64,000 nt of DNA from Acholeplasma equirhinis (GTDB lineage Bacteria > Bacillota_I > Bacilli_A > Acholeplasmatales > Acholeplasmataceae): the NCBI RefSeq assembly GCF_017052655.1, contig NZ_JAFIDC010000001.1:682001-746000 (forward strand), in the 5' to 3' direction. The translations under genes were made by a program, and so were the position numbers. The notes beneath the pieces were generated by a model that saw only the letters and a list, made by a program, of their open reading frames with translations, did not search any database and was not told the origin of the DNA. This document shows positions 1-64,000 of the stretch, in pieces. The first letter of the stretch is position 1, and each line of letters begins with the position of its first letter.

Positions 1-640
1 CAAAAATTCGTGGTGTTAAGACATAACGACCAGAGATTGCTGAATTTGATGGTGCCTTACCTTGAGGTTTCTCAACAACACCTTTTAGTTCAACAATTGG
101 TTTTGAAGTATTATCTTTTGGAATACATATACCATATAATTTAGTATCACTATCTGGTACTTCCAAAGTACCTAAAATTGTAGATTTCTTTTCATTATAT
201 GCATTGATTAATTGTTTTAATGCTGGTTCAGTTTTAGAAACATACACATCATCACCAAGTAAAACTGCAAAAGGCTCATTACCTACAAACTTTTCAGCTT
301 GTAAAACAGCGTGTCCAAGACCTAATTGTTCTTCCTGAATGGTATAAAAAATCTTAGCTCCATATGATGTATGTTTAATCAGTTCAATGTCGTTTAATTT
401 ATTTTTTTCAGCAAGAAATGCTTCTAAATCAGAATTTCTTTCAAAATAAGATGAGATCGCACCTTTATTTGTTGAAATAATTATTAAAATTTCTTCTATA
501 CCAGAATTCACTGCTTCTTCTACAATGTAAGATAACGCAGGTTTATCAATAATCGGTAACATTTCTTTAGGTACTGCTTTAGTAATTGGTAAAAATCTAG
601 TTCCCCAACCAGCTGCAGGAATAACTGCTTTTTTAATCAT
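1..640 (-). CDS. galU: UTP-glucose-1-phosphate uridylyltransferase (partial, C-terminus beyond window)
   Basis: Makes UDP-glucose from UTP and glucose-1-phosphate in the cytoplasm, a precursor of glycolipids, which are major membrane components in acholeplasmas. The visible N-terminal ~213 residues start MIKKAVIPAAGWGTRFLP, the nucleotide-binding loop of this family, followed by KAVPKEMLPI, EEAVNSGIEEI and LLGDD. The ATG lies at 638-640 with a GGGGG-type ribosome site. It overlaps the stop of the upstream membrane-protein gene by 8 bp, so the two are probably translationally coupled. The frame stays open to the window edge; nothing suggests a broken gene. The symbol could equally be gtaB by Bacillus naming. 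Confidence 0.93.
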   Translation of the reverse strand, partial: MIKKAVIPAAGWGTRFLPITKAVPKEMLPIIDKPALSYIVEEAVNSGIEEILIIISTNKGAISSYFERNSDLEAFLAEKNKLNDIELIKHTSYGAKIFYTIQEEQLGLGHAVLQAEKFVGNEPFAVLLGDDVYVSKTEPALKQLINAYNEKKSTILGTLEVPDSDTKLYGICIPKDNTSKPIVELKGVVEKPQGKAPSNSAISGRYVLTPRIF

Positions 641-2114
641 ATTTATTGCCCCCTTCATAATAGACAAGTATTCTAACATAAGTTGCGCGATAGATCATCG
701 CATTTAATAAGATATCTCTAACCTTTTGCTCTATAGCAAACTTTGAATTAGTTGTTTTAACGGACACTCTTGCCGCATAATAATCTTCATCATCTAGATC
801 TTCCATTCTAGATATATAATATAATTTCGAGATTGCTTCAATATCTTCTAAATTTCTAAATGAGAAAATGACTGAAATAATAATCTCTTTATTTTCCATT
901 TCAAGCTCATTTAAGAGTTCTGCTAAAGACAGTGCTCTTGCAACTATATATTCTGTCTTATGGAAAAATTGTGTTTCATAAATTTGTTTATGCTTATCAA
1001 AGATAATTTGACTATAAACTTTTGTATGGAAGATGGATTCTAAAAACACACTAAACTTTTCTGTGCGTTTTGCATGTTTATGATAAAACTCTGTATAAAC
1101 CATGATGTTGGATCCATCAAAAGTATAAGCTGTAATCATAAAATGTTTTCTATTTGCATAGACTAAAATATCATGAAGATTCTTTTCAAATTGCTCTACT
1201 GTTGATTTAAACTTATACATACCGACTAGATTGTATGTTTCATTATATACAAATGGTTCATAAAATTCATTTGCGTAAACGAATCTATTATCTGCAGCAT
1301 CATAATATTTATACGCTCTATAGGCAACTCGATTTAGACTTGCAATTTTCTCATATACAATATCAACTGTTGCGAGTAAAACAATTAAAATTGTGAATGT
1401 AATTTGGAGCGAAAGTGGTATACCTTGTACAATCCATAAAAAGAAAATCATTGGAACAAAAATGAACATAATCGACGCTCTAAACATCGCAGTAAAGCCA
1501 TTTTTGTATAATACAAAGGTAAGTAAAAATAAAGTGATTACACCATAGAAAGTAAAGATTTGGATAGGATTATAGAGTGTTAAATCAATATAGATATTCT
1601 TTAATTCATTAATAAATAAAAAGATACCACAAGCCAGTAAAACTAGTGTAGTAATTTGTCTGATTCTTAGATACCAAACTTTTGTATATAATTTTCTCGT
1701 CTGTGGTAATCGAACATAGTTTTTCATTTCTTGACGATAACTATAAAATGGCCAGTAATTACCACGGAATGATATACGAAGCGGTAAAGTATCTTCATCA
1801 TTGAATTTCTTATCTAAAAATTCTTCAAAATTTGCAAGTGGATTTAAAACAATTGTTAATGTTCCGATAGCGATAATCGCGACTTGATAATCAGGCAGTA
1901 AAAAGAGTAATGCACAAATCACTGCAGAATATATTGAGGTTACTAAAAATTTAGGAAGTCCTGAAAACAAATAAATCATAGCAAGTACGATGACGATCAC
2001 TGAAAAGACACCATAAATAATGGAGTGATTTGGATCCATCAGCGGAATAACGATGCTGAATGAAATTAAAAGTACACTCGTAAGAATTGTACTTATTAGT
2101 AACCTTCTTTTCAT
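633..2114 (-). CDS. multi-pass membrane protein with large C-terminal cytosolic domain, function unknown
   Basis: A 493-residue protein I do not recognise. The first ~260 residues hold about eight hydrophobic helices in two sets of four, split by a basic loop near residues 100-150. The last ~230 residues are soluble and rich in Tyr, Phe and charged residues, with no motif I can name. It is the first gene of a short leftward unit with galU, which starts inside its last codons, so a role in envelope or glycolipid metabolism is possible but only by association. A TGCTATAAT extended -10 lies about 40 bp upstream of the ATG. Confidence 0.75.
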   Translation of the reverse strand: MKRRLLISTILTSVLLISFSIVIPLMDPNHSIIYGVFSVIVIVLAMIYLFSGLPKFLVTSIYSAVICALLFLLPDYQVAIIAIGTLTIVLNPLANFEEFLDKKFNDEDTLPLRISFRGNYWPFYSYRQEMKNYVRLPQTRKLYTKVWYLRIRQITTLVLLACGIFLFINELKNIYIDLTLYNPIQIFTFYGVITLFLLTFVLYKNGFTAMFRASIMFIFVPMIFFLWIVQGIPLSLQITFTILIVLLATVDIVYEKIASLNRVAYRAYKYYDAADNRFVYANEFYEPFVYNETYNLVGMYKFKSTVEQFEKNLHDILVYANRKHFMITAYTFDGSNIMVYTEFYHKHAKRTEKFSVFLESIFHTKVYSQIIFDKHKQIYETQFFHKTEYIVARALSLAELLNELEMENKEIIISVIFSFRNLEDIEAISKLYYISRMEDLDDEDYYAARVSVKTTNSKFAIEQKVRDILLNAMIYRATYVRILVYYEGGNKYD

Positions 2115-2152
2115 TTCTTAAACCCTACTTTTTAAGACTTCTAATTATAATA

Positions 2153-2161
2153 ATTATAGCA
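2153..2161 (-). promoter_or_regulatory. extended -10 promoter for the membrane protein/galU unit
   Basis: On the minus strand the sequence reads TGCTATAAT, a full TGnTATAAT extended -10. It abuts the terminator of the preceding ribosomal protein operon, and no good -35 is visible. Confidence 0.55.
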
Positions 2162-2164
2162 CAA

Positions 2165-2190
2165 AAAAAGTGGTTTAATCACCACTTTTA
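2165..2190 (-). terminator. intrinsic terminator of infC-rpmI-rplT operon
   Basis: A 9-bp perfect stem (AAAAGTGGT/ACCACTTTT, 6-nt loop) is followed on the minus strand by seven T residues. It lies about 20 bp after the rplT stop. Confidence 0.85.
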
Positions 2191-2210
2191 TGTCTATAGT
2201 ATTTAACTAA

Positions 2211-2801
2211 TTAGTTTAATTTTTCTAAAGCTTCAACTAATTCAGCTTTCTTTAAAGATGAGAATCCTTCAACGCCTTTTTCTTTAGCGATTTCTCTTAA
2301 TTCAGCAACTTTTAAGTCTGCATAGTTGATTGCTGCTTTAACTTCAGCTTTTGGAGCTTCTGCCTTAACTGCTTTAGGAGCTTCTACTTTAGCTGCTTTT
2401 GGAGCTTCAGCTTTAACTGCAGTTTTTTGAGCATATTTGCTTGGGTTAGCAATTGCATCTTTAGCTAATTCAACATATGATGTGAATACTGCTGGTTCTG
2501 TAATTGCGATATCAGCTAATACTTTTCTATTTAATGCTACGTTTGCTAAGCTTAAACCGTGGATTAACTTAGAATATTTGAATCCGTTTTGTGCAGCTGC
2601 TGCATTAATACGAGCAATCCAAAGTCTTCTAAAGTTTCTCTTAGTTGCACGACGATCGCGGAATGCGAATTGTAATGAGTGCATTACTTGTTCGTGAGCT
2701 GTTCTGTATAAAGTATGTTTTGAACCAAAATAACCTTTAGCTAATTTTAAAATCTTTTTTCTTCTTCTACGGGTTTGTGGGCCGCCTTTAACTCTTGCCA
2801 T
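2211..2801 (-). CDS. rplT: 50S ribosomal protein L20 with extra C-terminal Ala/Lys linker and SAP/Rho-N-like domain
   Basis: Residues 1-118 are normal L20 ([20 protein letters not shown]..., [26 protein letters not shown]), which binds 23S rRNA early in 50S assembly and in Firmicutes represses its own operon. The protein runs to 196 residues, far beyond the usual ~118. Residues ~125-155 are a repetitive [15 protein letters not shown] linker, and residues ~158-196 form a short helical module ([24 protein letters not shown]) that resembles SAP or Rho N-terminal nucleic-acid binding domains. The gene follows rpmI at 14 bp with a strong AAGGAGGG site. The extension is in frame with no sign of sequencing error. 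Confidence 0.95.
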
Positions 2802-2815
2802 GTTCTGTACCCTCC

Positions 2816-3016
2816 TTACTTCATGTTAGCGATTAAACGTTTAATTCTTTTTGCATCTGATGCATGAACTGACGTTTCACCCGCTATTTGTCTATTTTGT
2901 TTTGTTGTTTTTGATGCTGCTAAGTGGTTTGAATATGCTTTATGACGCATTAATTTACCAGTACCAGTAACTTTGATGCGTTTCTTTAAACCACTGTGTG
3001 TTTTTTGTTTTGGCAT
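2816..3016 (-). CDS. rpmI: 50S ribosomal protein L35
   Basis: A 66-residue basic protein beginning [20 protein letters not shown], the usual L35 start, and ending in [11 protein letters not shown]. The frame is open further upstream (15 more codons), but the ATG at 3014-3016 has AAAGAGGT at proper spacing and gives the normal family length. It sits between infC and rplT in the order conserved across Firmicutes and is expected to be co-regulated with them through the infC leader. Confidence 0.95.
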
Positions 3017-3032
3017 GTTGTTTACCTCTTTC

Positions 3033-3572
3033 TTAGTTTTTCGCTGGAGCGACAACACCAATTAATGTGTTGCCTTCTAATTTTGGTTGTGCTTCGACAA
3101 CGCCACCTTCTAGAGCATTCATAAACTTGACAACTTGTTGCATGCCAAGGTCTGAGTGTGTAATCATACGTCCTCTAAAACGTAGTGTTACCTTAACCTT
3201 GTCACCACCATTAATAAACTTTTGAGCTGCCTTTAATTTAGTATCAAAGTCATGTTTATCAATTGTTGGTGATAATTTGATTTCTTTAATCTTAACGATA
3301 TGTTGATTCTTGCGCATTTCTTTAAGCTTCTTTTGTTGATCAAAGCGATATTTCGAATAATCTAACAGTTTAGCTACCATTGGTTTTGCATCGGCAGAAA
3401 CGACAAAGATATCAACGCCTCTATCATTAGCAATTGCTAATGCTTGATTACGATCAAATGTACCTAATTTAGTACCATTCTCATCAATGACCAAGAATTG
3501 GCCATTTGGAATTAATTCGTTTACTAGATCAGTATTAGCGGGTCTAGTTGGTCCCTTAGTTTGTGGTTTTAT
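3033..3572 (-). CDS. infC: translation initiation factor IF-3, with ATA start codon
   Basis: IF-3 binds the 30S subunit, prevents subunit joining and proofreads the start codon. The protein shows the expected DLVNELIP and VIDENGTKLG in the N-domain, then KLKEMRKNQHIVKIKEIKLSPTI, and a C-domain ending in VVAPAKN. No ATG, GTG or TTG gives a complete N-domain; the first such codon (TTG at 3494) would start inside it. An ATA at 3570-3572 follows AAGGAG by 9 nt, with an in-frame stop just upstream, and yields 179 residues, the family norm. IF-3 genes are known for non-canonical starts (AUU in E. coli) that allow autoregulation, so ATA is the likely start. Confidence 0.9.
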   Translation of the reverse strand: MKPQTKGPTRPANTDLVNELIPNGQFLVIDENGTKLGTFDRNQALAIANDRGVDIFVVSADAKPMVAKLLDYSKYRFDQQKKLKEMRKNQHIVKIKEIKLSPTIDKHDFDTKLKAAQKFINGGDKVKVTLRFRGRMITHSDLGMQQVVKFMNALEGGVVEAQPKLEGNTLIGVVAPAKN

Positions 3573-3737
3573 ATGTAACCACTCCTTTCAATTTTATTTT
3601 GGTAAAAGAAAGAAAAAGTGGGTATTGAATATACCCACTTAGCACTAATATCAAAAGAAAATGAATTTTATGCTGTGCTGTTTACCCAAGGATGTACCAT
3701 CAGGTGAGAGTAGGTATCTCTTCTTTTCACAATTACC
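3573..3737 (-). ncRNA. infC operon 5' leader, probable L20-type attenuator
   Basis: About 165 nt of untranslated leader lie between the predicted transcription start (~3737) and the ATA start of infC, ending in the terminator at 3606-3640. Position and architecture match the L20 leader class of Firmicutes. I did not fold the upstream part or confirm the 23S-mimicking L20 site. Confidence 0.55.
3606..3640 (-). terminator. attenuator terminator in infC leader
   Basis: A 10-bp perfect stem (AAGTGGGTAT/ATACCCACTT, 5-nt loop) followed on the minus strand by a T-rich run. It lies between the promoter and the infC ribosome site, so transcripts must read through it. This fits attenuation of the operon by L20, as known in Bacillus. 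Confidence 0.75.
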
Positions 3738-3743
3738 GTAGTT

Positions 3744-3772
3744 ATTATATAGGAGTTACCTATCTTTGTCAA
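3744..3772 (-). promoter_or_regulatory. consensus sigma-A promoter of infC-rpmI-rplT
   Basis: Minus strand shows TTGACA (3767-3772), a 17-bp spacer and TATAAT (3744-3749): a perfect vegetative promoter. Confidence 0.92.
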
Positions 3773-3827
3773 CTACTATGTTACATTTATATAAATATAA
3801 TGAAATTTGAAATCACTCACACAATTA

Positions 3828-5621
3828 TTAAGAGAATTGTGACATAAAGAGTTGATAATACATACCTTCTTTAGCCATCAGTTCTTCGTGTGTACCTTGT
3901 TCAACAATATTACCTTGATGCATTAAAAGAATTAAATCTGCATGACGAATGGTTGATAATCTATGTGCAATAACAAAACTTGTCTTTCCTTTCATCAATT
4001 CTTGCATAGCACTTTGGATATTGATTTCAGTGTATGTATCTACATTTGAAGTTGCTTCATCCAAAATTAAGATTTGTGATTTAGAAAGGATTGCCCTTGC
4101 AATAACAATCAATTGTTTTTGTCCTTTTGAAATATTGATACCATCATCTGAAAGCACTGTGTTATAACCTTCAGGTAAATGAGAAATATAGTGATGAATT
4201 CTTGCTTTTTTAGCAGCTTCAATCACTTCATCAAGTGAAACATCACCATTACCATATTTAATATTTTCATAGACGGTACCTTTAAATATCCATGTATCTT
4301 GTAAGACCATAGAATATGCTTTTCTATAGTATGCTCTTTGATATTGATCAATCGGAACATCATCTAATGTAATTAACCCACTGTTAATTTCATAATATCG
4401 CATGAGTAAGTTGACAAGTGTCGTTTTACCCGCACCAGTTTCACCAACGATTGCAACCGTTTGTCCTGGTTTAGCAGTGAAATTTACATTCTTTAAAATG
4501 AGTTCATTTGGATTATATCCAAAATTTACATCTTTAAACTCAATTAAACCTTCATTAATACCTTCAGTTTTAGCATCAAGAATATCTGCTTTTTCATCAT
4601 CTTGATCAAGGACATAAAATATTCTTTCAGCAGCAGCAAGTGCTGATTGAATATCTGCAACCAAGTTTGACATTTGGTTAATTGGACCTGAAAAACGTTT
4701 TGAATATAACATAAAACTTGATAAATCACCAACTAAGATTTTTCCAAGGACAACCAGTATCGCACCGGCCGTTGCAACAAGTGCTGTCCCAAAATTATTA
4801 ATAAAGTTAACTGAAGGACCAACCATCGTTGAATAATAACCTGAATCATAACTCTTCTTCTCAGCATCTCTATTATGTGCTTCAAATTTTTGATAAATGT
4901 TTTCTTCTTGAACATACGATTGAATTGTCTTCTGAGCTGAAATCATTTCTTCAGCATATCCATTCATAAGTCCAAGTTGTGTATTTCTAGCACGTAGTTT
5001 TTTCTTAATGATTTTTGATAGACTGGTTGTAATAAAGAATGAAAGTGGAATTGTTATAAAGTAGATTAAAAGTAAAAGTGGCGAAACAATTATCATCATA
5101 ACAAACGATACAACAAGTGTAATAGCGGATGTGATTAAATTTAAGACATCAGCTGATAAAGATGTTGAGATTGTATCAATATCATAACTCATACGAGAGA
5201 TGATATCACCAGTTTGATTTGTATCAAAATACTTGACTGATACTTTAGTCATTTTATTAAAAAGGTCTGTTCTTAATTTAAAGACTACACTTTGCGCCAT
5301 CTTCACAAGTGCAATCGATAGGAAATAATTCATGATTGCAGAAACTAAATAAAATGAAATCATTAATCCTGCAAGTAAAAAGATTTGATTAAAATCAATG
5401 GAAGGATGTTCATCACTGATGACCATTTCATTAATCATTAAACCTGTCAGATAAGGTCCAATGAGTGATAGTGCGTTGGCAACAATCGTTAAGACCATAC
5501 CGATGACTAATCGATATTTATAGAAAGATAGATAATACCAAAGACGTTTTAAGGTTGCTTTTTTATTTTTAGCAACTTGAGAACCATCATTTCTTTGATG
5601 CATAGGTTTTGGTTGGTTCAT
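3828..5621 (-). CDS. ABC exporter subunit B (catalytically competent half of a heterodimer)
   Basis: A 597-residue half-transporter: six-helix membrane domain (~35-320), then a nucleotide-binding domain with Walker A GETGAGKTT (393-401), Walker B ILILD521 followed by catalytic Glu522, and a switch His in VIAHRLST. The signature is unusual, NISKGQ (496-501), instead of LSGGQ. Its start overlaps the stop of the partner gene by 4 bp (ATGA). In heterodimeric exporters such as BmrCD, LmrCD and TM287/288, one ATP site is degenerate and is built from the altered signature of one subunit plus the altered Walker B of the other; both alterations are present here. Substrate is probably drugs or lipids; the sequence does not say which. 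Confidence 0.88.
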   Translation of the reverse strand: MNQPKPMHQRNDGSQVAKNKKATLKRLWYYLSFYKYRLVIGMVLTIVANALSLIGPYLTGLMINEMVISDEHPSIDFNQIFLLAGLMISFYLVSAIMNYFLSIALVKMAQSVVFKLRTDLFNKMTKVSVKYFDTNQTGDIISRMSYDIDTISTSLSADVLNLITSAITLVVSFVMMIIVSPLLLLIYFITIPLSFFITTSLSKIIKKKLRARNTQLGLMNGYAEEMISAQKTIQSYVQEENIYQKFEAHNRDAEKKSYDSGYYSTMVGPSVNFINNFGTALVATAGAILVVLGKILVGDLSSFMLYSKRFSGPINQMSNLVADIQSALAAAERIFYVLDQDDEKADILDAKTEGINEGLIEFKDVNFGYNPNELILKNVNFTAKPGQTVAIVGETGAGKTTLVNLLMRYYEINSGLITLDDVPIDQYQRAYYRKAYSMVLQDTWIFKGTVYENIKYGNGDVSLDEVIEAAKKARIHHYISHLPEGYNTVLSDDGINISKGQKQLIVIARAILSKSQILILDEATSNVDTYTEINIQSAMQELMKGKTSFVIAHRLSTIRHADLILLMHQGNIVEQGTHEELMAKEGMYYQLFMSQFS

Positions 5622-7345
5622 AGTGCATCATCTCCTAACTGGTGACGCACAAGTGTTTGATAATGGAGATTTTCTTTCTTCAAGGTATCATGTTTACCTT
5701 TTGCAACAATCTTTCCATCTTCTACTAAAAGAATTAAATCTGCATCTTTAATCGAGGCAATTCTTTGTGCAACAATAATTTTAGTTGTATCTTTTAAGTG
5801 CTTTTTAATAGCACTTCTTAAATTTCTATCCGTTCTATAGTCAAGTGCACTGGATGCATCATCTAAAATAAGTAGTTTTGGTTTTCCAGCAACAGCTCTT
5901 GCAATTAACACTCTTTGACGTTGACCACCTGAAATATTGGTACCTCTTTGAGCAACTTTATAATGAAGTCGATCAGGCATTGTGTCAATAAATTTTGCTT
6001 GTGCGATATCTTTTGCAAATTCAATGCTATCTTCATCAACCTCACGACGAGAGAAAGCAATATTTTCTGCAATTGTATCTGAAAATACCAAATCATTTTG
6101 AAGGACCAAACCAATGTGTCGTCTTAATTCATCACGTTTTAAGTTTTTAATGTTTTCACCGTATAGTTTAATTTCACCATCTGTAACATCATAAAAACGC
6201 ATGAGTAAATTAATAATGGTCGTTTTACCTGAACCAGTTGATCCAATAATACCCAAAGTTTGTCCTTGTTTGATTTTAAAATCAATATCCTCTAAATGGT
6301 TATCACTACCACTATGATATGAAAAATATACATGATCAAAATCAATATGAACATCATTATTTGGTACAATTTCTTGATTTCCATCTTGCATATCGTCTTG
6401 CATATTAAGTACTTCTTGAATTCTAGCACTTGAAGCACTTGCACGTGAAATCTGAATAAAAATTCGTGTGATTGATGTCATTGCATTCAGAATTAATGTA
6501 AAGTACGTAATTAAAGCTAGAATTTCACCAACTTTAGTTTCACCATTTGAAATTCTAAATGCACCAAACACTAAAACTGCAACTAATCCAACATTCATTA
6601 AAATATCAATTAATGGACGAATTTTATTCATGGTGATGACAGCTTTAACTTCCTTTTTAACTGTCGCAGCATTTTCTTCACTGAACCTGTTATTTTCATG
6701 TTCAGTCATTGAGAGTGCACGAATCACTCTAACACCAGTAATATTTTCTCTCAGTGTACGAATTAAATGATCGACTTGAACCTGAATATCCGCATAAAGT
6801 GGTTGCCCTTTTCTTGTATAAAACCAAACAATGACAACAATAAAAGGTAGGAGTGCAACCATAACTAAAGTAAGTTGAACATCCATAAAGAAAGCCATGA
6901 TAATGCCACCAATTAATAAAAGTGGTGCACGGATACCTAGACGCTGTAAACTACCAATCATAGAATACATGTTATAGGTATCGGTGGTAATTCTTGAGAT
7001 TAAAGAAGTAGTCGTAATTTGATCGACTTGACTTGCATTTAAATGCTCAATTTTATAAAATAATTCACTTCGAATATCAGCAACTGTCTGACTTGCTACT
7101 TTTTCAGCACTTCTATTTGCTACGATGTTAAATATCCACCCCGCAAGAGCAACAATCAGCATTAAAATACCGACATAATAAAGCATTAAATGATCATCTG
7201 GTGTGACGACTAATAACACCTCATCAATCATATATGCAAGTAAAAACGGTAGCACTAAATCTGCTACTGTACCAAGTGATTTAACAAATAATGAGAAAAT
7301 AACTTGATATAAGTATTTCCCCATCTTTTTAAAGATAAATATCAT
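5618..7345 (-). CDS. ABC exporter subunit A (degenerate-site half of a heterodimer)
   Basis: A 575-residue half-transporter with six membrane helices and one NBD. Walker A is GSTGSGKTT (368-376) and the signature is normal, ISGGQ (471-475). Walker B reads LLILDD, so the catalytic Glu is Asp496, and the switch-loop His is replaced by Gln (IVAQRIAS in place of the usual AHRLS). It therefore cannot hydrolyse ATP normally alone and must pair with the downstream subunit, which supplies the competent site. I chose the ATG at 7343-7345, which has AGAGGT upstream, over the longer frame starting at 7375. It is preceded by a separate envelope-gene pair at a short distance, possibly in the same transcript. 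Confidence 0.88.
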   Translation of the reverse strand: MIFIFKKMGKYLYQVIFSLFVKSLGTVADLVLPFLLAYMIDEVLLVVTPDDHLMLYYVGILMLIVALAGWIFNIVANRSAEKVASQTVADIRSELFYKIEHLNASQVDQITTTSLISRITTDTYNMYSMIGSLQRLGIRAPLLLIGGIIMAFFMDVQLTLVMVALLPFIVVIVWFYTRKGQPLYADIQVQVDHLIRTLRENITGVRVIRALSMTEHENNRFSEENAATVKKEVKAVITMNKIRPLIDILMNVGLVAVLVFGAFRISNGETKVGEILALITYFTLILNAMTSITRIFIQISRASASSARIQEVLNMQDDMQDGNQEIVPNNDVHIDFDHVYFSYHSGSDNHLEDIDFKIKQGQTLGIIGSTGSGKTTIINLLMRFYDVTDGEIKLYGENIKNLKRDELRRHIGLVLQNDLVFSDTIAENIAFSRREVDEDSIEFAKDIAQAKFIDTMPDRLHYKVAQRGTNISGGQRQRVLIARAVAGKPKLLILDDASSALDYRTDRNLRSAIKKHLKDTTKIIVAQRIASIKDADLILLVEDGKIVAKGKHDTLKKENLHYQTLVRHQLGDDAL

Positions 7346-7378
7346 ATTAAAAACCTCTATATGATATTCTATCATATT

Positions 7379-8125
7379 TTAGTACATATATTTATGGTAT
7401 AAGCCCTTACTCAATAATTCATAATTAATAATGTAAGGCATTTGTGGTAAATATGTGATACCTTCTTCTGTAACAAGTTTAACATATGTATTTAGGAAGA
7501 CAAAAACATCATCTGGTACTTTAATGACTAATTGTTTATCTGCATAAAAATAATCAACACTATGTGGTCCAATATAAATTTCTTCGATTGCTTGTTCATA
7601 AGGTACACCAACTAAGATTTGTGAAATTTGTGGTGTATCTTTTTTTGTTGCATTTAGTTTATTCCATTTAAAAAATTGATTAGAAGTTTCTTCATATTCG
7701 ACATAAAGATCCCCTAAATAAATTTGTACCTTTTTATCTATACTTATGAATTTAAGATAAAACTCTTTAAAGTAATAACTTGTTGTAATCTCTGGTAATT
7801 GGAACCAAATTTTAAATCCATAGAGCAATTCACCATTTAAATACTCATCATGGGTATCTTCAACTTCAAAACTATCAATTGGAAAACGAATTGTATCATC
7901 CTCATTGATCATAATGCCATATGTATTTTCATCAATGAAACTGAAATTTTTATTATTTGTAAAGTAAGTAAATGCCATCTTACTTGTTAAATCTGTTAAA
8001 ACAAAATGTGATTCTGTAATTACATAGACATAAGTATCTTCTTGCTTTTTATATGTATTGATAAAATACATAAATATTCCAAATATAATTGTAACGCTAA
8101 TAAATCCTATGATTGCTTTTTTCAA
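7379..8125 (-). CDS. N-terminally anchored extracytoplasmic protein, function unknown
   Basis: A 248-residue protein with a single hydrophobic helix at residues ~3-22 (KKAIIGFISVTIIFGIFMY) followed by a soluble domain rich in Tyr, Asp and beta-forming residues, so most of it is predicted outside the membrane. No known motif is recognised. Its ATG overlaps the stop of the upstream secreted protein gene by 4 bp, so the pair is translationally coupled and probably acts together. It ends 34 bp before the ABC exporter subunit A start. Confidence 0.7.
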   Translation of the reverse strand: MKKAIIGFISVTIIFGIFMYFINTYKKQEDTYVYVITESHFVLTDLTSKMAFTYFTNNKNFSFIDENTYGIMINEDDTIRFPIDSFEVEDTHDEYLNGELLYGFKIWFQLPEITTSYYFKEFYLKFISIDKKVQIYLGDLYVEYEETSNQFFKWNKLNATKKDTPQISQILVGVPYEQAIEEIYIGPHSVDYFYADKQLVIKVPDDVFVFLNTYVKLVTEEGITYLPQMPYIINYELLSKGLYHKYMY

Positions 8126-8742
8126 ATTGGTGTAACCTCCACATTAAGATAATAAGTTGTTAAAGTAAAGACTTCAAATCCACCACGTTTAACCTCATGA
8201 TAGAATAGATAGCTTTTAGCAACCCCATTCATAATAAATCCTTCACCATACATATAAACCTTAAGTTGTGTACCTGGTTCAACAGATACTTTAACCTCAA
8301 CTGTTTCATTCGTTTCAACACTATGATCGGTTTTAAACTCATAGTTGAGTGAAGCTTGCAGTCCATCACCAAATATTTTTGTTGTTTTTTGAGTTTGGAC
8401 TTTAATACCACCTGTTGATTTTAATGTGTACTCATCTATTGTCTTCTTCGCTGATTTATAGTTATATGTGATTGGTGATTTACCATTATTGTAGTAACGA
8501 TACATTGTTTCACCTATGAACTTAATTTTTAATTCGTCATTGACAATATAATAGTTCCAACCATAAAACCTTCTATCAGCTATTTTGTCGTAATATCGAT
8601 CATAGTCAGCATCTGTAAACTCTGACAAATATTTTCCATAGTTCACTTTTTCTGTATATTCAAAAGTTGAATATGCATATGATTTTGGATTTATACAAAC
8701 TAACATCAAGATAAATAAATTTATAAATAATATTTTTCTCAT
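8122..8742 (-). CDS. secreted or surface protein, function unknown
   Basis: A 206-residue protein with a clear signal peptide (MRKILFINLFILMLVCINPKS, then AYA-like cleavage region) and a Tyr/Lys-rich beta-type mature part. The ATG at 8740-8742 with GGAGGT directly upstream is chosen over the TTG four codons earlier. No family is recognised. It is the first gene after a terminator, and its upstream region shares a promoter-like element with the Ig-like surface gene at 18115-19659. Confidence 0.7.
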   Translation of the reverse strand: MRKILFINLFILMLVCINPKSYAYSTFEYTEKVNYGKYLSEFTDADYDRYYDKIADRRFYGWNYYIVNDELKIKFIGETMYRYYNNGKSPITYNYKSAKKTIDEYTLKSTGGIKVQTQKTTKIFGDGLQASLNYEFKTDHSVETNETVEVKVSVEPGTQLKVYMYGEGFIMNGVAKSYLFYHEVKRGGFEVFTLTTYYLNVEVTPI

Positions 8743-8755
8743 TTTAACCTCCAAT

Positions 8756-8789
8756 CTATAGTAGATTGAAAGTAATCATTTTACTTTTT
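8756..8789 (-). promoter_or_regulatory. promoter-like element shared with the gene at 18115-19659
   Basis: On the minus strand AAAAAGT is followed by 15 nt and then AATCTACTATAG. The identical arrangement occurs at 19683-19716 upstream of another surface protein gene. TACTAT could be the -10; the -35 is not of the TTGACA type. Confidence 0.5.
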
Positions 8790-8795
8790 ATACAA

Positions 8796-8827
8796 ATAAA
8801 AAAGAACCTAACTTTCGTTAAGTTCTT
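8796..8827 (-). terminator. intrinsic terminator after pepP
   Basis: An 11-bp stem with one G-U pair and a 4-nt loop, followed on the minus strand by six T residues. Confidence 0.8.
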
Positions 8828-8848
8828 AATTGGAATTTAATTTGTATA

Positions 8849-10099
8849 TTATTTAGCCATGTATTTTTCAATTTCATCAACTTCTTTAATGATTTCAGCT
8901 GATAAATTGATTGCTCCTGTTTCAGTTAAAACGATATTGTCTTCTATTCTGACACCAATACCTTCTTCTGCAACATAAAGTCCTGGTTCAACCGTAATGA
9001 CTTGACCAACTTTAAATGCGACTTGAGGATCTGTGACATCATGAACATCTAGACCAAGTGCATGTCCTAAGCTGTGGTAATAATATTTACCTAATTCACT
9101 GTCATCTTTAATTAAACCAATTTTTTTAGCTTCAAGTGCGAGTAATTCTTTCCCTTTTTGGTTGTATTCCATTTGTGTGATTCCCGCTTTGGCCCATGAA
9201 ATAATTGCTTTATTAACATTTAAAACAGCTTGATAGATTTCTCTTTGACGTTTTGTAAATTTACCATTGATTGGATATGTTCTTGTAATATCTGATGCAT
9301 AGTAATCTTTTCTTGCACCTAAATCAAGTAAGACAAGGTCACCTTTTTGAAGTGGCATGTTGTTGTGTTCATAGTGAAGAATCGTTGCATTCTTACCACC
9401 AGCTACAATTGAACCAAATGCTGGTTTACTGTGATTTCTATTTAGAATGTAGTTAAATTCTGCTTCAAGTTCATATTCAGTTTCAACTTTTTTAAGTGAA
9501 TCTAATAAATGACTATGTGCTTTTACTGATACAGCAATTGCACCTTTAATTGCTTCTAATTCATATTTGTCTTTTGAACCACGTAAATCTGTTAAGAAAC
9601 CATGTGAGTTAAGTAATTTCATGAATGGATATTTTTCCATAAATAATTTTGCTTGACGTTCACCCATTAATGGTTCATCGTCCATACTCATACGTTCCAT
9701 ATCAAAATAAACAGTCGTTAATGTACCAAAAATTGCACGACGTGTAGCTGAAAGTAATCCTGATAAAAATGTATTTAAAGTTTGAATGTCTTTAACATTT
9801 TCAACTGGAAGTTCAGCCATTTGAGCTGCTTTTTCAAAACTTAATGATTCGCCTACCCATAATGCTTCAACTGGGTCGATTGCTTTAATAAAAAGATAAG
9901 TGTCTGTTGTTTTTTGTGATTTAACCATCACTAAAACCGCGTTTTCTTGATCAATTCCTGATAAGTACCAAAAGTTTTTATTGACAGTAAATGTGTAATA
10001 AGCATCAGCAGATAAATGTGGTGCACGACCAGAATAGAATAGAGAAATACTTTGTGCTTCTACTTTATTAAAATAGTTTGTTCTTCTTTGTAATAACAT
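8849..10099 (-). CDS. pepP: Xaa-Pro aminopeptidase (M24B)
   Basis: Cleaves N-terminal residues preceding proline in the cytoplasm. At 416 residues it has the family's N-terminal creatinase-like domain (~1-170) and a C-terminal pita-bread catalytic domain. The dinuclear metal ligands are visible: Asp in LVLLDLGARKDYY, Asp in YASDITRTY, His in HSLGHALGLDVHD, Glu in VITVEPGLYV and Glu in GVRIEDNIV. It lies 11 bp after the phosphoglucomutase gene and shares its transcript, which ends at the terminator just downstream. Confidence 0.92.
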   Translation of the reverse strand: MLLQRRTNYFNKVEAQSISLFYSGRAPHLSADAYYTFTVNKNFWYLSGIDQENAVLVMVKSQKTTDTYLFIKAIDPVEALWVGESLSFEKAAQMAELPVENVKDIQTLNTFLSGLLSATRRAIFGTLTTVYFDMERMSMDDEPLMGERQAKLFMEKYPFMKLLNSHGFLTDLRGSKDKYELEAIKGAIAVSVKAHSHLLDSLKKVETEYELEAEFNYILNRNHSKPAFGSIVAGGKNATILHYEHNNMPLQKGDLVLLDLGARKDYYASDITRTYPINGKFTKRQREIYQAVLNVNKAIISWAKAGITQMEYNQKGKELLALEAKKIGLIKDDSELGKYYYHSLGHALGLDVHDVTDPQVAFKVGQVITVEPGLYVAEEGIGVRIEDNIVLTETGAINLSAEIIKEVDEIEKYMAK

Positions 10100-10110
10100 A
10101 TGTTTTCTCC

Positions 10111-11745
10111 TTAGATTTTTTCAATCACTTGGTTTACTTCAGATACCAATTGTTTAACCATTAATTCTGCTTTTTCTTTTGATTCACTTCGAATCGAGAA
10201 GTAGATTTTAAGTTTTGGTTCTGTACCAGATGGTCTAAAGATGATATATCCATCTTTATGTTGATATTTTAACACATCTGATGGTGGAAGTATGACATCA
10301 TGAGGATTAACATACCCATTTATGTAATCAATTGCATTTTCAACTTTAAATGAAGGGATATTTAAACCATTTTGTCTGAAGTAAGAAAGAATTGCTTGGA
10401 TACGTTTCGCACCTTCAATACCTTTTAATGAGATATTTTGTGTGTACTCAACATAGTATCCATATTTTTGATAAATTGATTCTAAATAATCAATTAAAGT
10501 TTGACCTTTAGATTTTAAGAAATTTGTAATTTCTGCTAACATGTAAACAGCTTGTACAGCATCTTTATCACGTACAAAATCTTTGATCAAACTACCATAT
10601 GATTCTTCACAACCAAATAAGTATTTAGCTTTACCAGAAATTTTTTCAGCTTGTTCACCAATGAACTTGAATCCAGTTAAGGTTTCACCTACTTTTTGGT
10701 TGAAGCTGTATGCGATTTGTTTAATCAAATCTGTTGTAACAACAGTTGTATACACAAAACCAAGTTCAGATTTTCTTTCACTTAATAAGTAATATAAAAC
10801 AAGTGAAGCTGTTTGGTTACCATTTAATAAATGGTAGTTACCATCATGTTTAACCGCAACACCAAGTCTATCCGCATCAGGGTCAGTTACAAAAACGACA
10901 TCTGCGTTTAATTTTTCTGCATATTGAAGTGAAAGTTCATATGCTGCTTTTTCTTCAGGATTTGAAGATTTTGTATGAGAAAATGCCGGGTCTGGTGTCA
11001 TTTGTTCCATGACTGGATAAACTTCATATGATTCTTCTCTTAATAATACTGGAACAAGTGAAGCACCAGTACCATGTAATGGTGAATACACAATTTTGAT
11101 TTGTTTTTCAATATCTTTAACTTTGATTTTTTTAACTTCTTTTAAATAAATTGCATCAAATGAACTATCGACATAGTGAATCAATTCACTATCCAGACTT
11201 TCAATTCCAAATGGTGAGAAAACAGTAGCAATTTTCTTCATCACTTGATCTGCTTCATCTGGATTTAACTGAGCACCAGTTTCGTTATATACTTTATAAC
11301 CATTGTACTCTTTTGGATTATGCGATGCTGTGAGCATAATACCAGCAGATGCTTTAAAGTATCTAACTGCAAATGATAACATTGGCGTTGGACGTAAGGC
11401 ATCAAAAAGAAACGATTTAATACCACATGCTGCAAGAACCATTGCTACTTCTTTTGCATATTCTTTTGAACCAAAGCGATTATCGTATGCAATCGCAACT
11501 CCATTCATCTTTTTTTCTTGGATTAAATATTTTGCAAGACCTAATGTTGCTTTACGAATAGTATATTTATTAATTCGATTAGGTCCTAAACCAAGTAAAC
11601 CTCTGATACCGCCTGTACCAAAAGAAATCTCTTGATAGAACGATTCTTCAATCTCTTTTGAATCCATTGATTTTAAGGTTTCTTTTTCGGATTCAGTTAA
11701 TGTTGGCTCATTTAACCATAATTGGTAGATATCTTGATAGCTCAT
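10111..11745 (-). CDS. pgcA: alpha-phosphoglucomutase / phosphomannomutase
   Basis: Interconverts glucose-1-phosphate and glucose-6-phosphate (or the mannose forms), feeding the UDP-glucose and glycolipid route that GalU continues. The 544-residue protein shows the active-site phosphoserine loop (TASHNPKEYNGYK), the metal-binding DPDADRLG, the sugar-specificity GCEESYG and the phosphate-binding RPSGTEPKLK. Length fits the Firmicute PgcA type. It is followed closely by pepP. Substrate preference, glucose against mannose, cannot be settled from sequence alone. Confidence 0.9.
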   Translation of the reverse strand: MSYQDIYQLWLNEPTLTESEKETLKSMDSKEIEESFYQEISFGTGGIRGLLGLGPNRINKYTIRKATLGLAKYLIQEKKMNGVAIAYDNRFGSKEYAKEVAMVLAACGIKSFLFDALRPTPMLSFAVRYFKASAGIMLTASHNPKEYNGYKVYNETGAQLNPDEADQVMKKIATVFSPFGIESLDSELIHYVDSSFDAIYLKEVKKIKVKDIEKQIKIVYSPLHGTGASLVPVLLREESYEVYPVMEQMTPDPAFSHTKSSNPEEKAAYELSLQYAEKLNADVVFVTDPDADRLGVAVKHDGNYHLLNGNQTASLVLYYLLSERKSELGFVYTTVVTTDLIKQIAYSFNQKVGETLTGFKFIGEQAEKISGKAKYLFGCEESYGSLIKDFVRDKDAVQAVYMLAEITNFLKSKGQTLIDYLESIYQKYGYYVEYTQNISLKGIEGAKRIQAILSYFRQNGLNIPSFKVENAIDYINGYVNPHDVILPPSDVLKYQHKDGYIIFRPSGTEPKLKIYFSIRSESKEKAELMVKQLVSEVNQVIEKI

Positions 11746-11771
11746 TTAATCACCTCACGGAAGAATTTTTT

Positions 11772-11796
11772 AAAAAATAACCAATAATGGTTATTT
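11772..11796 (-). terminator. intrinsic terminator overlapping the coaX 3' end
   Basis: Stem AATAACCA/TGGTTATT with a 4-nt loop and a T-rich run on the minus strand. It includes the coaX stop codon. Confidence 0.75.
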
Positions 11797-12531
11797 ATTT
11801 TTGAGATAAATATTTAGTAATCCTTTTAAAACTAATCTAGAATCACGTTCTAAATCGAGTCTAATATGCTCTTTTAAAAGTCTAGAAAGACCACCAGTTA
11901 AAATAATTCTAAATGGTTCTTTAACTTCTTCTCGAATGCGTTCAACCATACCTTCAATCATCGTCGCTGTTCCATAAATGACACCTGATTGAATACAAGA
12001 AATTGTATTTGTACCTAAAACTTTATTTGGTGCTTTTATTTCAACCTCATGTAAAAGTGCAGTATTCCCATCTAAAGACTTAATTTGAATACCAATACCC
12101 GGTGCAATAACAACACCATGCATCGTTTTATTCTTTACATAGATAAATTTATTTGCAGTACCTAAATCAATAATTAATGTTGGATCATTTGTTTCAATCC
12201 CTGCAGCATCTGCAATTAAATCTGCCCCAACTTCTCTTGGATTATCCGTTTTAATTAAAACACCGGTTTTTGTTCCAGGTTGGATAATTACAGGTTGCAA
12301 GTTAAAATACTTCTCAGCAATTTTAACGAGTGAGATCGTAACTTGTGGTACAACTGATCCAATCGCAATACCAGTAACTTTGATATTTTCAATGAATGGT
12401 TTAATACGAATATAATATTCATCTGGTGTTTGATTAACATCAGTCACCATTCTAAATGTTGATAGAATTGTTGAACCATCAGAAATTCCAATATATAAAT
12501 TTGTATTACCTACATCAAATAGTAAAATCAT
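11791..12531 (-). CDS. coaX: type III pantothenate kinase
   Basis: Phosphorylates pantothenate, the first step of coenzyme A synthesis. The 246-residue protein shows the ASKHA-fold phosphate loop LLFDVGNTN at the start, GADLIADAAG, DLGTANKF and VIAPGIGIQ, as in CoaX. GAGGT precedes the ATG. It follows the MBL-fold gene by 15 bp and ends in its own terminator. The family needs a monovalent cation and is not inhibited by CoA (family knowledge). Confidence 0.92.
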   Translation of the reverse strand: MILLFDVGNTNLYIGISDGSTILSTFRMVTDVNQTPDEYYIRIKPFIENIKVTGIAIGSVVPQVTISLVKIAEKYFNLQPVIIQPGTKTGVLIKTDNPREVGADLIADAAGIETNDPTLIIDLGTANKFIYVKNKTMHGVVIAPGIGIQIKSLDGNTALLHEVEIKAPNKVLGTNTISCIQSGVIYGTATMIEGMVERIREEVKEPFRIILTGGLSRLLKEHIRLDLERDSRLVLKGLLNIYLKNK

Positions 12532-12546
12532 ATGAATTACCTCAAC

Positions 12547-13167
12547 TTATATTTTACCTTGTTTTTTCCATTTTATATAAAATGGATTGTTTTTTCGTTC
12601 ATTTCGAAGTGTTGTTGCATCATCATGCCCTGGATAAACTTTTATATCCGCAGGTAATTCATCGATGAGTTTTAATATACTTCTTTTTAAATCATAAATA
12701 TTTCCACTGTATAAATCATGACGACCAACATCATTTTTAAACAATGTATCACCTGTAAATAAATATTGGTCAAATAGAAATGAAACAGAACCCTTTGTAT
12801 GTCCAGGAGTTGAAATGACTTTAACTAGTTTATCAGATAGCATGATTTGATCACCATCTTTAATTAAATTTAGTTTCATATCTTTTCTTTTATATAATCT
12901 TTTACCTTCATGATAACCATTATTTTTATCATCAAATAAAAGAGCTGCATCATCTTGATGAATATATATTGGACAATCAAAACTATTCAATAAATGCACA
13001 TGATCATTATGTGCATGCGTTACTAAGATACCATCTAACATTTGGTCACCCAATTTTTCTAAAATTGAATCTAGACTATGTGATGGGTCTATTAAGAGGC
13101 AATGACCAAATCGACAAATTAAAAATGAATGGGAAAGTTCATCGTTACCTTTAAATTGATATAGCAT
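12547..13167 (-). CDS. MBL-fold metal-dependent hydrolase (glyoxalase II-like)
   Basis: A 206-residue metallo-beta-lactamase-fold enzyme. Metal ligands are plain: THAHNDHVH, the His of STPGHTKGS, the Asp of FTGDTLF and the His of YPGHDDATT. The architecture is that of hydroxyacylglutathione hydrolase-like proteins, but Mollicutes usually lack glutathione, so the thioester substrate is uncertain. It lies between rpmG and coaX in a leftward run and is probably cotranscribed with coaX. Confidence 0.88.
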   Translation of the reverse strand: MLYQFKGNDELSHSFLICRFGHCLLIDPSHSLDSILEKLGDQMLDGILVTHAHNDHVHLLNSFDCPIYIHQDDAALLFDDKNNGYHEGKRLYKRKDMKLNLIKDGDQIMLSDKLVKVISTPGHTKGSVSFLFDQYLFTGDTLFKNDVGRHDLYSGNIYDLKRSILKLIDELPADIKVYPGHDDATTLRNERKNNPFYIKWKKQGKI

Positions 13168-13173
13168 ATAAAT

Positions 13174-13200
13174 AGAAAAAAAACTATGCTATGATAGTTT
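13174..13200 (-). terminator. intrinsic terminator after rpmG
   Basis: Stem AAACTAT/ATAGTTT with a 6-nt loop, followed on the minus strand by a short T run; it touches the rpmG stop codon. Confidence 0.65.
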
Positions 13201-13348
13201 ATTTCTTTTCTTTATGAAGTGTATATGTTCTTGAATGTGGACAATACTTTTTCATTTCTAAACGATCAGGTGTTGTCTTTTTATTTTTTGTTGTGTAATA
13301 GTTTTCGTTACCACATTCAGTACAAACTAATTTTACTAATTCGCGCAT
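13199..13348 (-). CDS. rpmG: 50S ribosomal protein L33
   Basis: A 49-residue protein beginning [20 protein letters not shown] and ending YTLHKEKK, clearly L33. It has three of the four zinc-ribbon cysteines (C9, C12, C36) and lacks the fourth (CPHS), resembling the L33 forms with an incomplete site rather than the CxxC...CxxC form. A GGAGGG ribosome site precedes the ATG at 13346-13348. A terminator directly follows, so it may be a single-gene unit. Confidence 0.93.
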
Positions 13349-13413
13349 GAATCTTCCCTCCAAACTTGCATATTAAGTATAACAAATAAAGTATTTATTT
13401 TCAACCTAAAAAA

Positions 13414-14955
13414 CTATGTATTTGATAAATGAATTTCATAATCACATACTTCCTCATAAAAACTCTTCTCATGAGAGACTAAAATGAGTGTACCTTGGTA
13501 TGCGATTAGTGCATCTTTGAGTGCTTCTTTTGCTGCTTTATCTAAATGGTTAGTTGGTTCATCTAAAATTAAGACATTAGATTTTTCATCTCTTGTTAAT
13601 GCAAACTTAACCTTAGTTTTTTCTCCACCAGATAAAGTTTTAAGTGGACGATTGGCCATTTCAAAGTCAATTCCAAAACTTGCTAGAACACTCATCGTTT
13701 GTTTTCGATCAAACTCTGGGTTTTCATTATGTACAAGTTCAAAAGGAGTTTTTTCATCTTCTAATCTGATTTCTTGTTCATAATAAAGTATCTTGGCTGT
13801 ATCAATCCAAGTGAATTCACCTTCAAGTGGTTGAAGTTGACCAACAATCGTTTTAATGAATGTTGATTTACCAATACCATTTTTACCAGTGATTGCTACT
13901 TTATCACCTTTAACAATTTTAAAATCTAAAGGTTCAACCAAAACATGTTGATAACCTATTCCAAGATCCTTAACTTTTAAGACATCACGACCTGTTGGTG
14001 CAGCCATTTTAAAGTTGATATGAATTTTCTTATCTGTTTTAGGTTTAGAAATTCTTTCAATCTTCTCTAACATCTTACGGCGAGATTTCGCCATATTCGT
14101 AGTTGAAGCTCTTACGATATTCTTTTTAATAAAGTCTTCAGTTTTAGCAATGAATTTTTGTTGATTTTCAAAGGCCTTAGCTTGCTGTTCAAATCGAAGT
14201 GTTCTTTCTTGTAAGTAAAAGTCAAAATTGCCTTTATATCTTGTGATTTGAGCACCTTCAACCGCAAATACAGTTTTAGCAATACTTCTTAAAAAATATT
14301 CATCATGTGATACGACTATAAAAGTCTTAGGAGTTTTATTTAAAAAGTTAATTAACCAATCGATATGTTTAATATCTAAAAAGTTTGTTGGTTCATCAAG
14401 TAATAATATGTCAACTTCTTTTAATAAGAGTTTTCCTAAGATTAATTTTGCACGCATACCACCTGACAAAGTATTGATTTTTGAATCCAATAGTGAGGTG
14501 TCTAAACCAAGACCATTCATCACGTTCGAAATGGTTGAAGAAATCGCATAAAAATTATCTTTCTCTAACTCTTCTTCTAACGCGTGCGCGCGTTTCAATA
14601 TTCTATCGTATTCTGACTCTGGTGCAGATGAGATAGATTCATATAATTCTTGTATCCTATTCTCCTTCTCAAATAGAGGTAAAAAGACATCGTATAGATA
14701 TGATTTAACATCTTTGTTCGGATCGATTTCTGCATATTGATCTAAGTAGCCTACTTTTTTATAGTTAACCCATTCAATCGTTCCTTTGTCTGGTGATAAG
14801 CTTTTATTCAATAGTTTTAATAATGTAGATTTACCAGCACCATTTGGTCCAACTAAAACTGCATGTTCACCTTCAAAAAGACGCATCACTGCGTCTTGAT
14901 AGAGATTTTCCCCTGCATATGAAAATGTCAAATTGCTAACTTCTAATAAACTCAT
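13414..14955 (-). CDS. ABC-F family ribosome-associated ATPase
   Basis: A 513-residue protein with two ABC domains and no membrane segment: first Walker A GPNGAGKST, signature LSGGMRAKL and LLLDEPTNFLD; second Walker A GKNGIGKST, signature LSGGEKTKV and LILDEPTNHLD. A ~80-residue charged linker between them (with KSRRKMLEKIERI) is the ribosomal P-site interaction motif of ABC-F factors. Such proteins relieve stalled ribosomes or protect against antibiotics; which applies here is not decidable. Its ATG overlaps the stop of the upstream anchored protein. Confidence 0.9.
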   Translation of the reverse strand: MSLLEVSNLTFSYAGENLYQDAVMRLFEGEHAVLVGPNGAGKSTLLKLLNKSLSPDKGTIEWVNYKKVGYLDQYAEIDPNKDVKSYLYDVFLPLFEKENRIQELYESISSAPESEYDRILKRAHALEEELEKDNFYAISSTISNVMNGLGLDTSLLDSKINTLSGGMRAKLILGKLLLKEVDILLLDEPTNFLDIKHIDWLINFLNKTPKTFIVVSHDEYFLRSIAKTVFAVEGAQITRYKGNFDFYLQERTLRFEQQAKAFENQQKFIAKTEDFIKKNIVRASTTNMAKSRRKMLEKIERISKPKTDKKIHINFKMAAPTGRDVLKVKDLGIGYQHVLVEPLDFKIVKGDKVAITGKNGIGKSTFIKTIVGQLQPLEGEFTWIDTAKILYYEQEIRLEDEKTPFELVHNENPEFDRKQTMSVLASFGIDFEMANRPLKTLSGGEKTKVKFALTRDEKSNVLILDEPTNHLDKAAKEALKDALIAYQGTLILVSHEKSFYEEVCDYEIHLSNT

Positions 14956-15425
14956 TTTAAACCTTCTTTTAATACCTCATCCAGTTCATGAGCACCAATA
15001 ATTGTCATATCCCAAACCTTTTCAGAAGGTTTAGTAAATCTAATTTCATTTTCATCGTATTGATACATATATGGACCAGTACTTGGATAGATTATAACTA
15101 ATTTTTTGCCTGGTAACTTTGAGAAAACTGTTTGATCAGTAAATTGTGTCTTACTACCAAATCTTTTTTCCCAAATTGTTTTTGAATTAAATTTAAATTT
15201 AACACCATCTTTTACCTTTAAGATCATAAGGTAATAAGATTGTCCTTTATATTCATATTTAGTAAATTGACCTTCATCTCTCAATTTGCCATATTTCTCT
15301 AAAGTTTCATTAATAAATTGTTTCTGTTTTGAATCCTTTTCAATACTTTTATTCACGATTGAATATGAGAAATATCCAATAAATATAAGTATTATTGTAA
15401 ATATCACTAGTATAATTGTGTCCAT
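14952..15425 (-). CDS. membrane-anchored small protein, function unknown
   Basis: A 157-residue protein with one N-terminal helix (IILVIFTIILIFIGYFSYSIV) and a soluble basic domain. No motif is recognised. It is tightly coupled on both sides: its ATG shares a base with the Nudix stop (TAATG) and its stop overlaps the ABC-F start by 4 bp, making a three-gene unit. The linkage is the only clue to function. Confidence 0.7.
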   Translation of the reverse strand: MDTIILVIFTIILIFIGYFSYSIVNKSIEKDSKQKQFINETLEKYGKLRDEGQFTKYEYKGQSYYLMILKVKDGVKFKFNSKTIWEKRFGSKTQFTDQTVFSKLPGKKLVIIYPSTGPYMYQYDENEIRFTKPSEKVWDMTIIGAHELDEVLKEGLK

Positions 15426-15907
15426 TAAATTTTTTCAACCTCTACTTTTATTAAATCATTGCCTTTGAATATGCAATGGTAGTGGTATTTTTGATCATCA
15501 TATAATACATTATTTAGGAAGTAAGGAATATTATAAGATACACCTAAGTTTCTTTTATCAAGTAACCACTCTGGTTGTTTCCAATCAAGTATACCTTCAT
15601 CAGTAGGTTTAGGCGTATCGAAATTAAAATCATCTGGTAATTCAACAAAAAATAAGTGTAATCCGTTTGAGAAAGCTTTGAAATCATCATTCCAAGTGAC
15701 TATACCTTTATCTTTTACCATAGACTTTGTAACAATAATTCCAGTTTCTTCGATGACTTCTCTTACAATACAGTCAAGTGGATTTTCATCTGCAGAACGT
15801 TTACCGCCTACACCATTCCACATACCCATCCAAGGATCTTTAACGCGATTCATCATTAAGATCTCTTTTCCTCTTTTAATAAATGCTAATGTATATAAAT
15901 ATGACAT
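15425..15907 (-). CDS. Nudix hydrolase (MutT-like)
   Basis: A 160-residue protein with a complete Nudix box, G-x5-E-x7-REVIEETGI, at residues ~36-58 after the GVGGKR segment. These enzymes hydrolyse nucleoside diphosphates linked to another moiety; an 8-oxo-dGTP role is plausible but unproven. First gene of the unit with the anchored protein and the ABC-F factor. The upstream region is the structured noncoding stretch at 15949-16186. Confidence 0.88.
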   Translation of the reverse strand: MSYLYTLAFIKRGKEILMMNRVKDPWMGMWNGVGGKRSADENPLDCIVREVIEETGIIVTKSMVKDKGIVTWNDDFKAFSNGLHLFFVELPDDFNFDTPKPTDEGILDWKQPEWLLDKRNLGVSYNIPYFLNNVLYDDQKYHYHCIFKGNDLIKVEVEKI

Positions 15908-15950
15908 ATGAATACCTTCTTACCCAAAACATTATAACATTATATAAAAG

Positions 15951-16032
15951 AAAATAGAGTTTTATCTACTACTAAAGATGTAAAATGCGCTAATTTTTAC
16001 AAATTTAGATAACAACCATAAAACTCTATTTT
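15951..16032. repeat. 15-bp perfect inverted repeat with 52-nt loop
   Basis: Left arm 15951-15965 (AAAATAGAGTTTTAT) and right arm 16018-16032 are exact reverse complements. It lies in the 319-bp gene-free stretch between the Nudix gene and the small peptide gene. It has no clean T-run on either strand, so a simple terminator is not the obvious reading. Confidence 0.7.
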
Positions 16033-16087
16033 TCTAAAGTAACCTCAAAAGTATTGGATTAGGGAGAATACACAATACATGAGGTAT

Positions 16088-16112
16088 GTCTTGAAGGGGA
16101 GAGCTTCAAGAC
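16088..16112. repeat. 9-bp hairpin GTCTTGAAG-loop-CTTCAAGAC
   Basis: Perfect stem with the 7-nt loop GGGAGAG on the plus strand. No T-run follows, so it is not an intrinsic terminator. It is part of the structured stretch between the Nudix and peptide genes. Confidence 0.65.
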
Positions 16113-16146
16113 GAGATTAAATTATTTGATACTTAACTTGATAGTG

Positions 16147-16186
16147 ATCGCTTTTCGCGGGTTAAAAAGAACCCGTTTAAAACGAT
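16147..16186. repeat. two-part hairpin downstream of the peptide gene
   Basis: Inner stem CGGGTT/AACCCG (16158-16175) and outer stem ATCG-TTTT/AAAACGAT with one bulged base form one long hairpin. It would lie in the 3' untranslated part of the leftward peptide transcript. No clear T-run follows on the minus strand. Confidence 0.6.
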
Positions 16187-16226
16187 TTCAAATTACAAAA
16201 TTAGGTGGTATAATAAAACCAGCGAA

Positions 16227-16397
16227 TTATGGGTTTACTGGTCCAGCAGGCGGAACCATATCAGGATCTAAAAAATCCTTAAAGTCAACTGTAGTAGCTT
16301 CACCTTTTTCAGCGAAACTCTTAGCAGTTTGATAAGTTCCTGATACTAGGAAAGCTGCCATTACGATTAATACTACGATAGAAAATAATTTTTTCAT
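16227..16397 (-). CDS. small secreted peptide precursor, candidate pheromone of the adjacent regulator
   Basis: A 56-residue gene too short for routine calling. It has a typical export signal (MKKLFSIVVLIVMAAFLVSG) with a possible signal-peptidase site after AKSFA, leaving ~27 residues that end DPDMVPPAGPVNP. GAGGTGA precedes the ATG at 16395-16397. It is transcribed divergently from the HTH-TPR regulator at 16483, with a perfect 16-bp palindrome between them beside the presumed -35. Size, export signal, short polar tail and pairing are those of PapR/NprX/Phr-type signal precursors. The longer frame on the other strand (16126-16332) is antisense to it and lacks support. That it is a pheromone is inference. 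Confidence 0.72.
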   Translation of the reverse strand: MKKLFSIVVLIVMAAFLVSGTYQTAKSFAEKGEATTVDFKDFLDPDMVPPAGPVNP

Positions 16398-16418
16398 CTT
16401 CAATCACCTCATGCCTAT

Positions 16419-16447
16419 ATTTTACAAAATAATCAAAAGAATGCACA
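16419..16447 (-). promoter_or_regulatory. probable promoter of the peptide gene, weak -35
   Basis: Minus strand TAAAAT (16419-16424) is a fair -10. The -35 position 17 bp upstream (16442-16447) is TGTGCA, far from consensus, and abuts the palindrome, as expected for an activator-dependent promoter. Confidence 0.45.
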
Positions 16448-16462
16448 CGACATATATGTCGT
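16447..16462. promoter_or_regulatory. 16-bp perfect palindrome, candidate operator
   Basis: ACGACATATATGTCGT is its own reverse complement. It lies between the divergent peptide and regulator genes, about 20 bp upstream of the regulator start codon. PlcR boxes are also 16-bp palindromes with an AT-rich centre, though of different sequence. Confidence 0.65.
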
Positions 16463-16482
16463 ATGATGAAAGGAGCTTCGAA

Positions 16483-17415
16483 ATGCTAGTTGACACATCC
16501 AGAGAACTCGCTTTGTTCCTCGAAAAAATGCGCTTTTTACGTGGGATTTCACAAGAAGAATTTACCGAAGGTATCATTTCGAATCGACAATATCAACGAT
16601 ACGTTCGTGGTGAATCACCAATGCCATACCACTTGATTGATTTATTCGCTGAACGATTAAATGTCAGAAAAGAACAATTGCTTTTAGAGTTTGATAACCA
16701 TACTCTAAAAGAGACTATGAATATTATCAACTATTTCCAAGCGGTATCAAATCGTGATATGGATCAAATTAACCACTATAAATCCCTGATTGATCCAGAA
16801 TATATCATTGAACCAGATAACCGTAAAACCTATCAACTTACAAAACTAAATGAGGATTATATTTTAAATAAAATATCACAAGAGCAATATAAACTGGGTT
16901 TACTTAAACTAATTGAATATCCAAAGATATTATCTCAAACTGCCATGTCATATTTTGAAGTTAATGTCCTTTCAAAATTAATTGATTTCGTAAGTACCGA
17001 TGAACAAAACTTGATTGCACAAAAGATCGGTAATTATCTTGAAAATCCTGATTTAATTTGGTCTGGAAATCAGATTGTTACATTTAATGTCCTAATCTTT
17101 AGATTAGCTAGATATTATGGTATTAAAGAAGATTACAAAAGTGTTATTACTTATAGTAATCTTGGCATCAAAATGAATACCCGCTCTAAATCACTTAATA
17201 ATCTCGATTATTACTTCTACTTCTTGGCACTTTCATATTTCAGATTAAATGACCAAGATAAATTCAAAGAAAATTTATATAAATGTTACGGTGCATTAAT
17301 CGCTAATAATAATCAATCTAGAATGCAATTTTTTACTCAAGTTATTGAAAAAGATTTTAAAATTAACTATAAAGAATTTATTATCTCTTATCTAAAAGAT
17401 AAGCCTGGTCTTTAA
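16483..17415 (+). CDS. HTH-TPR transcriptional regulator of RRNPP (PlcR/Rgg) type
   Basis: A 310-residue protein: an XRE-type helix-turn-helix at residues ~8-65 (LRGISQEEFTEGIISNRQYQRYVRGES, then AERLNVRKEQLL), followed by ~240 helical residues with TPR-like periodicity and a clear repeat near YYFYFLALSYFRLNDQDKFKENL. Length and domain order match Rgg, PlcR and PrgX, whose C-terminal repeats bind short re-imported peptides and switch DNA binding. The ATG at 16483 is chosen for its AAAGGAG site; an in-frame ATG at 16411 has none. It is divergent from the secreted-peptide gene and ends in a strong terminator. Family membership is well supported by architecture; ligand and targets are inferred. 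Confidence 0.82.
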   Translation: MLVDTSRELALFLEKMRFLRGISQEEFTEGIISNRQYQRYVRGESPMPYHLIDLFAERLNVRKEQLLLEFDNHTLKETMNIINYFQAVSNRDMDQINHYKSLIDPEYIIEPDNRKTYQLTKLNEDYILNKISQEQYKLGLLKLIEYPKILSQTAMSYFEVNVLSKLIDFVSTDEQNLIAQKIGNYLENPDLIWSGNQIVTFNVLIFRLARYYGIKEDYKSVITYSNLGIKMNTRSKSLNNLDYYFYFLALSYFRLNDQDKFKENLYKCYGALIANNNQSRMQFFTQVIEKDFKINYKEFIISYLKDKPGL

Positions 17416-17433
17416 AAAACCAGGCTTTTTTTA
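17401..17433 (+). terminator. intrinsic terminator of the RRNPP-type regulator gene
   Basis: Stem AAGCCTGGT/ACCAGGCTT followed by seven T residues on the plus strand; the regulator stop codon is in the loop. Confidence 0.9.
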
Positions 17434-18063
17434 TTCCTTATTTACAGCTTTTTCCAAAAGATTTTTTAGATAAATTAAACCCAAAGTAAAGACCGCTATT
17501 ACTGGAAGTAATATGACAAGACAAAATACTAAGACATCAAGTAATGATTTACCCGGTAAAGATGGATCCATAAATCCATACGGATACCAACCAGTAAATG
17601 GCCCTTGAATTAATATCACTGTAAAGTAAATAACTGGTAAAACGAGTGATACCCAAAAGTGTTTCAATTTAATACCTGGTGTAACCAGTAAAAAATAGAA
17701 TATAGGGTAAAGTATTGGATTAAATGTATGAACAACATGTCCGTTAAAATCCATTACATCGTCACCTTTTACGATAAAGTGATAAATCAACCCCGTCATC
17801 AAAATTGCAACCAAACCAGCAACTGCTAAGTATTTAAACCAGTTTTTATCTTTGAATCCCGCTAAATATAACACCAAGATGACAAAAATTAATATATTTG
17901 AAATGTTCGTAAACATTCTAAAGCGCTCAAAAACTTCTAGGAAGTATTCGTTGAAAAACATTTGAATAACACCATATAGGTGTACCAATCCAACGAAACC
18001 GGCTATTGATAGGCGTGCTTTATCATTTTCTCTCAACTTGGTGACGAAACTAGAAACTATCAT
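17431..18063 (-). CDS. Pr6Pr-like integral membrane protein
   Basis: A 210-residue protein with about six hydrophobic helices. The pattern of helices, the conserved-looking FTNISN segment after helix 2, HTFNPILYPI, and WYPYGFMDP near the last loop resemble the Pr6Pr family of bacterial membrane proteins, whose function is not established. The gene is convergent with the regulator and shares the terminator region at 17401-17433. A TATAAT sits in the short gap behind the start. Confidence 0.7.
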   Translation of the reverse strand: MIVSSFVTKLRENDKARLSIAGFVGLVHLYGVIQMFFNEYFLEVFERFRMFTNISNILIFVILVLYLAGFKDKNWFKYLAVAGLVAILMTGLIYHFIVKGDDVMDFNGHVVHTFNPILYPIFYFLLVTPGIKLKHFWVSLVLPVIYFTVILIQGPFTGWYPYGFMDPSLPGKSLLDVLVFCLVILLPVIAVFTLGLIYLKNLLEKAVNKE

Positions 18064-18114
18064 ATTTTCATCTCCTTTTAAGAAACATTATACATGTTTC
18101 AAAAAAGGAAGTGG

Positions 18115-19659
18115 TTAAATTAACTTTTTGCGTTTTAGAAAGATAAACGTACAAGTTCCAATAACTGCAATTCCAATAAATCCAAATCCAACAATCTTTT
18201 GAGCTATTGTCGATGATTGATCAACTGCTTCTTCATCTAATAATTGTGTGCGATCTACATTAACGAGTAATTGTAGCTTAGTCTCAAAACCTTTATCTTT
18301 CAAAGATAATTGTACTCGATAAATACCAGATTCTTTTTCATGGTTTTTATATTCATTCATAGTGATATTGATAGAATCATACTCCAGTAAAACTTGACTC
18401 TTAACAAAAGTTAAAATATCATCATCTGTTAAAATATCAAACCCTGATACTGTCATTTGATTTAAATTAATGAAAAAACTTGGTGCAGTTGTATCTTTAA
18501 CATCTACAACAATGACTAAGTATGCGATATTTTCACTTTGATCATATATTGCTAATTCAATATCATAGCTTCCAACTTTAGTCACATCTAGTGGATTATT
18601 TTCAATAACAACTTCAACATTATCACCATCAATTTCGTCAGTGAATGTTAAATTGCCTAATACTTCATCCATACTTAAATCTTCAAATTGTTCAATTTCA
18701 TAAAGTGTTTTTCCTGAAATTACAGGACGAACATCATCAATCACTTCTATTTGTTGTTTAACATAAGTTGAATTACCGGAGCTATCTGTAACTTTAAAGG
18801 TTAATTCATATAAACCTAATTTGTTTGCATAACCATATTTATAAGTATCCGCAACCAAATCATAACTTATACTTGATTGTTGATCATAGTTATCAATCGC
18901 TTTAATATTATCGAAAAGTTCTCCATAATCTATACTGTCTTTATAACTAATTTTTATAATCTCTAAAGGTTCCACCTTTGGTGATTCAAAATCACGAACA
19001 CTGATAGTATATGATAATAATGCAATATTACCAGCATTATCATTTGCTTTAATTACCATTTGATAATCACCTAAGATATGTTCATTTCCAGTGTATTCAT
19101 CTTCAACAATTACCATTGAACTACTAACATCACCATCATTTTTATCAACTGCAACAAAGAAATTTTTAAAGTCATTTGCAGCAATCGGATGATTCACATC
19201 TGAAATAAGAACAACTTCTTGATCAATTTCTTTGAGTTCATTACTAATCTCAAAATACATGACAAGTGCCTTATTAAAGTCAACTTTAGATTGTTTACCA
19301 TCTACAATGATATTAAGTATATGTAAATCAATATTTGCAGCATTGATTTCTAATTGATCAAAGTCCTTAACTTCAAATAAGACTTCACCTGTTTGATTAT
19401 TTACCATTCTGAACTTATCAAATGTGGTATTCATATCAATAGATACTTTAACTGATGAATCAAATTCTTTATAATTTAAAGAACGATGGTTAAAGTAAAT
19501 TAAATAATATCTGTCACCTTCTTTTTCTAAGTCCCATTCTTGCATACTTGAATTAATTTCGATACCGATTAACTCGTTATCATATGCATAAATTTGATTT
19601 GAAGATATTGTTAAAAACCCACAAATCACAATAAATAAAATTAAAATTTTGTTTTTCAT
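18115..19659 (-). CDS. cell-surface protein with Ig-like (DUF5011/HYR-type) repeats
   Basis: A 514-residue protein with a signal peptide (residues 1-25), three or more beta-sandwich repeats of ~80 residues marked by motifs such as KANDNAGNIALLSYTISV, VTDSSGN and IEVIDDVRPVISG, and a C-terminal anchor (IVGFGFIGIAVIGTCTFIFL) followed by KRKK. This predicts an extracellular rod held in the single membrane, perhaps an adhesin. The repeats are the same type as those of the prophage protein at 27360-29435. AAGGAG precedes the ATG, and the shared promoter-like element lies at 19683-19716. Confidence 0.8.
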   Translation of the reverse strand: MKNKILILFIVICGFLTISSNQIYAYDNELIGIEINSSMQEWDLEKEGDRYYLIYFNHRSLNYKEFDSSVKVSIDMNTTFDKFRMVNNQTGEVLFEVKDFDQLEINAANIDLHILNIIVDGKQSKVDFNKALVMYFEISNELKEIDQEVVLISDVNHPIAANDFKNFFVAVDKNDGDVSSSMVIVEDEYTGNEHILGDYQMVIKANDNAGNIALLSYTISVRDFESPKVEPLEIIKISYKDSIDYGELFDNIKAIDNYDQQSSISYDLVADTYKYGYANKLGLYELTFKVTDSSGNSTYVKQQIEVIDDVRPVISGKTLYEIEQFEDLSMDEVLGNLTFTDEIDGDNVEVVIENNPLDVTKVGSYDIELAIYDQSENIAYLVIVVDVKDTTAPSFFINLNQMTVSGFDILTDDDILTFVKSQVLLEYDSINITMNEYKNHEKESGIYRVQLSLKDKGFETKLQLLVNVDRTQLLDEEAVDQSSTIAQKIVGFGFIGIAVIGTCTFIFLKRKKLI

Positions 19660-19682
19660 GTCTTTCTCCTTACATTTCTATA

Positions 19683-19716
19683 CTATAGTAGATTAAATTA
19701 AGGAAATTAACTTTTT
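19683..19716 (-). promoter_or_regulatory. promoter-like element shared with the gene at 8122-8742
   Basis: Minus strand AAAAAGT, 15 nt, AATCTACTATAG, exactly as at 8756-8789. It lies 23 bp upstream of the surface protein start codon. Confidence 0.5.
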
Positions 19717-19720
19717 TTCA

Positions 19721-19750
19721 TTGACTTTTTTTTAGGTAGTGTTATACAAT
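19721..19750 (+). promoter_or_regulatory. promoter of tRNA-Lys
   Basis: TTGACT (19721-19726) with an 18-bp spacer to TACAAT, or 16 bp to TATACA; the tRNA begins 15 bp later. Confidence 0.75.
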
Positions 19751-19765
19751 AGATATGCGTTAAAT

Positions 19766-19841
19766 GCACTCTTAGCTCAGCTGGCAGAGCAATTGACTCT
19801 TAATCAATGGGTCGTGGGTTCGAGCCCCACAGAGTGTACCA
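19766..19841 (+). tRNA. tRNA-Lys (anticodon CTT), host of the integrated element
   Basis: A 76-nt cloverleaf: acceptor stem GCACTCT/AGAGTGT (first pair G-U), D-arm AGCTCAGCTGGCAGAGC, anticodon arm ATTGA-CTCTTAA-TCAAT giving anticodon CTT, T-arm GTGGG-TTCGAGC-CCCAC, and an encoded ACCA end. Its 3' half (from 19796) is repeated at 36194-36241, so the 3' half here was most likely supplied by the integrating element. Confidence 0.95.
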
Positions 19842-19843
19842 TC
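19796..19843 (+). repeat. attL: left copy of the 48-bp attachment repeat
   Basis: Matches 36194-36241 at 45 of 48 positions, including 20 identical bases at the start (ACTCTTAATCAATGGGTCGT) and 15 at the end. It spans the anticodon loop to just past the CCA of tRNA-Lys. Confidence 0.9.
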
Positions 19844-19908
19844 TATAATTAGACCTCTTTAGTTTAAGCTAGATTCCAATCTGCTTGTAACTTTAAAATA
19901 CCACATTA

Positions 19909-19950
19909 TGTAGACCAAGTCAAGGATTTTGTATACATTTTGTAGACAAG
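19909..19950 (+). promoter_or_regulatory. direct repeats upstream of the XRE regulator, candidate autoregulatory operator
   Basis: TGTAGACcAAG (19909-19919) and TGTAGACAAG (19941-19950) are spaced 32 bp apart around a TATACA (19932-19937) that could be the -10. The second copy runs into the ribosome site. Confidence 0.45.
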
Positions 19951-19961
19951 GAGCATGCATT

Positions 19962-20216
19962 ATGCTAAAACTTAAAGAGTTTCGTGAAAAAAAAGGACTT
20001 TCTCAAGTCAAACTAGGTGAAATATTAGGACTCTCTAAGCAAACCATCTCAACTTATGAGTTAGGCACGCGAGAGCCTAATATTGAAACACTTAGTAAAA
20101 TTGCTATTGTTTTAGATGTAACAATAGATGAGTTAATCGATTTTAGAAAAATCTACGATCAAGTTCATGAAGAACTTTACTCAAAAGTAAATGAAATAGT
20201 TAAAGAAAATAAGTAA
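19962..20216 (+). CDS. small XRE-family regulator (controller-like or prophage repressor)
   Basis: An 84-residue protein that is almost entirely a lambda-repressor-type helix-turn-helix (residues ~2-60: KEFREKKGLSQVKLGEILGLSKQTISTYELGTREP) plus a short helical tail. AAGGAG precedes the ATG at 19962. It sits directly upstream of the nuclease gene, transcribed the same way but separated from it by a terminator. Its size, lack of a protease or dimerisation domain and position fit the controller (C) proteins of R-M systems; a minimal prophage repressor is the alternative. Confidence 0.82.
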   Translation: MLKLKEFREKKGLSQVKLGEILGLSKQTISTYELGTREPNIETLSKIAIVLDVTIDELIDFRKIYDQVHEELYSKVNEIVKENK

Positions 20217-20228
20217 ATAATATACATT

Positions 20229-20262
20229 AAAGCCACACTTGTTTTTAGGTGTGGTTTTTATT
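20229..20262 (+). terminator. terminator after the XRE regulator
   Basis: Stem AGCCACAC/GTGTGGTT with a T-rich tail on the plus strand, between the regulator and the nuclease gene; partial read-through would set nuclease level. Confidence 0.75.
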
Positions 20263-20311
20263 TATCACACTATAAATACATAGTATTTATAAAGAGGATG
20301 GGATAATTAAT

Positions 20312-21694
20312 TTGAATAAACAAAGTAATTCTTATTTAGTATTATCTTATTACAAAAAACATTGGCCAATGCTAGTTATTAGTCTTTTGGTATTCATACT
20401 ATTAAACTCATCCACAAACATTTCTTATGATACCACTTGGATGAGTGATGTAAATATTTGGTTAACAATTTTATTTTTAGATTTAGTAATTTTTGGTTTT
20501 ATGACTCTCGTAACCTATAAGATAAGGAATGAATACTTACAAAATAGTATAAGTTTAATTATAACCCTGACAATCACTGAAAGTATAAAACTCAGTTTTG
20601 ATTTTTTAAATATTGATTTAATTCAAGTAGGACTGATATTTTCATCATTTGTATTTATTATTGGTATTTTCTTAATGACTCCAGATAAAGCATTAAAAAT
20701 TATTCACAAACAAAATCAAAAGGACAGATATGAAAATCAAAGATTACTGAGTGAACAATCCGATAAATTTCTAGCAGATTTTGCTAATGCATTAGAAAAC
20801 CAATCAATCTTATTCAAAAATAATTCAGTACTATATTCTTTGATTTCCAAACTAAATATTAAAACAAATGTTGAATTACTTGAAGATATTACGAACGAGA
20901 TTACGAAAAGGAAAAATGATAAAATGATCACATATATCAAAAATAATAAATCCATAACAGTTTCAAATATAAAAGTATTAACAGCTGAACAAATTGAAAG
21001 TGCTGTTTTAAGTTTTAATTCAGCAATTAAACAATTGGATCAAAATACCAAACAATTGGAAATCAATATTTTTGAAACCTTAGGATTAAAAAACTTAAGT
21101 GGCTTTGTTGGTGAAGTTTTTGGATCCATGATTTTAAAAGTATCAAATGGACAATTGGTTAAAAATTTAAATCAAGATGGATATCCAGATCTATTACTAC
21201 ACATAACAGATGAACAAAAATCATATTATTCAGGCACATATACAATTAGGGATGGTATTAAAATTGCCAACTCAAAAGAAATTTTCAGTCCATATAAACA
21301 TGGTGGAATTGAAATTAAAGCTAATGTTGGTTCTACACCTCCAGGAACTAATGATATTCCAAAACTTGTTATCGGACAACAACGAATTGATTATATAAAT
21401 ATGTTTGACTGGAAATCACATCATAGGGATACAAACAATCTTATTGGAATAACTTGGGACTTTATTAATTCTTTACCAACTATCACAGCCGTGTTCTATT
21501 CAAATAATCTCACCCAAGATGACTGGTCAAAAATTGTACAACCGCGCGAAGGTGGGGGAAGAACCACAAGTGTTTCACTGATCAAAAAATCAGGACGAAA
21601 GAAAATGTTCAACAATTGGATTGTAGTAATTGATGATGAAAAATATATAAACAAATTCGCCAAACCTCAATGGATTGGCGAACGTGTTAAATGA
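20312..21694 (+). CDS. membrane-anchored PD-(D/E)xK nuclease, probable restriction enzyme
   Basis: A 460-residue protein with an unusual layout: four hydrophobic helices in residues ~18-122, a helical coiled region (~125-255), then a C-terminal domain with PD (P291-D292 in GYPDLLL) and E-x-K (E334-I-K336 in GGIEIKANV), the catalytic pattern of PD-(D/E)xK nucleases. The gene is convergent with a C5-cytosine methyltransferase (2 bp between stops), which makes a type II restriction enzyme the best guess. The N-terminal membrane part is not normal for type II enzymes. The start codon appears to be TTG (20312) with AGAGG rather far upstream, suggesting weak translation. Recognition sequence is unknown. 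Confidence 0.68.
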   Translation: MNKQSNSYLVLSYYKKHWPMLVISLLVFILLNSSTNISYDTTWMSDVNIWLTILFLDLVIFGFMTLVTYKIRNEYLQNSISLIITLTITESIKLSFDFLNIDLIQVGLIFSSFVFIIGIFLMTPDKALKIIHKQNQKDRYENQRLLSEQSDKFLADFANALENQSILFKNNSVLYSLISKLNIKTNVELLEDITNEITKRKNDKMITYIKNNKSITVSNIKVLTAEQIESAVLSFNSAIKQLDQNTKQLEINIFETLGLKNLSGFVGEVFGSMILKVSNGQLVKNLNQDGYPDLLLHITDEQKSYYSGTYTIRDGIKIANSKEIFSPYKHGGIEIKANVGSTPPGTNDIPKLVIGQQRIDYINMFDWKSHHRDTNNLIGITWDFINSLPTITAVFYSNNLTQDDWSKIVQPREGGGRTTSVSLIKKSGRKKMFNNWIVVIDDEKYINKFAKPQWIGERVK

Positions 21695-21696
21695 AC

Positions 21697-22965
21697 TTAA
21701 ATTTTAAGTATATTTTGAAGAATTTTATCAATTAATAGAGGCGGAACACTCTCCCCTATCGTTTCTATAATTAAACTCTCAGATACCATTTCATTTGCAA
21801 TCTCAAATTTATAAGTGTATTGTGATATGGTTTGTAAGATTAATGCTTCATATATCGATAATGTTCTATTTTGTGTTGGATGCACTTTATTATCAGATGA
21901 AACATACGGGAAATTCATAGTTATTGTACTTGCTGGCATATCCCATAACATTCTTTTATACGCGCTTGTGTATCCTGACATTATTCTTAAATCACCTGTT
22001 TTCTTATCTTTGACATATGGTCTAGGTAATAGGTGACCACATTTTTCACAATATAATGGTGTTGTTTTATTAGACTTATAAATTCCCGATTCATCATGTT
22101 TTGCACCATGTAACTTATTTTTTTGGTACATACAATTTGGATTTATACATTGATTGTTAAATGCTGAATCTCCTTCTTTAGTATGCTTTATCCATTCATA
22201 TTTTTTAGGATCCATAACGGAAACTTTGTGAAATACATTATAGTCTTTACGACTATTCTGTCCTTTAATTGCATCTAGTGGTGGTAAATGACCAATAGCA
22301 TCATGTAAAGTAATCCACTTAGACACATCTTCCCTTCTATCAGAATGCGTTGGATTAGGCATGAAAGTTCCATACTTTTTAAAGTATTCGATTGCATCTT
22401 TATTTCGACTCAATATAGTTATAAGTCTTTTACGTATTTGAGGTATTCCATAGTCAGCCGTGTTAACAACTTCAGCCTTCCCAACATAATCTGTCAATTC
22501 TCTAAATATATAATCTACAATCTTAATAGGTTCATCATTTTCATCTAAGATTATTGTATTATCCATGTTAGGAACATTTTCGAATATCACCCAATCTGGT
22601 TTTAGTTCTTTAATAATTTCTATCGTTGGAATTATCAATCTATTTCGTGGATCAAATCTTTCTCTATTACCTAATCTAAATTCAGATAATAATTTCCCCA
22701 TCCCATTTGAAGACATACCTTGACAAGGTGGTGTTGCCATAATCAAAAAGGGATTTTCATCATAATTCATTTTATAGTAATCAATTATATAATCCTTTTT
22801 TTCCCAAATATCACCTTGAATCATATATGATTCGGGGAAATTTTGTTGATACAATTTTGATCTGTTTGGTAATAGTTCATTAGCAATAACAACAGAAATA
22901 TTGTTGTTTCGTAATGCAAGATCTCCTATTCCACTAGAACTAAATAAACTTATCGCTTTTTTCAT
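21697..22965 (-). CDS. DNA (cytosine-5) methyltransferase with zinc-ribbon-like insert
   Basis: A 422-residue C5 methyltransferase: motif I LFSSSGIGDLAL, motif IV TPPCQG (catalytic Cys81), motif VI FENVPNM (Glu129-Asn-Val), motif VIII IPQIRKR and a C-terminal motif X-like GESVPPLL. Between motif VIII and the C-terminus, residues ~270-318 contain a CxxxxC and a YCEKCG pair that look like a zinc ribbon inside the target-recognition region. It should protect the element's target site from the convergent nuclease. GTGAGGT precedes the ATG and an extended -10 lies ~20 bp upstream, giving strong independent expression, as expected when modification must precede restriction. Confidence 0.92.
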   Translation of the reverse strand: MKKAISLFSSSGIGDLALRNNNISVVIANELLPNRSKLYQQNFPESYMIQGDIWEKKDYIIDYYKMNYDENPFLIMATPPCQGMSSNGMGKLLSEFRLGNRERFDPRNRLIIPTIEIIKELKPDWVIFENVPNMDNTIILDENDEPIKIVDYIFRELTDYVGKAEVVNTADYGIPQIRKRLITILSRNKDAIEYFKKYGTFMPNPTHSDRREDVSKWITLHDAIGHLPPLDAIKGQNSRKDYNVFHKVSVMDPKKYEWIKHTKEGDSAFNNQCINPNCMYQKNKLHGAKHDESGIYKSNKTTPLYCEKCGHLLPRPYVKDKKTGDLRIMSGYTSAYKRMLWDMPASTITMNFPYVSSDNKVHPTQNRTLSIYEALILQTISQYTYKFEIANEMVSESLIIETIGESVPPLLIDKILQNILKI

Positions 22966-22983
22966 AAATACCTCACTTTAAAC

Positions 22984-22992
22984 ATTATAACA
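22984..22992 (-). promoter_or_regulatory. extended -10 promoter of the methyltransferase gene
   Basis: Minus strand reads TGTTATAAT (TGnTATAAT) about 20 bp before the start codon. Confidence 0.6.
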
Positions 22993-23010
22993 TTTGACTA
23001 AATATTTAAT

Positions 23011-23024
23011 CATAAATATTGTTA
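23011..23024 (-). repeat. 14-bp element upstream of the methyltransferase, copy 1
   Basis: TAACAATATTTATG on the minus strand; identical to 23968-23981 upstream of the recombinase gene. Shared operator or recombinase arm site are both possible. Confidence 0.5.
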
Positions 23025-23028
23025 TTTT

Positions 23029-23919
23029 TTAGTCTTTTTTTGAATTATACAGAGGAAGTATATATGATTTTTCATCATAAACTTCCTTAGCTTGCTCTTC
23101 TGAGTATTCAACATAGACTTGTGTCATCTTGATATCAGAATGCCCTAGAATCGTTTGAATCATCTTTAAATCACCACTTGTAACTTTTGCTAAGTCAGTG
23201 GCCATAGTCTTTCTAAATCTTCTTGAATTAACATTAATTTTAAGCTTATCACGGACTTTTCTATTAAAATTTTTTATGTCATCTTTAGATAACCTACGAT
23301 CTCTTATATTATTCCAAAACAACCATGTATATTGTTTATTATTTTTGATTAAATCCTTAATGATATTATCTTGATGTTTATTAAAATAAACATATCGTGG
23401 CTTACCACTTTTTGTTTTGGTTAACAATATTGTTCTATGGATCAAATCAATATTCTTAATTTCAATATCTAGCAATTCACCTATACGACAACCGGTAGCA
23501 TATAGCAAATGAACTACACCACGATAAACTAGTGAATTATCACTTTTATCCAGTGAATTAAAGTACTTAAATATTCTCACTAGTTCATCTTGATAATAAG
23601 GCTTAACATGTTGCACATCTTTTCTTAACCCTTTATTTAATAAAAAGGGATGACTCTCAAATCTGAAGTATCTTAGAATAGCCTTTAAAAAAGATAAATG
23701 CTTATTGATTGATGCATTCTTTTGTGATGTATTATTCTTAAAATAATTAACCATCAATCGATAACTTTCATACTTGAGATCATCCACTGTAATTATTGCT
23801 AAAGTATCAAAACAGTTTTTCAATGCTCTATAAAAAGCATATTCACCTTTTGTTGTTTCTTTAGCTTTGATTCCAACGTGATCCTGGATATACTTTAAAA
23901 TCATTGTTTCTAATATCAT
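23029..23919 (-). CDS. tyrosine recombinase (integrase) of the element
   Basis: A 296-residue phage-type integrase: N-terminal SAM-like DNA-binding region (~10-105), then a catalytic domain with Arg in ATGCRIGELL, the Lys-bearing beta hairpin TKSGKPRYVYF, Arg of SRRFRKTMATDL, His of ILGHSDIKMTQ and nucleophile Tyr in QVYVEYS. The first His of the usual HxxR box is Arg here (RRFR). I start at the ATG 23917-23919, which has AAGGGTG upstream; a longer frame begins at 23970 without a ribosome site. It is the obvious candidate to catalyse integration at tRNA-Lys. Confidence 0.9.
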   Translation of the reverse strand: MILETMILKYIQDHVGIKAKETTKGEYAFYRALKNCFDTLAIITVDDLKYESYRLMVNYFKNNTSQKNASINKHLSFLKAILRYFRFESHPFLLNKGLRKDVQHVKPYYQDELVRIFKYFNSLDKSDNSLVYRGVVHLLYATGCRIGELLDIEIKNIDLIHRTILLTKTKSGKPRYVYFNKHQDNIIKDLIKNNKQYTWLFWNNIRDRRLSKDDIKNFNRKVRDKLKINVNSRRFRKTMATDLAKVTSGDLKMIQTILGHSDIKMTQVYVEYSEEQAKEVYDEKSYILPLYNSKKD

Positions 23920-23967
23920 CTTTTCTTCACCCTTTGATTTTTTTGCGAAATTCCCAAATGTAAACAA

Positions 23968-23981
23968 CATAAATATTGTTA
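23968..23981 (-). repeat. 14-bp element upstream of the recombinase, copy 2
   Basis: TAACAATATTTATG on the minus strand, identical to 23011-23024. Confidence 0.5.
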
Positions 23982-24000
23982 CACTTAACTAAAAGAAATC

Positions 24001-24031
24001 AAAGGGTATATATAAGCTATACCCTTTTTTC
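24001..24031 (-). terminator. terminator of the long leftward prophage operon
   Basis: Stem AAGGGTAT/ATACCCTT with T-rich sequence on both strands; lies just after the last operon gene and isolates it from the recombinase. Confidence 0.75.
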
Positions 24032-24255
24032 TAAAATAGTGCTAATAGTAATCCTGATACAATCAGTCCTAAAACTGTTAAAATAACAAATATTACAAAC
24101 CCATCTGGTTCAAATGCATATTTAATAGATCTCTTAAAGTCTCTTACCCTATCTGTGATTGGTGCTGTTAAACTCATAAGAAATATTACACATCCCATGG
24201 GTAATAGCCAATAAAGATTATTCCATATCCAAATAGCAACATTTACAATCCACAT
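24031..24255 (-). CDS. small two-helix prophage membrane protein
   Basis: A 74-residue protein with a hydrophobic stretch at ~5-32 and another at ~52-73, joined by a basic segment (DRVRDFKRSIKYAF). No family is recognised. It is the last gene of the prophage operon, 5 bp after the DUF3850-like gene. It could be a minor coat or assembly protein of a filamentous particle, or another membrane accessory; the sequence does not decide. Confidence 0.65.
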   Translation of the reverse strand: MWIVNVAIWIWNNLYWLLPMGCVIFLMSLTAPITDRVRDFKRSIKYAFEPDGFVIFVILTVLGLIVSGLLLALF

Positions 24256-24260
24256 AATGA

Positions 24261-24566
24261 CTACTTATGAGGTTTTATTGCTAAAACCACATATCCTTCT
24301 TTTAGAGCATCAGGATAATCCAAAATATATGTGATTATATATTTTTGTAGCATTTGTGAAACAACTTCACCAGAATCATTTACAACATTAAATTGAATCA
24401 AATCACCTACTTTAAAATTACGATCATTAAATCTAATTTCAAATGTTTTAAAACTTGTTGTGATATCAATCCAATATTTTCTTTGAATCTTTAGTTGATG
24501 CTCTACTCTATTTGTAAAAACAGTTTCTGCATCTTTTTTTATTTCATCAGCAACTATAAATCCCAT
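24261..24566 (-). CDS. DUF3850-like (ASCH/PUA-fold) protein
   Basis: A 101-residue protein. The order HQLKIQ, KTFEIRFNDRNFKVGDLIQFN, then YILDYPDALKEGYVVLAI is the signature of DUF3850, a small ASCH/PUA-like domain common in phages and thought to bind RNA or modified nucleotides. The first ~15 residues extend beyond the domain. It lies 4 bp after the 557-residue exported protein in the operon. Its role in the element is unknown. Confidence 0.75.
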   Translation of the reverse strand: MGFIVADEIKKDAETVFTNRVEHQLKIQRKYWIDITTSFKTFEIRFNDRNFKVGDLIQFNVVNDSGEVVSQMLQKYIITYILDYPDALKEGYVVLAIKPHK

Positions 24567-24570
24567 TAGA

Positions 24571-26244
24571 TCACCACCAGTTAAATACTAGAGATGAGAC
24601 AGCAAGAATTATTACAATCAATAATATCAAGACAATAGGTAAACTTGAGCCATTTGAATATCTTCGATAACTTGTTCTTCTTGGCTGTACACTTCGCATC
24701 ATACTTCCAATTGAACTTCCAACTGTAAATGAAGACATTAATATCGGTAAAACAAAACTTAAAACTAGTAATGTTAAAATACCTATTCCAACCCAAAATA
24801 AAAAGTCTTTTGCATCGTTAAACTTTTGTTGTAACCAATCAAATAATGTTTCTTCAGGATTGGTTGGATTTAATGCATCATCTGGAATAATTTCGAGTTC
24901 AATATCATGGCCAGTTGTAACATACAGCTTTCCATCAGTCATATAAACAATTCTAATCACCTTAAAATTATTATCATCATCTGGATTTTCTTCATTATGA
25001 TAGAATTCAGTTTGTACTTTACCGAAGACACCCATATCAACTGCTCTACCTTCTTCTAATGCAAAAGCAAACAACTTATAATCACTGTCTTGGACTATTT
25101 GATTAAAGTTTTCAGTCTTTGAACTAAAATAATAATTAACTTCTTGCAAAGTAATATTATATTCCGATTGCAGATTTGAGAAATTAACCTGATCAATTCT
25201 TGGCATTTGAAAGTATGTATTTGTTCGAATTCCTGCTGCAATTACATTCCAAATAGGAATCCATAATTGCCAATCCGATGTCATATTTCTGTAATCTAAA
25301 TAATCTTCAGATGTGTAATCAAAGATTTTTCTTTCCCATGGAGTATATTCGTTTACAATGCCAAACCAATTCACCATGTGCTTTCTTGAAGTAAAACTTA
25401 AAGTTGCAGATAAAATTTTATCCATGATGAATGCATCTGTATAATAGTACGCAACTAATACACCTTCATTATTTTGTTTGATATACACATGTGCTTTGTA
25501 ATCTTTTATTACCTTCAAGTCATTAGAATTTAAATCCCAAATGACATGTGGAGTAAATGCTTTAGGTTGATCATTTAACATATCAGCCAAATAATAATTG
25601 TCCGATAAATTTAAGAAGATTTGAGGATTATTACCACCTACATTGATATAGTACGCTTCTAATGTATTAAACATTGAAAAATCTGTATCCTCATCAAATG
25701 TATATTTAAGCTTATATTCACCGTTATATAAAATTCTGACTAATACTTCATTTTCACTGCGTGTGAAATAAACACGACCAAAACTATCAATTAATTGATT
25801 ATTATCTTTTATAGTTTCAGGTAAATCTTCAACTTCAACTAAATCAGATACATCCCCCAGTGAACTATACATTCTAACTGGTGAAATACTGAAAATATAT
25901 GAATAATCTGAATAACTTATAGCTGAGAAATTTTTATCACCGTACTCATACCAAAGTTCATCCCATGATGATGAAGGTGGTCGATAGAATCTTAATTTGA
26001 TTGTTTTTTCTTCAATAGGTACATAATTATTGAATACAAAATCAAAGACTTCTAAATACTCATTTGGTTGAACCGTAATTGTTATCACAGTAGGTGGTGC
26101 AGTTGTTACTGCTGATGGCATTCGATAATATCCATAACCATCACCTCCTGAAACCCAATTAGATGGAACTGCATATACTTGACTAAAAGAAAGTGCAGTG
26201 ATAGTCAAGATTAAAAGTAAAATGCTACTGAATATCTTCTTCAC
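24571..26244 (-). CDS. large exported, membrane-anchored prophage protein (candidate adsorption/minor coat protein)
   Basis: A 557-residue protein with a signal peptide (KKIFSSILLLILTITALSFSQVYA), ~450 residues of beta-rich, aromatic, Asn-rich extracytoplasmic sequence, and two C-terminal hydrophobic helices (FLFWVGIGILTLLVLSFVLPIL and SLPIVLILLIVIILAVSSL) separated by a basic RRTSYRRY segment. A large exported domain with a C-terminal anchor is the layout of pIII-type adsorption proteins of filamentous phages; this is inference. Start is GTG at 26242-26244, overlapping the stop of the 47-residue gene, with AGAGGTGA just upstream. Confidence 0.75.
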   Translation of the reverse strand: MKKIFSSILLLILTITALSFSQVYAVPSNWVSGGDGYGYYRMPSAVTTAPPTVITITVQPNEYLEVFDFVFNNYVPIEEKTIKLRFYRPPSSSWDELWYEYGDKNFSAISYSDYSYIFSISPVRMYSSLGDVSDLVEVEDLPETIKDNNQLIDSFGRVYFTRSENEVLVRILYNGEYKLKYTFDEDTDFSMFNTLEAYYINVGGNNPQIFLNLSDNYYLADMLNDQPKAFTPHVIWDLNSNDLKVIKDYKAHVYIKQNNEGVLVAYYYTDAFIMDKILSATLSFTSRKHMVNWFGIVNEYTPWERKIFDYTSEDYLDYRNMTSDWQLWIPIWNVIAAGIRTNTYFQMPRIDQVNFSNLQSEYNITLQEVNYYFSSKTENFNQIVQDSDYKLFAFALEEGRAVDMGVFGKVQTEFYHNEENPDDDNNFKVIRIVYMTDGKLYVTTGHDIELEIIPDDALNPTNPEETLFDWLQQKFNDAKDFLFWVGIGILTLLVLSFVLPILMSSFTVGSSIGSMMRSVQPRRTSYRRYSNGSSLPIVLILLIVIILAVSSLVFNWW

Positions 26245-26384
26245 ATTCTCACCTCTTTCTTTTTAAGAATTGATTGTAATTCTTTAATTCTTTTGTTGTA
26301 ATAATATATTTTTGATTTATCAACTACTGCTTTTTTTAAATATTTAAAGTAGTTGATTTTTTCTTGAACTGAATATTTAATCAC
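26241..26384 (-). CDS. small basic prophage protein (47 residues)
   Basis: A short frame that fills the only gap in this part of the operon. It starts with GTG at 26382-26384 behind AGGTGAT, 4 bp after the previous stop, and its stop overlaps the GTG of the 557-residue gene. The product is Lys/Tyr-rich and helical (EKINYFKYLKKAVVDKSK, NKRIKELQSILKKKE). Coupling at both ends supports that it is translated. No family is recognised. Confidence 0.55.
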   Translation of the reverse strand: MIKYSVQEKINYFKYLKKAVVDKSKIYYYNKRIKELQSILKKKEVRM

Positions 26385-26388
26385 AAGA

Positions 26389-26928
26389 TCACCTAATTAA
26401 ATCTTTCAATTTGGTATATCTTCTGATATCAGTTGGATGTACATAAAGTGTGTTTGTCTTAGCGTTAAAGTTAGTTTGATTTTTGTCACCTTTTAATAAA
26501 ACCACTTTTGAAGTAACTTTTTTAACAGCCTTAATCATATTGACTGTTTCATTAAGTTCCTTTTTATCAAACTTATAAGGATCCTTATTTCGTTCATCAA
26601 CGGTTTTTTTCAATCCATTAAAGAATGTATTTAAAGCTTCAGGATCAACATTTTTCTTTTGGCTTTCAATATAGGATGCCACACCTTTTTGTTTTCGTTT
26701 CTTGTCTCTTAAAAAACGAATTCTTGCTCCAAAAACTTTGTCATTATAGGTTCTTTCAGATTCAGGTTCGTTTACATTTTTATTTCGATATGCTGATATC
26801 TTAAAAACATATCCAAGTTTATCACCTTCAACTAATAAAGTAGTATTTTTTTCATGTTTTCGAACAGTCGAGTTATCCATAACATCAACTACTTTTCTTA
26901 ATTTGTTTTTGTAATATATGTACGCCAT
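26389..26928 (-). CDS. basic prophage protein, function unknown
   Basis: A 179-residue Lys/Asn-rich soluble protein with no membrane segment and no motif I can name. It lies 1 bp after the 121-residue basic gene and 4 bp before the 47-residue one, so the three are a coupled block. High positive charge suggests nucleic-acid contact, which is inference only. Confidence 0.65.
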   Translation of the reverse strand: MAYIYYKNKLRKVVDVMDNSTVRKHEKNTTLLVEGDKLGYVFKISAYRNKNVNEPESERTYNDKVFGARIRFLRDKKRKQKGVASYIESQKKNVDPEALNTFFNGLKKTVDERNKDPYKFDKKELNETVNMIKAVKKVTSKVVLLKGDKNQTNFNAKTNTLYVHPTDIRRYTKLKDLIR

Positions 26929-26929
26929 A

Positions 26930-27295
26930 TTAAATCCCCTTTACTTTGGATTTTATTCGATTACGTGAAACATTTAATTCAAGTAATTTCTTCATAGAGA
27001 TACCTCTTGTTGTAGAACCATCTCTTTTTTTTCTTTGAAACGGATTGTGAAATTTAAATGGTTTTCCAAATCTTTTTTTGTACTCCTCATGTAGTGTTTT
27101 GTAATATCGGAATCTTTTATTAGCATGCATAATATTTGCATCAATAATTGATTCAAGTAATTGCTTGTCATTTAAAGACTCAGCATTCTTTCGATATTCA
27201 CTGACTACAGGGATTTCATAGACTTGAATTTGATTTAATATCGGATTCCAACCCTTCATTTTTTGCATCTTCACTGGTTGTACTTTTTTTGACAT
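26930..27295 (-). CDS. basic prophage protein, function unknown
   Basis: A 121-residue protein, strongly basic, helical in the middle (KQLLESIIDANIMHANKRFRYYKTL) with a basic C-terminal half (NPFQRKKRDGS, SRNRIKSKVK). No family is recognised. It follows the large Ig-like surface protein by 64 bp, a gap that holds a weak hairpin and its ribosome site. Possibly DNA-associated. Confidence 0.65.
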   Translation of the reverse strand: MSKKVQPVKMQKMKGWNPILNQIQVYEIPVVSEYRKNAESLNDKQLLESIIDANIMHANKRFRYYKTLHEEYKKRFGKPFKFHNPFQRKKRDGSTTRGISMKKLLELNVSRNRIKSKVKGI

Positions 27296-27359
27296 AATAA
27301 TTCACCTTTTTAATATATTTAATTAAATAGGGCAGTGGTATTACCCACCACCCTATAAA

Positions 27360-29435
27360 TTATCTGTGTCGACCAGAAATGTATGATTTGCGATCACTAA
27401 AAATTAATACAAAGATTACAATGACAATTAATACTGCTACTAATCCAATAATTGTAGATTCAATTGGATGATTCACAACATAATCAACAATTTGTTCCCA
27501 AAGTGTTAATTCAGGTTCAAGTATAATTGTTCCTTCATTTTCATCTTCTAATACAGTGATTGTAAAATTATGGATTCCTGATGTTCCACTTGAACTTGAA
27601 TATTCAATACTCATTAAATAAATACCAGGGGTACTTTCATTTCCAGTATATTCATCAACAACATAATTAATTTGTGTAGTAGATGAAATTGTAAATTGAC
27701 CAGTTGCAACTAATAAATCAATGATTTGTTGTCGAGTCAATGCGACAGGTGGTACTAACTTAATCGTTACTCCATCTTGTATATACCAAACTGGTGGAAT
27801 ATTATCCTGTACATGAACTGTAACAGTATGATAAGAGGAATTACCTTTTGAATCACTTACTTTAAATGTAATTTGATATGTACCAATTACATTACCAAAG
27901 CCAGTGTAATTATCGCTATCAACAGTTATTGAAGATGTCTTATTTCCTTCTTTATCATCTGATGCAGTTAATTGCGATTTAATTTGATTTAGTGTCAGAA
28001 TTGATTCAATTGGTTTATTGATAACCGTTGGTCCACTAAATACTGGAGCGATGTCATCAATAACTTCAATTTCTTTTGTGAAAGTTTGCTTATTACCACT
28101 TGAATCAGTAACAGAATAAACAACCGAATGTGTTCCTAAAGTTGTTTTGTTTGAAGTATATCCATCAGATTCTACTACGATATCAGCATGATCCAATACA
28201 TCATAATTATCAGTAACCGTTAAAGTCGTTTTAAACGAATTAAGATTCCATGTTTGTGTGTAAGAAATCTGAACCTTAGATGCATTACCACTAATTACAG
28301 GTTTAGTAACATCTGCTACTGTAATTGAAACTTCAAGTGTAGATTCATTTCCTGATGAATCTGTTACACCAAAGGTAACTGTATAAGTACCTAATACCAA
28401 CATATTTGTAGTATAGTTATCTTCAACAACATAGATTTGATTAGTAATATCACCATCCACAAAGTCATAAGCTTTTAAGAATCCTTGGAAATAAGAAAGT
28501 GGTTTCGCTGCATCAACTGATGTTGCAAAAAATTCTTGACCACTAATAGCTTCAGAATAGCCACCATAGAAGAATGCTTTAACTTGCGTTACTCCATCCC
28601 AAGTCCATGAATCAAATTCTAATTCTCCATCCTCCCAATAATAAACCCACAGTTTATGTAAATTAGTTTCTGTTTTATCTGTTTGAACATAAACAAAATG
28701 TACATTTTCAAATTCTTTATATGTTAATGAATTATCAAATTTTTGAATTTTGAAATTGCTGTATGGTGATTGATAAACTACATCGTAAGCTTTACCAGTT
28801 GTTGCACCACCACTGAATAAACCGAATGCACCATATTCTGATGATGGTGATGGATGATTTGAAATGTAAGCACCATCAACAATACCTTCAGGAGTTGTAC
28901 CAGATGATTTATAAAATCTCCATGGTTCACCGGATTTTTTATTCATACGACCGTAGTCATAAAGATCAGACCATATAAGTAATGAATCTTCACCAAATGT
29001 AATCACATCACCTTCAAACAATCCATTCATAGAATAAAATGCATTAGTTGAATCTGCACTTGTAATACTTGAAATTACAGTACCTTGTGAGACACCATTA
29101 TCTCGATCGATAGCAATTGTACCTGGTGAATTATAATAAATACTACCTTCTGCGAAATATTCATAATTAACATACATTGCTATTGTTAATCGATCGACAT
29201 TAGGCACACTCATACCATTCTTAATTAATAGATTATTTAATGCATCAAATGTGCCTTCACTAAAGGTTGCATTCCAACCATCAACTGTCTCAATAGTAAA
29301 GGTAACACCTTTTTCATAAAATAAATCATGATAATCATCGACACCTGGTTCAAATGCAAATGCATTTCCACTGAACAACACTGTTCCTGTAATTGCTATT
29401 AAAAGCAATAATAATAAATTTGTAATCTTTTTCAT
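27360..29435 (-). CDS. prophage surface protein with Ig-like (DUF5011/HYR) repeats
   Basis: A 691-residue protein: signal peptide (residues 1-27, ending GNAFA), an N-terminal ~280-residue domain of unknown fold, then about four Ig-like repeats of 75-85 residues (motifs VTFGVTDSSGNESTLEVSITV, VVYSVTDSSGN, ITFKVSDSKGN, each followed by a T/D-x-x-P start), and a C-terminal helix (IIGLVAVLIVIVIFVLIF) before a basic end. This is a membrane-anchored rod on the outside of the cell or virion. Such domains often decorate phage particles and mediate host adhesion (family knowledge). It resembles the host-side protein at 18115-19659. Confidence 0.82.
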   Translation of the reverse strand: MKKITNLLLLLLIAITGTVLFSGNAFAFEPGVDDYHDLFYEKGVTFTIETVDGWNATFSEGTFDALNNLLIKNGMSVPNVDRLTIAMYVNYEYFAEGSIYYNSPGTIAIDRDNGVSQGTVISSITSADSTNAFYSMNGLFEGDVITFGEDSLLIWSDLYDYGRMNKKSGEPWRFYKSSGTTPEGIVDGAYISNHPSPSSEYGAFGLFSGGATTGKAYDVVYQSPYSNFKIQKFDNSLTYKEFENVHFVYVQTDKTETNLHKLWVYYWEDGELEFDSWTWDGVTQVKAFFYGGYSEAISGQEFFATSVDAAKPLSYFQGFLKAYDFVDGDITNQIYVVEDNYTTNMLVLGTYTVTFGVTDSSGNESTLEVSITVADVTKPVISGNASKVQISYTQTWNLNSFKTTLTVTDNYDVLDHADIVVESDGYTSNKTTLGTHSVVYSVTDSSGNKQTFTKEIEVIDDIAPVFSGPTVINKPIESILTLNQIKSQLTASDDKEGNKTSSITVDSDNYTGFGNVIGTYQITFKVSDSKGNSSYHTVTVHVQDNIPPVWYIQDGVTIKLVPPVALTRQQIIDLLVATGQFTISSTTQINYVVDEYTGNESTPGIYLMSIEYSSSSGTSGIHNFTITVLEDENEGTIILEPELTLWEQIVDYVVNHPIESTIIGLVAVLIVIVIFVLIFSDRKSYISGRHR

Positions 29436-29447
29436 CTTTATCCCTTC

Positions 29448-30179
29448 TTATTTATTAAATAAATTTATATATTCCAAAACTTTAGATATTGGTATTGCAA
29501 AACCCGTAACAAATTCTTCTTCGTTGAACACTCCAGAAACATTTATACCTACAAGTTTTCCACTTAAATCAAATAGTCCTCCTCCTGAAAAACCAGGATG
29601 GATTTCAACAGAATGTTCAATTAGATCAATTGAATACCCACTTACATTGATTAAACCAGTATAAAATCCAGTATTTGATGTCCTAATACCATTTGGATAT
29701 CCAACAGCTGAAAGTAATACTGTATTGTTTAAAGACATATTCCGAATTACTGGTAACGGTAATTCATGTTCTTTTTTATCAAACTTAACTAATGCTAAAT
29801 CAAATATTTCAGAAATAATTTGTTGTGCCTGATTCATTTCAACAAAGAAAGCATTGTAAGTTTGATTCAAATAATCTGTGACTTCTAAATTATTCGTTAC
29901 ATAATCTTCCTTAAAAGTCACATGATAGTTCGTGATTGCATAATATGATGTTTCATCTTCGAACATGATTACTGCAGATGCTGTTTTCGTTACATAATGT
30001 TCTTCGTTAATAAGTGTATGCACAATTTTCAATACAGTTCTTGACCCCTCAATCAAAGTTGTTTCATTATTATCATTCTGAACTTCTTCAGCTAAAGGTG
30101 TATCAATAAAATTGTTAAAAATTGGATCAATGGCAAATACAATTAAAATTATGGTTAGGATAATTAATATTTTTTTCAT
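29448..30179 (-). CDS. membrane-anchored or exported trypsin-like serine protease
   Basis: A 243-residue chymotrypsin-fold protease, HtrA/S1C-like but without a PDZ domain. The triad is visible: His86 in ITNYHV, Asp127 in IFDLALV and Ser198 in HPGFSGGGLF. An N-terminal helix (KKILIILTIILIVFAI) exports or anchors it, so it acts outside the membrane. The ATG at 30177-30179 overlaps the stop of the preceding gene by 4 bp and has AAGGTTAAGG upstream; a longer frame reaches 30224. Placed just before the big surface proteins, it may process them or host surface proteins (inference). Confidence 0.85.
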   Translation of the reverse strand: MKKILIILTIILIVFAIDPIFNNFIDTPLAEEVQNDNNETTLIEGSRTVLKIVHTLINEEHYVTKTASAVIMFEDETSYYAITNYHVTFKEDYVTNNLEVTDYLNQTYNAFFVEMNQAQQIISEIFDLALVKFDKKEHELPLPVIRNMSLNNTVLLSAVGYPNGIRTSNTGFYTGLINVSGYSIDLIEHSVEIHPGFSGGGLFDLSGKLVGINVSGVFNEEEFVTGFAIPISKVLEYINLFNK

Positions 30180-30448
30180 TTCCTTAACCTTCTGCCATAG
30201 ATAGTCAAACCTTTTTGATGACATTCTCTTGTGAAATCTCTTAACGCATTCTTAGATGCATTATGAACGAGTTTCAGATCAAACCGTTCATTTCTTAAAC
30301 TAGTGTGTCCTGGACTTGAATCTCGTTCTTTAATACGTTCAATATGTGATCTTAAAGCATCATAATTTTTATGTTTATTAAAATCTCTAAATTGCATCAT
30401 GATAAAATCATAATTCTCTTTGTATTCTTTTTTATAATCTTTAAACAT
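30176..30448 (-). CDS. small basic prophage protein after Rep, function unknown
   Basis: A 90-residue basic protein without membrane helix, ending TIYGRRLRK. It contains no motif I recognise. The ATG at 30446-30448 with AGGTGAT upstream is preferred to a GTG three codons earlier. It overlaps the end of the Rep gene by 8 bp and the protease start by 4 bp, so all are translationally coupled. Position beside Rep suggests a replication accessory, unproven. Confidence 0.65.
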   Translation of the reverse strand: MFKDYKKEYKENYDFIMMQFRDFNKHKNYDALRSHIERIKERDSSPGHTSLRNERFDLKLVHNASKNALRDFTRECHQKGLTIYGRRLRK

Positions 30449-31769
30449 TGTGATCACCTACTGACCTTGTATAATTTTCGTGAATATCTACATAACAAAT
30501 AAATTCACATTCAACTTCTTGTAACTGATAATGTTCTAAAACTTTATCATATACATTGTTAAGACCCTTAAATGATTCCTGTAATTTTCTTACTTCACCT
30601 AAAGTCAATTCTTCTTTGTCGATATCTCTTAAGTAGTTATTCATTCTGTTTAAATGTTTTCTTTCAAACTTCGCTTCACTCATAGTTCCATACAACATAG
30701 TTCCTAAATCTTCACCAAACACAAAGTATAATTCCAAGAATGTAGTTGCTAAATCATCTCTAACCCAACCAAGTTTTTTCCGAATAGTTGTATCAATTCG
30801 ATTCTTTTTCTTTAAATCAACTTTTTCAAAACTATCCGTAAATTCTTTCCATTGTGGTAGTGTCTCCCATCTGGACTTATTAGAATCTGATGGATCAAAC
30901 ACTTTAATATCTAAACAAGTAATTAAAAGTGATTTAGCATATCTCATGAATGATACTGAATCATCAAACTCAACTGATGATGTATAAAGATCCATCACTT
31001 GTCTTGCTTTTTCATCAGTGAATCTCATTTCATAACGATACCAAACGGATGTATTTAAATCAGGTTGATTCATTTGATCACGTTCCAACCTCTTATCATA
31101 GATTTGTAATTGGTTGCTTCCTCGTTGTCCTAAAGTTAATGTGAATCCTTTTGTTTCAGATGATTCACCTAAAGTCCATCCTTTATGAAGTGTTACAGAT
31201 CTAAACTGAGTTACCACATGATTACTTTCGATATAAGGTAGTATTTGATATGGTGTAATGATATCTCCTTCAAAATCATCAATTGCAATATCAATTCGAC
31301 CAATCTTTAAACTGTCTTCACCGTTTTTTTGAAAAAACTTAAATAGTTCAATCCAGTTACCTTCCATCATTTCAAATGTTCTACAACCTTGTCCTGACAT
31401 AGTAAGTGTCATGGGATATTTGTCATATTTGTTTTTCTTTCCTCCAAAAGACAACCAAATATGCTCATCAATGTAAATTCCATGGATATATCCAAACTGA
31501 CCTTTTTCCATTTCTTGCAAATCTTCAGGAGTTTCTTTTCGATTAAATAAATTAATTAATTCACGAAATAATAAGTTACTTCTGTCTAGTGCGTAATAAT
31601 GCTTGGACACTTGAGTGATTGGTATAAAGTCAAAAGTTACTTGAAACCAGTCAATCTTAACTTCTTTACCAGAAATGACTTGTTCTAAAAATTCACTACT
31701 TGTAGAGGTAAGGGGGCTATTAGATACCCCCCTTACATCATCATGTACTGTTTTTTTCATCATTTTCAC
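30441..31769 (-). CDS. rolling-circle replication initiator (Rep_trans / phage replication initiation factor family)
   Basis: A 442-residue protein matching the Rep_trans/replication initiation factor family: a WFQVTFDF start to the domain, the GRIDIAIDDFEGD motif, NQLQIYDKRLER with the probable nucleophilic Tyr, and WYRYEMRFTDEKA. Such proteins nick one strand at the origin and start rolling-circle replication of plasmids and filamentous phages. The C-terminal ~180 residues are helical and less conserved. The start seems to be GTG at 31767-31769 inside the end of the previous gene. It should act on an origin in the element, for which hairpins at 33996-34040 or 36021-36072 are candidates. Confidence 0.85.
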   Translation of the reverse strand: MKMMKKTVHDDVRGVSNSPLTSTSSEFLEQVISGKEVKIDWFQVTFDFIPITQVSKHYYALDRSNLLFRELINLFNRKETPEDLQEMEKGQFGYIHGIYIDEHIWLSFGGKKNKYDKYPMTLTMSGQGCRTFEMMEGNWIELFKFFQKNGEDSLKIGRIDIAIDDFEGDIITPYQILPYIESNHVVTQFRSVTLHKGWTLGESSETKGFTLTLGQRGSNQLQIYDKRLERDQMNQPDLNTSVWYRYEMRFTDEKARQVMDLYTSSVEFDDSVSFMRYAKSLLITCLDIKVFDPSDSNKSRWETLPQWKEFTDSFEKVDLKKKNRIDTTIRKKLGWVRDDLATTFLELYFVFGEDLGTMLYGTMSEAKFERKHLNRMNNYLRDIDKEELTLGEVRKLQESFKGLNNVYDKVLEHYQLQEVECEFICYVDIHENYTRSVGDHNV

Positions 31770-31977
31770 TCATAGAATCGACCTCTTTTTGAACAGTGAA
31801 TGCTGTCTTTAACGATTCATTATGCCTAAACTGATACATTTCATTATGATATCGTTGTTCGTTGATGAATCTTTTCCATGATCTAATGATGAATAAATAA
31901 ACTAGTAGAAGGATAATAATTATTGCTATTCCTAGCCAAAACCAAAATTCAATTAAACTCAAATTCACCAACTCCAT
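31741..31977 (-). CDS. small single-helix prophage membrane protein
   Basis: A protein of up to 78 residues with one strong helix (FWFWLGIAIIIILLLVYLFII) followed by a basic then acidic tail. It overlaps the end of the Zot-like gene and the start of Rep. The true start could be ATG 31977 or a TTG five codons later placed after GGAG. A minor coat or assembly partner of the Zot-like ATPase is plausible; no family is recognised. Confidence 0.6.
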   Translation of the reverse strand: MELVNLSLIEFWFWLGIAIIIILLLVYLFIIRSWKRFINEQRYHNEMYQFRHNESLKTAFTVQKEVDSMSENDEKNST

Positions 31978-33283
31978 TCTGTTCTTGTTCTGTAACTTTA
32001 TCTTTTATAAAGAAATTTATTTTTTTGAATGGATTAACCTCAGATGTTTGAGTAGTAGAATTATTTAATAAGTCTTCTTGCATTGATGCATAATAATGTG
32101 TATTGTATGTTCCCCAACAATATTTAGTTGGGATTACTAAATCAAAATAATCACGATCTGCAGTTACTCTTTCAATGTCTTCAGCTCGTTTAAGTTTATA
32201 ACCTTGATATCTGTTATATCCGATGCTTTGGAAGAACATTTTGTAATAGTAAAGTTTCGATTCTTGTTTACGAATAATCCCTGTTTTATCATGGTAATAT
32301 TTATAAATATCTCCCCAGGATAATCCTTTTCTGGTTAGTTTAGACCAGATAAATATTGGATTAATTACAAACAATTTTAGTAATAGAATCGGTATATTAC
32401 ATACAAATTCTATTAAGTGATATATCCACATGTGATTTCCCAAAGTGGATACTCTTTCATCAATAACAAGATTGCTATGTGTAAGATTTCTAAACTTTTT
32501 AATTTCATCCATAACATCCTGTTTAGTTGAGATGATCCGATTGCGTTCCTGATGGATTTGACCTAATTTTCTTCGATACTCTTTAGCACCTGATTCATCT
32601 TTAGGATCTTCAAGATACTTCATTGCACCAGCTTCATCCGTTAATTCATCAATTAGAATAACCATCCAATCTAAGATCGCATAATCCTTTTCTTTAAATG
32701 CATCTCTTATGTTTAACCATTCGAGATTTAATTTCAGGTTAAACTGATGTGTAATATTAGAGTAAAATGGAGTCTTTGATTGAACGAAATTATTTCTAAT
32801 TTCGAGACAATAATATGAAAAGATATAATCTAAAATCAACTTTCTAATTTTTTTATGACCAATCATATCGTAATGTATTGAATCACCATCTAATTGATAG
32901 ATTTCTAAAACCATTTCAGTGATTTTTTCAAAATCCGGATAACCAATCTTTTCATCAATAACTGTTTCATAATAATTTTTAAGTTGATCATTTAAAACAT
33001 TAAAATCAATGTATTTAAATATCTTCATTGTTTTATTTAGAAGATCATCAATATCATTGATAATAATCAATTGACATAATGATGATAAGCCTGACATTAA
33101 TGAGGTTTTCCCCATTCTAATATCACCATTAATACCGATAATCCATCCAAGCACATACTTAATGTAATAGATGGAATAATCTAATTTCTTTCTTAGTTTC
33201 TTTCTAAATCCTTTAACAAAAAGAATGGGAAGTAATAAAACAAATGCAATTGTATAAACAATAAGTACAGATTCAAGTTGCAT
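31949..33283 (-). CDS. Zot-like (pI-type) filamentous phage assembly ATPase
   Basis: A 444-residue P-loop protein. An N-terminal helix (LIVYTIAFVLLLPILFV) precedes Walker A G53-DIRM-GKT60, and a Walker B-like VILIDE follows after ~140 residues. A second hydrophobic stretch (IEFVCNIPILLLKLFVINPIFI) and a late WGTYNTHYY segment match the GTYDT-type ending of Zot/pI proteins from Gram-positive inoviruses. pI proteins drive extrusion of the filament through the membrane. The ATG 33281-33283 is chosen for its upstream GGAAGTGA. This gene is the main reason for the filamentous-phage call; an FtsK-like conjugation ATPase is less likely given the short length and absence of other transfer genes. Confidence 0.78.
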   Translation of the reverse strand: MQLESVLIVYTIAFVLLLPILFVKGFRKKLRKKLDYSIYYIKYVLGWIIGINGDIRMGKTSLMSGLSSLCQLIIINDIDDLLNKTMKIFKYIDFNVLNDQLKNYYETVIDEKIGYPDFEKITEMVLEIYQLDGDSIHYDMIGHKKIRKLILDYIFSYYCLEIRNNFVQSKTPFYSNITHQFNLKLNLEWLNIRDAFKEKDYAILDWMVILIDELTDEAGAMKYLEDPKDESGAKEYRRKLGQIHQERNRIISTKQDVMDEIKKFRNLTHSNLVIDERVSTLGNHMWIYHLIEFVCNIPILLLKLFVINPIFIWSKLTRKGLSWGDIYKYYHDKTGIIRKQESKLYYYKMFFQSIGYNRYQGYKLKRAEDIERVTADRDYFDLVIPTKYCWGTYNTHYYASMQEDLLNNSTTQTSEVNPFKKINFFIKDKVTEQEQNGVGEFEFN

Positions 33284-33333
33284 ATTTATCACTTCCCTTC
33301 TTTTATTTACCAAAGATATTTTTAACTTTTAAT

Positions 33334-33894
33334 TTAGAAACTGAAATCTTCTAATTCTTCGATATCATCAATTGCATCTGGTCTAACAATCCAATCAACT
33401 TTTACTGGTTTGTTAGTGACATCTACCAATTTTTTATTCTTGATTAAATGCTCAAGAATTGTAATTTGTGGTTGTGATAAGAAGTGAACATGGTATTTAT
33501 ATTGTTTAAATACAATTTCAAGTGAAAAATATTCTTTGTCACTCTTATACTTACCCTTAACAAATCTAACTGCTGCTTTAATATTCCAATCATTTAAATC
33601 TTTACCGTTTTCATCTACTTGAGGTAGATCTAATTCAAGAATCAAAGCGATAAAGATATCAGGTTGAAAATATCTAAGCTGTCTTGAACTTCCATTTGAC
33701 AATCGTTCACTTGAAACTAAAGGAATCTGCAAATTAGATTCATTCAATTTCAATGTTACTGAAGTTTGAATACCTGATTTTGTCACAGTTCTTCTTAACT
33801 TCACTGGGAATAGAGGATATTTTTTAACATCCTCTTTAGTTAAATTCTTTAGTTCCACAAATGGAACAACTTTTGTTTCTTGTGCGTTTTGCAT
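33334..33894 (-). CDS. prophage soluble protein, function unknown (candidate ssDNA-binding protein)
   Basis: A 186-residue protein, beta-rich in the middle (AAVRFVKGKYKSDKEYFSLEIVF, YKYHVHFLS) and ending in an acidic tail (DAIDDIEELEDFSF). The acidic C-terminal tail and position upstream of Zot and Rep would fit a single-stranded DNA-binding protein, but I see no definite OB-fold motif. GAGGAAAG precedes the ATG. Its first 20 codons overlap a small zinc-ribbon frame. Confidence 0.6.
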   Translation of the reverse strand: MQNAQETKVVPFVELKNLTKEDVKKYPLFPVKLRRTVTKSGIQTSVTLKLNESNLQIPLVSSERLSNGSSRQLRYFQPDIFIALILELDLPQVDENGKDLNDWNIKAAVRFVKGKYKSDKEYFSLEIVFKQYKYHVHFLSQPQITILEHLIKNKKLVDVTNKPVKVDWIVRPDAIDDIEELEDFSF

Positions 33895-33946
33895 CTTTTC
33901 TTTCCTCTTTCTTTTGACAATATTTACAGCCTTGTCTTCTGGGCAT
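33836..33946 (-). CDS. possible 36-residue zinc-ribbon protein overlapping the next gene
   Basis: A short frame reading MPRRQGCKYCQKKEER then, after ten basic/polar residues, SCSICGTKEFN: two CxxC knuckles 16 residues apart (C7, C10, C27, C30), a classic zinc ribbon, and strongly basic. It overlaps the first 20 codons of the 186-residue gene in another frame. No ribosome site is obvious before the ATG at 33944-33946, so translation is uncertain. The Cys pattern is hard to dismiss as chance. Confidence 0.4.
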   Translation of the reverse strand: MPRRQGCKYCQKKEERKDAKRTRNKSCSICGTKEFN

Positions 33947-33995
33947 TCTATAATCTTGACATTAAGCTTGTCGTATGATAAATTAAATGTAGAGC

Positions 33996-34040
33996 TACGG
34001 TATTAGAGTCCGTAACACGTGGAGGCATATTACCTCCACA
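33996..34040. repeat. paired hairpins in a prophage intergenic region
   Basis: TACGG/CCGTA (33996-34014) and GTGGAGG/CCTCCAC (34019-34039) are adjacent stems, the second covering the stop codon of the 155-residue gene. A T8 run follows only on the plus strand, opposite to the operon, so they are not good operon terminators. They could be part of a replication origin or a processing site. Confidence 0.45.
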
Positions 34041-34497
34041 TTTTTTTTGCTTTAAACCTGGATCTTTTTCGATTTTTATAATTAAGTAAACTACCAGGTT
34101 GATCAAATATAAATTTTTGAATATCTCTAACTTTTTTTGGATTTATTGCATAATTCTTTTTACTCTCTTCTAAATCATTTTCAAGTAAAGGTCTTCTGTT
34201 TCTAAAATTCCAAGATAAAGTTTCTTTTTTAATTCCAGATAATCGATCAAAATTAGCGTTGCTTTTATTAATTACTAGAACTAACCCATTTTTTAATTGT
34301 ATTAAGGTCTTCTCTTTAGGTTTTCCAGATTTATCAACAACTGAAGTGATAACATTAACTGCAACTCGTTTATTTTTTTTATCATGAGCTGAAACGTACA
34401 CATGATGTCCACGAGTCTTATCTTTAGTTAAATAAATCACATCGTTATTTACATGTTTCACTTTTTCCACTAAAGATTTCTTGCTCAATAACATCAC
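34030..34497 (-). CDS. basic prophage protein, function unknown
   Basis: A 155-residue Lys/Arg/Asn-rich protein. The first ~80 residues look like a small beta-barrel (VIYLTKDKTRGHHVYVSAHD, RVAVNVITSVVDKSG) and the C-terminal half is helical and very basic (NYKNRKRSRFKAKKMWR). Nucleic-acid binding is likely from charge alone; no family is assigned. The 99-bp gap upstream holds only short hairpin-forming sequence and its ribosome site. Confidence 0.62.
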   Translation of the reverse strand: MMLLSKKSLVEKVKHVNNDVIYLTKDKTRGHHVYVSAHDKKNKRVAVNVITSVVDKSGKPKEKTLIQLKNGLVLVINKSNANFDRLSGIKKETLSWNFRNRRPLLENDLEESKKNYAINPKKVRDIQKFIFDQPGSLLNYKNRKRSRFKAKKMWR

Positions 34498-34596
34498 CTT
34501 GTTTATTCAAATTAAATGGCTGTTTGACTCATTACACGACTCAGTCCAATTATCTAACCTTCCATCGCTCTTAGGTTGCACCACCAAAGGAGAAAA

Positions 34597-34809
34597 CTAA
34601 AATCTAATTCGTGGTGGACTTTTTCTTGAAAGTCTTCTATTTCCACGACTTTCTTTGTCATTTCTTGCAGAAAAAACTAATAATAATACTGTTAAAATGA
34701 CTAAGATCAGAATTAAAACAAATAAAATCCAATTTGGAAGTATTTGTGTATTCCATAATTCTTGTATCCAAAGAACAAAATTATCCCATGTTTCTGTTAT
34801 CCATTCCAT
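34597..34809 (-). CDS. single-helix membrane protein, best candidate for major coat protein
   Basis: A 70-residue protein with three parts: an amphipathic, Trp-rich N-terminus (MEWITETWDNFVLWIQELW), one strong membrane helix (WILFVLILILVILTVLLLVF), and a basic tail (RGNRRLSRKSPPRIRF). That order, outward amphipathic helix, membrane helix, DNA-facing basic C-terminus, is the plan of inovirus major coat proteins, though without a cleaved signal and slightly long. AAAGGTGG precedes the ATG at 34807-34809; a GTG four codons earlier is the alternative. It lies in the early part of the operon. Coat function is inference. Confidence 0.6.
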   Translation of the reverse strand: MEWITETWDNFVLWIQELWNTQILPNWILFVLILILVILTVLLLVFSARNDKESRGNRRLSRKSPPRIRF

Positions 34810-34841
34810 ATTTTTCACCACCTTTCGTATCTAATAAAACT

Positions 34842-35099
34842 TTAAAAACGTGATATTTGTTTTACATATCCTTTATCATCAAGAATGTACGTATATATTG
34901 CATTCTCTTTGGGAACGGATATCATCAATTTATTCTTTTCTTGTCTAATTGGTAATACTTGCCCTTTTTTAGATAGATGATTGATATGATTATTTACTCG
35001 ATGCAGTGTAGATGGACTTTTCCAAACATTAGTTTTTTGTGATATCTTTTTACCATCTTTTGATTTTCGTAATTTATTTGGTCTTAATATGTTTGCCAT
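34842..35099 (-). CDS. small basic prophage protein, function unknown
   Basis: An 85-residue protein, strongly basic in the first half (RPNKLRKSKDGKKISQKTNVWKS) and beta-like in the second (KLMISVPKENAIYTYILDDKGYV). No family is recognised. It is 2 bp after the 133-residue gene and 32 bp before the coat candidate, within the same operon. Confidence 0.6.
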   Translation of the reverse strand: MANILRPNKLRKSKDGKKISQKTNVWKSPSTLHRVNNHINHLSKKGQVLPIRQEKNKLMISVPKENAIYTYILDDKGYVKQISRF

Positions 35100-35101
35100 A
35101 T

Positions 35102-35503
35102 TTAATACCTCTTTGACTCTTTACTTTTTTTATAAAATGGTGCCTTTGGATTAGATCTTTGTTCTCTAATCATTGAGTCATATTCACGACCGATTAAATG
35201 TTTATAAATATTGAATGCTTTTCCATCATTCAAGAATTTTTCTGCTTTTTTCTTACCATAAATTTTTGATAAGAAATTCATAGCAATGTCATGATTTGGA
35301 ATTCTCAGCATACCGGATTCAACCATGTATGCACCTTTTCTGTAATTTGATGTGTAACCTCTTGTTCCACCATTACCAGCATCTGCATCTCTCTTAAACA
35401 TCTTAAATCTTGTACGCGTAGATTTTGATTCACCATTATATGCTGATAAAATCTCTCTTCTGATTATGTTTTTTGCTTTATTACTTGTACTTTTCAATGG
35501 CAT
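35102..35503 (-). CDS. basic prophage protein, function unknown
   Basis: A 133-residue basic protein with no membrane helix, containing a Gly/Arg-rich stretch (DAGNGGTRGYTSNYRKGAY) and a basic C-terminus (FYKKSKESKRY). No motif is recognised. It follows the small membrane peptide gene by ~64 bp and is nearly fused to the next gene (2 bp apart). Confidence 0.6.
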   Translation of the reverse strand: MPLKSTSNKAKNIIRREILSAYNGESKSTRTRFKMFKRDADAGNGGTRGYTSNYRKGAYMVESGMLRIPNHDIAMNFLSKIYGKKKAEKFLNDGKAFNIYKHLIGREYDSMIREQRSNPKAPFYKKSKESKRY

Positions 35504-35567
35504 TTTGTTGTTCCTACCTTTCTAATTATTTTTTGCCGTACTTGATAACCTACATTACAAAATTTCT

Positions 35568-35681
35568 TTAATTTCTTTTATGCTTTTTATAAGAATAATC
35601 AATTAACCAAAGAGTGAACGACATTCCAAATAAAGTTCCAACAATTATTCCTAATAATAAACCAAACAATGTATAGATCAT
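35568..35681 (-). CDS. 37-residue single-helix membrane peptide
   Basis: A short frame with one helix (LFGLLLGIIVGTLFGMSFTLWLI) then a basic end (YSYKKHKRN). GAAGG lies upstream of the ATG at 35679-35681, and the frame sits 2 bp after the previous stop. Filamentous phages have several such tiny coat proteins (pVII, pIX types); this is a reasonable candidate for one, unproven. Confidence 0.55.
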   Translation of the reverse strand: MIYTLFGLLLGIIVGTLFGMSFTLWLIDYSYKKHKRN

Positions 35682-35683
35682 AT

Positions 35684-35959
35684 TTAACCTTCATGACTGA
35701 CTTTATAAGATTTGTATTGTCGTAGTTCTTTAATTGCAGATTTAATACCTACCTTTTCACCAAAGTTTTTTGCAATATGAACTTTTGTAGGTGCTGAATC
35801 ATACCTAGGATCAAAGATTGTTTTCTCATAAAACTTCAATGCATCTTTTTTGTCTTTAACAAATTTTGGTTTTCCATACATAAACCCTGAAAGATATTCA
35901 TTCTTCTTTTGTGACGATCTTTTAACTTTAATTACTTTAAAATTTGTTTCTTTACTCAT
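35684..35959 (-). CDS. first gene of the prophage operon, small basic protein
   Basis: A 91-residue basic protein (MSKETNFKVIKVKRSSQKK..., KSAIKELRQYKSYKVSHEG) with no recognised family or membrane helix. It is the most upstream gene of the leftward operon that runs to 24031. AGAGGA precedes the ATG. I see no convincing promoter between it and the hairpin at 36021-36072. Confidence 0.6.
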   Translation of the reverse strand: MSKETNFKVIKVKRSSQKKNEYLSGFMYGKPKFVKDKKDALKFYEKTIFDPRYDSAPTKVHIAKNFGEKVGIKSAIKELRQYKSYKVSHEG

Positions 35960-36020
35960 TTAAAATCCTCTCTAAATATATTTTCAATTTCAGATATTGT
36001 CTGAATTAAATGCCTATAAA

Positions 36021-36072
36021 TTATTGAAGGTATCCTGGTCACTCACCACAAGAACCAAGATACCTTCAATAA
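36021..36072. repeat. large hairpin at the right end of the prophage, candidate packaging or origin signal
   Basis: Arms TTATTGAAGGTATC (36021-36034) and its exact complement (36059-36072) are extended inward, past one mismatch, by TGGT/ACCA, giving an 18-bp stem and 14-nt loop. No T-run follows on either strand. It lies in the 364-bp gene-free end of the element. Filamentous phage genomes carry a hairpin packaging signal and stem-loop origins in their intergenic region. Confidence 0.6.
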
Positions 36073-36145
36073 AGTGGCGAGTATTAATCACCAGTTCCTC
36101 ATTCATCCTTCGAATTTCACCGGTGATCAACTATGTAATTGTCAA

Positions 36146-36174
36146 AGAAAAAAGCAATCTAACTAAAGATTGCT
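36146..36174 (-). terminator. terminator near the right prophage end
   Basis: Stem AGCAATCT/AGATTGCT with a 6-nt loop and a T-rich run on the minus strand. It would stop leftward transcription entering the element from the host side, or across attP in the circular form. Confidence 0.6.
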
Positions 36175-36193
36175 AATTTTATAAGACTATTTC

Positions 36194-36241
36194 ACTCTTA
36201 ATCAATGGGTCGTCGGTTCGATCCCGACAGAGTGTACCATC
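36194..36241 (+). repeat. attR: displaced 3' half of the host tRNA-Lys
   Basis: 45 of 48 positions match 19796-19843. Two of the three differences are the two sides of one T-stem pair (GTGGG...CCCAC against GTCGG...CCGAC), and the third is in the T-loop, so it still folds. It has no 5' half, hence is not a tRNA gene. It is followed by a terminator, as the original host gene would be. Confidence 0.9.
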
Positions 36242-36251
36242 CAAACAATTA

Positions 36252-36283
36252 AAAGAATTAAGGCAATCTTAATTCTTTTTTTA
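36252..36283 (+). terminator. original tRNA-Lys terminator, now beyond attR
   Basis: Stem AAAGAATTAA/TTAATTCTTT followed by a T run on the plus strand, 10 bp after the CCA-like end of attR. No equivalent follows the intact tRNA at 19841. Confidence 0.8.
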
Positions 36284-36323
36284 TTTCTATATATTATGTA
36301 AAATAATTATATAGAGGTGGATT

Positions 36324-37025
36324 ATGGGTTTTAAATTTGATATATCACAATATCCAAACGTTAAGTGGATAGCACATAGGGGATTAACCAGTAAAACAGA
36401 TGAGAATACAGTTACAGCTTTCAAAATGGCAGGTGAACTTCCGTTTTATGGTATTGAAACTGACGTACATGAAACATTAGATTCAAAATATATTTTGTAT
36501 CATGATGATTTTGTTAAAATTTCAGATCAGAAAATATTCATTGATAAAACATTAAGTATAGATTTAAAAAACATTATTTTTAATAATGGAGATACACTTC
36601 CAGATTTAGAAGACTATATAAAGATTTGTAAAAAGTATCAAAAGATTGCTGTTCTAGAACTTAAGGCTCCATTTACGACTTTAAAAATTAAAAACATTAT
36701 AGAAAAAATCGAAACTCTTGGTTACCTGGAACAAACTATTTTTATATCATTTTATATTGATAATCTACTTAGAGTAAAATTGCTTCGTAAAGAATCAAAT
36801 TGTCAACTTTTATTAGGTGATTATAACGATGCATTAATTACTTTATCCAAATCAATGAAATTTGATATTAATATACATTATTCTCACTTAACACCTACAC
36901 GCGTAGACTATATTCATAGTCTTGGTTTACAGGTTAATTGTTGGACAGTTAATGATAAAGATATTGCTTTAAAACTTATTGAAATGGGTGTAGATTTTAT
37001 TACAACTGATGGTTTTTATGAGTAA
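36324..37025 (+). CDS. glycerophosphodiester phosphodiesterase
   Basis: Hydrolyses glycerophosphodiesters from phospholipid turnover to glycerol-3-phosphate and an alcohol. The 233-residue TIM-barrel protein shows the GDPD catalytic set: WIAHRG with His-Arg, ENT, the metal-binding ETDVHETLD, HDD and VLELK, and ends in VNCWTVND...GVDFITTDG. There is no signal peptide, so it is cytoplasmic. GAGGTGG precedes the ATG. It is the first host gene after the element and ends in a bidirectional terminator. Confidence 0.9.
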   Translation: MGFKFDISQYPNVKWIAHRGLTSKTDENTVTAFKMAGELPFYGIETDVHETLDSKYILYHDDFVKISDQKIFIDKTLSIDLKNIIFNNGDTLPDLEDYIKICKKYQKIAVLELKAPFTTLKIKNIIEKIETLGYLEQTIFISFYIDNLLRVKLLRKESNCQLLLGDYNDALITLSKSMKFDINIHYSHLTPTRVDYIHSLGLQVNCWTVNDKDIALKLIEMGVDFITTDGFYE

Positions 37026-37053
37026 TTATTTTAATCACTAAAAAACAAAACTA

Positions 37054-37076
37054 AAAAGAGGCTAATAGCCTCTTTT
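37054..37076. terminator. bidirectional intrinsic terminator
   Basis: 10-bp perfect stem AAAAGAGGCT/AGCCTCTTTT with a 3-nt loop between two convergent genes. Confidence 0.85.
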
Positions 37077-37089
37077 ATTACATACAGTG

Positions 37090-37773
37090 TTAGTATCTAA
37101 CTTTTTTACCTTTTTCGTAGTATTTTGGAGCAGCATATTGACCTACAATTTTACCATTTTCTAGGATCATATAACCTTCTTCTAAGAATGTATAAATTGG
37201 TCTTTCGTCCATGTGTGATACACGGCGAATTGCTTTCTTTTGTTGACGACGACGGTTATAATGTACCTCTACACCAAAATCTTTAATTAAACCAAGTCCA
37301 TCCCACATCATAAACTTTTTGTAATCTGGATCTGGTGAAATATGGAACCAATTTAATTGAATCATAGTACCAGCTGAAGGACCCATAAAGATTTTATCTT
37401 GATTTCTTAAAAATTCGATTAAATCATATTGTTTTAAACGTTCGATAAATAAATCAGGAGCTCCTCCAGGAAGGAAGATAATATCTGCTGCTTCGATCTT
37501 TTTCTTTGCAGTTTCTTTTGTATCCTTATCATAGAGGATCCATGAAATGTTTTCTTCTTTAATACCATATGGTTTAAACGGTTCAACAATATGTTGATAC
37601 CATACACCTTCTGGTGCAGTATAGCTTTCTACGTAAAGGTCATGACGATAGCCTTGTAAAAAGAATGAGAATGCGATAACAACAATTTTAGAATCTTCTT
37701 TTATGTACTTTTTTAAAACAGGATAGACATCTTTTCTATCATAAATTGTTCTTGAACTTAATATATTTATCAT
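37090..37773 (-). CDS. S51-like peptidase / class I glutamine amidotransferase-like protein
   Basis: A 227-residue flavodoxin-like protein related to peptidase E. It has FLPGGAPDLF, the nucleophile elbow GPSAGTMI with the catalytic Ser, and a His in the following beta region (VEVHYNRRRQQ). Peptidase E enzymes release N-terminal Asp from dipeptides, but many relatives have lost or changed activity, so substrate is uncertain. It is a single leftward gene convergent with the GDPD gene. Confidence 0.78.
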   Translation of the reverse strand: MINILSSRTIYDRKDVYPVLKKYIKEDSKIVVIAFSFFLQGYRHDLYVESYTAPEGVWYQHIVEPFKPYGIKEENISWILYDKDTKETAKKKIEAADIIFLPGGAPDLFIERLKQYDLIEFLRNQDKIFMGPSAGTMIQLNWFHISPDPDYKKFMMWDGLGLIKDFGVEVHYNRRRQQKKAIRRVSHMDERPIYTFLEEGYMILENGKIVGQYAAPKYYEKGKKVRY

Positions 37774-37797
37774 AATATCCCTATTGTATCAAATTAT

Positions 37798-37832
37798 AAA
37801 AAAAAAGAAATATCTTATTCAAAAGATATTTC
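37798..37832 (-). terminator. terminator overlapping the 3' end of the 118-residue gene
   Basis: Stem GAAATATCTT/AAGATATTTC with a 6-nt loop and a T9-like run on the minus strand. Confidence 0.8.
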
Positions 37833-38171
37833 GCAAGTTGCACCAATACTTTGTTCTTTTCTAACTTTATTGATTAAATGCATAATGATATCTTCATCTA
37901 ACATTAATTCAACTAAGCTTTGAGTTAATCCTTCATTTAAGAAATTTTCTAATGCATCCACTTGTCTTAATTGTTTTTCAATTTGTTTTTGGATGTTACC
38001 ATCAATAATTTCTTGTTCATAGTCATTAATCAATTCAAGCATAAATTCTTTATACGCTTTGATATGATCTGTAAGGTCGTCAACAGTCATTGCACGTAAA
38101 GCATCAATTGTTGGTTTTTTCTTTTTAATATATTCAGTTTGTAACCACTCTTTATATGCTTTATCTGTCAT
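37815..38171 (-). CDS. hypothetical small acidic helical protein
   Basis: A 118-residue, mostly helical, soluble protein with no recognised motif. The ATG at 38169-38171 with AAGGAG 8 nt upstream is chosen over the longer frame from 38231. It ends in its own terminator. The sequence offers no functional clue beyond an acidic coiled-coil-like middle. Confidence 0.65.
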   Translation of the reverse strand: MTDKAYKEWLQTEYIKKKKPTIDALRAMTVDDLTDHIKAYKEFMLELINDYEQEIIDGNIQKQIEKQLRQVDALENFLNEGLTQSLVELMLDEDIIMHLINKVRKEQSIGATCEISFE

Positions 38172-38282
38172 ATTCCTGTCTCCTTCCCTTAAGTTTGACT
38201 GTATTTTAACACCTTTATAAACCTTTGTCATTTAATATGAACTGTGGTAGGCTAATTATGTGAGTTTTCCACATTTTTTGTG

Positions 38283-38310
38283 GAAAAAAAGAATCCTTTG
38301 TGGGATTCTT
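38283..38310 (-). terminator. terminator after the 66-residue gene
   Basis: Stem AAGAATCC/GGATTCTT with a 6-nt loop, followed by seven T residues on the minus strand. Confidence 0.85.
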
Positions 38311-38509
38311 AATGTTTTTTCTGAACTAACGGTATTAATATTTGTGTATCAATCGCTTCAGGATAACGATAAGCTTCTTCACGAAGACGCTTGAACATGA
38401 CGTATACTAAACCACGATCTAAATCAAGTCTAGTGATCACACCAGTTTCTCTTTCTCCTTCAACTTTTACACGCTCACCAATTAAATATGTTTCATTGCT
38501 CCATGCCAT
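38309..38509 (-). CDS. hypothetical 66-residue SH3/KOW-like protein
   Basis: A small beta-rich protein (LIGERVKVEGERETGVITRLDLDRGLVYVMF) that reads like an SH3 or KOW-type barrel, followed by a basic RLREEAYRYP segment. The ATG at 38507-38509 follows AGGAG. The resemblance is by eye and the function is unknown. It has its own terminator. Confidence 0.6.
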   Translation of the reverse strand: MAWSNETYLIGERVKVEGERETGVITRLDLDRGLVYVMFKRLREEAYRYPEAIDTQILIPLVQKKH

Positions 38510-38553
38510 AGTGATCAAACTCCTTTTATCTCTCTCTTTATATTATAACATAT

Positions 38554-39600
38554 TTAGTTATTAAGGTCTTTGAGTGACTTACCAACAATGTAACTAAGGT
38601 TAGAATCACTTATTTCCTTAAACCAATTTAAGAATTCTTTCAAATCTTCTTGATTTACAAGTTCAATTAGGTGATTTAAATCATATTTAAACATTGGATG
38701 ACTCGATTCATTTAAATGTCTGATGAGTTCTTGGGCAGAATAATTTGTTAATAACATTGCATTCATCTCTAATAAGATGAGTGGCAGCTTTAATTTAGGC
38801 ATTTTAGCCTTTTTACCTGCAATATCAAGTGTCATCTTATAAAGTTGTAAAATCTCTTTTAACTTCAAATAATTAATATATGCTTGATATTTTTCATCAT
38901 GCCACGCATATAATTTTTTCAAAAGCTCTAAACGCCAAATAAATCGGTTATTAGAATCTTTAGATAAGTTTTGCTCCCTCATGATGAGTCTTTCTAAACT
39001 GTCTAAATCATTTTCTAAAAATTCACCTTTTACACCTTTTTCAAAAAGTGTGACAAGATATGCATAAGATGATAGCTTTTGTTCATTACGTGAAAGATAT
39101 GCGGTTAGATCATTTAAAAGTTTTACCTTTTCTTCCGTATAAGCTTTTAACACTTTACTAAAATCAATAATCTCTTTATCTTTGGTGATTTCTTTATCTT
39201 TAATAATGTATGTGACATATGCTAATGAATCTCTTTTAATTTCACTTTCTAATATGACTGAAAATCCATAGGAACCATCATCATAGTTACGGTTTGTTGG
39301 ATGCCCTACAACATCATTTCTTAAATACTTTAACATTCTTAAGTTTTTATTTTGGTTAATGTTGATGTGATATTTATATTTTGTCACTGAAAATGAAAGT
39401 TGATATAAAGCATCTATACCAACAAATAAAGATTGCATCAGACCAAAGATATCCAGTAAAATACTTGCCTGGTCTGTGGATTCTCGTCTTTTAAATTCTA
39501 AAAGCATGTCATCGACATGCTCTAGAATAGATAAACTACTTTCCGCTCTGATTTTTGCATCAAATTGTAAATTTTCTATTGCTTTAGTTATTTTCTCCAT
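38554..39600 (-). CDS. helical protein with HEPN-type R-N-x4-H motif
   Basis: A 348-residue, all-helical soluble protein. Residues 94-100 read RNDVVGH inside the run YLRNDVVGHPTNR, which matches the R[N/H/D]-x4-6-H motif of HEPN ribonucleases and related domains; the helix before it (LMQSLFVGIDALYQLSF) fits the fold. The rest is unassigned. Its start overlaps the end of the 1011-residue signalling-like gene by 17 bp, so the two are coupled and probably act together. RNase activity is inference; many HEPN domains are non-catalytic scaffolds. Confidence 0.62.
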   Translation of the reverse strand: MEKITKAIENLQFDAKIRAESSLSILEHVDDMLLEFKRRESTDQASILLDIFGLMQSLFVGIDALYQLSFSVTKYKYHININQNKNLRMLKYLRNDVVGHPTNRNYDDGSYGFSVILESEIKRDSLAYVTYIIKDKEITKDKEIIDFSKVLKAYTEEKVKLLNDLTAYLSRNEQKLSSYAYLVTLFEKGVKGEFLENDLDSLERLIMREQNLSKDSNNRFIWRLELLKKLYAWHDEKYQAYINYLKLKEILQLYKMTLDIAGKKAKMPKLKLPLILLEMNAMLLTNYSAQELIRHLNESSHPMFKYDLNHLIELVNQEDLKEFLNWFKEISDSNLSYIVGKSLKDLNN

Positions 39601-42600
39601 GTTTATTACCTGCTATCTTATAAAGTAAGTTTTCTGCACTTACTTTTTTATAAATCGGTCCTTCAACATAGCGGATACCTAAGTTTTCTAGGTATTCTTT
39701 TTGTTCTTTACTTTTAACATTTCTAATAACGAGGGCCATTTGATGTGATTCAAGTAAGACCTTTAACATCTTGATGTAATCAAACCATTTTGAATCACCT
39801 TTTTTATCATCTAAATGGAGTGCATTGAATGGGAAGCTTAATGCAACATCAATCGCTGTTGTATCAATACCAATTCCGGTTTCAGTCAATTCATTTATTT
39901 GAGTTAAATATTGAGTTGATTTAATCTCCCCACCTTTAACTTTAAAACGTATAAATTCAAATGGAATACCATACTTTTTAAATAAACCAATTATAAACGG
40001 ATTAAAGTTAGGATCTAAGAAGGTTTCTTTAGAAACAGGAATTGTAATTTTAATTAACTTCTCAGTTTCTTTTTCTAATAATGATAAGAACTCTAGAACC
40101 ATTGTAATATGATATTTTTCTAAATCAAATAAACGGTTACGCTTTTTAGCAATTGCTAGTAAATACTTAGAATCAATATCAATATTATCTAAAATTAAAT
40201 CAGATTCGTATTGCCAAACAACATTTCTTGAAAGATCAATTAATTGATTAAAGGTTAATGCAAGTTGATGACCTTCAATTGCTTCATTTAAATAATTAAT
40301 GACTTGTTGTTCAAATACTTCATCTTCATAAATCTTATGTTCAAAGAAAATATAATCTTCACCATGTTCTTGACGTTTTAAGAAATCAAGTGATAATTCT
40401 AAATATCGGTAAATTTTTGCAGGATTTTTTTCCTCTGTTACAACCGGATAACGAATAATTGATAGTTTCGGATGGAATTTTTCATAATGAATAACTTGAG
40501 ATTGGTAAGCACTAACTACCTTTAAATAGTCCTTAATGGTCTTTGTAACAGTTCTAATATCGTTGTATGGTACATAAACAAACAGTTGATAAGTTGAAAA
40601 ACGATACGTTTCACCATCTTCAAAGAACTTTTTAGTCACTTGACCAAATTCTTTGAAAAACTGTAATGTATCTTCATAACCATAAATTGGTAAAATTGAC
40701 TCATTAAAGTTAATTAAGATCATTGAACCCTTTTCGTTAATTAACTCAGGCATTCTTTGATTAAGTGCGTTTAAATTGGATAATGAAGTTTCAAAATCAA
40801 CGGTAGCTTCCATAACTAATTTACTCTTTTCTTCAAAATAGCTTGTTAAATCTTCAAAAATGGATACAATTTTAACTTCATCACCATCTTTAATTGAAAT
40901 CATCTTTTCTTTTATTTGTTTTTCATTAAAATGATAAAGTGATGTGTCAAACAATCCAGGTTTTTCAAATAACCTTGATATTGTTTTATCATATTCTTTA
41001 ACTTCATGCACGTATAAACGATTCATAAATGATTCAAGCGGTAAATGTTGATCAACATAAAGTAGTTTTTGAGCTGCTTTATTAAACTGTTGTTGATAAG
41101 CACTCATGATTCTAATCGCAAGTATTTCTGAATTAATGATTTGATTTAAAAATTCATTTTGAACTTTCAATCTATTGCGTTTTTCTTCATCAGATAAGCA
41201 TGTGTAAATGATAGTTGCTAAGCCCTTAAAAAGGTCAAAATAAAGCGCAGGATCATTCACATCTTTATCAAGATAAACAACAAATACACCTAAATCAAAA
41301 AGTGCGAATCCATAAACATATTTAATTGTTTCATCAAACGGTTTTAATGTTAAGATATTGAAATCATATTTAAATGCAGATGGTCTACCAAAACGTTCTT
41401 CACCATCATTTAAGATTTCACCAATTAAAGATTCTTGATAAGTCGTTTTTGCAAGTTGCTTATCATAAAGTCTTTCTTTTTTATAGTGATATAACATCTC
41501 ATCACGTTTTGAAAAAACAATCATATCTTTAACTGTAATATATTCTTCAACTTTCATGAAGAAATTTCTTAAGAAATCACGCAGCTGTTTAGTCTCAGTA
41601 ATTTGATGTGAAAATGCCATTAAATCAATTAATGTGTGCATTTGTTCTAGATTTTGACTGGACTTTTTCTTTTCTATAAATGGTTCTTTTATTTCAAAGA
41701 AATGTGTGTCTTCTGAAACCTTCCTTTCATCTTGAAAGGTTTGTTTTTCAGTTTTCTTTTCAACACGTTGAAGTGCTTTTAATTTCTTTTGATATAAATC
41801 AATTGAAAACTTATTATTTAACTTAGTATAAAGGTCAATTAAAAGTGTATAAGTTTCAATTAAAAAATTACTATCCATTTCATCAAACTTATGGGAGAAA
41901 TCTGCATCTAAAATGGTTGCACGGTGATAATCCTTTTCGAGTAAATAAATCTTTAATAAAGTTAAAAATGCATCCATTTCAAACTTTGGATGACCTTTAA
42001 ATTGTAAGGCGAAACTTTTAGCTTCATCATATTTTTCTAATTTGAATAGAACATTTAGATAATCTGGTATATAAGATTGACTTGGGTCAATCTTTTTCAT
42101 TGATTCAATTAACAATAAAGCTTTTGGTCCTTCATTCTTTTCTAAATAGATATTTAAAAGATCTTTTGAAAGTTTAAGTCTGACATCATCAGGTATCACA
42201 TCCTGAAGGGTCGCTTCTAAATCCGATTGATATGCTTGATGTGTGCGTTTTTTAAATTCAATTAAATTTAATTCAGCTAAATACCTTTTAATAACAGGTA
42301 AAACTTCTTTTCTTAAACTATAAAATTTATAAGCCACTTCAAATTGTTTTAATTCAAGTGCTGCCAAAAAAATCAGTTCATAAAATCTTTCTGCTTCTTG
42401 TGATTTTAAATCTTTTTCATTTTCACGATAATATTTCAATCCATATTCATAAACATCTTTAAAATACCCCAGTTCAAACTTCATTTTAAGTAAATGGATA
42501 AAAACGGTTAAGTAGTTTTTAACCGTTAAGGATTGTGAATTCAAAAATGATTCAATTTCTAAAATTGAACTATCTGATGGTGATAATTCAAGTAAATGGT

Positions 42601-42619
42601 CTATTTTAATAAAGATCAC
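39584..42619 (-). CDS. TPR protein with sensor region and degenerate GGDEF and EAL domains
   Basis: A 1011-residue cytosolic protein. Residues ~1-285 are TPR-like helical repeats; ~320-470 look like a GAF domain; ~490-620 may be a PAS-like sensor. At ~640-760 MILINFNESI and YRFSTYQLFVYVPY align with LIDLDNF and YRLGGDEFAVLLP of GGDEF domains, with the active site lost. From ~775, LALTFNQLIDLSRNVVWQYESDLIL and the final LENLGIRYVEGPIYKKVSAENLL align with the first and last blocks of EAL domains, with catalytic residues not kept. It would therefore bind ligand or partners rather than make or break c-di-GMP. It overlaps a LicA-like kinase gene by 4 bp upstream. Confidence 0.68.
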   Translation of the reverse strand: MIFIKIDHLLELSPSDSSILEIESFLNSQSLTVKNYLTVFIHLLKMKFELGYFKDVYEYGLKYYRENEKDLKSQEAERFYELIFLAALELKQFEVAYKFYSLRKEVLPVIKRYLAELNLIEFKKRTHQAYQSDLEATLQDVIPDDVRLKLSKDLLNIYLEKNEGPKALLLIESMKKIDPSQSYIPDYLNVLFKLEKYDEAKSFALQFKGHPKFEMDAFLTLLKIYLLEKDYHRATILDADFSHKFDEMDSNFLIETYTLLIDLYTKLNNKFSIDLYQKKLKALQRVEKKTEKQTFQDERKVSEDTHFFEIKEPFIEKKKSSQNLEQMHTLIDLMAFSHQITETKQLRDFLRNFFMKVEEYITVKDMIVFSKRDEMLYHYKKERLYDKQLAKTTYQESLIGEILNDGEERFGRPSAFKYDFNILTLKPFDETIKYVYGFALFDLGVFVVYLDKDVNDPALYFDLFKGLATIIYTCLSDEEKRNRLKVQNEFLNQIINSEILAIRIMSAYQQQFNKAAQKLLYVDQHLPLESFMNRLYVHEVKEYDKTISRLFEKPGLFDTSLYHFNEKQIKEKMISIKDGDEVKIVSIFEDLTSYFEEKSKLVMEATVDFETSLSNLNALNQRMPELINEKGSMILINFNESILPIYGYEDTLQFFKEFGQVTKKFFEDGETYRFSTYQLFVYVPYNDIRTVTKTIKDYLKVVSAYQSQVIHYEKFHPKLSIIRYPVVTEEKNPAKIYRYLELSLDFLKRQEHGEDYIFFEHKIYEDEVFEQQVINYLNEAIEGHQLALTFNQLIDLSRNVVWQYESDLILDNIDIDSKYLLAIAKKRNRLFDLEKYHITMVLEFLSLLEKETEKLIKITIPVSKETFLDPNFNPFIIGLFKKYGIPFEFIRFKVKGGEIKSTQYLTQINELTETGIGIDTTAIDVALSFPFNALHLDDKKGDSKWFDYIKMLKVLLESHQMALVIRNVKSKEQKEYLENLGIRYVEGPIYKKVSAENLLYKIAGNKHGENN

Positions 42620-43482
42620 CCTTTAATTTTTTCAAACAAGGTTGCTGCAAATTTCAAGTACTTATCTGCAATCATTTGGAAATCTAAGTGTAGTTTTTCG
42701 CTTAATCCAATTTCATGTTTATAGGTTGCAACAATGTGCCATTGAAGTACTTGGTACATTCTGTAAAATCTTAATCTTCTTAATTCTTCCTCTTGTGCAG
42801 GTCTGTCTAAATAAATAGAAAGTAATTTTTCAGCATCATCAAAATTAATATTACCAAATGATGCAATATCATAGAATGGGTCATTCATACCAGTGAATTC
42901 CCAATCTAATAAATACAGTTTGTCAGTACCTTTAACAAAGTTAGATCTTTGGGCATCCCCATGACAAAATACTTTATTGATAGAAGAAAACTCTTCATCG
43001 TACATTTTTAACCAAAACATTTTTAACATGTGATAATCATGAGATGGAGTTTCTTTTAAAAGTTTTTCATATCTTCTTAATCGATTCTTTAAATCATAAT
43101 CTGCACCTTTGATGTTTGAATGGTGAAGTTTATGTAATGTATCTGCAACACCTTTATAGTCATCTTCACTAAATTCTTGTGAAAGAGGTGTACCTTCAAT
43201 ATATTTTGATACCTTGATACCTGACTTCGTATCAAAATATACAATTTCAGATGATATACCAAGTGGAGCAATTAAATCTAAATGTTGTTTTTCGGTTTGT
43301 AAGTTAATGATTGGTTCTCCACCTTCACCAATTTTACGAATTGTAAAAGGTTCACCATTCACTAACACTTTAAAAGTGTAATTACTCATTCCACCTTTAA
43401 AACGAGATTCAACAACAATCTTATCTTCTTCAACATTAAATACATTCTTTGCTATTTCTAGCATTTCTTTTTCAATCGACAT
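42616..43482 (-). CDS. choline/aminoglycoside kinase-like phosphotransferase (LicA-like)
   Basis: A 288-residue small-molecule kinase of the APH/choline kinase fold. It has a glycine-rich RFKGGMSNYTFKV loop, the catalytic FCHGDAQRSNFV (Brenner motif HGDxxxxN) and the metal-binding LLDWEFTGMNDPFYDIA. LicA-type proteins phosphorylate choline; other relatives act on ethanolamine, thiamine or sugars. Its start overlaps the phosphodiesterase end and its stop the next gene, so it belongs to a rdgB-phosphoesterase-kinase-signalling operon. Confidence 0.8.
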   Translation of the reverse strand: MSIEKEMLEIAKNVFNVEEDKIVVESRFKGGMSNYTFKVLVNGEPFTIRKIGEGGEPIINLQTEKQHLDLIAPLGISSEIVYFDTKSGIKVSKYIEGTPLSQEFSEDDYKGVADTLHKLHHSNIKGADYDLKNRLRRYEKLLKETPSHDYHMLKMFWLKMYDEEFSSINKVFCHGDAQRSNFVKGTDKLYLLDWEFTGMNDPFYDIASFGNINFDDAEKLLSIYLDRPAQEEELRRLRFYRMYQVLQWHIVATYKHEIGLSEKLHLDFQMIADKYLKFAATLFEKIKG

Positions 43483-43918
43483 GGATAAAACTCACCTTTC
43501 CTTTTTCAAATACAGCATAGCTTTTATCTTTAAATTCACTTAATGCACCAGGATTAATATAGGTAATATTGTGAATTGTTTTATAAAATGCTTCATGCGT
43601 ATGACCAAAGATGCAAAGATCCACTTTAAGTGATTCTGCAAGATCAATCAATTCTTGTAATCCATATTTAACACTTTGCAAGTGTCCGTGTGTCAAAAGT
43701 ATTTTTAAACCATCAAATTCAATCAGTCTTTCAGTTGGAAGATCATGATAATAATCATTATTACCTTTAACTGCTATCATTTTAGCTTTTTCTACTGTTT
43801 TAATATCTAATCCTAAATCTCCAGTATTAAGATGCAGATCAAAGCCTTCTTCATTCTTTATGACTTTTTCAAGCAAGTCACTTCTGCCATGTATATCGCC
43901 AGTAATTAATAATTTCAT
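43472..43918 (-). CDS. YfcE/MJ0936-type metallophosphoesterase
   Basis: A 148-residue calcineurin-like phosphodiesterase with GDIHGR, NTGDLG, VKGNNDYY (GNCD-like), THGHLQSV and FGHTHEAF, all the metal ligands of the family. The ATG at 43916-43918 follows GGAGGG; a longer frame to 43981 is spurious. It begins inside the last 14 codons of rdgB. The cyclic or phosphodiester substrate is unknown. Confidence 0.88.
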   Translation of the reverse strand: MKLLITGDIHGRSDLLEKVIKNEEGFDLHLNTGDLGLDIKTVEKAKMIAVKGNNDYYHDLPTERLIEFDGLKILLTHGHLQSVKYGLQELIDLAESLKVDLCIFGHTHEAFYKTIHNITYINPGALSEFKDKSYAVFEKGKVSFIHVD

Positions 43919-44480
43919 CCTTACCCTCCAAAAATTTTTTAAGTGCTGCTGCACGATGAGAGTTAATACGTTTATAAACACTACCTAATACTGCAAGTGA
44001 TTGGGATTCACCTTTTGGAATAAAAATCGGATCATAACCAAAACCATCACTACCATCCATTGAATAACCAATTGCACCTTCAAACTTACCTTCAAAAACA
44101 AATGTTTTTAAATCAGGAAAAGCAATACAAATCGTACAGTTGAAATACGCATATCGATCCGTCTTTCCTTCTAAGGATTTTAAGAGTTTCAGGTTGTTAC
44201 CTATGTCACCAAGTCCAGAATACCTTGATGAATAAAGTCCAGGCAAATCGTAAAGTGATGGAACAACTAATCCGGAGTCATCTGAGATGACTGGTATATT
44301 ATACGCCTTCGCATAATATAATGCTTTAATTTTCGCATTTTCAACAAAAGTTTTTCCAGTTTCTTTTGGTACTTCAGATTCATTTGGTTTGATATTTATG
44401 AGTTCAAAAGGTGTACCTTCTAAGATAGATCTAAGTTCTTCTAATTTATGTTTATTTGAAGTGACAATTGCTAATTTCAT
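43878..44480 (-). CDS. rdgB: XTP/dITP diphosphatase (RdgB/HAM1)
   Basis: Removes inosine and xanthosine triphosphates from the nucleotide pool. The 200-residue protein has VTSNKHKLEELR at the start, the DDSGLVV motif and GFGYDPIFIP, then SHRAAALKKF. It runs 41 bp into the next gene because its reading frame continues past the usual C-terminus. It is the first gene of the leftward operon, divergent from the CPBP protease gene. Confidence 0.93.
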   Translation of the reverse strand: MKLAIVTSNKHKLEELRSILEGTPFELINIKPNESEVPKETGKTFVENAKIKALYYAKAYNIPVISDDSGLVVPSLYDLPGLYSSRYSGLGDIGNNLKLLKSLEGKTDRYAYFNCTICIAFPDLKTFVFEGKFEGAIGYSMDGSDGFGYDPIFIPKGESQSLAVLGSVYKRINSHRAAALKKFLEGKDEIINYWRYTWQK

Positions 44481-44547
44481 AGATTAGTCTCCTTACATCT
44501 TTCCTACATCTTATTATATCATCAATCGATTTTACTATTATATCTAG

Positions 44548-44553
44548 TATAAT
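44548..44553 (+). promoter_or_regulatory. possible -10 of the CPBP protease gene
   Basis: TATAAT about 30 bp before the start codon; the -35 is not close to consensus. Confidence 0.4.
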
Positions 44554-44584
44554 AGAAATAGAAAACATTTTAAGGAGACATTAC

Positions 44585-45781
44585 ATGCAAGAACAATTAG
44601 ATCAAATCGAAAACGAATTTAAATCATTACATGATGATGAGCATGAATTCAATGATAGTCAAAAACCTAGATTCGCTTTCGCAATACTAACTTATCTTGC
44701 TTACTTAATTGTACCATCTATAATTGTCTTATTGATTCTAGCTGGTTCACGTGATAATTCATTCATATTTAAGCAAGCAAGTGCTGTTGAAATGGCCATA
44801 GAATCAGCTTTTAGTGATGTCAATGGTGTCTTAATCATTAAAACTGAAGACATGCCTGCATTTAAGCCATATCAAAAGATTTTAATGCCTGCATATGAAA
44901 AAGATGGTTATACCGTTTATTTAAATTCTTACGCATCATTCTTTACTAATGAACAAGATTTAGGTAATGTTGAAGTCATCATTGTTGATTATCGATATCA
45001 AACTGTATTAACAGAACAAGGATTCCTAACATTAATTTCAAGAGAAAAAACAAATTGGGCTAACTCAGCAACTGTCAATCTATATATTGCAGAATCTTCA
45101 ATTCCTGATTTTTTACCAAATGAAACAGTCAGTTATTTAACAACAAATAACTTATTATTAGAACCTTCCATACTGATTAATGATACATTCTCCGACATCT
45201 TCTCATTTGTTTTATATGCAGCCTTCTCTGGAATCTTAATTGTTTTACTTAGACCTTCACTTGCTAAAGATTTAGACCCTTTAAAGAAAATCGAAAAGTC
45301 TACAATCCTTGGTCAAACTGGTTTAGGTGTGCTTTATTTATTTGCAGGTGGCATTATAACAAATGTGATTGTTAGTTTATTAAATACGACATTAAATATT
45401 CCAGAAGAAATCTCTGCTAACCAACTTTCAATTAACAGATCACTCATGGGACCACTTTGGTTTGTTATGGTGATTGTTGCTGTCGTTGGTGCACCTATTG
45501 TTGAAGAACTCGTCTTCCGTAAAGCAATCTTTGGATTAATCAAGAACCAAACAGTTGCGTTAATTGTATCTGCTGTTGCCTTTGGATCAATTCATATTAC
45601 AACTGAACTTTTAGAAGGAGATATGCTACTTGCTTTAACATCAGGTCTTTCTTATATCATCTCAGGTGTTTTACTCGGATTAATTTATATTCAAAATAAA
45701 AAGAATATTTACATGAACATGTTTATTCATGGTGCTTATAATTTAGTTGCTATGATCTTAACAATCATTAGTTTAATGTAA
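44585..45781 (+). CDS. CPBP-family intramembrane metalloprotease
   Basis: A 398-residue membrane protein: acidic N-terminal tail, one helix (~35-55), an extracytoplasmic domain (~70-200), then about seven helices. The active-site motifs of the CPBP/Abi (Rce1-like) family are present: EELVFRKAIFG (EExxxR), FGSIHI with a His, and FIHGAYNLVA with the last His. It may process membrane peptides or confer self-immunity; no partner is nearby. AAGGAG precedes the ATG. Confidence 0.85.
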   Translation: MQEQLDQIENEFKSLHDDEHEFNDSQKPRFAFAILTYLAYLIVPSIIVLLILAGSRDNSFIFKQASAVEMAIESAFSDVNGVLIIKTEDMPAFKPYQKILMPAYEKDGYTVYLNSYASFFTNEQDLGNVEVIIVDYRYQTVLTEQGFLTLISREKTNWANSATVNLYIAESSIPDFLPNETVSYLTTNNLLLEPSILINDTFSDIFSFVLYAAFSGILIVLLRPSLAKDLDPLKKIEKSTILGQTGLGVLYLFAGGIITNVIVSLLNTTLNIPEEISANQLSINRSLMGPLWFVMVIVAVVGAPIVEELVFRKAIFGLIKNQTVALIVSAVAFGSIHITTELLEGDMLLALTSGLSYIISGVLLGLIYIQNKKNIYMNMFIHGAYNLVAMILTIISLM

Positions 45782-45807
45782 AAAAAAGACCTTACGCATA
45801 AGGTCTT
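45780..45807 (-). terminator. terminator of the ankyrin gene, also facing the CPBP gene
   Basis: Stem AAGACCTTA/TAAGGTCTT with loop CGCA, and seven or more T residues on the minus strand. Confidence 0.85.
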
Positions 45808-46742
45808 AGTAAATTAATACATACACTTAATTTATATTTATTTGCATAATCAAGGGCTGTCAATTTAAGATGGTCCTTTTTTAATCGATAACCTTGTTCA
45901 AGTAAGGCTCTTAATTTATTATAATCTCTGTTTAATACTGCGAGTGTTAAGCTTTGGGATTCAACCAGTTTAATATAAGTTGGTGAAAGTTTCCATTCTT
46001 CTAAGAATCTAGCGATATCTTGATGATCATTCATTTTCGCAAGCACAATTGGTGTCTCAAATCGACGATTCACAATATCGATAAAACAATCAGCTTTTAA
46101 AAGTTTCATGACAGTATCTTTGGTACCATATTTAGCTGCATTAAACAGTGGAGTTTCAAAGTGATCATTTAAAGCATTTGGATCTAGATTTTGATTCAAA
46201 AATAAATCAATTAAAGATTCATTCGTTGTGCGTGCTGCATAATGTAAAAATGTATTGGATGCATCATCTAAATAGAACCAAGAAAGTTTAGAAACTTCCA
46301 TTAAGTAATGAATTAAATGTTCGTGACCAGCAAGAATTGCATAATGAATTGGTAACCGGTCTTCTGTTGTTTTAGCCATAGGGTTTGCACCAGATTCCAT
46401 TAAGAGCTTTACCATGTCTAAATTCCCTTTATGACAAGCAAGGTGTAAAACGGTCTCATTTCTGGAGTTTTCTATATCGACTCTCGCATATTTTTCAATC
46501 AGTTTTTTAGCCAGTAGTAATTTACCTTTTCTTGCACAATCAAAAAGTGCAGTTTCTCCTAACTGATCTGTTATATTTACATCCATATCTTGGCTTAATA
46601 GGTAATCAACAACATCGTGTGCACTACCTAAGACTGCATAATGTAAGAGACTTTTACCTCTAGGGTCTTTAACACCGATAAAGTCAAGATTGGATTGTAG
46701 TAATGAGATATCATTTTCAAAAGCATACTTAAATAAATCCAA
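45792..46742 (-). CDS. ankyrin-repeat protein
   Basis: A 316-residue protein made almost entirely of ankyrin repeats, about eight to nine by eye (GKSLLHYAVLGSAHDVVDYLL, GETALFDCARKGKLLLAKKLI, NETVLHLACHKGNLDMVKLL, and so on). It has no signal peptide or membrane segment, so is cytoplasmic, a protein-binding scaffold with no stated partner. It lies alone between terminators, downstream of hup. Confidence 0.88.
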   Translation of the reverse strand: MDLFKYAFENDISLLQSNLDFIGVKDPRGKSLLHYAVLGSAHDVVDYLLSQDMDVNITDQLGETALFDCARKGKLLLAKKLIEKYARVDIENSRNETVLHLACHKGNLDMVKLLMESGANPMAKTTEDRLPIHYAILAGHEHLIHYLMEVSKLSWFYLDDASNTFLHYAARTTNESLIDLFLNQNLDPNALNDHFETPLFNAAKYGTKDTVMKLLKADCFIDIVNRRFETPIVLAKMNDHQDIARFLEEWKLSPTYIKLVESQSLTLAVLNRDYNKLRALLEQGYRLKKDHLKLTALDYANKYKLSVCINLLRPYA

Positions 46743-46785
46743 TTTAAATTCCTCCCTCTTACAACTCTATGATATCATATCTTCC

Positions 46786-46814
46786 AAAAAAAAAGCCCCA
46801 AACAGATTGAGGCT
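46786..46814 (-). terminator. terminator of hup
   Basis: 8-bp stem with one wobble pair (AGCCTCAA/TTGGGGCT) followed on the minus strand by eight T residues. Confidence 0.8.
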
Positions 46815-46826
46815 ACTTCGAGCAAA

Positions 46827-47102
46827 TTATTTAACTGCGTCTTTTAACAATTTACCAGCTTTGAAAGCAGGTGTTTTTTGTGCAGGAACGACAATTTCTT
46901 CGCCTGTACGAGGGTTCTTACCTTTTCTAGCTACACGATTTCTAACTTCAAAAGTACCAAAACCTGTGACAACTACTTTCTCCCCTCTTTTTGCAAGTGT
47001 TTCAGTTACAACTTCAGCGAATGCATTGATAACTGCTTCTGCTAACACTTGAGTAGTTTCAGCCTTGTCGGCTACATGAGCAACTAACTCAGTTTTGTTC
47101 AT
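46827..47102 (-). CDS. hup: nucleoid protein HU
   Basis: A 91-residue HU/IHF-family protein: MNKTELVAHVADKAETTQ, the GFGTFEVRNRVARKGKNPRTGEEI beta-arm region with the intercalating Pro, and the ending AFKAGKLLKDAVK. It binds and bends DNA non-specifically. It follows gpsA, as in Bacillus, but has its own promoter and terminator. AGGAGG precedes the ATG. Confidence 0.95.
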   Translation of the reverse strand: MNKTELVAHVADKAETTQVLAEAVINAFAEVVTETLAKRGEKVVVTGFGTFEVRNRVARKGKNPRTGEEIVVPAQKTPAFKAGKLLKDAVK

Positions 47103-47133
47103 AATATTTTATCCTCCTGTGTAGATTATCTAT

Positions 47134-47163
47134 ATTGTATCATAACTTATTTATATATTACAA
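47134..47163 (-). promoter_or_regulatory. promoter of hup
   Basis: Minus strand TTGTAA (47158-47163), 18-bp spacer, TACAAT (47134-47139) with a TGn extension. Confidence 0.65.
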
Positions 47164-47178
47164 ATGATACATATTGGC

Positions 47179-48174
47179 TTACTCAAGGGTTTCAGCTTTA
47201 AGTTCCCTTGTGAGTAAGAGTGTAATTGCATCTTTAACTGGCAATTGATTGAAAATCACATCATATGCAACTTCAATAATTGGAAGTTCAATACCTTCCT
47301 TTATACAAAGATCTTTAGCTGCTTGAATGGCTCTTACACCTTCAACAACCATACGAGATTCTGCTAAGACTTGATCAACAGGTATACCTTGTCCAATCTT
47401 TAAACCGGCATTAAAGTTTCTAGAATTATTACTTGATGCAGTGACAATTAAATCACCAATACCGGTTAGACCAAAGGCAGTTTCTTTCTTTCCACCCATT
47501 GCAGATACAACTCTAACAATTTCAAGAATACCACGTGTGATTAATGCAGCACGTGCATTCTCACCTAATCCAAAACCAGTCATAATACCAGAAACGATTG
47601 CGATGGCATTTTTAATTGCACCACCGACTTCACAACCAATTAAGTCGTCTGACGTGTAAATTCGTAAATATGTGCGGTTTGAGAAGAGCTTTTGTACAGT
47701 TTGTGCAAACCAAGATGTTTCACTTGCTGCTGTTAACACAGTTAATTTGCGAAGAATAACTTCCTCAGCATGCGATGGTCCAGTTAAAACTGCATATGCA
47801 CCAAGAAATTCTTTAGAAATTTCATCTTTAACAATTTCAGAAACACGTTTTAATGTGTTTGGCTCAATTCCTTTTGAGACATTAATAAAATAGTTCTTTC
47901 TAAAAGAAAGTTTATTAATATCTGATAGCGATTGACGCATAAATTTCGTTGGAACTGCAAGTACTAAATGATCGGAGAAATTTAATGTTTCTTCTAACGA
48001 AGTTGTTGCTTTAATTTTCTCAATCGGTAAGTCAAAGAATGGATGAATACCCTTATTGATTTTATCAACACCTTCTTTGTTGATATCATAAACAAGAGTT
48101 TCATGCCCATTATCTTCAAGTACTTGAGCTAAAGTGGTTCCCCATGAGCCACCTCCAATGACACTAATCTTCAT
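47179..48174 (-). CDS. gpsA: glycerol-3-phosphate dehydrogenase [NAD(P)+]
   Basis: Reduces dihydroxyacetone phosphate to glycerol-3-phosphate for phospholipid synthesis. The 331-residue protein begins MKISVIGGGSWGTTLAQ, the NAD(P)-binding Gly loop, and shows NVSKGIE, TGPSHAEEV, GGAIKNAIAI with the catalytic Lys, and GIGDLIVT. The ATG at 48172-48174, behind AAAGGA, is used rather than the one two codons earlier. It overlaps the end of der by 11 bp. Confidence 0.94.
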   Translation of the reverse strand: MKISVIGGGSWGTTLAQVLEDNGHETLVYDINKEGVDKINKGIHPFFDLPIEKIKATTSLEETLNFSDHLVLAVPTKFMRQSLSDINKLSFRKNYFINVSKGIEPNTLKRVSEIVKDEISKEFLGAYAVLTGPSHAEEVILRKLTVLTAASETSWFAQTVQKLFSNRTYLRIYTSDDLIGCEVGGAIKNAIAIVSGIMTGFGLGENARAALITRGILEIVRVVSAMGGKKETAFGLTGIGDLIVTASSNNSRNFNAGLKIGQGIPVDQVLAESRMVVEGVRAIQAAKDLCIKEGIELPIIEVAYDVIFNQLPVKDAITLLLTRELKAETLE

Positions 48175-49480
48175 AAGCATCCTTCTTTCTGAAAGTGAAT
48201 TTGAGCGGTGTACCCGTTAAGTCAAATACACTTCTAAATTGATTTTGTAGATATCTTTCATATGAGAAATGAATATAATTTGGTTCATTGACGAAAATAC
48301 TAATTGTTGGTGGTTTAACATCAACTTGTGTTGCATAATTAAATTTAGCTTTACCTTGGTTAAAGACTGCAGGTGGATTCATCGCAACTGCATCCATTAA
48401 GGTTTCATTGATTAGTTTAGTTGGTAATTCTTTTGTAAAGTTTGCATAAACTTGTTTTAAGACTGGGAAGAGTGTATGTACTCTTTGATTTTCTTTTGCT
48501 GATAAAAAGACAATTGGTGCATATGGTAAGAATTTGAAGTCTTCTCTAATCTTTTCTTCAAATTTCTTCATTGTCTTATCATCTTTTTGAACAGCATCCC
48601 ATTTGTTAACAACAATGATTGCGGCACGCATGTATTCCATAGCATATCCTGCAACGTGTGTATCTTGTTCTTGGATGCCATCTTTACCATCAATCACAAT
48701 AAGCGCAACATCAGCACGTTCAAGTGCAGTGATTGCACGTAGTAGTGAATACTTATCTAAGTTTTCATATACTTTACCACGTTTTTTAATACCTGCTGTA
48801 TCAATAACTGTATACTTTTGTTTATCTTTTGTAAAGGTTGTATCAATAGCATCGGTTGTCGTACCTGAAATTGGAGAAACAATCACTCGATCTTCACCAA
48901 GAATAGCGTTAACTAGTGATGATTTACCAACATTTGGTCTTCCAATAACTGCAAATGAAATGATACCTTTTTCTTTTTCTTTATCTTCCTGCACCATGTA
49001 TGACATGACTTTATCTAAAAGGTCACCAATACCAATACCATGATGTGTGGAGATTGCAATCGGATCAGAAAAACCTAATGCAAAAAACTCATAGGAGTTG
49101 TTAATCATTGAAATATCATCAATTTTATTAACAGCTATGATGACTGGTTTTTCAGTTTTATAAAGTTGTTTAGCAATATAGTAGTCACTATCTGTTAAGC
49201 CAACTGTTCCATCAACAACAAAGATGATGACATCCGCTTCATCCATCGCAATTTCTGCTTGTTGCTTAATTTGAGTAAGAAAAGGAGCATCGCCGACTTC
49301 AATGCCCCCTGTGTCAATTAGACTAAACTTTTTAGTTAACCACTCGGCTTGGGCATAAATACGATCCCTTGTAACTCCTGCAACATCGTCAATGATTGAG
49401 ATACGATCACCGACTATTCGATTAAACAGTGACGACTTCCCAACATTTGGACGACCCACAATAGCAACTGTAAATGGCAT
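48164..49480 (-). CDS. der: ribosome-assembly GTPase Der (EngA)
   Basis: A 438-residue GTPase with two tandem G domains, each with GRPNVGKSSL, a G3 DTAGI-type motif (DTGGIEVG and DTAGIKKRG), and NKxD motifs (NKIDD, NKWD), then a C-terminal KH-like domain. It is needed for 50S maturation. It lies between rpsA and gpsA in the order typical of Firmicutes and overlaps gpsA. Confidence 0.96.
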   Translation of the reverse strand: MPFTVAIVGRPNVGKSSLFNRIVGDRISIIDDVAGVTRDRIYAQAEWLTKKFSLIDTGGIEVGDAPFLTQIKQQAEIAMDEADVIIFVVDGTVGLTDSDYYIAKQLYKTEKPVIIAVNKIDDISMINNSYEFFALGFSDPIAISTHHGIGIGDLLDKVMSYMVQEDKEKEKGIISFAVIGRPNVGKSSLVNAILGEDRVIVSPISGTTTDAIDTTFTKDKQKYTVIDTAGIKKRGKVYENLDKYSLLRAITALERADVALIVIDGKDGIQEQDTHVAGYAMEYMRAAIIVVNKWDAVQKDDKTMKKFEEKIREDFKFLPYAPIVFLSAKENQRVHTLFPVLKQVYANFTKELPTKLINETLMDAVAMNPPAVFNQGKAKFNYATQVDVKPPTISIFVNEPNYIHFSYERYLQNQFRSVFDLTGTPLKFTFRKKDAYED

Positions 49481-49492
49481 ACTAAAACCTTC

Positions 49493-50902
49493 TTATGATT
49501 TCTTTTTGTTTTTTCCTAGTTCTTCGAATAAATCACCTAATGTGATATCTTCAACTTTTTCATCGACTAAGTATTTTTCAAACTCATCGCGTTCAAGTTT
49601 ATTTAATAATTTCTTAACAGAAAGTTTTAATACCCAACCTTCTTTAGAGAATTCGATCACTTTAGCTTGGACCATGTCACCAACTTGGTAATGGTCAGCA
49701 ATATTAATTTTAGGATCATTATGTGCTTCTGATGCTGGAATAAATCCATCAACTGAATTGTATGAAACTTGAATACCATCTTTAGAAACTTTTTCAACTC
49801 TAACTTCTAAAGTTTGGCCTACATTGACTGAAAGGTCAGCCCATGGATTATCTTCTAATGCTTTTCTGCTTAATGCAATCTTTTCTGCTTTTAAGTCTTT
49901 AGAAATAATTGCAACTTCAAGTTCATCACCAATTTTTAGATATGCATCAAAATTAGCTTTTGGATTCCAAGAATATTCATTCTTGTGAAGTAATCCTTTT
50001 ACGTCTCTTGCAAGTTCAACAAGTACACCAAATGGTAATTTAGATACAATTTTACCTGTAACTCGATCACCAATCTTATGTGATTCAAGATAAGCTTGGT
50101 ATGGTGTTGGCATTAAAGCTTTCATAGAAAGGTCTAAGCGATTGCCTTCTTTTTTGATTACTTTAACTTTAACTGTTTGTCCTTTTTGAAGTGCATCTTC
50201 AATTTTATCAATTCTGTGATGCGAAACTTGAGAGATACGTAACATACCAGATACATGTCCAAATTTAACAAATGCAGCATGTGCTTCAAATGATTCAACA
50301 ACGCCTTCTAAAATTTGACCTGTTTGAATTGAGTCTAATTCTTTTTGACGATCTGCTAATCTTTCTTCTTGTTGTTTTTGTCTAATTGCTTCATAAATTG
50401 GTTTTCTAGTTGCAATTAGTTTAGGACGACGTTTATCTGCCTTGTATTCTTCAATAAGTACTTCAAGGGTTGTTCCAACAAGTGCTTCTTTCTTTTCTTT
50501 TAATTCGAAATCAAGCAATGTGAACGGTAAAAATAATTCAATTCTGTCATAGTCTAAAACGAGTCCTTTATCACCAACTGATTTAACAGTTGTCTTAATA
50601 GGTGTTTTAGCTTCATAAGCATTTTCAATTTCTTCAATTTTTTTATCTGCTAAAAGTGGTAATCTTGAAAGTAAGATTAATAAAGAATCATCACGTTCTG
50701 AAACAGATGTGACTTTTACACGAATTTTATCGCCAACTTTAATAACTTTTCGTAAGTCAGCTGGTTGAGGGTTATCAAAATACTGAGAGTAAATAACACC
50801 TTCAGTTGGTGCTTTGATGTCTAAATATACAACGTCTTTCTCAACTTTGAATGCTTCGCCTTCAATAATTTGTCCTTTTTCCGGATAAATAAAATCGCTC
50901 AT
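49493..50902 (-). CDS. rpsA: ribosomal protein S1 homologue
   Basis: A 469-residue protein of about six S1/OB-type RNA-binding repeats (starts near EKGQIIEGEAFKVEKD, IQTGQILEGVVESFEAHAAFVKFG, HKIGDRVTGKIVSKLPFGVLVEL, VNVGQTLEVRVEKVSKDGIQV, YQVGDMVQAKVIEFSKEGW). The first two and last are divergent. It is longer than the four-repeat Bacillus YpfD. The ATG shares a base with the cmk stop (TAATG). In low-GC Gram-positives S1 homologues are not always firmly ribosome-bound. Confidence 0.9.
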   Translation of the reverse strand: MSDFIYPEKGQIIEGEAFKVEKDVVYLDIKAPTEGVIYSQYFDNPQPADLRKVIKVGDKIRVKVTSVSERDDSLLILLSRLPLLADKKIEEIENAYEAKTPIKTTVKSVGDKGLVLDYDRIELFLPFTLLDFELKEKKEALVGTTLEVLIEEYKADKRRPKLIATRKPIYEAIRQKQQEERLADRQKELDSIQTGQILEGVVESFEAHAAFVKFGHVSGMLRISQVSHHRIDKIEDALQKGQTVKVKVIKKEGNRLDLSMKALMPTPYQAYLESHKIGDRVTGKIVSKLPFGVLVELARDVKGLLHKNEYSWNPKANFDAYLKIGDELEVAIISKDLKAEKIALSRKALEDNPWADLSVNVGQTLEVRVEKVSKDGIQVSYNSVDGFIPASEAHNDPKINIADHYQVGDMVQAKVIEFSKEGWVLKLSVKKLLNKLERDEFEKYLVDEKVEDITLGDLFEELGKNKKKS

Positions 50903-51564
50903 TATAATTCTCCTTTTGCTGATCTTATCAGCCCAATAATTTTTTCCACAGTTTGATCAATTGTTAAATGTGTTGTATCTATTTCAATTGCATCATCAGC
51001 TTTTTTTAGTGGTGATTCTTTTCTTGTTGAGTCTTTGATATCTCTTGTGACAAGTTCTTCAACAATCTTTTCTAAGTTCACATCGTGTCCTTTTTCAAGT
51101 TTTTCACGATGTCTTCTTTTTGCTCTTTCTTCAACTTTAGCAGTTAAGAAAACTTTTACTTGAGCATTTGGCATGACAACTGTTCCGATGTCTCTACCAT
51201 CCATAACGACATCACCAGCTTCTGCTGCCATTTTTTGGAGTTCAACCATTTTTCTTCTCACATATGGGAAAGAGGATACTAAAGAAACATTCTTAGTGAC
51301 TTCTTTAGTTCTAATTTCTTCCTCAACATTTCTGTTGTCAACATAAATGTGATCATCATGGTAAGAAATTCTAATGGACTCTAAAAATAAGTATTGTGAT
51401 TCGTCATTTAAATCAATTTGCCTTTCGATGGCAATTAAAGTAACCGCACGATACATCGCTCCGGTGTCTATATGCGTCATTTTTAATCTATCAGCAATTA
51501 ATTTACTGATGGTCGATTTACCGCTACCTGCTGGACCATCAATGGCAACTTGAAACCCCGCCAT
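50902..51564 (-). CDS. cmk: cytidylate kinase
   Basis: Phosphorylates CMP and dCMP. The 220-residue protein begins MAGFQVAIDGPAGSGKSTISK with the P-loop, then HIDTGAMYRAVT, DGRDIGTVVMPNA and RDIKDSTRKESPL. The ATG at 51562-51564 is behind GGAGGG; the upstream in-frame ATG at 51579 overlaps that ribosome site and is rejected. It lies between rluB and rpsA, a conserved order. Confidence 0.95.
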   Translation of the reverse strand: MAGFQVAIDGPAGSGKSTISKLIADRLKMTHIDTGAMYRAVTLIAIERQIDLNDESQYLFLESIRISYHDDHIYVDNRNVEEEIRTKEVTKNVSLVSSFPYVRRKMVELQKMAAEAGDVVMDGRDIGTVVMPNAQVKVFLTAKVEERAKRRHREKLEKGHDVNLEKIVEELVTRDIKDSTRKESPLKKADDAIEIDTTHLTIDQTVEKIIGLIRSAKGEL

Positions 51565-51612
51565 AAAATTTCCCTCCATACTTAGTATTATTATAACATA
51601 GATAAATCTATG

Positions 51613-52347
51613 TCACTTCTCTGATGCCAAATTGCTTCTATAGAGTTTCTTAATTTCATGGGCTTTAAGAGGTCTGTATGAACCACGTTCAACTTCTTCA
51701 AGTGTTAAGTGATCAAAACGTACTCTTGTTAATCCTTTGATTGGATGTCCCATCATCTCAAAACATTTTTCCATGTCAGAAATAGAAAAGTCTGTAACTG
51801 TTAATCGTACTAAAGTAGATTGATGTTTTTTATCAAGTTCTATAATTCCGATTTCATTTGGTTTAAAGAATATACCATTAAAATCTTGACCATTTCTTAA
51901 TTGTCTAATCTTTTCCTTAATGACAATACCTTTTAAACGTACCATATATGCTTGTTCAACACCTGAATCTTTTAAAGTTAACTTTTTGGTGAGTTCACCA
52001 TCGTTTGTTAAAATTAAAACACCTGCTGCATCATATGGTAATTTGTGAATCGGAAAGAGTCTTAAATTTCTTTCTTCTTCAGAGAATAAATCAAGGACAT
52101 TACGTCTTTTGTGAATATCTGATGTTGTTGATAAGTATCCTGTAGGCTTATTTACTAAATAATAAAAAAGCGGAACTTTATCAATTGTCTTGCCATCAAC
52201 TGTAATAGTATCTTTTTCTGATACTTTTGTTCCGACTTCTTTGACAACAACTTGATTCACTTTGACGCGTCCAGCCAAGATCAGTTCTTCAGATTTTCTT
52301 CTTGAAGCAACACCTGCTTGGGCTAAAACTTTTGCTAATCTTTCCAT
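51613..52347 (-). CDS. rluB: RluB/RsuA-family pseudouridine synthase homologue lacking the catalytic Asp
   Basis: A 244-residue protein with an N-terminal S4 domain (MERLAKVLAQAGVASRRKSEELILAGRVKVN) and an RsuA/RluB catalytic fold (YYLVNKPTGYLSTTSD, LILTNDGELTKKL). The normal RLDxxTxGL motif that carries the catalytic Asp reads HKLPYDAAGVL here, with Pro104 at the Asp position (codon CCA). The protein may be inactive and act as an RNA-binding assembly factor, or use nearby Asp106. First gene of the rluB-cmk-rpsA-der-gpsA operon with an extended -10 promoter. Confidence 0.85.
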   Translation of the reverse strand: MERLAKVLAQAGVASRRKSEELILAGRVKVNQVVVKEVGTKVSEKDTITVDGKTIDKVPLFYYLVNKPTGYLSTTSDIHKRRNVLDLFSEEERNLRLFPIHKLPYDAAGVLILTNDGELTKKLTLKDSGVEQAYMVRLKGIVIKEKIRQLRNGQDFNGIFFKPNEIGIIELDKKHQSTLVRLTVTDFSISDMEKCFEMMGHPIKGLTRVRFDHLTLEEVERGSYRPLKAHEIKKLYRSNLASEK

Positions 52348-52362
52348 TTCTTCACCGTTATT

Positions 52363-52371
52363 ATTATAGCA
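52363..52371 (-). promoter_or_regulatory. extended -10 promoter of the rluB-cmk-rpsA-der-gpsA operon
   Basis: Minus strand TGCTATAAT, a complete extended -10, about 20 bp before the rluB ATG. Confidence 0.65.
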
Positions 52372-52377
52372 TAATTA

Positions 52378-52427
52378 ACTAAAGTTAAGTTGCAAATCGT
52401 TAAATTAACATAGTGCCTAACTTTAGT
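52378..52427. repeat. 10-bp inverted repeat upstream of rluB
   Basis: ACTAAAGTTA (52378-52387) and TAACTTTAGT (52418-52427), 30-nt spacing, just upstream of the extended -10; possible operator. Confidence 0.4.
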
Positions 52428-52430
52428 CCA

Positions 52431-52453
52431 AATAAAAAGACCATATGGTCTTT
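52431..52453 (-). terminator. terminator of efp
   Basis: Stem AAAGACC/GGTCTTT with loop ATAT and a T-rich minus-strand tail. Confidence 0.8.
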
Positions 52454-52466
52454 ATTATTCATGTGA

Positions 52467-53024
52467 TTATGCTCTTGAAACGTATGTTCCTTCTGAGGTA
52501 TTTACGATGACTTTTTCACCTGATTCGATAAACATTGGAACTTTAATTAAGTAGCCAGATGGTAACCAAGCATCTTTCATCGCATTTGTTTTTGTATCAC
52601 CTTTGACACCTGGAACAGTTTCTTTAATTTCTAAGACAACTTTTTCAGGAATTTGGATACCGATAATTTCTTCACCATAAAGATTGATTTCAACATTCAT
52701 ACCTTCAGACATGAAGTTTAATTCCCATTCGATTCTTGATTTATCAAGTTCGATTTGTTCATATGTTTCCATATTCATGAAAACATGTGTATCACCTTGT
52801 GCATATAAATATTGCATTGGTGTACGATCGATTTGTGCACGACCTACTTTGTCACCTGCTTTGAATGTGTATTCAAAGATTGAACCAGTGCGTAAGTTTC
52901 TCATTTTTGTTGTTACAAGCGCACCACTACGTGCTGACTTAGTGTGTAAGAAATCTAAGATAACATAAATGTTACCATCAAATTCAATTGTTAAGCCAGT
53001 TTTAAACTCGTTTGTAGAGACCAT
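52467..53024 (-). CDS. efp: elongation factor P, with Arg at the tip position 32
   Basis: Relieves ribosomes stalled at polyproline. The 185-residue, three-domain protein is typical of EF-P. The loop that reaches the peptidyl transferase centre reads [11 protein letters not shown], placing Arg32 where Bacillus has the modified Lys32 and where EarP-type proteins have rhamnosylated Arg. No modification gene is visible in this window. It is the last gene of the mutS-mutL-miaA-aroK-aroQ-efp run, and aroQ-efp linkage is also seen in Bacillus. Confidence 0.94.
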
Positions 53025-53066
53025 ATTATTAACTCCTTTTATTAAACCTTCTATATTTTACAAAAT

Positions 53067-53486
53067 TTAGCTCAATTTTTCAACCAAATAGTGAACAGCT
53101 TCGATATATGACTGTTCTTTTTTACCATAAATACTATGATTTACCACATCTTTTATGAAATTCACTTGTCTGAACGCTTCTCGTTCATAAATATTGGATA
53201 AATGGACTTCAACTTTAGGAACCATTAGTATCTCAAGTGCATCACGAATAGCAATTGATGTATGTGTATATCCACCTGCATTGATAATGAGGCCATCTGA
53301 ATCTAAGCCTTGAAGATAATCAATAATTGCACCTTCATGATTGCTTTGAAAGAATGAAAAACTAATATTTGGAAATGTCTTTTCAATTAAAAGATTTAAA
53401 TCATCTAAGGTAAATCTGCCGTAATGTTCTTCTTTTCTTTTACCTAACATATTAAGATTTGGACCATTGACTACAGCTATTTTCAT
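53067..53486 (-). CDS. aroQ: 3-dehydroquinate dehydratase, type II
   Basis: Third step of the shikimate pathway. The 139-residue protein shows VVNGPNLNMLGKRKEEHYG with the catalytic Tyr, INAGGYTHTSIAIRDAL, and EVHLSNIYEREAFR with the catalytic His. The ATG at 53484-53486 overlaps the end of aroK. Only this and aroK of the pathway are in the window. Confidence 0.92.
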   Translation of the reverse strand: MKIAVVNGPNLNMLGKRKEEHYGRFTLDDLNLLIEKTFPNISFSFFQSNHEGAIIDYLQGLDSDGLIINAGGYTHTSIAIRDALEILMVPKVEVHLSNIYEREAFRQVNFIKDVVNHSIYGKKEQSYIEAVHYLVEKLS

Positions 53487-53974
53487 TTCTTCGCCCATCC
53501 TTTGTATGCTTCTATTATATCATCTACACATTTTTCTATTGAATCATGGTTTCTAACGATCATATCTGCAAAGTCTTGGTATTTTAAGAAACGTTTGTCA
53601 TAAATCTCTTCTAATGGTGTTGTTTTAAGTAAAGGTCTTTGATGACTTTTTTCTAATCTTTTTTTCAAGATTTCAATCGGAACATCGATATATACTTTAA
53701 ATCCATCCATTAAAACCTTATTTCTTTTTTGAGTTACAATACCACCACCGGTTGAAATCACAGCAGGTGATGTTTTAATTGCTGATAAAACCTCAGTTTC
53801 AACTGAACGAAAAACATCTTCTCCATAATTCTCGAAGATATCTTCAATAAACATCCCCTTTTCTTCTTCAATCTTTTGATCAAGATCAATAAATGGAATG
53901 CCTAATTTAAATGATAAACGCTTGCCAATTGTTGTTTTTCCACTACCTGGCATGCCGATTAAATAAATTCTCAT
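53483..53974 (-). CDS. aroK: shikimate kinase
   Basis: Phosphorylates shikimate. The 163-residue P-loop kinase has LIGMPGSGKTTIGKRL, the substrate-binding DLDQKIEEE and STGGGIV, and the lid region LEKSHQRPLL. It overlaps miaA upstream by 4 bp and aroQ downstream by 4 bp, so it is tightly coupled to both. Confidence 0.92.
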   Translation of the reverse strand: MRIYLIGMPGSGKTTIGKRLSFKLGIPFIDLDQKIEEEKGMFIEDIFENYGEDVFRSVETEVLSAIKTSPAVISTGGGIVTQKRNKVLMDGFKVYIDVPIEILKKRLEKSHQRPLLKTTPLEEIYDKRFLKYQDFADMIVRNHDSIEKCVDDIIEAYKGWAKK

Positions 53975-54819
53975 GTTTTCTCCAAAAAGGTTTTAACATC
54001 ATTTAGTACATCTAAAAATAGAGTAGGACTTAATGCATCATAGATGTTAGGTTTCATTTGATTTTTAAACCATGTCTTTTGTTTTTTTGCAAATCGCATT
54101 GAAACTTGTATAATTTTTTCTTTTGCTTCTTCAAGCGAAACTTGACCTAACAGATAAGATTTGATTTCACGATAACCGATGATGTTTAATTCATAATCCA
54201 TTAATCCTTTAACTTCATCGATAAAACCTTCTTCAATCATTTGATCCAAACGATATTTTAATCTTTCTTTTAAAACAGTTCTATCAATATCTAAATAGAT
54301 TAAAAAAATATCATAAAGTGCCTCATCTTTCTTTATCTTTTCGCTACGTTTACTACCTGCGAGTATTTGTTTATACGCAGAATTTACACGCCTAACGTTT
54401 GAAAAGTCTATGTCAAGAGTTGGGTCTTTTAGTTTAATGGCTTCAACTTTTTCCTCATGTGATACATCAACAAACGCTTCATCATATGCTTCGAATTCAT
54501 AATTATATAGTGCAGATTTTATGTATAACCCTGAACCACCAACAATCATTGGTACATCAATTTTATTAAGTAAATTTCTCACATCTTGTTGAAAATTATA
54601 GACAGTATATGGTTTAGCTAAGGGATTAATACTTAAGAGATGATGCTTAATACCTTCTTGTTCATCTTGTTTAATTTTAGCAGATCCAATATTTAATTCT
54701 TGATATATTTGGACCGAATCTCCATTGATGACCTCACCATTTAATGCTTTGGCAAGTTTGATTGAAAGACCTGTTTTGCCACTTGCTGTGGGACCCATTA
54801 TACAGATAACTTTTTTCAT
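53971..54819 (-). CDS. miaA: tRNA dimethylallyltransferase
   Basis: Adds the dimethylallyl group to A37 of tRNAs reading UNN codons. The 282-residue protein begins with IMGPTASGKTGLSIKLA and shows INGDSVQIYQ, VGGSGLYIKS, FIDEVKGLMDY and the late GYREIKSYL. It overlaps mutL by 4 bp; mutL-miaA linkage is common in bacteria. Confidence 0.95.
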   Translation of the reverse strand: MKKVICIMGPTASGKTGLSIKLAKALNGEVINGDSVQIYQELNIGSAKIKQDEQEGIKHHLLSINPLAKPYTVYNFQQDVRNLLNKIDVPMIVGGSGLYIKSALYNYEFEAYDEAFVDVSHEEKVEAIKLKDPTLDIDFSNVRRVNSAYKQILAGSKRSEKIKKDEALYDIFLIYLDIDRTVLKERLKYRLDQMIEEGFIDEVKGLMDYELNIIGYREIKSYLLGQVSLEEAKEKIIQVSMRFAKKQKTWFKNQMKPNIYDALSPTLFLDVLNDVKTFLEKT

Positions 54820-56522
54820 ACGATTCGCTTAAACATCTTTTCGATGTCGTATTGTGAAAGTTTAATTAAAACAGGTCTTCCATGTGGACAAGTATATGGA
54901 TTTTTACAAAGTCTTAAATCTTCTATCAGTTTGTTAATTTCAATAAGTGAGAGTTGATGATTTGCTTTAATTGCACCTTTACATGCAATGTCTTTTGCTA
55001 AATGATTTCTTAAATTCTTTAAATTGATTTGTTTTTCATCTTGAAGTTGTTCTAAGATAGCAGAAATTGCGATATCAATTTCTTTATCACGTAACCAAGT
55101 TGGATGATGTGTTAATTTTAAATCTTTAAAATAGAATCCTAAATCTTTTAAACTTTTTGAATTTTGTTTTAAAAGATTAAAGTCACTTTCAGTAATTGAA
55201 AGTTCTCTTGGAATCATTAATTGATAAAAATTAGATGCTAATTCACCAACTTTGGATTCATAGTATTCATAACGAATACGTTCTGCTGCAGCGTGTTGGT
55301 CCATAAGATATAAACCATGTTGATTTTGGAAGATGAGATAAGTACCAGAAAATGTACCAATATATTCAAGTTGTGGTAATTTTGGTTCTAATATTTCCTC
55401 TTTAACAATATCTTCTCTTAATTGTTCAGAATTAGGTTCTGTAATAATTTCTGATTTTGCTAGTTCAAAGAGGTCAAAATCTTTCGTTTTAAAGACTTCT
55501 TTTTTTACCTCAACTAAAGGTTCTCTAATTGGTAATTTACCGGTTTCTAGTGCTTCTTTTACAAGCGGTGTTAACGCATAACTAAACATAAGTTCATTAG
55601 CAAGTTTAACTTCCATCTTTTGTGGATGTACATTGACATCAACTAATGATGGGTCTATTGTTAAGTAGATCAATGAAAGTGGATATTTATTTGTCATTAA
55701 AAGTGTATTATAACCATCAATAACACTTTGTGATATTGAATAGTTTTTAACATATCTGTTATTAATAAATATATTAATATCACTACGTTTGCTTCTTGCA
55801 AATTTAGGGTCTGCAAAATATGCATCAACTTTTATTTTTCCAATAGAGGTATGTAACTCTTTTAAACCTTCTGATACACCTTTTCCATAAATATGTGTGA
55901 TCAGTGCTTGAATCGAGTCATTACCTAAACTGGATTTAAATTCTTTACCGTCTAAAACGAGTTTAAATTGTATCGATGGATTTGAGAGGGCAAGTTTATC
56001 AAAAATTTCTATGATTGCATTTTTTTCTGCTGATTCACTTCTTAAATATTTAAATCTAGCTGGTGTGTTATAGAAAAGTTCTTTAACAATCACTTTTGTA
56101 CCAACATTGATGACTGAAGTTCCTTCATTAACTAACTTCGATTGTTCAAGTGCAACAAAGTTACCATCTTGATCTTTCATTCTTGAATGAATTTCAAGTT
56201 TTGCAACTGAAGCTATAGCAGGTAAAGCCTCACCTCTAAAACCTAAGGTTTGAATATGATTTAAGTCATCTTTTTTAAAAACTTTGGATGTCGCATGGCG
56301 TAAAAAAGCTAAATGAAGGTCTGATTTATCCATCCCTTTACCATTATCGGTCACGATGATTGATTCAAGACCGAAATTATTAACTTCGATGGTAATTTTA
56401 GAAGCACCAGCATCGATTGCATTTTCGACCAATTCTTTAACAACTGAAGCAGGACGTTCAACAACTTCTCCTGCAGCAATCATATTAGCTAGTGCCATCT
56501 CCATTAAAGCGATTTGTGGCAT
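54816..56522 (-). CDS. mutL: DNA mismatch repair protein MutL, with endonuclease motif
   Basis: A 568-residue MutL. The GHKL ATPase domain (1-~330) has KELVENAIDAGA, VTDNGKGM, TLGFRGEAL. The C-terminal domain keeps DQHAAAERIRYE, which fits the DQHAx2Ex4E metal site of latent-endonuclease MutL proteins, and CPHGRPVLI. So nicking in mismatch repair is likely MutH-independent. It follows mutS by 10 bp. Most wall-less Mycoplasma lack MutS/L; their presence fits Acholeplasma. Confidence 0.95.
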   Translation of the reverse strand: MPQIALMEMALANMIAAGEVVERPASVVKELVENAIDAGASKITIEVNNFGLESIIVTDNGKGMDKSDLHLAFLRHATSKVFKKDDLNHIQTLGFRGEALPAIASVAKLEIHSRMKDQDGNFVALEQSKLVNEGTSVINVGTKVIVKELFYNTPARFKYLRSESAEKNAIIEIFDKLALSNPSIQFKLVLDGKEFKSSLGNDSIQALITHIYGKGVSEGLKELHTSIGKIKVDAYFADPKFARSKRSDINIFINNRYVKNYSISQSVIDGYNTLLMTNKYPLSLIYLTIDPSLVDVNVHPQKMEVKLANELMFSYALTPLVKEALETGKLPIREPLVEVKKEVFKTKDFDLFELAKSEIITEPNSEQLREDIVKEEILEPKLPQLEYIGTFSGTYLIFQNQHGLYLMDQHAAAERIRYEYYESKVGELASNFYQLMIPRELSITESDFNLLKQNSKSLKDLGFYFKDLKLTHHPTWLRDKEIDIAISAILEQLQDEKQINLKNLRNHLAKDIACKGAIKANHQLSLIEINKLIEDLRLCKNPYTCPHGRPVLIKLSQYDIEKMFKRIV

Positions 56523-56532
56523 ATTTCACCTT

Positions 56533-59061
56533 TTACTTTTTATTTTTGTTTCTTAATGTTTGTAAATATTTAAGTCTAACAAGTGCATCGACTGGAGTTA
56601 ATCTGTCAATATCCACATTTTCAAGCTCATCTAATAATTCTTGAATATCTTTTGGAAGAACGGTTTCTAATTTAATTTCTTCATGCAAATCGAAAAGATT
56701 CGTTAACTGTTCTTTAGAACTCTTTTCTAACTTTTTAAGAATAGTTTTAGAACGTTGAATAATTTTCTCTGGAATATGTGCAAGTTGTGCAACTTGAATA
56801 CCATAGGATTTATCAGAAGCACCAGGTTCTACTTGATGTAAGAAAACCATTGTGTCTTTTTCTTCTTTTGCACGCACATGTAAATTAGTTACATTTGATA
56901 AAGACTCAGATAGTTTTGTTAATTCATGATAGTGAGTTGAAAACATCATTTGCGCACCGATATCATTGTGAATGTATTCAATCATACCTTGAGCAAGTGC
57001 CATCCCATCATAAGTTGCTGTCCCACGGCCAATTTCATCAAATAAAATTAATGATTCTTTGGTTGCTTTTGTTAACGCTTCATTTGCTTCAACCATTTCA
57101 ACCATGAAGGTGGATTGACCACCAGCAATATCATCTGATGAACCAATTCGTGTAAAGATTGCATCATAAATCGGTAGATTTGCACGATTTGCAGGTACAA
57201 ACATACCACTTTGAGCCATGATGACAATGAGTGCAAACATACGCATATAGGTTGATTTACCGCTCATATTTGGACCAGTTAAAATAAAAATTTCTTGTGG
57301 TTTCATGGTGATATGATTTGAAATGAATTCAACATGTTGTTCAACAACTGGATGACGTCCATTCTCAATTTCAACCATAAAGTTTAAATTCAATTTTGGT
57401 CTAACATAGTTAAATTTATCTGAAACGGCTGCTAAAGATACAAACATATCAATCTTTGCAAGTGTTTGAGATAACTCTTGAAGTGAATTCATGTACTTCT
57501 TAGTTTCTTCTTTGATTTCTTGGAAGATTTCGTATTCTAATGCAAAAGATTTTTCTTTCGCATGTAAGAGTTTATCCTCTTGAACTTTTAGGTCTTGAGT
57601 AATGTATCTTTCACCATTTGCTAAAGTTTGTTTTCTAATATAACCAAACTCATCTTTGATTAGAGACATATTTCCTTTTGAAACTTCAATATAATAACCA
57701 AAGACACGGTTGTATCCGACTTTTAAGTTTTTGATACCTGTCTTTTCTCGTTCTTGATTTTCAAACTCTGTTAACCATGATTCACCGTGTAAGGCAATAT
57801 CTCTTAATTCATCAAGATCATGATTATAGCCTTCTTTAATCATGCCACCTTCCTTAACAAGAATTGGTGCATCATCAAGTAGTGCTTTATCAAGCATTTG
57901 ATATAGTTCAGTATGTGAATCAACTTTTTCATTCAATGTATCAATTAATTCGTTTTTATATTCACGAAGAATTTCTTTTAATGTTGGAATATTTTCTAGT
58001 GTATATTTCAGTTGAACGAGATCTCTTGCATTGGTATTATTTGATGCGATGCGGCCAACTAATCTGTTAATATCATATATTTTAGATAATGTTTCTTGAA
58101 GACGTTCTCTCGGTTCATATATCTTAAATGCTTCAATATAGTCATAACGACTTTCTAACACTTCCTTATCTTTGATAGGATGTGTTAAATAGTATCTCAA
58201 CATGCGTGAACCCATAGCTGTTTTTGTTTGATCTACCCAATAGATTAATGTCGATTTAGGGTTACCACTTAAACTTTCCGTTAATTCTAAGTGTTCTAAG
58301 ACATGACGATCTAAATGCATCAACTGTTTTGTTTTAGTGATTTGGAAAGGCATCATATGTGAGAGTTGTTGTTTACTTTGAGAGAATAAATAGTTGAGTA
58401 ATAAAGAGGCTGCTTGTTTTGCAGGTTTTGAAATAATACTTTTAACTAAGGCAGGATTATGAATTTCATCATCTTGGAACATTGAAATCACAATATTAAA
58501 ATCTCTTAAAGTTTGAACAAGTTTACTATCTGCTAAATTCTTTAATACAACTTCTTTCAATTCAACATTTTTAATTTCATCAAGTAAGGTTTCTTTTGTT
58601 AAACCATCGAGTAAAAATGTATCACCTGTTGAAATATCAGCATAAGCAAAGATATATCCATATTCTGAAAGTTCAATTGAACCGATAAAGTTAAATGAAG
58701 CATCTTTTAAGATACCATCATCGATGATCATCCCTGGTGTAATTAATTTAATAACTTCGCGTTCAACTAAACCTTTTCCAGGTTCAGTCACTTGTTCTGC
58801 AATGGCAACTTTAAATCCTTTTGAGACTAATTTTTGAATATAAACTTTAGCTGCATGGTATGGAACACCACACATGGGTACTTTAGTACCTGCATCTCTA
58901 GCAGTTAAAGCAATTTCTAAAACCTTTGATGCAACCAGTGCATCATCGAAAAACATCTCATAAAAGTCACCTAATCTAAAAAAGACTATCGCGTCAGCGT
59001 AGTCTTCTTTTAGGCGAATATATTGTTGCATCATTGGAGTATATTTTAGAATATCTTCCAT
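56533..59061 (-). CDS. mutS: DNA mismatch repair protein MutS
   Basis: An 842-residue MutS1. The mismatch-reading Phe-x-Glu motif is in FRLGDFYEMFFDDA near residue 30. The C-terminal ATPase has GPNMSGKSTYMR, IGSSDDIAGGQSTF, LFDEIGRGTATYDG and FSTHYHELT. A TATAAT just before the gene, inside the end of the previous frame, may be its own promoter. It starts the mutS-mutL-miaA-aroK-aroQ-efp run. Confidence 0.96.
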   Translation of the reverse strand: MEDILKYTPMMQQYIRLKEDYADAIVFFRLGDFYEMFFDDALVASKVLEIALTARDAGTKVPMCGVPYHAAKVYIQKLVSKGFKVAIAEQVTEPGKGLVEREVIKLITPGMIIDDGILKDASFNFIGSIELSEYGYIFAYADISTGDTFLLDGLTKETLLDEIKNVELKEVVLKNLADSKLVQTLRDFNIVISMFQDDEIHNPALVKSIISKPAKQAASLLLNYLFSQSKQQLSHMMPFQITKTKQLMHLDRHVLEHLELTESLSGNPKSTLIYWVDQTKTAMGSRMLRYYLTHPIKDKEVLESRYDYIEAFKIYEPRERLQETLSKIYDINRLVGRIASNNTNARDLVQLKYTLENIPTLKEILREYKNELIDTLNEKVDSHTELYQMLDKALLDDAPILVKEGGMIKEGYNHDLDELRDIALHGESWLTEFENQEREKTGIKNLKVGYNRVFGYYIEVSKGNMSLIKDEFGYIRKQTLANGERYITQDLKVQEDKLLHAKEKSFALEYEIFQEIKEETKKYMNSLQELSQTLAKIDMFVSLAAVSDKFNYVRPKLNLNFMVEIENGRHPVVEQHVEFISNHITMKPQEIFILTGPNMSGKSTYMRMFALIVIMAQSGMFVPANRANLPIYDAIFTRIGSSDDIAGGQSTFMVEMVEANEALTKATKESLILFDEIGRGTATYDGMALAQGMIEYIHNDIGAQMMFSTHYHELTKLSESLSNVTNLHVRAKEEKDTMVFLHQVEPGASDKSYGIQVAQLAHIPEKIIQRSKTILKKLEKSSKEQLTNLFDLHEEIKLETVLPKDIQELLDELENVDIDRLTPVDALVRLKYLQTLRNKNKK

Positions 59062-59085
59062 TATGACTCCTATTTTGTAATTATA

Positions 59086-61134
59086 TTATGCGGCAAGGTA
59101 GTGGCTAGAACCAAAGATTGGAATCATGACACTATCTCTTAAGAATGGTCCAATAAACTCAATTGTTTCGTATCCATAAGTAAATTCAAGTCGCCATAAT
59201 GCAAACACGATTAATGCTGCAAGTGCTGCAAGAACGATTAACCAACCAATGATACTAAAGAGAGTTCCAAAGAATCCTTTGCCTTTCTTTTGTGCTGAAC
59301 CAGTTCTGATGTTGATATTATTAATTGCGTGTACAATTCTGCCAACAGGATCATTCATATCAACGACTGCAGTAACTGGACGTTTAGTTAAATGTGTAAT
59401 TAAGAAGAGTAATGCTTCAGGGATTGCAAGTGTTAATGCTAAAAGTAAACTGATAAATACAGCTTTACCTTTAGATAATTTCTTACTACCTGCAACAAGT
59501 AATGCGAATACATTAATTGCTGTTGTCACACCAAATATTGTAATCCACATCCAACCTTCAAGGCTAGTTAGATCAAAGAATGTAATATAAGGTTGAACAG
59601 TTGAAACAAATGTTTCAGTAATTGCTAGATATAATAGATATCCATGTGCACCAACTGAGACAAGTAATAATAAGACTGTTAAGAAGAGTAGGAACGGATG
59701 AATACCACCAGTTGTTGACTTAACTTTCTTTTGTTTCTTAACTTTCTTTCCTTTTTTAGGTGCTACTTTTGCTTCAACAGCATCAGCAACTTTTTCAAGT
59801 TCTTTATTATCAAGTGTGACAGGTTTTTCAGTTATAACAGAGACAGTTGAACCAGATTCAGTAATTGAAACATGATCTGTACTTTCAGGGAAATCATCAT
59901 CATCTTTTAGTAATTCAGCGATAATTTGACCTTTCATACTTTCAATTAATGAAACTTTTTGAGCTGGTTCTTGAACTGGTTGTGGTTGTTCTGATTCCTT
60001 TTCAACAACAACTTGTTGAGGCTCAGCAGCTTTCGCTTCAACATTAATAACTGGGTTTGCTTCTAGATTAACTACAAATTCTTTTTTAGAAATTACATCT
60101 GCTAATGTTTCAAAAGCTTTAGCTAAACGATCAAATTGTTCACGGTAGTCAACTGCTTGAACATAAGTAGCAGCAGCAGGTTGCATTTGTGGTTGAGGTT
60201 CTGCCTTTTTCTCTTCAACAGGAATTACAACTGGTGCAACAACAGTTTCTTGGACTGGCGTTGATGCTTCAACTTCTTCAATTTGTTTTTCATATACTGC
60301 TGATGAAGATGGTACATAATAAGTTGCTTTAGTTTCTTTAGCATTTGAAAGAATGAACTCAATGATTTCTTCTTTCTTCAATTCTGTTGAAACTTTAATA
60401 TCATGGTCTTTAGCGTAACGTTCAAGTAAAATGATATTTTGATTCTTAAGTTTCTCTTCTAAGTCCTTAGTTAATTCACCACGTTCTTGAAGTTTCTTAA
60501 GTATGATGTCTAACATTTCATTTTTCTTTAAACGTTTAGGAATTGGAGCATTAAACTTTTCACCAATTGCTCTTAATTCGGTTAAAGTTGATGCTTTGTA
60601 TGTTACAGGACGGAATGCATCTTGTGATACACCATCGATCTCATGTTGTTCATCATATAGGTTTTTGTCTAGTGCATCGTTAAATTCTTTTGTTAATACT
60701 CTTTCACCTGACTTAGCTTGTTGTTCAGCATGATCAAATAAACGAAGTAAATCATTTTCGGCTACACCTTTTTCTACTAAGTAAGGTAATAACAATTTCC
60801 AGAAATCTTCTAAGTACTTAAGGGATAATGAAGGGCTCTTATACCACTCTAAAAGATTAACTAATTGAGTATCTGTATATCTTGAGAACCAAGTTAAACG
60901 ATAACCCATTTCATCAGCTAATGTTTTTCTTTCTTCAATAGTTTTTTCTACAGCTTCTTTCAAGATGTTTTTTAACGCCGCCATACGCATTTTTCTTGGT
61001 ATGTTTAAACCAATATCTTGTAAGAACTTAGATATATACTCTCCCTTAACATATACTAATTTTTCTTGTAAATCGCCGACAATGAAATGCTTGTCTTTGA
61101 CAGTCAAGTGACCTTCTTTGTCAAATAATGCCAT
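59086..61134 (-). CDS. large membrane protein with SAP/Rho-N-like repeats, function unknown
   Basis: A 682-residue protein. Residues ~1-160 are helical and soluble; ~180-275 contain two short modules (LTELRAIGEKFNA...KKNEMLDIIL and LLERYAKDHDIK...LKKEEIIEFIL) like SAP or Rho-N nucleic-acid-binding domains; ~280-470 are Pro/Glu/Lys-rich linker; ~475-680 hold about four to five membrane helices after a basic PKKGKKVKKQKKVK run. A membrane-bound nucleic-acid-binding or nucleoid-tethering protein is one reading, inferred. The C-terminal part of L20 in this window carries the same type of module. GGGGGAG precedes the ATG. Confidence 0.65.
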   Translation of the reverse strand: MALFDKEGHLTVKDKHFIVGDLQEKLVYVKGEYISKFLQDIGLNIPRKMRMAALKNILKEAVEKTIEERKTLADEMGYRLTWFSRYTDTQLVNLLEWYKSPSLSLKYLEDFWKLLLPYLVEKGVAENDLLRLFDHAEQQAKSGERVLTKEFNDALDKNLYDEQHEIDGVSQDAFRPVTYKASTLTELRAIGEKFNAPIPKRLKKNEMLDIILKKLQERGELTKDLEEKLKNQNIILLERYAKDHDIKVSTELKKEEIIEFILSNAKETKATYYVPSSSAVYEKQIEEVEASTPVQETVVAPVVIPVEEKKAEPQPQMQPAAATYVQAVDYREQFDRLAKAFETLADVISKKEFVVNLEANPVINVEAKAAEPQQVVVEKESEQPQPVQEPAQKVSLIESMKGQIIAELLKDDDDFPESTDHVSITESGSTVSVITEKPVTLDNKELEKVADAVEAKVAPKKGKKVKKQKKVKSTTGGIHPFLLFLTVLLLLVSVGAHGYLLYLAITETFVSTVQPYITFFDLTSLEGWMWITIFGVTTAINVFALLVAGSKKLSKGKAVFISLLLALTLAIPEALLFLITHLTKRPVTAVVDMNDPVGRIVHAINNINIRTGSAQKKGKGFFGTLFSIIGWLIVLAALAALIVFALWRLEFTYGYETIEFIGPFLRDSVMIPIFGSSHYLAA

Positions 61135-61169
61135 GAGAAACTCCCCCTAAAATATTCATTCTTAAAATT

Positions 61170-61190
61170 ATTATAACACTAATATAGTGT
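61170..61190 (-). promoter_or_regulatory. promoter with a palindrome in the spacer, upstream of the 682-residue membrane protein gene
   Basis: Minus-strand TATAAT (61170-61175) directly follows ACACTA-TAT-TAGTGT (61176-61190), a 6+6 inverted repeat that could be an operator. The -35 is weak. Confidence 0.5.
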
Positions 61191-61312
61191 AAGCGTAAGT
61201 ACGAAGGTTATATTTTCAACCTAAAATGTTTATTTTTCGAAATATTTTAAAGAAAAATTATCATAAAGCCATTAACAAGTGTTTTTATAAACAAAAATTA
61301 CTCTGTTTGATA

Positions 61313-61344
61313 AATAAAAAAATGCACGAATTATCATGCATTTT
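61313..61344 (-). terminator. terminator of ymdB
   Basis: Stem AAAATGCA/TGCATTTT with a 10-nt loop and a T-rich run on the minus strand. Confidence 0.8.
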
Positions 61345-62095
61345 CTTCTAAGTGTATCTTTTCAATTTTTCTTTTAGGACTTAAGGTGAATAAAACTGCA
61401 TTTAATTGTCTTGGTCCATTAGCAACTACGTTTGGTCGATTAATTTGATTGATAAAGCGATCAATAATCACATCTTTATCAACACCAATAACACCATTTA
61501 GTGGTCCTGTCATACCTACATCAGAAATATAAAGTGTACCATTTGGTAGCATGCGTTCATCATTTGTTTGAACATGTGTATGTGTTCCAACCATCATATC
61601 GACTTTACCATCTAAATAATGTGCCATTGCGATTTTTTCTGAGGTTGCTTCTGCATGGAAGTCTAGTAATGAATAATCAAATGTTTCAGATTCTAATAAC
61701 GACTTTACTTTTTTGTAAGGTTGTTCATATTCAACATTCATAAAAGCTGTTCCAAGTGCATTCACAACAAGTACTTTTTTATCGTTATACTGGATGATTG
61801 TATATCCAGACCCTTTTTTTGAACCATCATTAATAGGACGAATAATTTTAGCTTCATCAATAAAGGTTTCAAGTTCTGGATTTCTCCATGTATGATTCCC
61901 CATCGTAAAAAGACTAATGCCAGCTGACATTAATTTTTTATAAATAGCCTTAGTCATGCCTCGACCATTTGCGGCGTTTTCTCCATTAGCAATAATGATA
62001 TTAGGTTGGTATGTTTTTCTTAATTGAGGAAGCATCTCAATCAAGTAATTAATACCAGGGTCTCCGTAAATATCACCTATAAATAAAATTTTCAT
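61334..62095 (-). CDS. ymdB: YmdB-family metallophosphodiesterase
   Basis: A 253-residue calcineurin-like phosphodiesterase of the YmdB (TIGR00282) type: MKILFIGDIYGDPG, ANGENAANGRG, TMGNHTWR, DFHAEATSEK and VGTHTHVQTND with all metal ligands. In Bacillus YmdB hydrolyses cyclic nucleotides and affects biofilm and RNA stability, and it sits next to rny, as here. The ATG at 62093-62095 has no ribosome site; a TATAAT lies 6 bp upstream, so the mRNA may be leaderless. A TTG at 62113 is the alternative start. Confidence 0.88.
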   Translation of the reverse strand: MKILFIGDIYGDPGINYLIEMLPQLRKTYQPNIIIANGENAANGRGMTKAIYKKLMSAGISLFTMGNHTWRNPELETFIDEAKIIRPINDGSKKGSGYTIIQYNDKKVLVVNALGTAFMNVEYEQPYKKVKSLLESETFDYSLLDFHAEATSEKIAMAHYLDGKVDMMVGTHTHVQTNDERMLPNGTLYISDVGMTGPLNGVIGVDKDVIIDRFINQINRPNVVANGPRQLNAVLFTLSPKRKIEKIHLEENA

Positions 62096-62101
62096 AGTTA
62101 T

Positions 62102-62107
62102 ATTATA
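62102..62107 (-). promoter_or_regulatory. possible -10 giving a leaderless ymdB mRNA
   Basis: TATAAT on the minus strand ends 6 nt before the A of the ymdB ATG; no -35 consensus. Confidence 0.35.
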
Positions 62108-62133
62108 AAACAAAAGGGGAAAATTTTCCCCTT
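62105..62133 (-). terminator. terminator of rny
   Basis: Palindromic stem AAGGGGAAAA/TTTTCCCCTT followed by TTGTTTT on the minus strand. Confidence 0.85.
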
Positions 62134-62136
62134 CTT

Positions 62137-63729
62137 TTATTTAGCAGTATCAGTTGCACGTTTTTCTCTAATAACGGTAACTTTAATTGTCCCTGGATAA
62201 GTCATTGTTTCTTCGATCTTATCTTTAATTTGTCTTGCGACTGTCACAATACCTAAATCATCAATCTTATCTGGTTGAACGATAACACGAACTTCACGTC
62301 CAGCTTGAATAGCGTATGATTTATCAACGCCTTCAACACCGTTAGAAATTTCTTCTAATTGAGTTAGACGTTTAATGTATGTATCCATTGATTCACTTCT
62401 TGCACCAGGTCTTGCTGCTGATAACGCATCAGCTGCAGCGACTAAAACTGCAATGATTGTTTCAGGTTCTTGATCACCATGGTGAGATGCAATTGCATCA
62501 ATGACTTCTTTTGGTTCTTTGTATCTTGACATAATATCAACACCAATTGTTACGTGTGAACCTTCGATTTCATGGTCGACTGCTTTACCAATATCATGGA
62601 ATAAACCAGCACGTCTTGCAAGAATTTCATTTTCACCGATTTCAGCTGCAAGTTTTCCAGCGAGGAATGCAACTTCAATTGAGTGTTTTAATACATTTTG
62701 TCCATATGATGTTCTAAAACTCATACGACCTAATAATTTGATGATATCTGGATGTACTTTACCAACAGCTGTCTTAAAGACTGCTTCTTCACCAGCTTCT
62801 CTGATGAACATATCAATTTCCATACGAGCACGTTCTACGACTTCTTCGATTCTACCTGGATGGATTCTACCATCTTGGACTAAAATTGATAAAGCACGTT
62901 TTGCGATTTCTCTACGGACTGGATCAAATCCTGATAATACGACCGCTTCCGGTGTATCGTCAATAATTAAATCAACACCTGTGAGAGCTTCAAGTGTACG
63001 AATGTTTCTTCCCTCTTTACCAATGATACGACCTTTCATATCTTCGTTAGGGATTTCAACGACTGAAACAGTACGCTCTGATGTAGTTTCAGATGCATAT
63101 TTTTGCATTGCGAGTGCAAGTAATTCCTTACTCTTTTGTTGAACAGTATTCTTAGCTTTGTCTTCTTCTTCACGAATGTATGCAGCAAGTTCATTTGAGA
63201 TAGAATCTCTTACTTGAGCCATTATCAGCTCTTTTGCCTGTTCTTTCGTTAAATTAGAAACAAACACAAGCTTCGCTTCTTGTTCTTTTACTAATTCTTC
63301 CACTTTGCTATATTGAATATCAAGTTGTTCTTTACGTTCGTCTAGTCTTTGTTCTTTTAGATCCAAGCCTTCTTCACGTTTATCAAGATACTGTGAACGC
63401 TGATTTAGAGAAGTCTCTCTTTGAGAAACTTTTTCTTCAAGATTAATGACGACTTGGCGTCTTTCACGCATATCATTATCGAATTCTTTACGTAACGCTA
63501 AAATTTCTTGTTTAGCTTCAAAAACATGCTCTCTTTTAGTTTTTTCAGCTTCTTTCTTCGCGTCTTCAATAATACGACTAGCTTCTTCACGACTTAAGCG
63601 TAGACTTTTTTCGTGATGGGCAACTCTGATGAAATATCCAACGATTGCACCAATTGCTAGTCCAACGACGGTTAGCAAAATAGAGGTAATTAGCATAGTA
63701 CTCTCTTCTACGAGTAAAATGTTAAACAT
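62137..63729 (-). CDS. rny: ribonuclease Y
   Basis: The main endoribonuclease of mRNA decay in low-GC Gram-positives. The 530-residue protein has an N-terminal membrane helix ([21 protein letters not shown]), a long coiled coil (~40-200), a KH domain with [12 protein letters not shown], and an HD domain with [11 protein letters not shown] use the ATG at 63727-63729 behind GGAGGT, not the longer frame to 63804. It has a near-consensus promoter and a terminator before ymdB. Confidence 0.95.
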
Positions 63730-63809
63730 AGTTTTTACCTCCATATTAAATTTTTGTTTCACAATTATGTTTAAATAGTCAAAAATTTTGTACTTTATGT
63801 ACATATTTC

Positions 63810-63838
63810 ATTATAACTTTTTATGAGGTTTTAGTCAA
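63810..63838 (-). promoter_or_regulatory. sigma-A promoter of rny
   Basis: Minus-strand TTGACT (63833-63838), 17-bp spacer, TATAAT (63810-63815). Confidence 0.85.
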
Positions 63839-63917
63839 TTAAAAGTATGAATTTAAAGAGGTTAATTTTTTCAATTATTATAGTATAATGATACTTGATG
63901 AAGAAAAGGAGATAAGC

Positions 63918-64000
63918 ATGTTACCGAAACACGAACCTACATCAAAATTTGGTAAATGGTTAAACAAATACCGATTATTAATTATTCTTATTTTATTTAT
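63918..64000 (+). CDS. start of a rightward membrane-protein gene (truncated by window)
   Basis: ATG at 63918 with AAAAGGAG upstream, and a TATAAT about 35 bp before it. The visible 27 residues start MLPKHEPTSKFGKWLNKYRL and run into a hydrophobic stretch (LLIILILF), so a membrane or exported protein is likely. Nothing more can be said. Confidence 0.6.
   Translation, partial: MLPKHEPTSKFGKWLNKYRLLIILILF

Follow-up and report, generated by a model that had tools for sequence, protein, structure and literature searches.

In the PlcR-PapR system of the Bacillus cereus group, papR lies downstream of plcR and in the same direction, while in many rgg-shp pairs of the streptococci the small-peptide gene is divergent from the regulator. 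The prgX/prgQ locus of the enterococcal plasmid pCF10 has overlapping antisense transcripts, and RNA is part of its circuit. The agr RNAIII of Staphylococcus aureus, a transcript under quorum control, codes for a small peptide and has hairpins whose C-rich loops can pair with Shine-Dalgarno sites. To our knowledge, the RRNPP systems catalogued so far are in Firmicutes with cell walls. A search of the literature for RRNPP together with mollicutes, Tenericutes or Acholeplasma found no earlier RRNPP report in mollicutes, and the terms 'RRNPP' and 'Acholeplasma' occurred together in one paper only, which reviews enterococcal biofilm. As far as their main texts go, three large RRNPP surveys (PMC10075063, PMC9765709 and PMC12700828) name no mollicute. 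A sequence-only reading of the DNA studied here had known of no described RRNPP system in wall-less bacteria, and the searchable literature likewise gave none.

The window, i.e. the whole stretch of 64,000 nucleotides of Acholeplasma equirhinis DNA that was analysed, had been read as carrying a 310-residue HTH plus TPR regulator divergent from a 56-codon gene of secreted type, and both open reading frames are indeed present. The propeptide gene (16227-16397, minus strand) has 56 codons, and homologous divergent genes exist in all seven congeners. Its translation, MKKLFSIVVLIVMAAFLVSGTYQTAKSFAEKGEATTVDFKDFLDPDMVPPAGPVNP, runs from a lysine-rich start through a hydrophobic core to a hydrophilic tail, with a signal-type N-terminus and the candidate mature region VDFKDFLDPDMVPPAGPVNP. 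The regulator, or receptor, gene (16483-17415, plus strand) encodes 310 aa with an HTH and a five-TPR-type helical domain. The two start codons are 85 bp apart and divergent, and each open reading frame has a Shine-Dalgarno sequence, GAGGTGA before the ATG of the propeptide and AAAGGAG before the start of the regulator. A terminator-like hairpin of the type aagcctggtc...gaccaggctttttt can be read 3' of the regulator (17402-17437, plus strand). Elsewhere in the window, at 19766-23970, a tRNA-Lys precedes a small XRE regulator, a 460-aa ORF and ORFs that by eye resemble a DNA cytosine methyltransferase and an integrase, possibly an island at the tRNA-Lys.

The pair shares with PlcR-PapR an HTH plus five-TPR receptor, a short propeptide of secreted type with a C-terminal signal and a palindrome as predicted operator, but the Acholeplasma propeptide gene is divergent, the pheromone and operator are different and the circuit appears to have a single target. 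The divergent arrangement is that of many rgg-shp pairs. The leaders differ from those of SHP and ComS, which are without a classical cleavable signal peptide, whereas the Acholeplasma leaders look like Sec signals; SHP is exported by PptAB (PMC10075063). Export signals of the propeptides were scored from hydrophobicity and charge, without SignalP.

For a receptor, the RRNPP/RRNPPA criterion is an N-terminal HTH followed by at least five, often degenerate, TPR motifs in a protein of 250-500 aa. The regulator meets it with 310 aa, a Pfam HTH_3 match at the N-terminus (E=0.00095, just below the curated cut-off), an all-helical model and full-length matches to known receptors. Single-sequence searches were weak: no PDB match was obtained, and the low matches to IncFII_repA, phage_RstR and CbiN, which came from searches of Pfam, NCBIfam and PDB, were rejected as misleading. 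Only the family profile and the structure model were informative. When the profile of 33 family members was compared with PDB, PlcR came first (E=1.2e-4, profile positions 8-253) and Rgg second (3.7e-4), and the sequence relationship to known RRNPP members is met through this profile; Pfam RNPP_C was matched by only 1 of the 33 members. By its fold and gene content the Acholeplasma system is placed with the RRNPP receptors of the five-TPR clan, in which PMC12700828 has PlcR, TprA, PrgX, TraA, ComR and Rgg.

A regulator without TPR structure in models would have counted against the sequence-only reading. The AlphaFold2 model built from the family alignment has a mean pLDDT of 90.5, and the part beyond the HTH is predicted to be all-helical and of TPR type. 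The best Foldseek matches of the model are PlcR, ComR, Rgg and PrgX, so that the receptor fold is shared with the Bacillus, streptococcal and pCF10 systems. Matches with E<0.001 comprise these four and NrpR, the sole other being an uncharacterised Listeria regulator (4ryk). In VIA-align, the top match is PlcR with PapR (2qfc; Z 17.0, 275 residues, 14% identity over aligned residues), and PlcR is thus the best match both by structure and by PDB profile. The rmsd of the structural matches is large, 8-10 A, presumably because the domain arrangement differs; the model therefore shows the family fold and not a ligand state.

Of 61 related genomes, 29 have a regulator homolog, and every one of the eight Acholeplasma genomes is among these 29. 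The family-profile search, run on 395 genomes of the class, returned regulator relatives in 63. A mechanical scan for a small ORF with a Shine-Dalgarno sequence, a positive start and a hydrophobic stretch was run near the regulator relatives, and a divergent upstream small ORF of secreted type was found beside 70 of 107 distinct relatives, with a propeptide-regulator distance of nearly always 78-115 bp among these 70. The pair occurs in 8/8 Acholeplasma genomes. The absence of a neighbouring secreted peptide beside homologous regulators would have spoken against the pairing, and in the genus this was never the case. The same criteria were applied to 202 non-regulator genes from sampled Acholeplasma stretches, none of which had such an ORF at 60-150 bp and only one within 350 bp. 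Small ORFs abound in AT-rich genomes, and the peptide gene could in principle be an unexpressed ORF lying by chance beside an ordinary XRE regulator, but the control scan (0/202 against 70/107) and the almost constant spacing refute this, and we give it practically no credence. The pairing is far above chance. No small ORF passed the strict criteria for the remaining 37 of the 107 regulators, among which are cases at the end of a contig, beside a second regulator or past the distance limit. A mobile-element origin was rejected, as the phage and plasmid collections gave no match.

Some relatives have further features around the pair. At L014 (2884-3774), three identical tandem propeptide genes lie beside two divergent receptors, an amplification at the level of the gene and not of the unit, and L073 has two propeptide genes. 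About 30 pairs outside Acholeplasma (L020-L022, L064-L072, L079, L087 and L090-L109) have a conserved gene of about 91 aa (KKEF..EL.G.IGTI.TYTRNPFM.GYT...) directly 3' of the propeptide; no Pfam family matched it above cut-off, and it is likely an output or partner of those systems. One group of pairs (L078, L080, L082 and L084-L086) has in its intergenic region, at the Shine-Dalgarno sequence of the propeptide, a long inverted repeat that is rich in AT (CTAATATATAAATATA...TATATTTATATATTAG) and is possibly a translational switch.

The RRNPP/RRNPPA criterion for a propeptide is an adjacent gene of 10-100 aa with an export signal, and the adjacency criterion is met here; the propeptides of some relatives are longer than 100 aa owing to tandem units. 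The tail is a tandem array in 16 of the 69 complete propeptides, with 2-10 copies each. Among these arrays, that of L011 repeats LDFDNCGEPDWVR six times, that of L070 has nine units of IDFDDRDEPEFIN and that of L086 ten units of LDFDDEDFPEFIN. The largest array has 10 copies of a 13-mer. At L009 (2521-2790), 100 N interrupt the repeat array and the true number of units is undetermined. The tandem units of the relatives align with the window tail VDFKDFLDPDMVPPAGPVNP, of which the window propeptide has one unit. We take the tail as the signal because 16 relatives encode it as 2-10 tandem copies, and these repeats, together with the core kept in paralogs (below), satisfy the criterion of a signal in the C-terminal part of the propeptide, with the mature form unknown. 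Several pheromone copies per propeptide are also seen in phage Rap/Phr systems, where tandem Phr propeptides have 1-4 copies (PMC11343458), whereas the relatives here reach 10 contiguous copies and the window propeptide has one.

The genome of the window holds two further pairs, L036 (C1:382953-383849) and L035 (C1:394741-395637). The two receptors share 300 of 302 residues; the leaders of the two propeptides differ, while the core GFGNSGEPE[AS]FED is kept. A kept core and diverged leaders beside near-identical receptors are as expected if the receptor reads the tail. A long repeat-rich leader follows 3' of each pair, without an Rfam match in either case, and leads into a short gene that is alike at both loci. 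At L036 this gene contains sigma-70 region 4, and similar genes follow L039 and L040. The L036 pair resembles ComR-SigX in preceding a gene of this type.

It had also been suggested that the tail should covary with the TPR region of the regulator. A correlation is present (Mantel r=0.39), but it is equally strong between the tail and the HTH (0.40), so the covariation is not specific evidence and was rejected as a proof of binding.

A bacteriocin or other secreted effector that acts on other cells, with the HTH-TPR protein only its regulator and sensing something else, was also considered. The pairs at L017 and L044 adjoin an ORF that by eye resembles a C39-peptidase ABC exporter (SKYIYVKQHDASDCAAACLASISMYYG...), so that the output of some relatives may be of bacteriocin type. 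The window pair, though, has no gene for export, immunity or modification beside it; the short units in tandem look like those of pheromones, and throughout the genus the locus is a single, fixed pair that has a predicted operator to itself. We consider an effector of this kind improbable at the window locus and keep to the tail as a pheromone.

The machinery that a pheromone would need can be found in the genome of the window, which has one OppA-type gene inside a full opp operon, two M50 (site-2 type) proteases and one signal peptidase I candidate. With these genes present, export, trimming and re-import are possible, although not shown.

In the region between the two genes, the predicted operator ACGACATATATGTCGT (16447-16462) is a perfect 16-bp palindrome, 20 bp upstream of the regulator start and centred at about -42 from the inferred start of the peptide gene. 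The same or a near-identical palindrome is at the same place in 8/8 genus genomes, and related palindromes are at the equivalent place in most other families. The inferred -10 box of the propeptide promoter, TAAAAT (16419-16424, minus strand), is 22 nt from the operator edge and has no good -35 hexamer; the -10 consensus of A. laidlawii is TAWAAT (PMC5138195). By inference from this box, and without binding data, the palindrome is placed like a class II activator site. No second site at two or fewer mismatches was found in any of the 8 genus genomes, and at three or fewer mismatches the search returned the locus and at most scattered 3-mismatch sites. The operator thus gave no wider regulon, and the output is most simply the propeptide transcript, since this is the only strong predicted target in Acholeplasma.

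A second inferred -10 box, TATAAT (16209-16214, plus strand), lies directly past the propeptide stop on the opposing strand. The motif GTA[ATC]AAT was found on the regulator strand within 110 nt past the stop in 27 of the 70 pairs; the other strand has it in 5, and shuffled sequences give 5.3. In several families with a long propeptide gene the box is still beyond the gene, and it is often absent from pairs with a directly adjoining downstream gene. The opposing box is probably the promoter of the regulator, whose transcript would then run antisense through the whole propeptide gene, but there are no transcript data. A regulator transcript that apparently starts past the pheromone gene recalls PrgX-PrgQ, while the Acholeplasma locus differs in being chromosomal and in having no conjugation genes in view. 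A hydrophobic 56-aa peptide with a conserved opposing -10 box just past its gene could also be read as a type I toxin-antitoxin or antisense module, in which the peptide is a membrane toxin restrained by the opposing antisense transcript, with accessory repression as the role of the HTH protein. We regard this as highly improbable, as it is the hydrophilic tail and not the hydrophobic part that is repeated up to 10 times in relatives, the paralogs with near-identical receptors keep the tail core while their leaders diverge, and the partner has the fold of a PlcR/Rgg-type peptide receptor.

An RRNPP-type module with PlcR/Rgg-like architecture, together with a proposal for an RNA output, is accordingly the reading that we hold with high, though not complete, confidence. 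We use the RRNPP-type label with a PlcR-like fold because of the pairing, the tandem tails, the model matches, the palindrome and the Opp, protease and peptidase genes. The gene pair and its conservation, the fold, the predicted operator, the tandem pheromone units and the conserved hairpins described below were computed; no expression, binding or peptidomic data are behind the assignment.

In 8/8 Acholeplasma genomes, about 250-400 noncoding nt separate the propeptide from a conserved NUDIX gene. In the window this region has, on the minus strand, a stem-loop with a CUUUUU loop (16147-16186), with an equivalent that has a CUUUU-type loop in congeners; a second stem-loop, GUCUUGAAG[CUCUCCC]CUUCAAGAC (16088-16112); a third, GUAUUG[UGUAUUCUCCCUAAUC]CAAUAC (16051-16078); and a long terminator-type hairpin, AAAATAGAGTTTTAT...ATAAAACTCTATTTT (15951-16033), which ends the propeptide/RNA unit before the NUDIX gene and also has an equivalent in congeners. 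MAFFT alignment of the 3' hairpins misaligned the stems, and for this reason shuffles were used, along with stems that were defined manually, beginning at the loop and working outward. Strict CUCUCCC-type hairpins number 14 in the 8 genus regions compared with 0.09 in dinucleotide shuffles (maximum 3, 300 sets). On either strand of the whole 64-kb window there are only three, two of which are stem-loops of this region. The loop CUCUCCC is kept in 8/8 genomes while the stems change completely, with two to four base-pair types among species at the stem positions, all canonical. The region thereby fulfils, for an RNA that would work like RNAIII, the criterion of a structure with conserved unpaired C-rich loops, its transcription not being shown. 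No Rfam match was obtained for 15850-16500 with E up to 1, and among the pairs examined the hairpin RNA is confined to Acholeplasma. The 3' region of the peptide gene is a candidate for a regulatory RNA output. By analogy, a peptide-encoding transcript with hairpins of C-rich loops resembles agr RNAIII, but there is no homology and no Rfam match, the system upstream is RRNPP and not a histidine kinase, and the function of the Acholeplasma RNA is untested.

The Shine-Dalgarno sequence GGGAGAG is complementary to the loops, and GGDEF genes recurred among the few genes with it. Targets were sought in sampled genome stretches, not in whole genomes. In a wider set, at least 6 loop-complementary bases in the Shine-Dalgarno region were found in 12 of 44 GGDEF genes, as against 15 of the 365 genes of other kinds (p=2.9e-6). 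When the genes from which the test arose are left out, 9 of 41 remain (p=2e-4), and clustering of related genes leaves p=0.013, so that the association is a lead and not a result. Among the 128 purine 7-mers, GGGGAGA is the most enriched in the GGDEF Shine-Dalgarno sequences, and it is exactly complementary to the loop in the window. It may be that the pair is RRNPP-type and the 3' hairpins are only a stabilising UTR or a run of terminators, with the real output at an unrecognised weaker operator elsewhere. To this we give slightly less than an even chance: transcription of the 3' region is not shown and the GGDEF link weakens after clustering, but the loop outlives wholly changed stems in all eight genomes, no second operator exists at up to two mismatches in them, and the best GGDEF 7-mer complements the window loop exactly. 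The fuller proposal, in which an RRNPP circuit acts directly on its own pheromone transcript alone and this transcript doubles as an RNA that blocks translation of c-di-GMP synthase mRNAs through two CUCUCCC loops, is tentative and, taken as a whole, rather unlikely.

In the mechanism that we propose, export, processing, re-import, binding, activation and the action and targets of the RNA are all inferred. After export of the propeptide through Sec, cleavage by signal peptidase, and perhaps also by a site-2 or extracellular protease, would free a signal from the tail DFKD...GPVNP at the C-terminus. The signal would re-enter the cell through the Opp permease and be bound there by the HTH regulator of the divergent gene, in its TPR domain. 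At the palindrome in the shared promoter region, the liganded regulator would drive the propeptide transcript in a positive feedback. Beyond the propeptide the transcript would run into the hairpin RNA, whose two exposed CUCUCCC loops could block Shine-Dalgarno sites of other mRNAs, those of diguanylate cyclases (GGDEF) being the candidates. Transcription of the regulator itself would probably start past the propeptide gene, and the two transcripts would then be antisense to each other. The locus differs from the known systems in its host lineage, in its layout, which is divergent, with one predicted operator and probably an opposing promoter, in having relatives with as many as ten pheromone units and in the putative 3' RNA.

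Since the module is in every Acholeplasma genome examined, peptide quorum sensing has probably survived in a wall-less lineage. The tandem propeptides of the relatives define the pheromone by sequence alone, and A. laidlawii offers a small, cultivable model with a circuit of one operator. What would set the system apart is the RNA output: should it prove real, agr-RNAIII would have a counterpart that is governed by a cytosolic receptor, and through it c-di-GMP in mollicutes could be tied to cell density.
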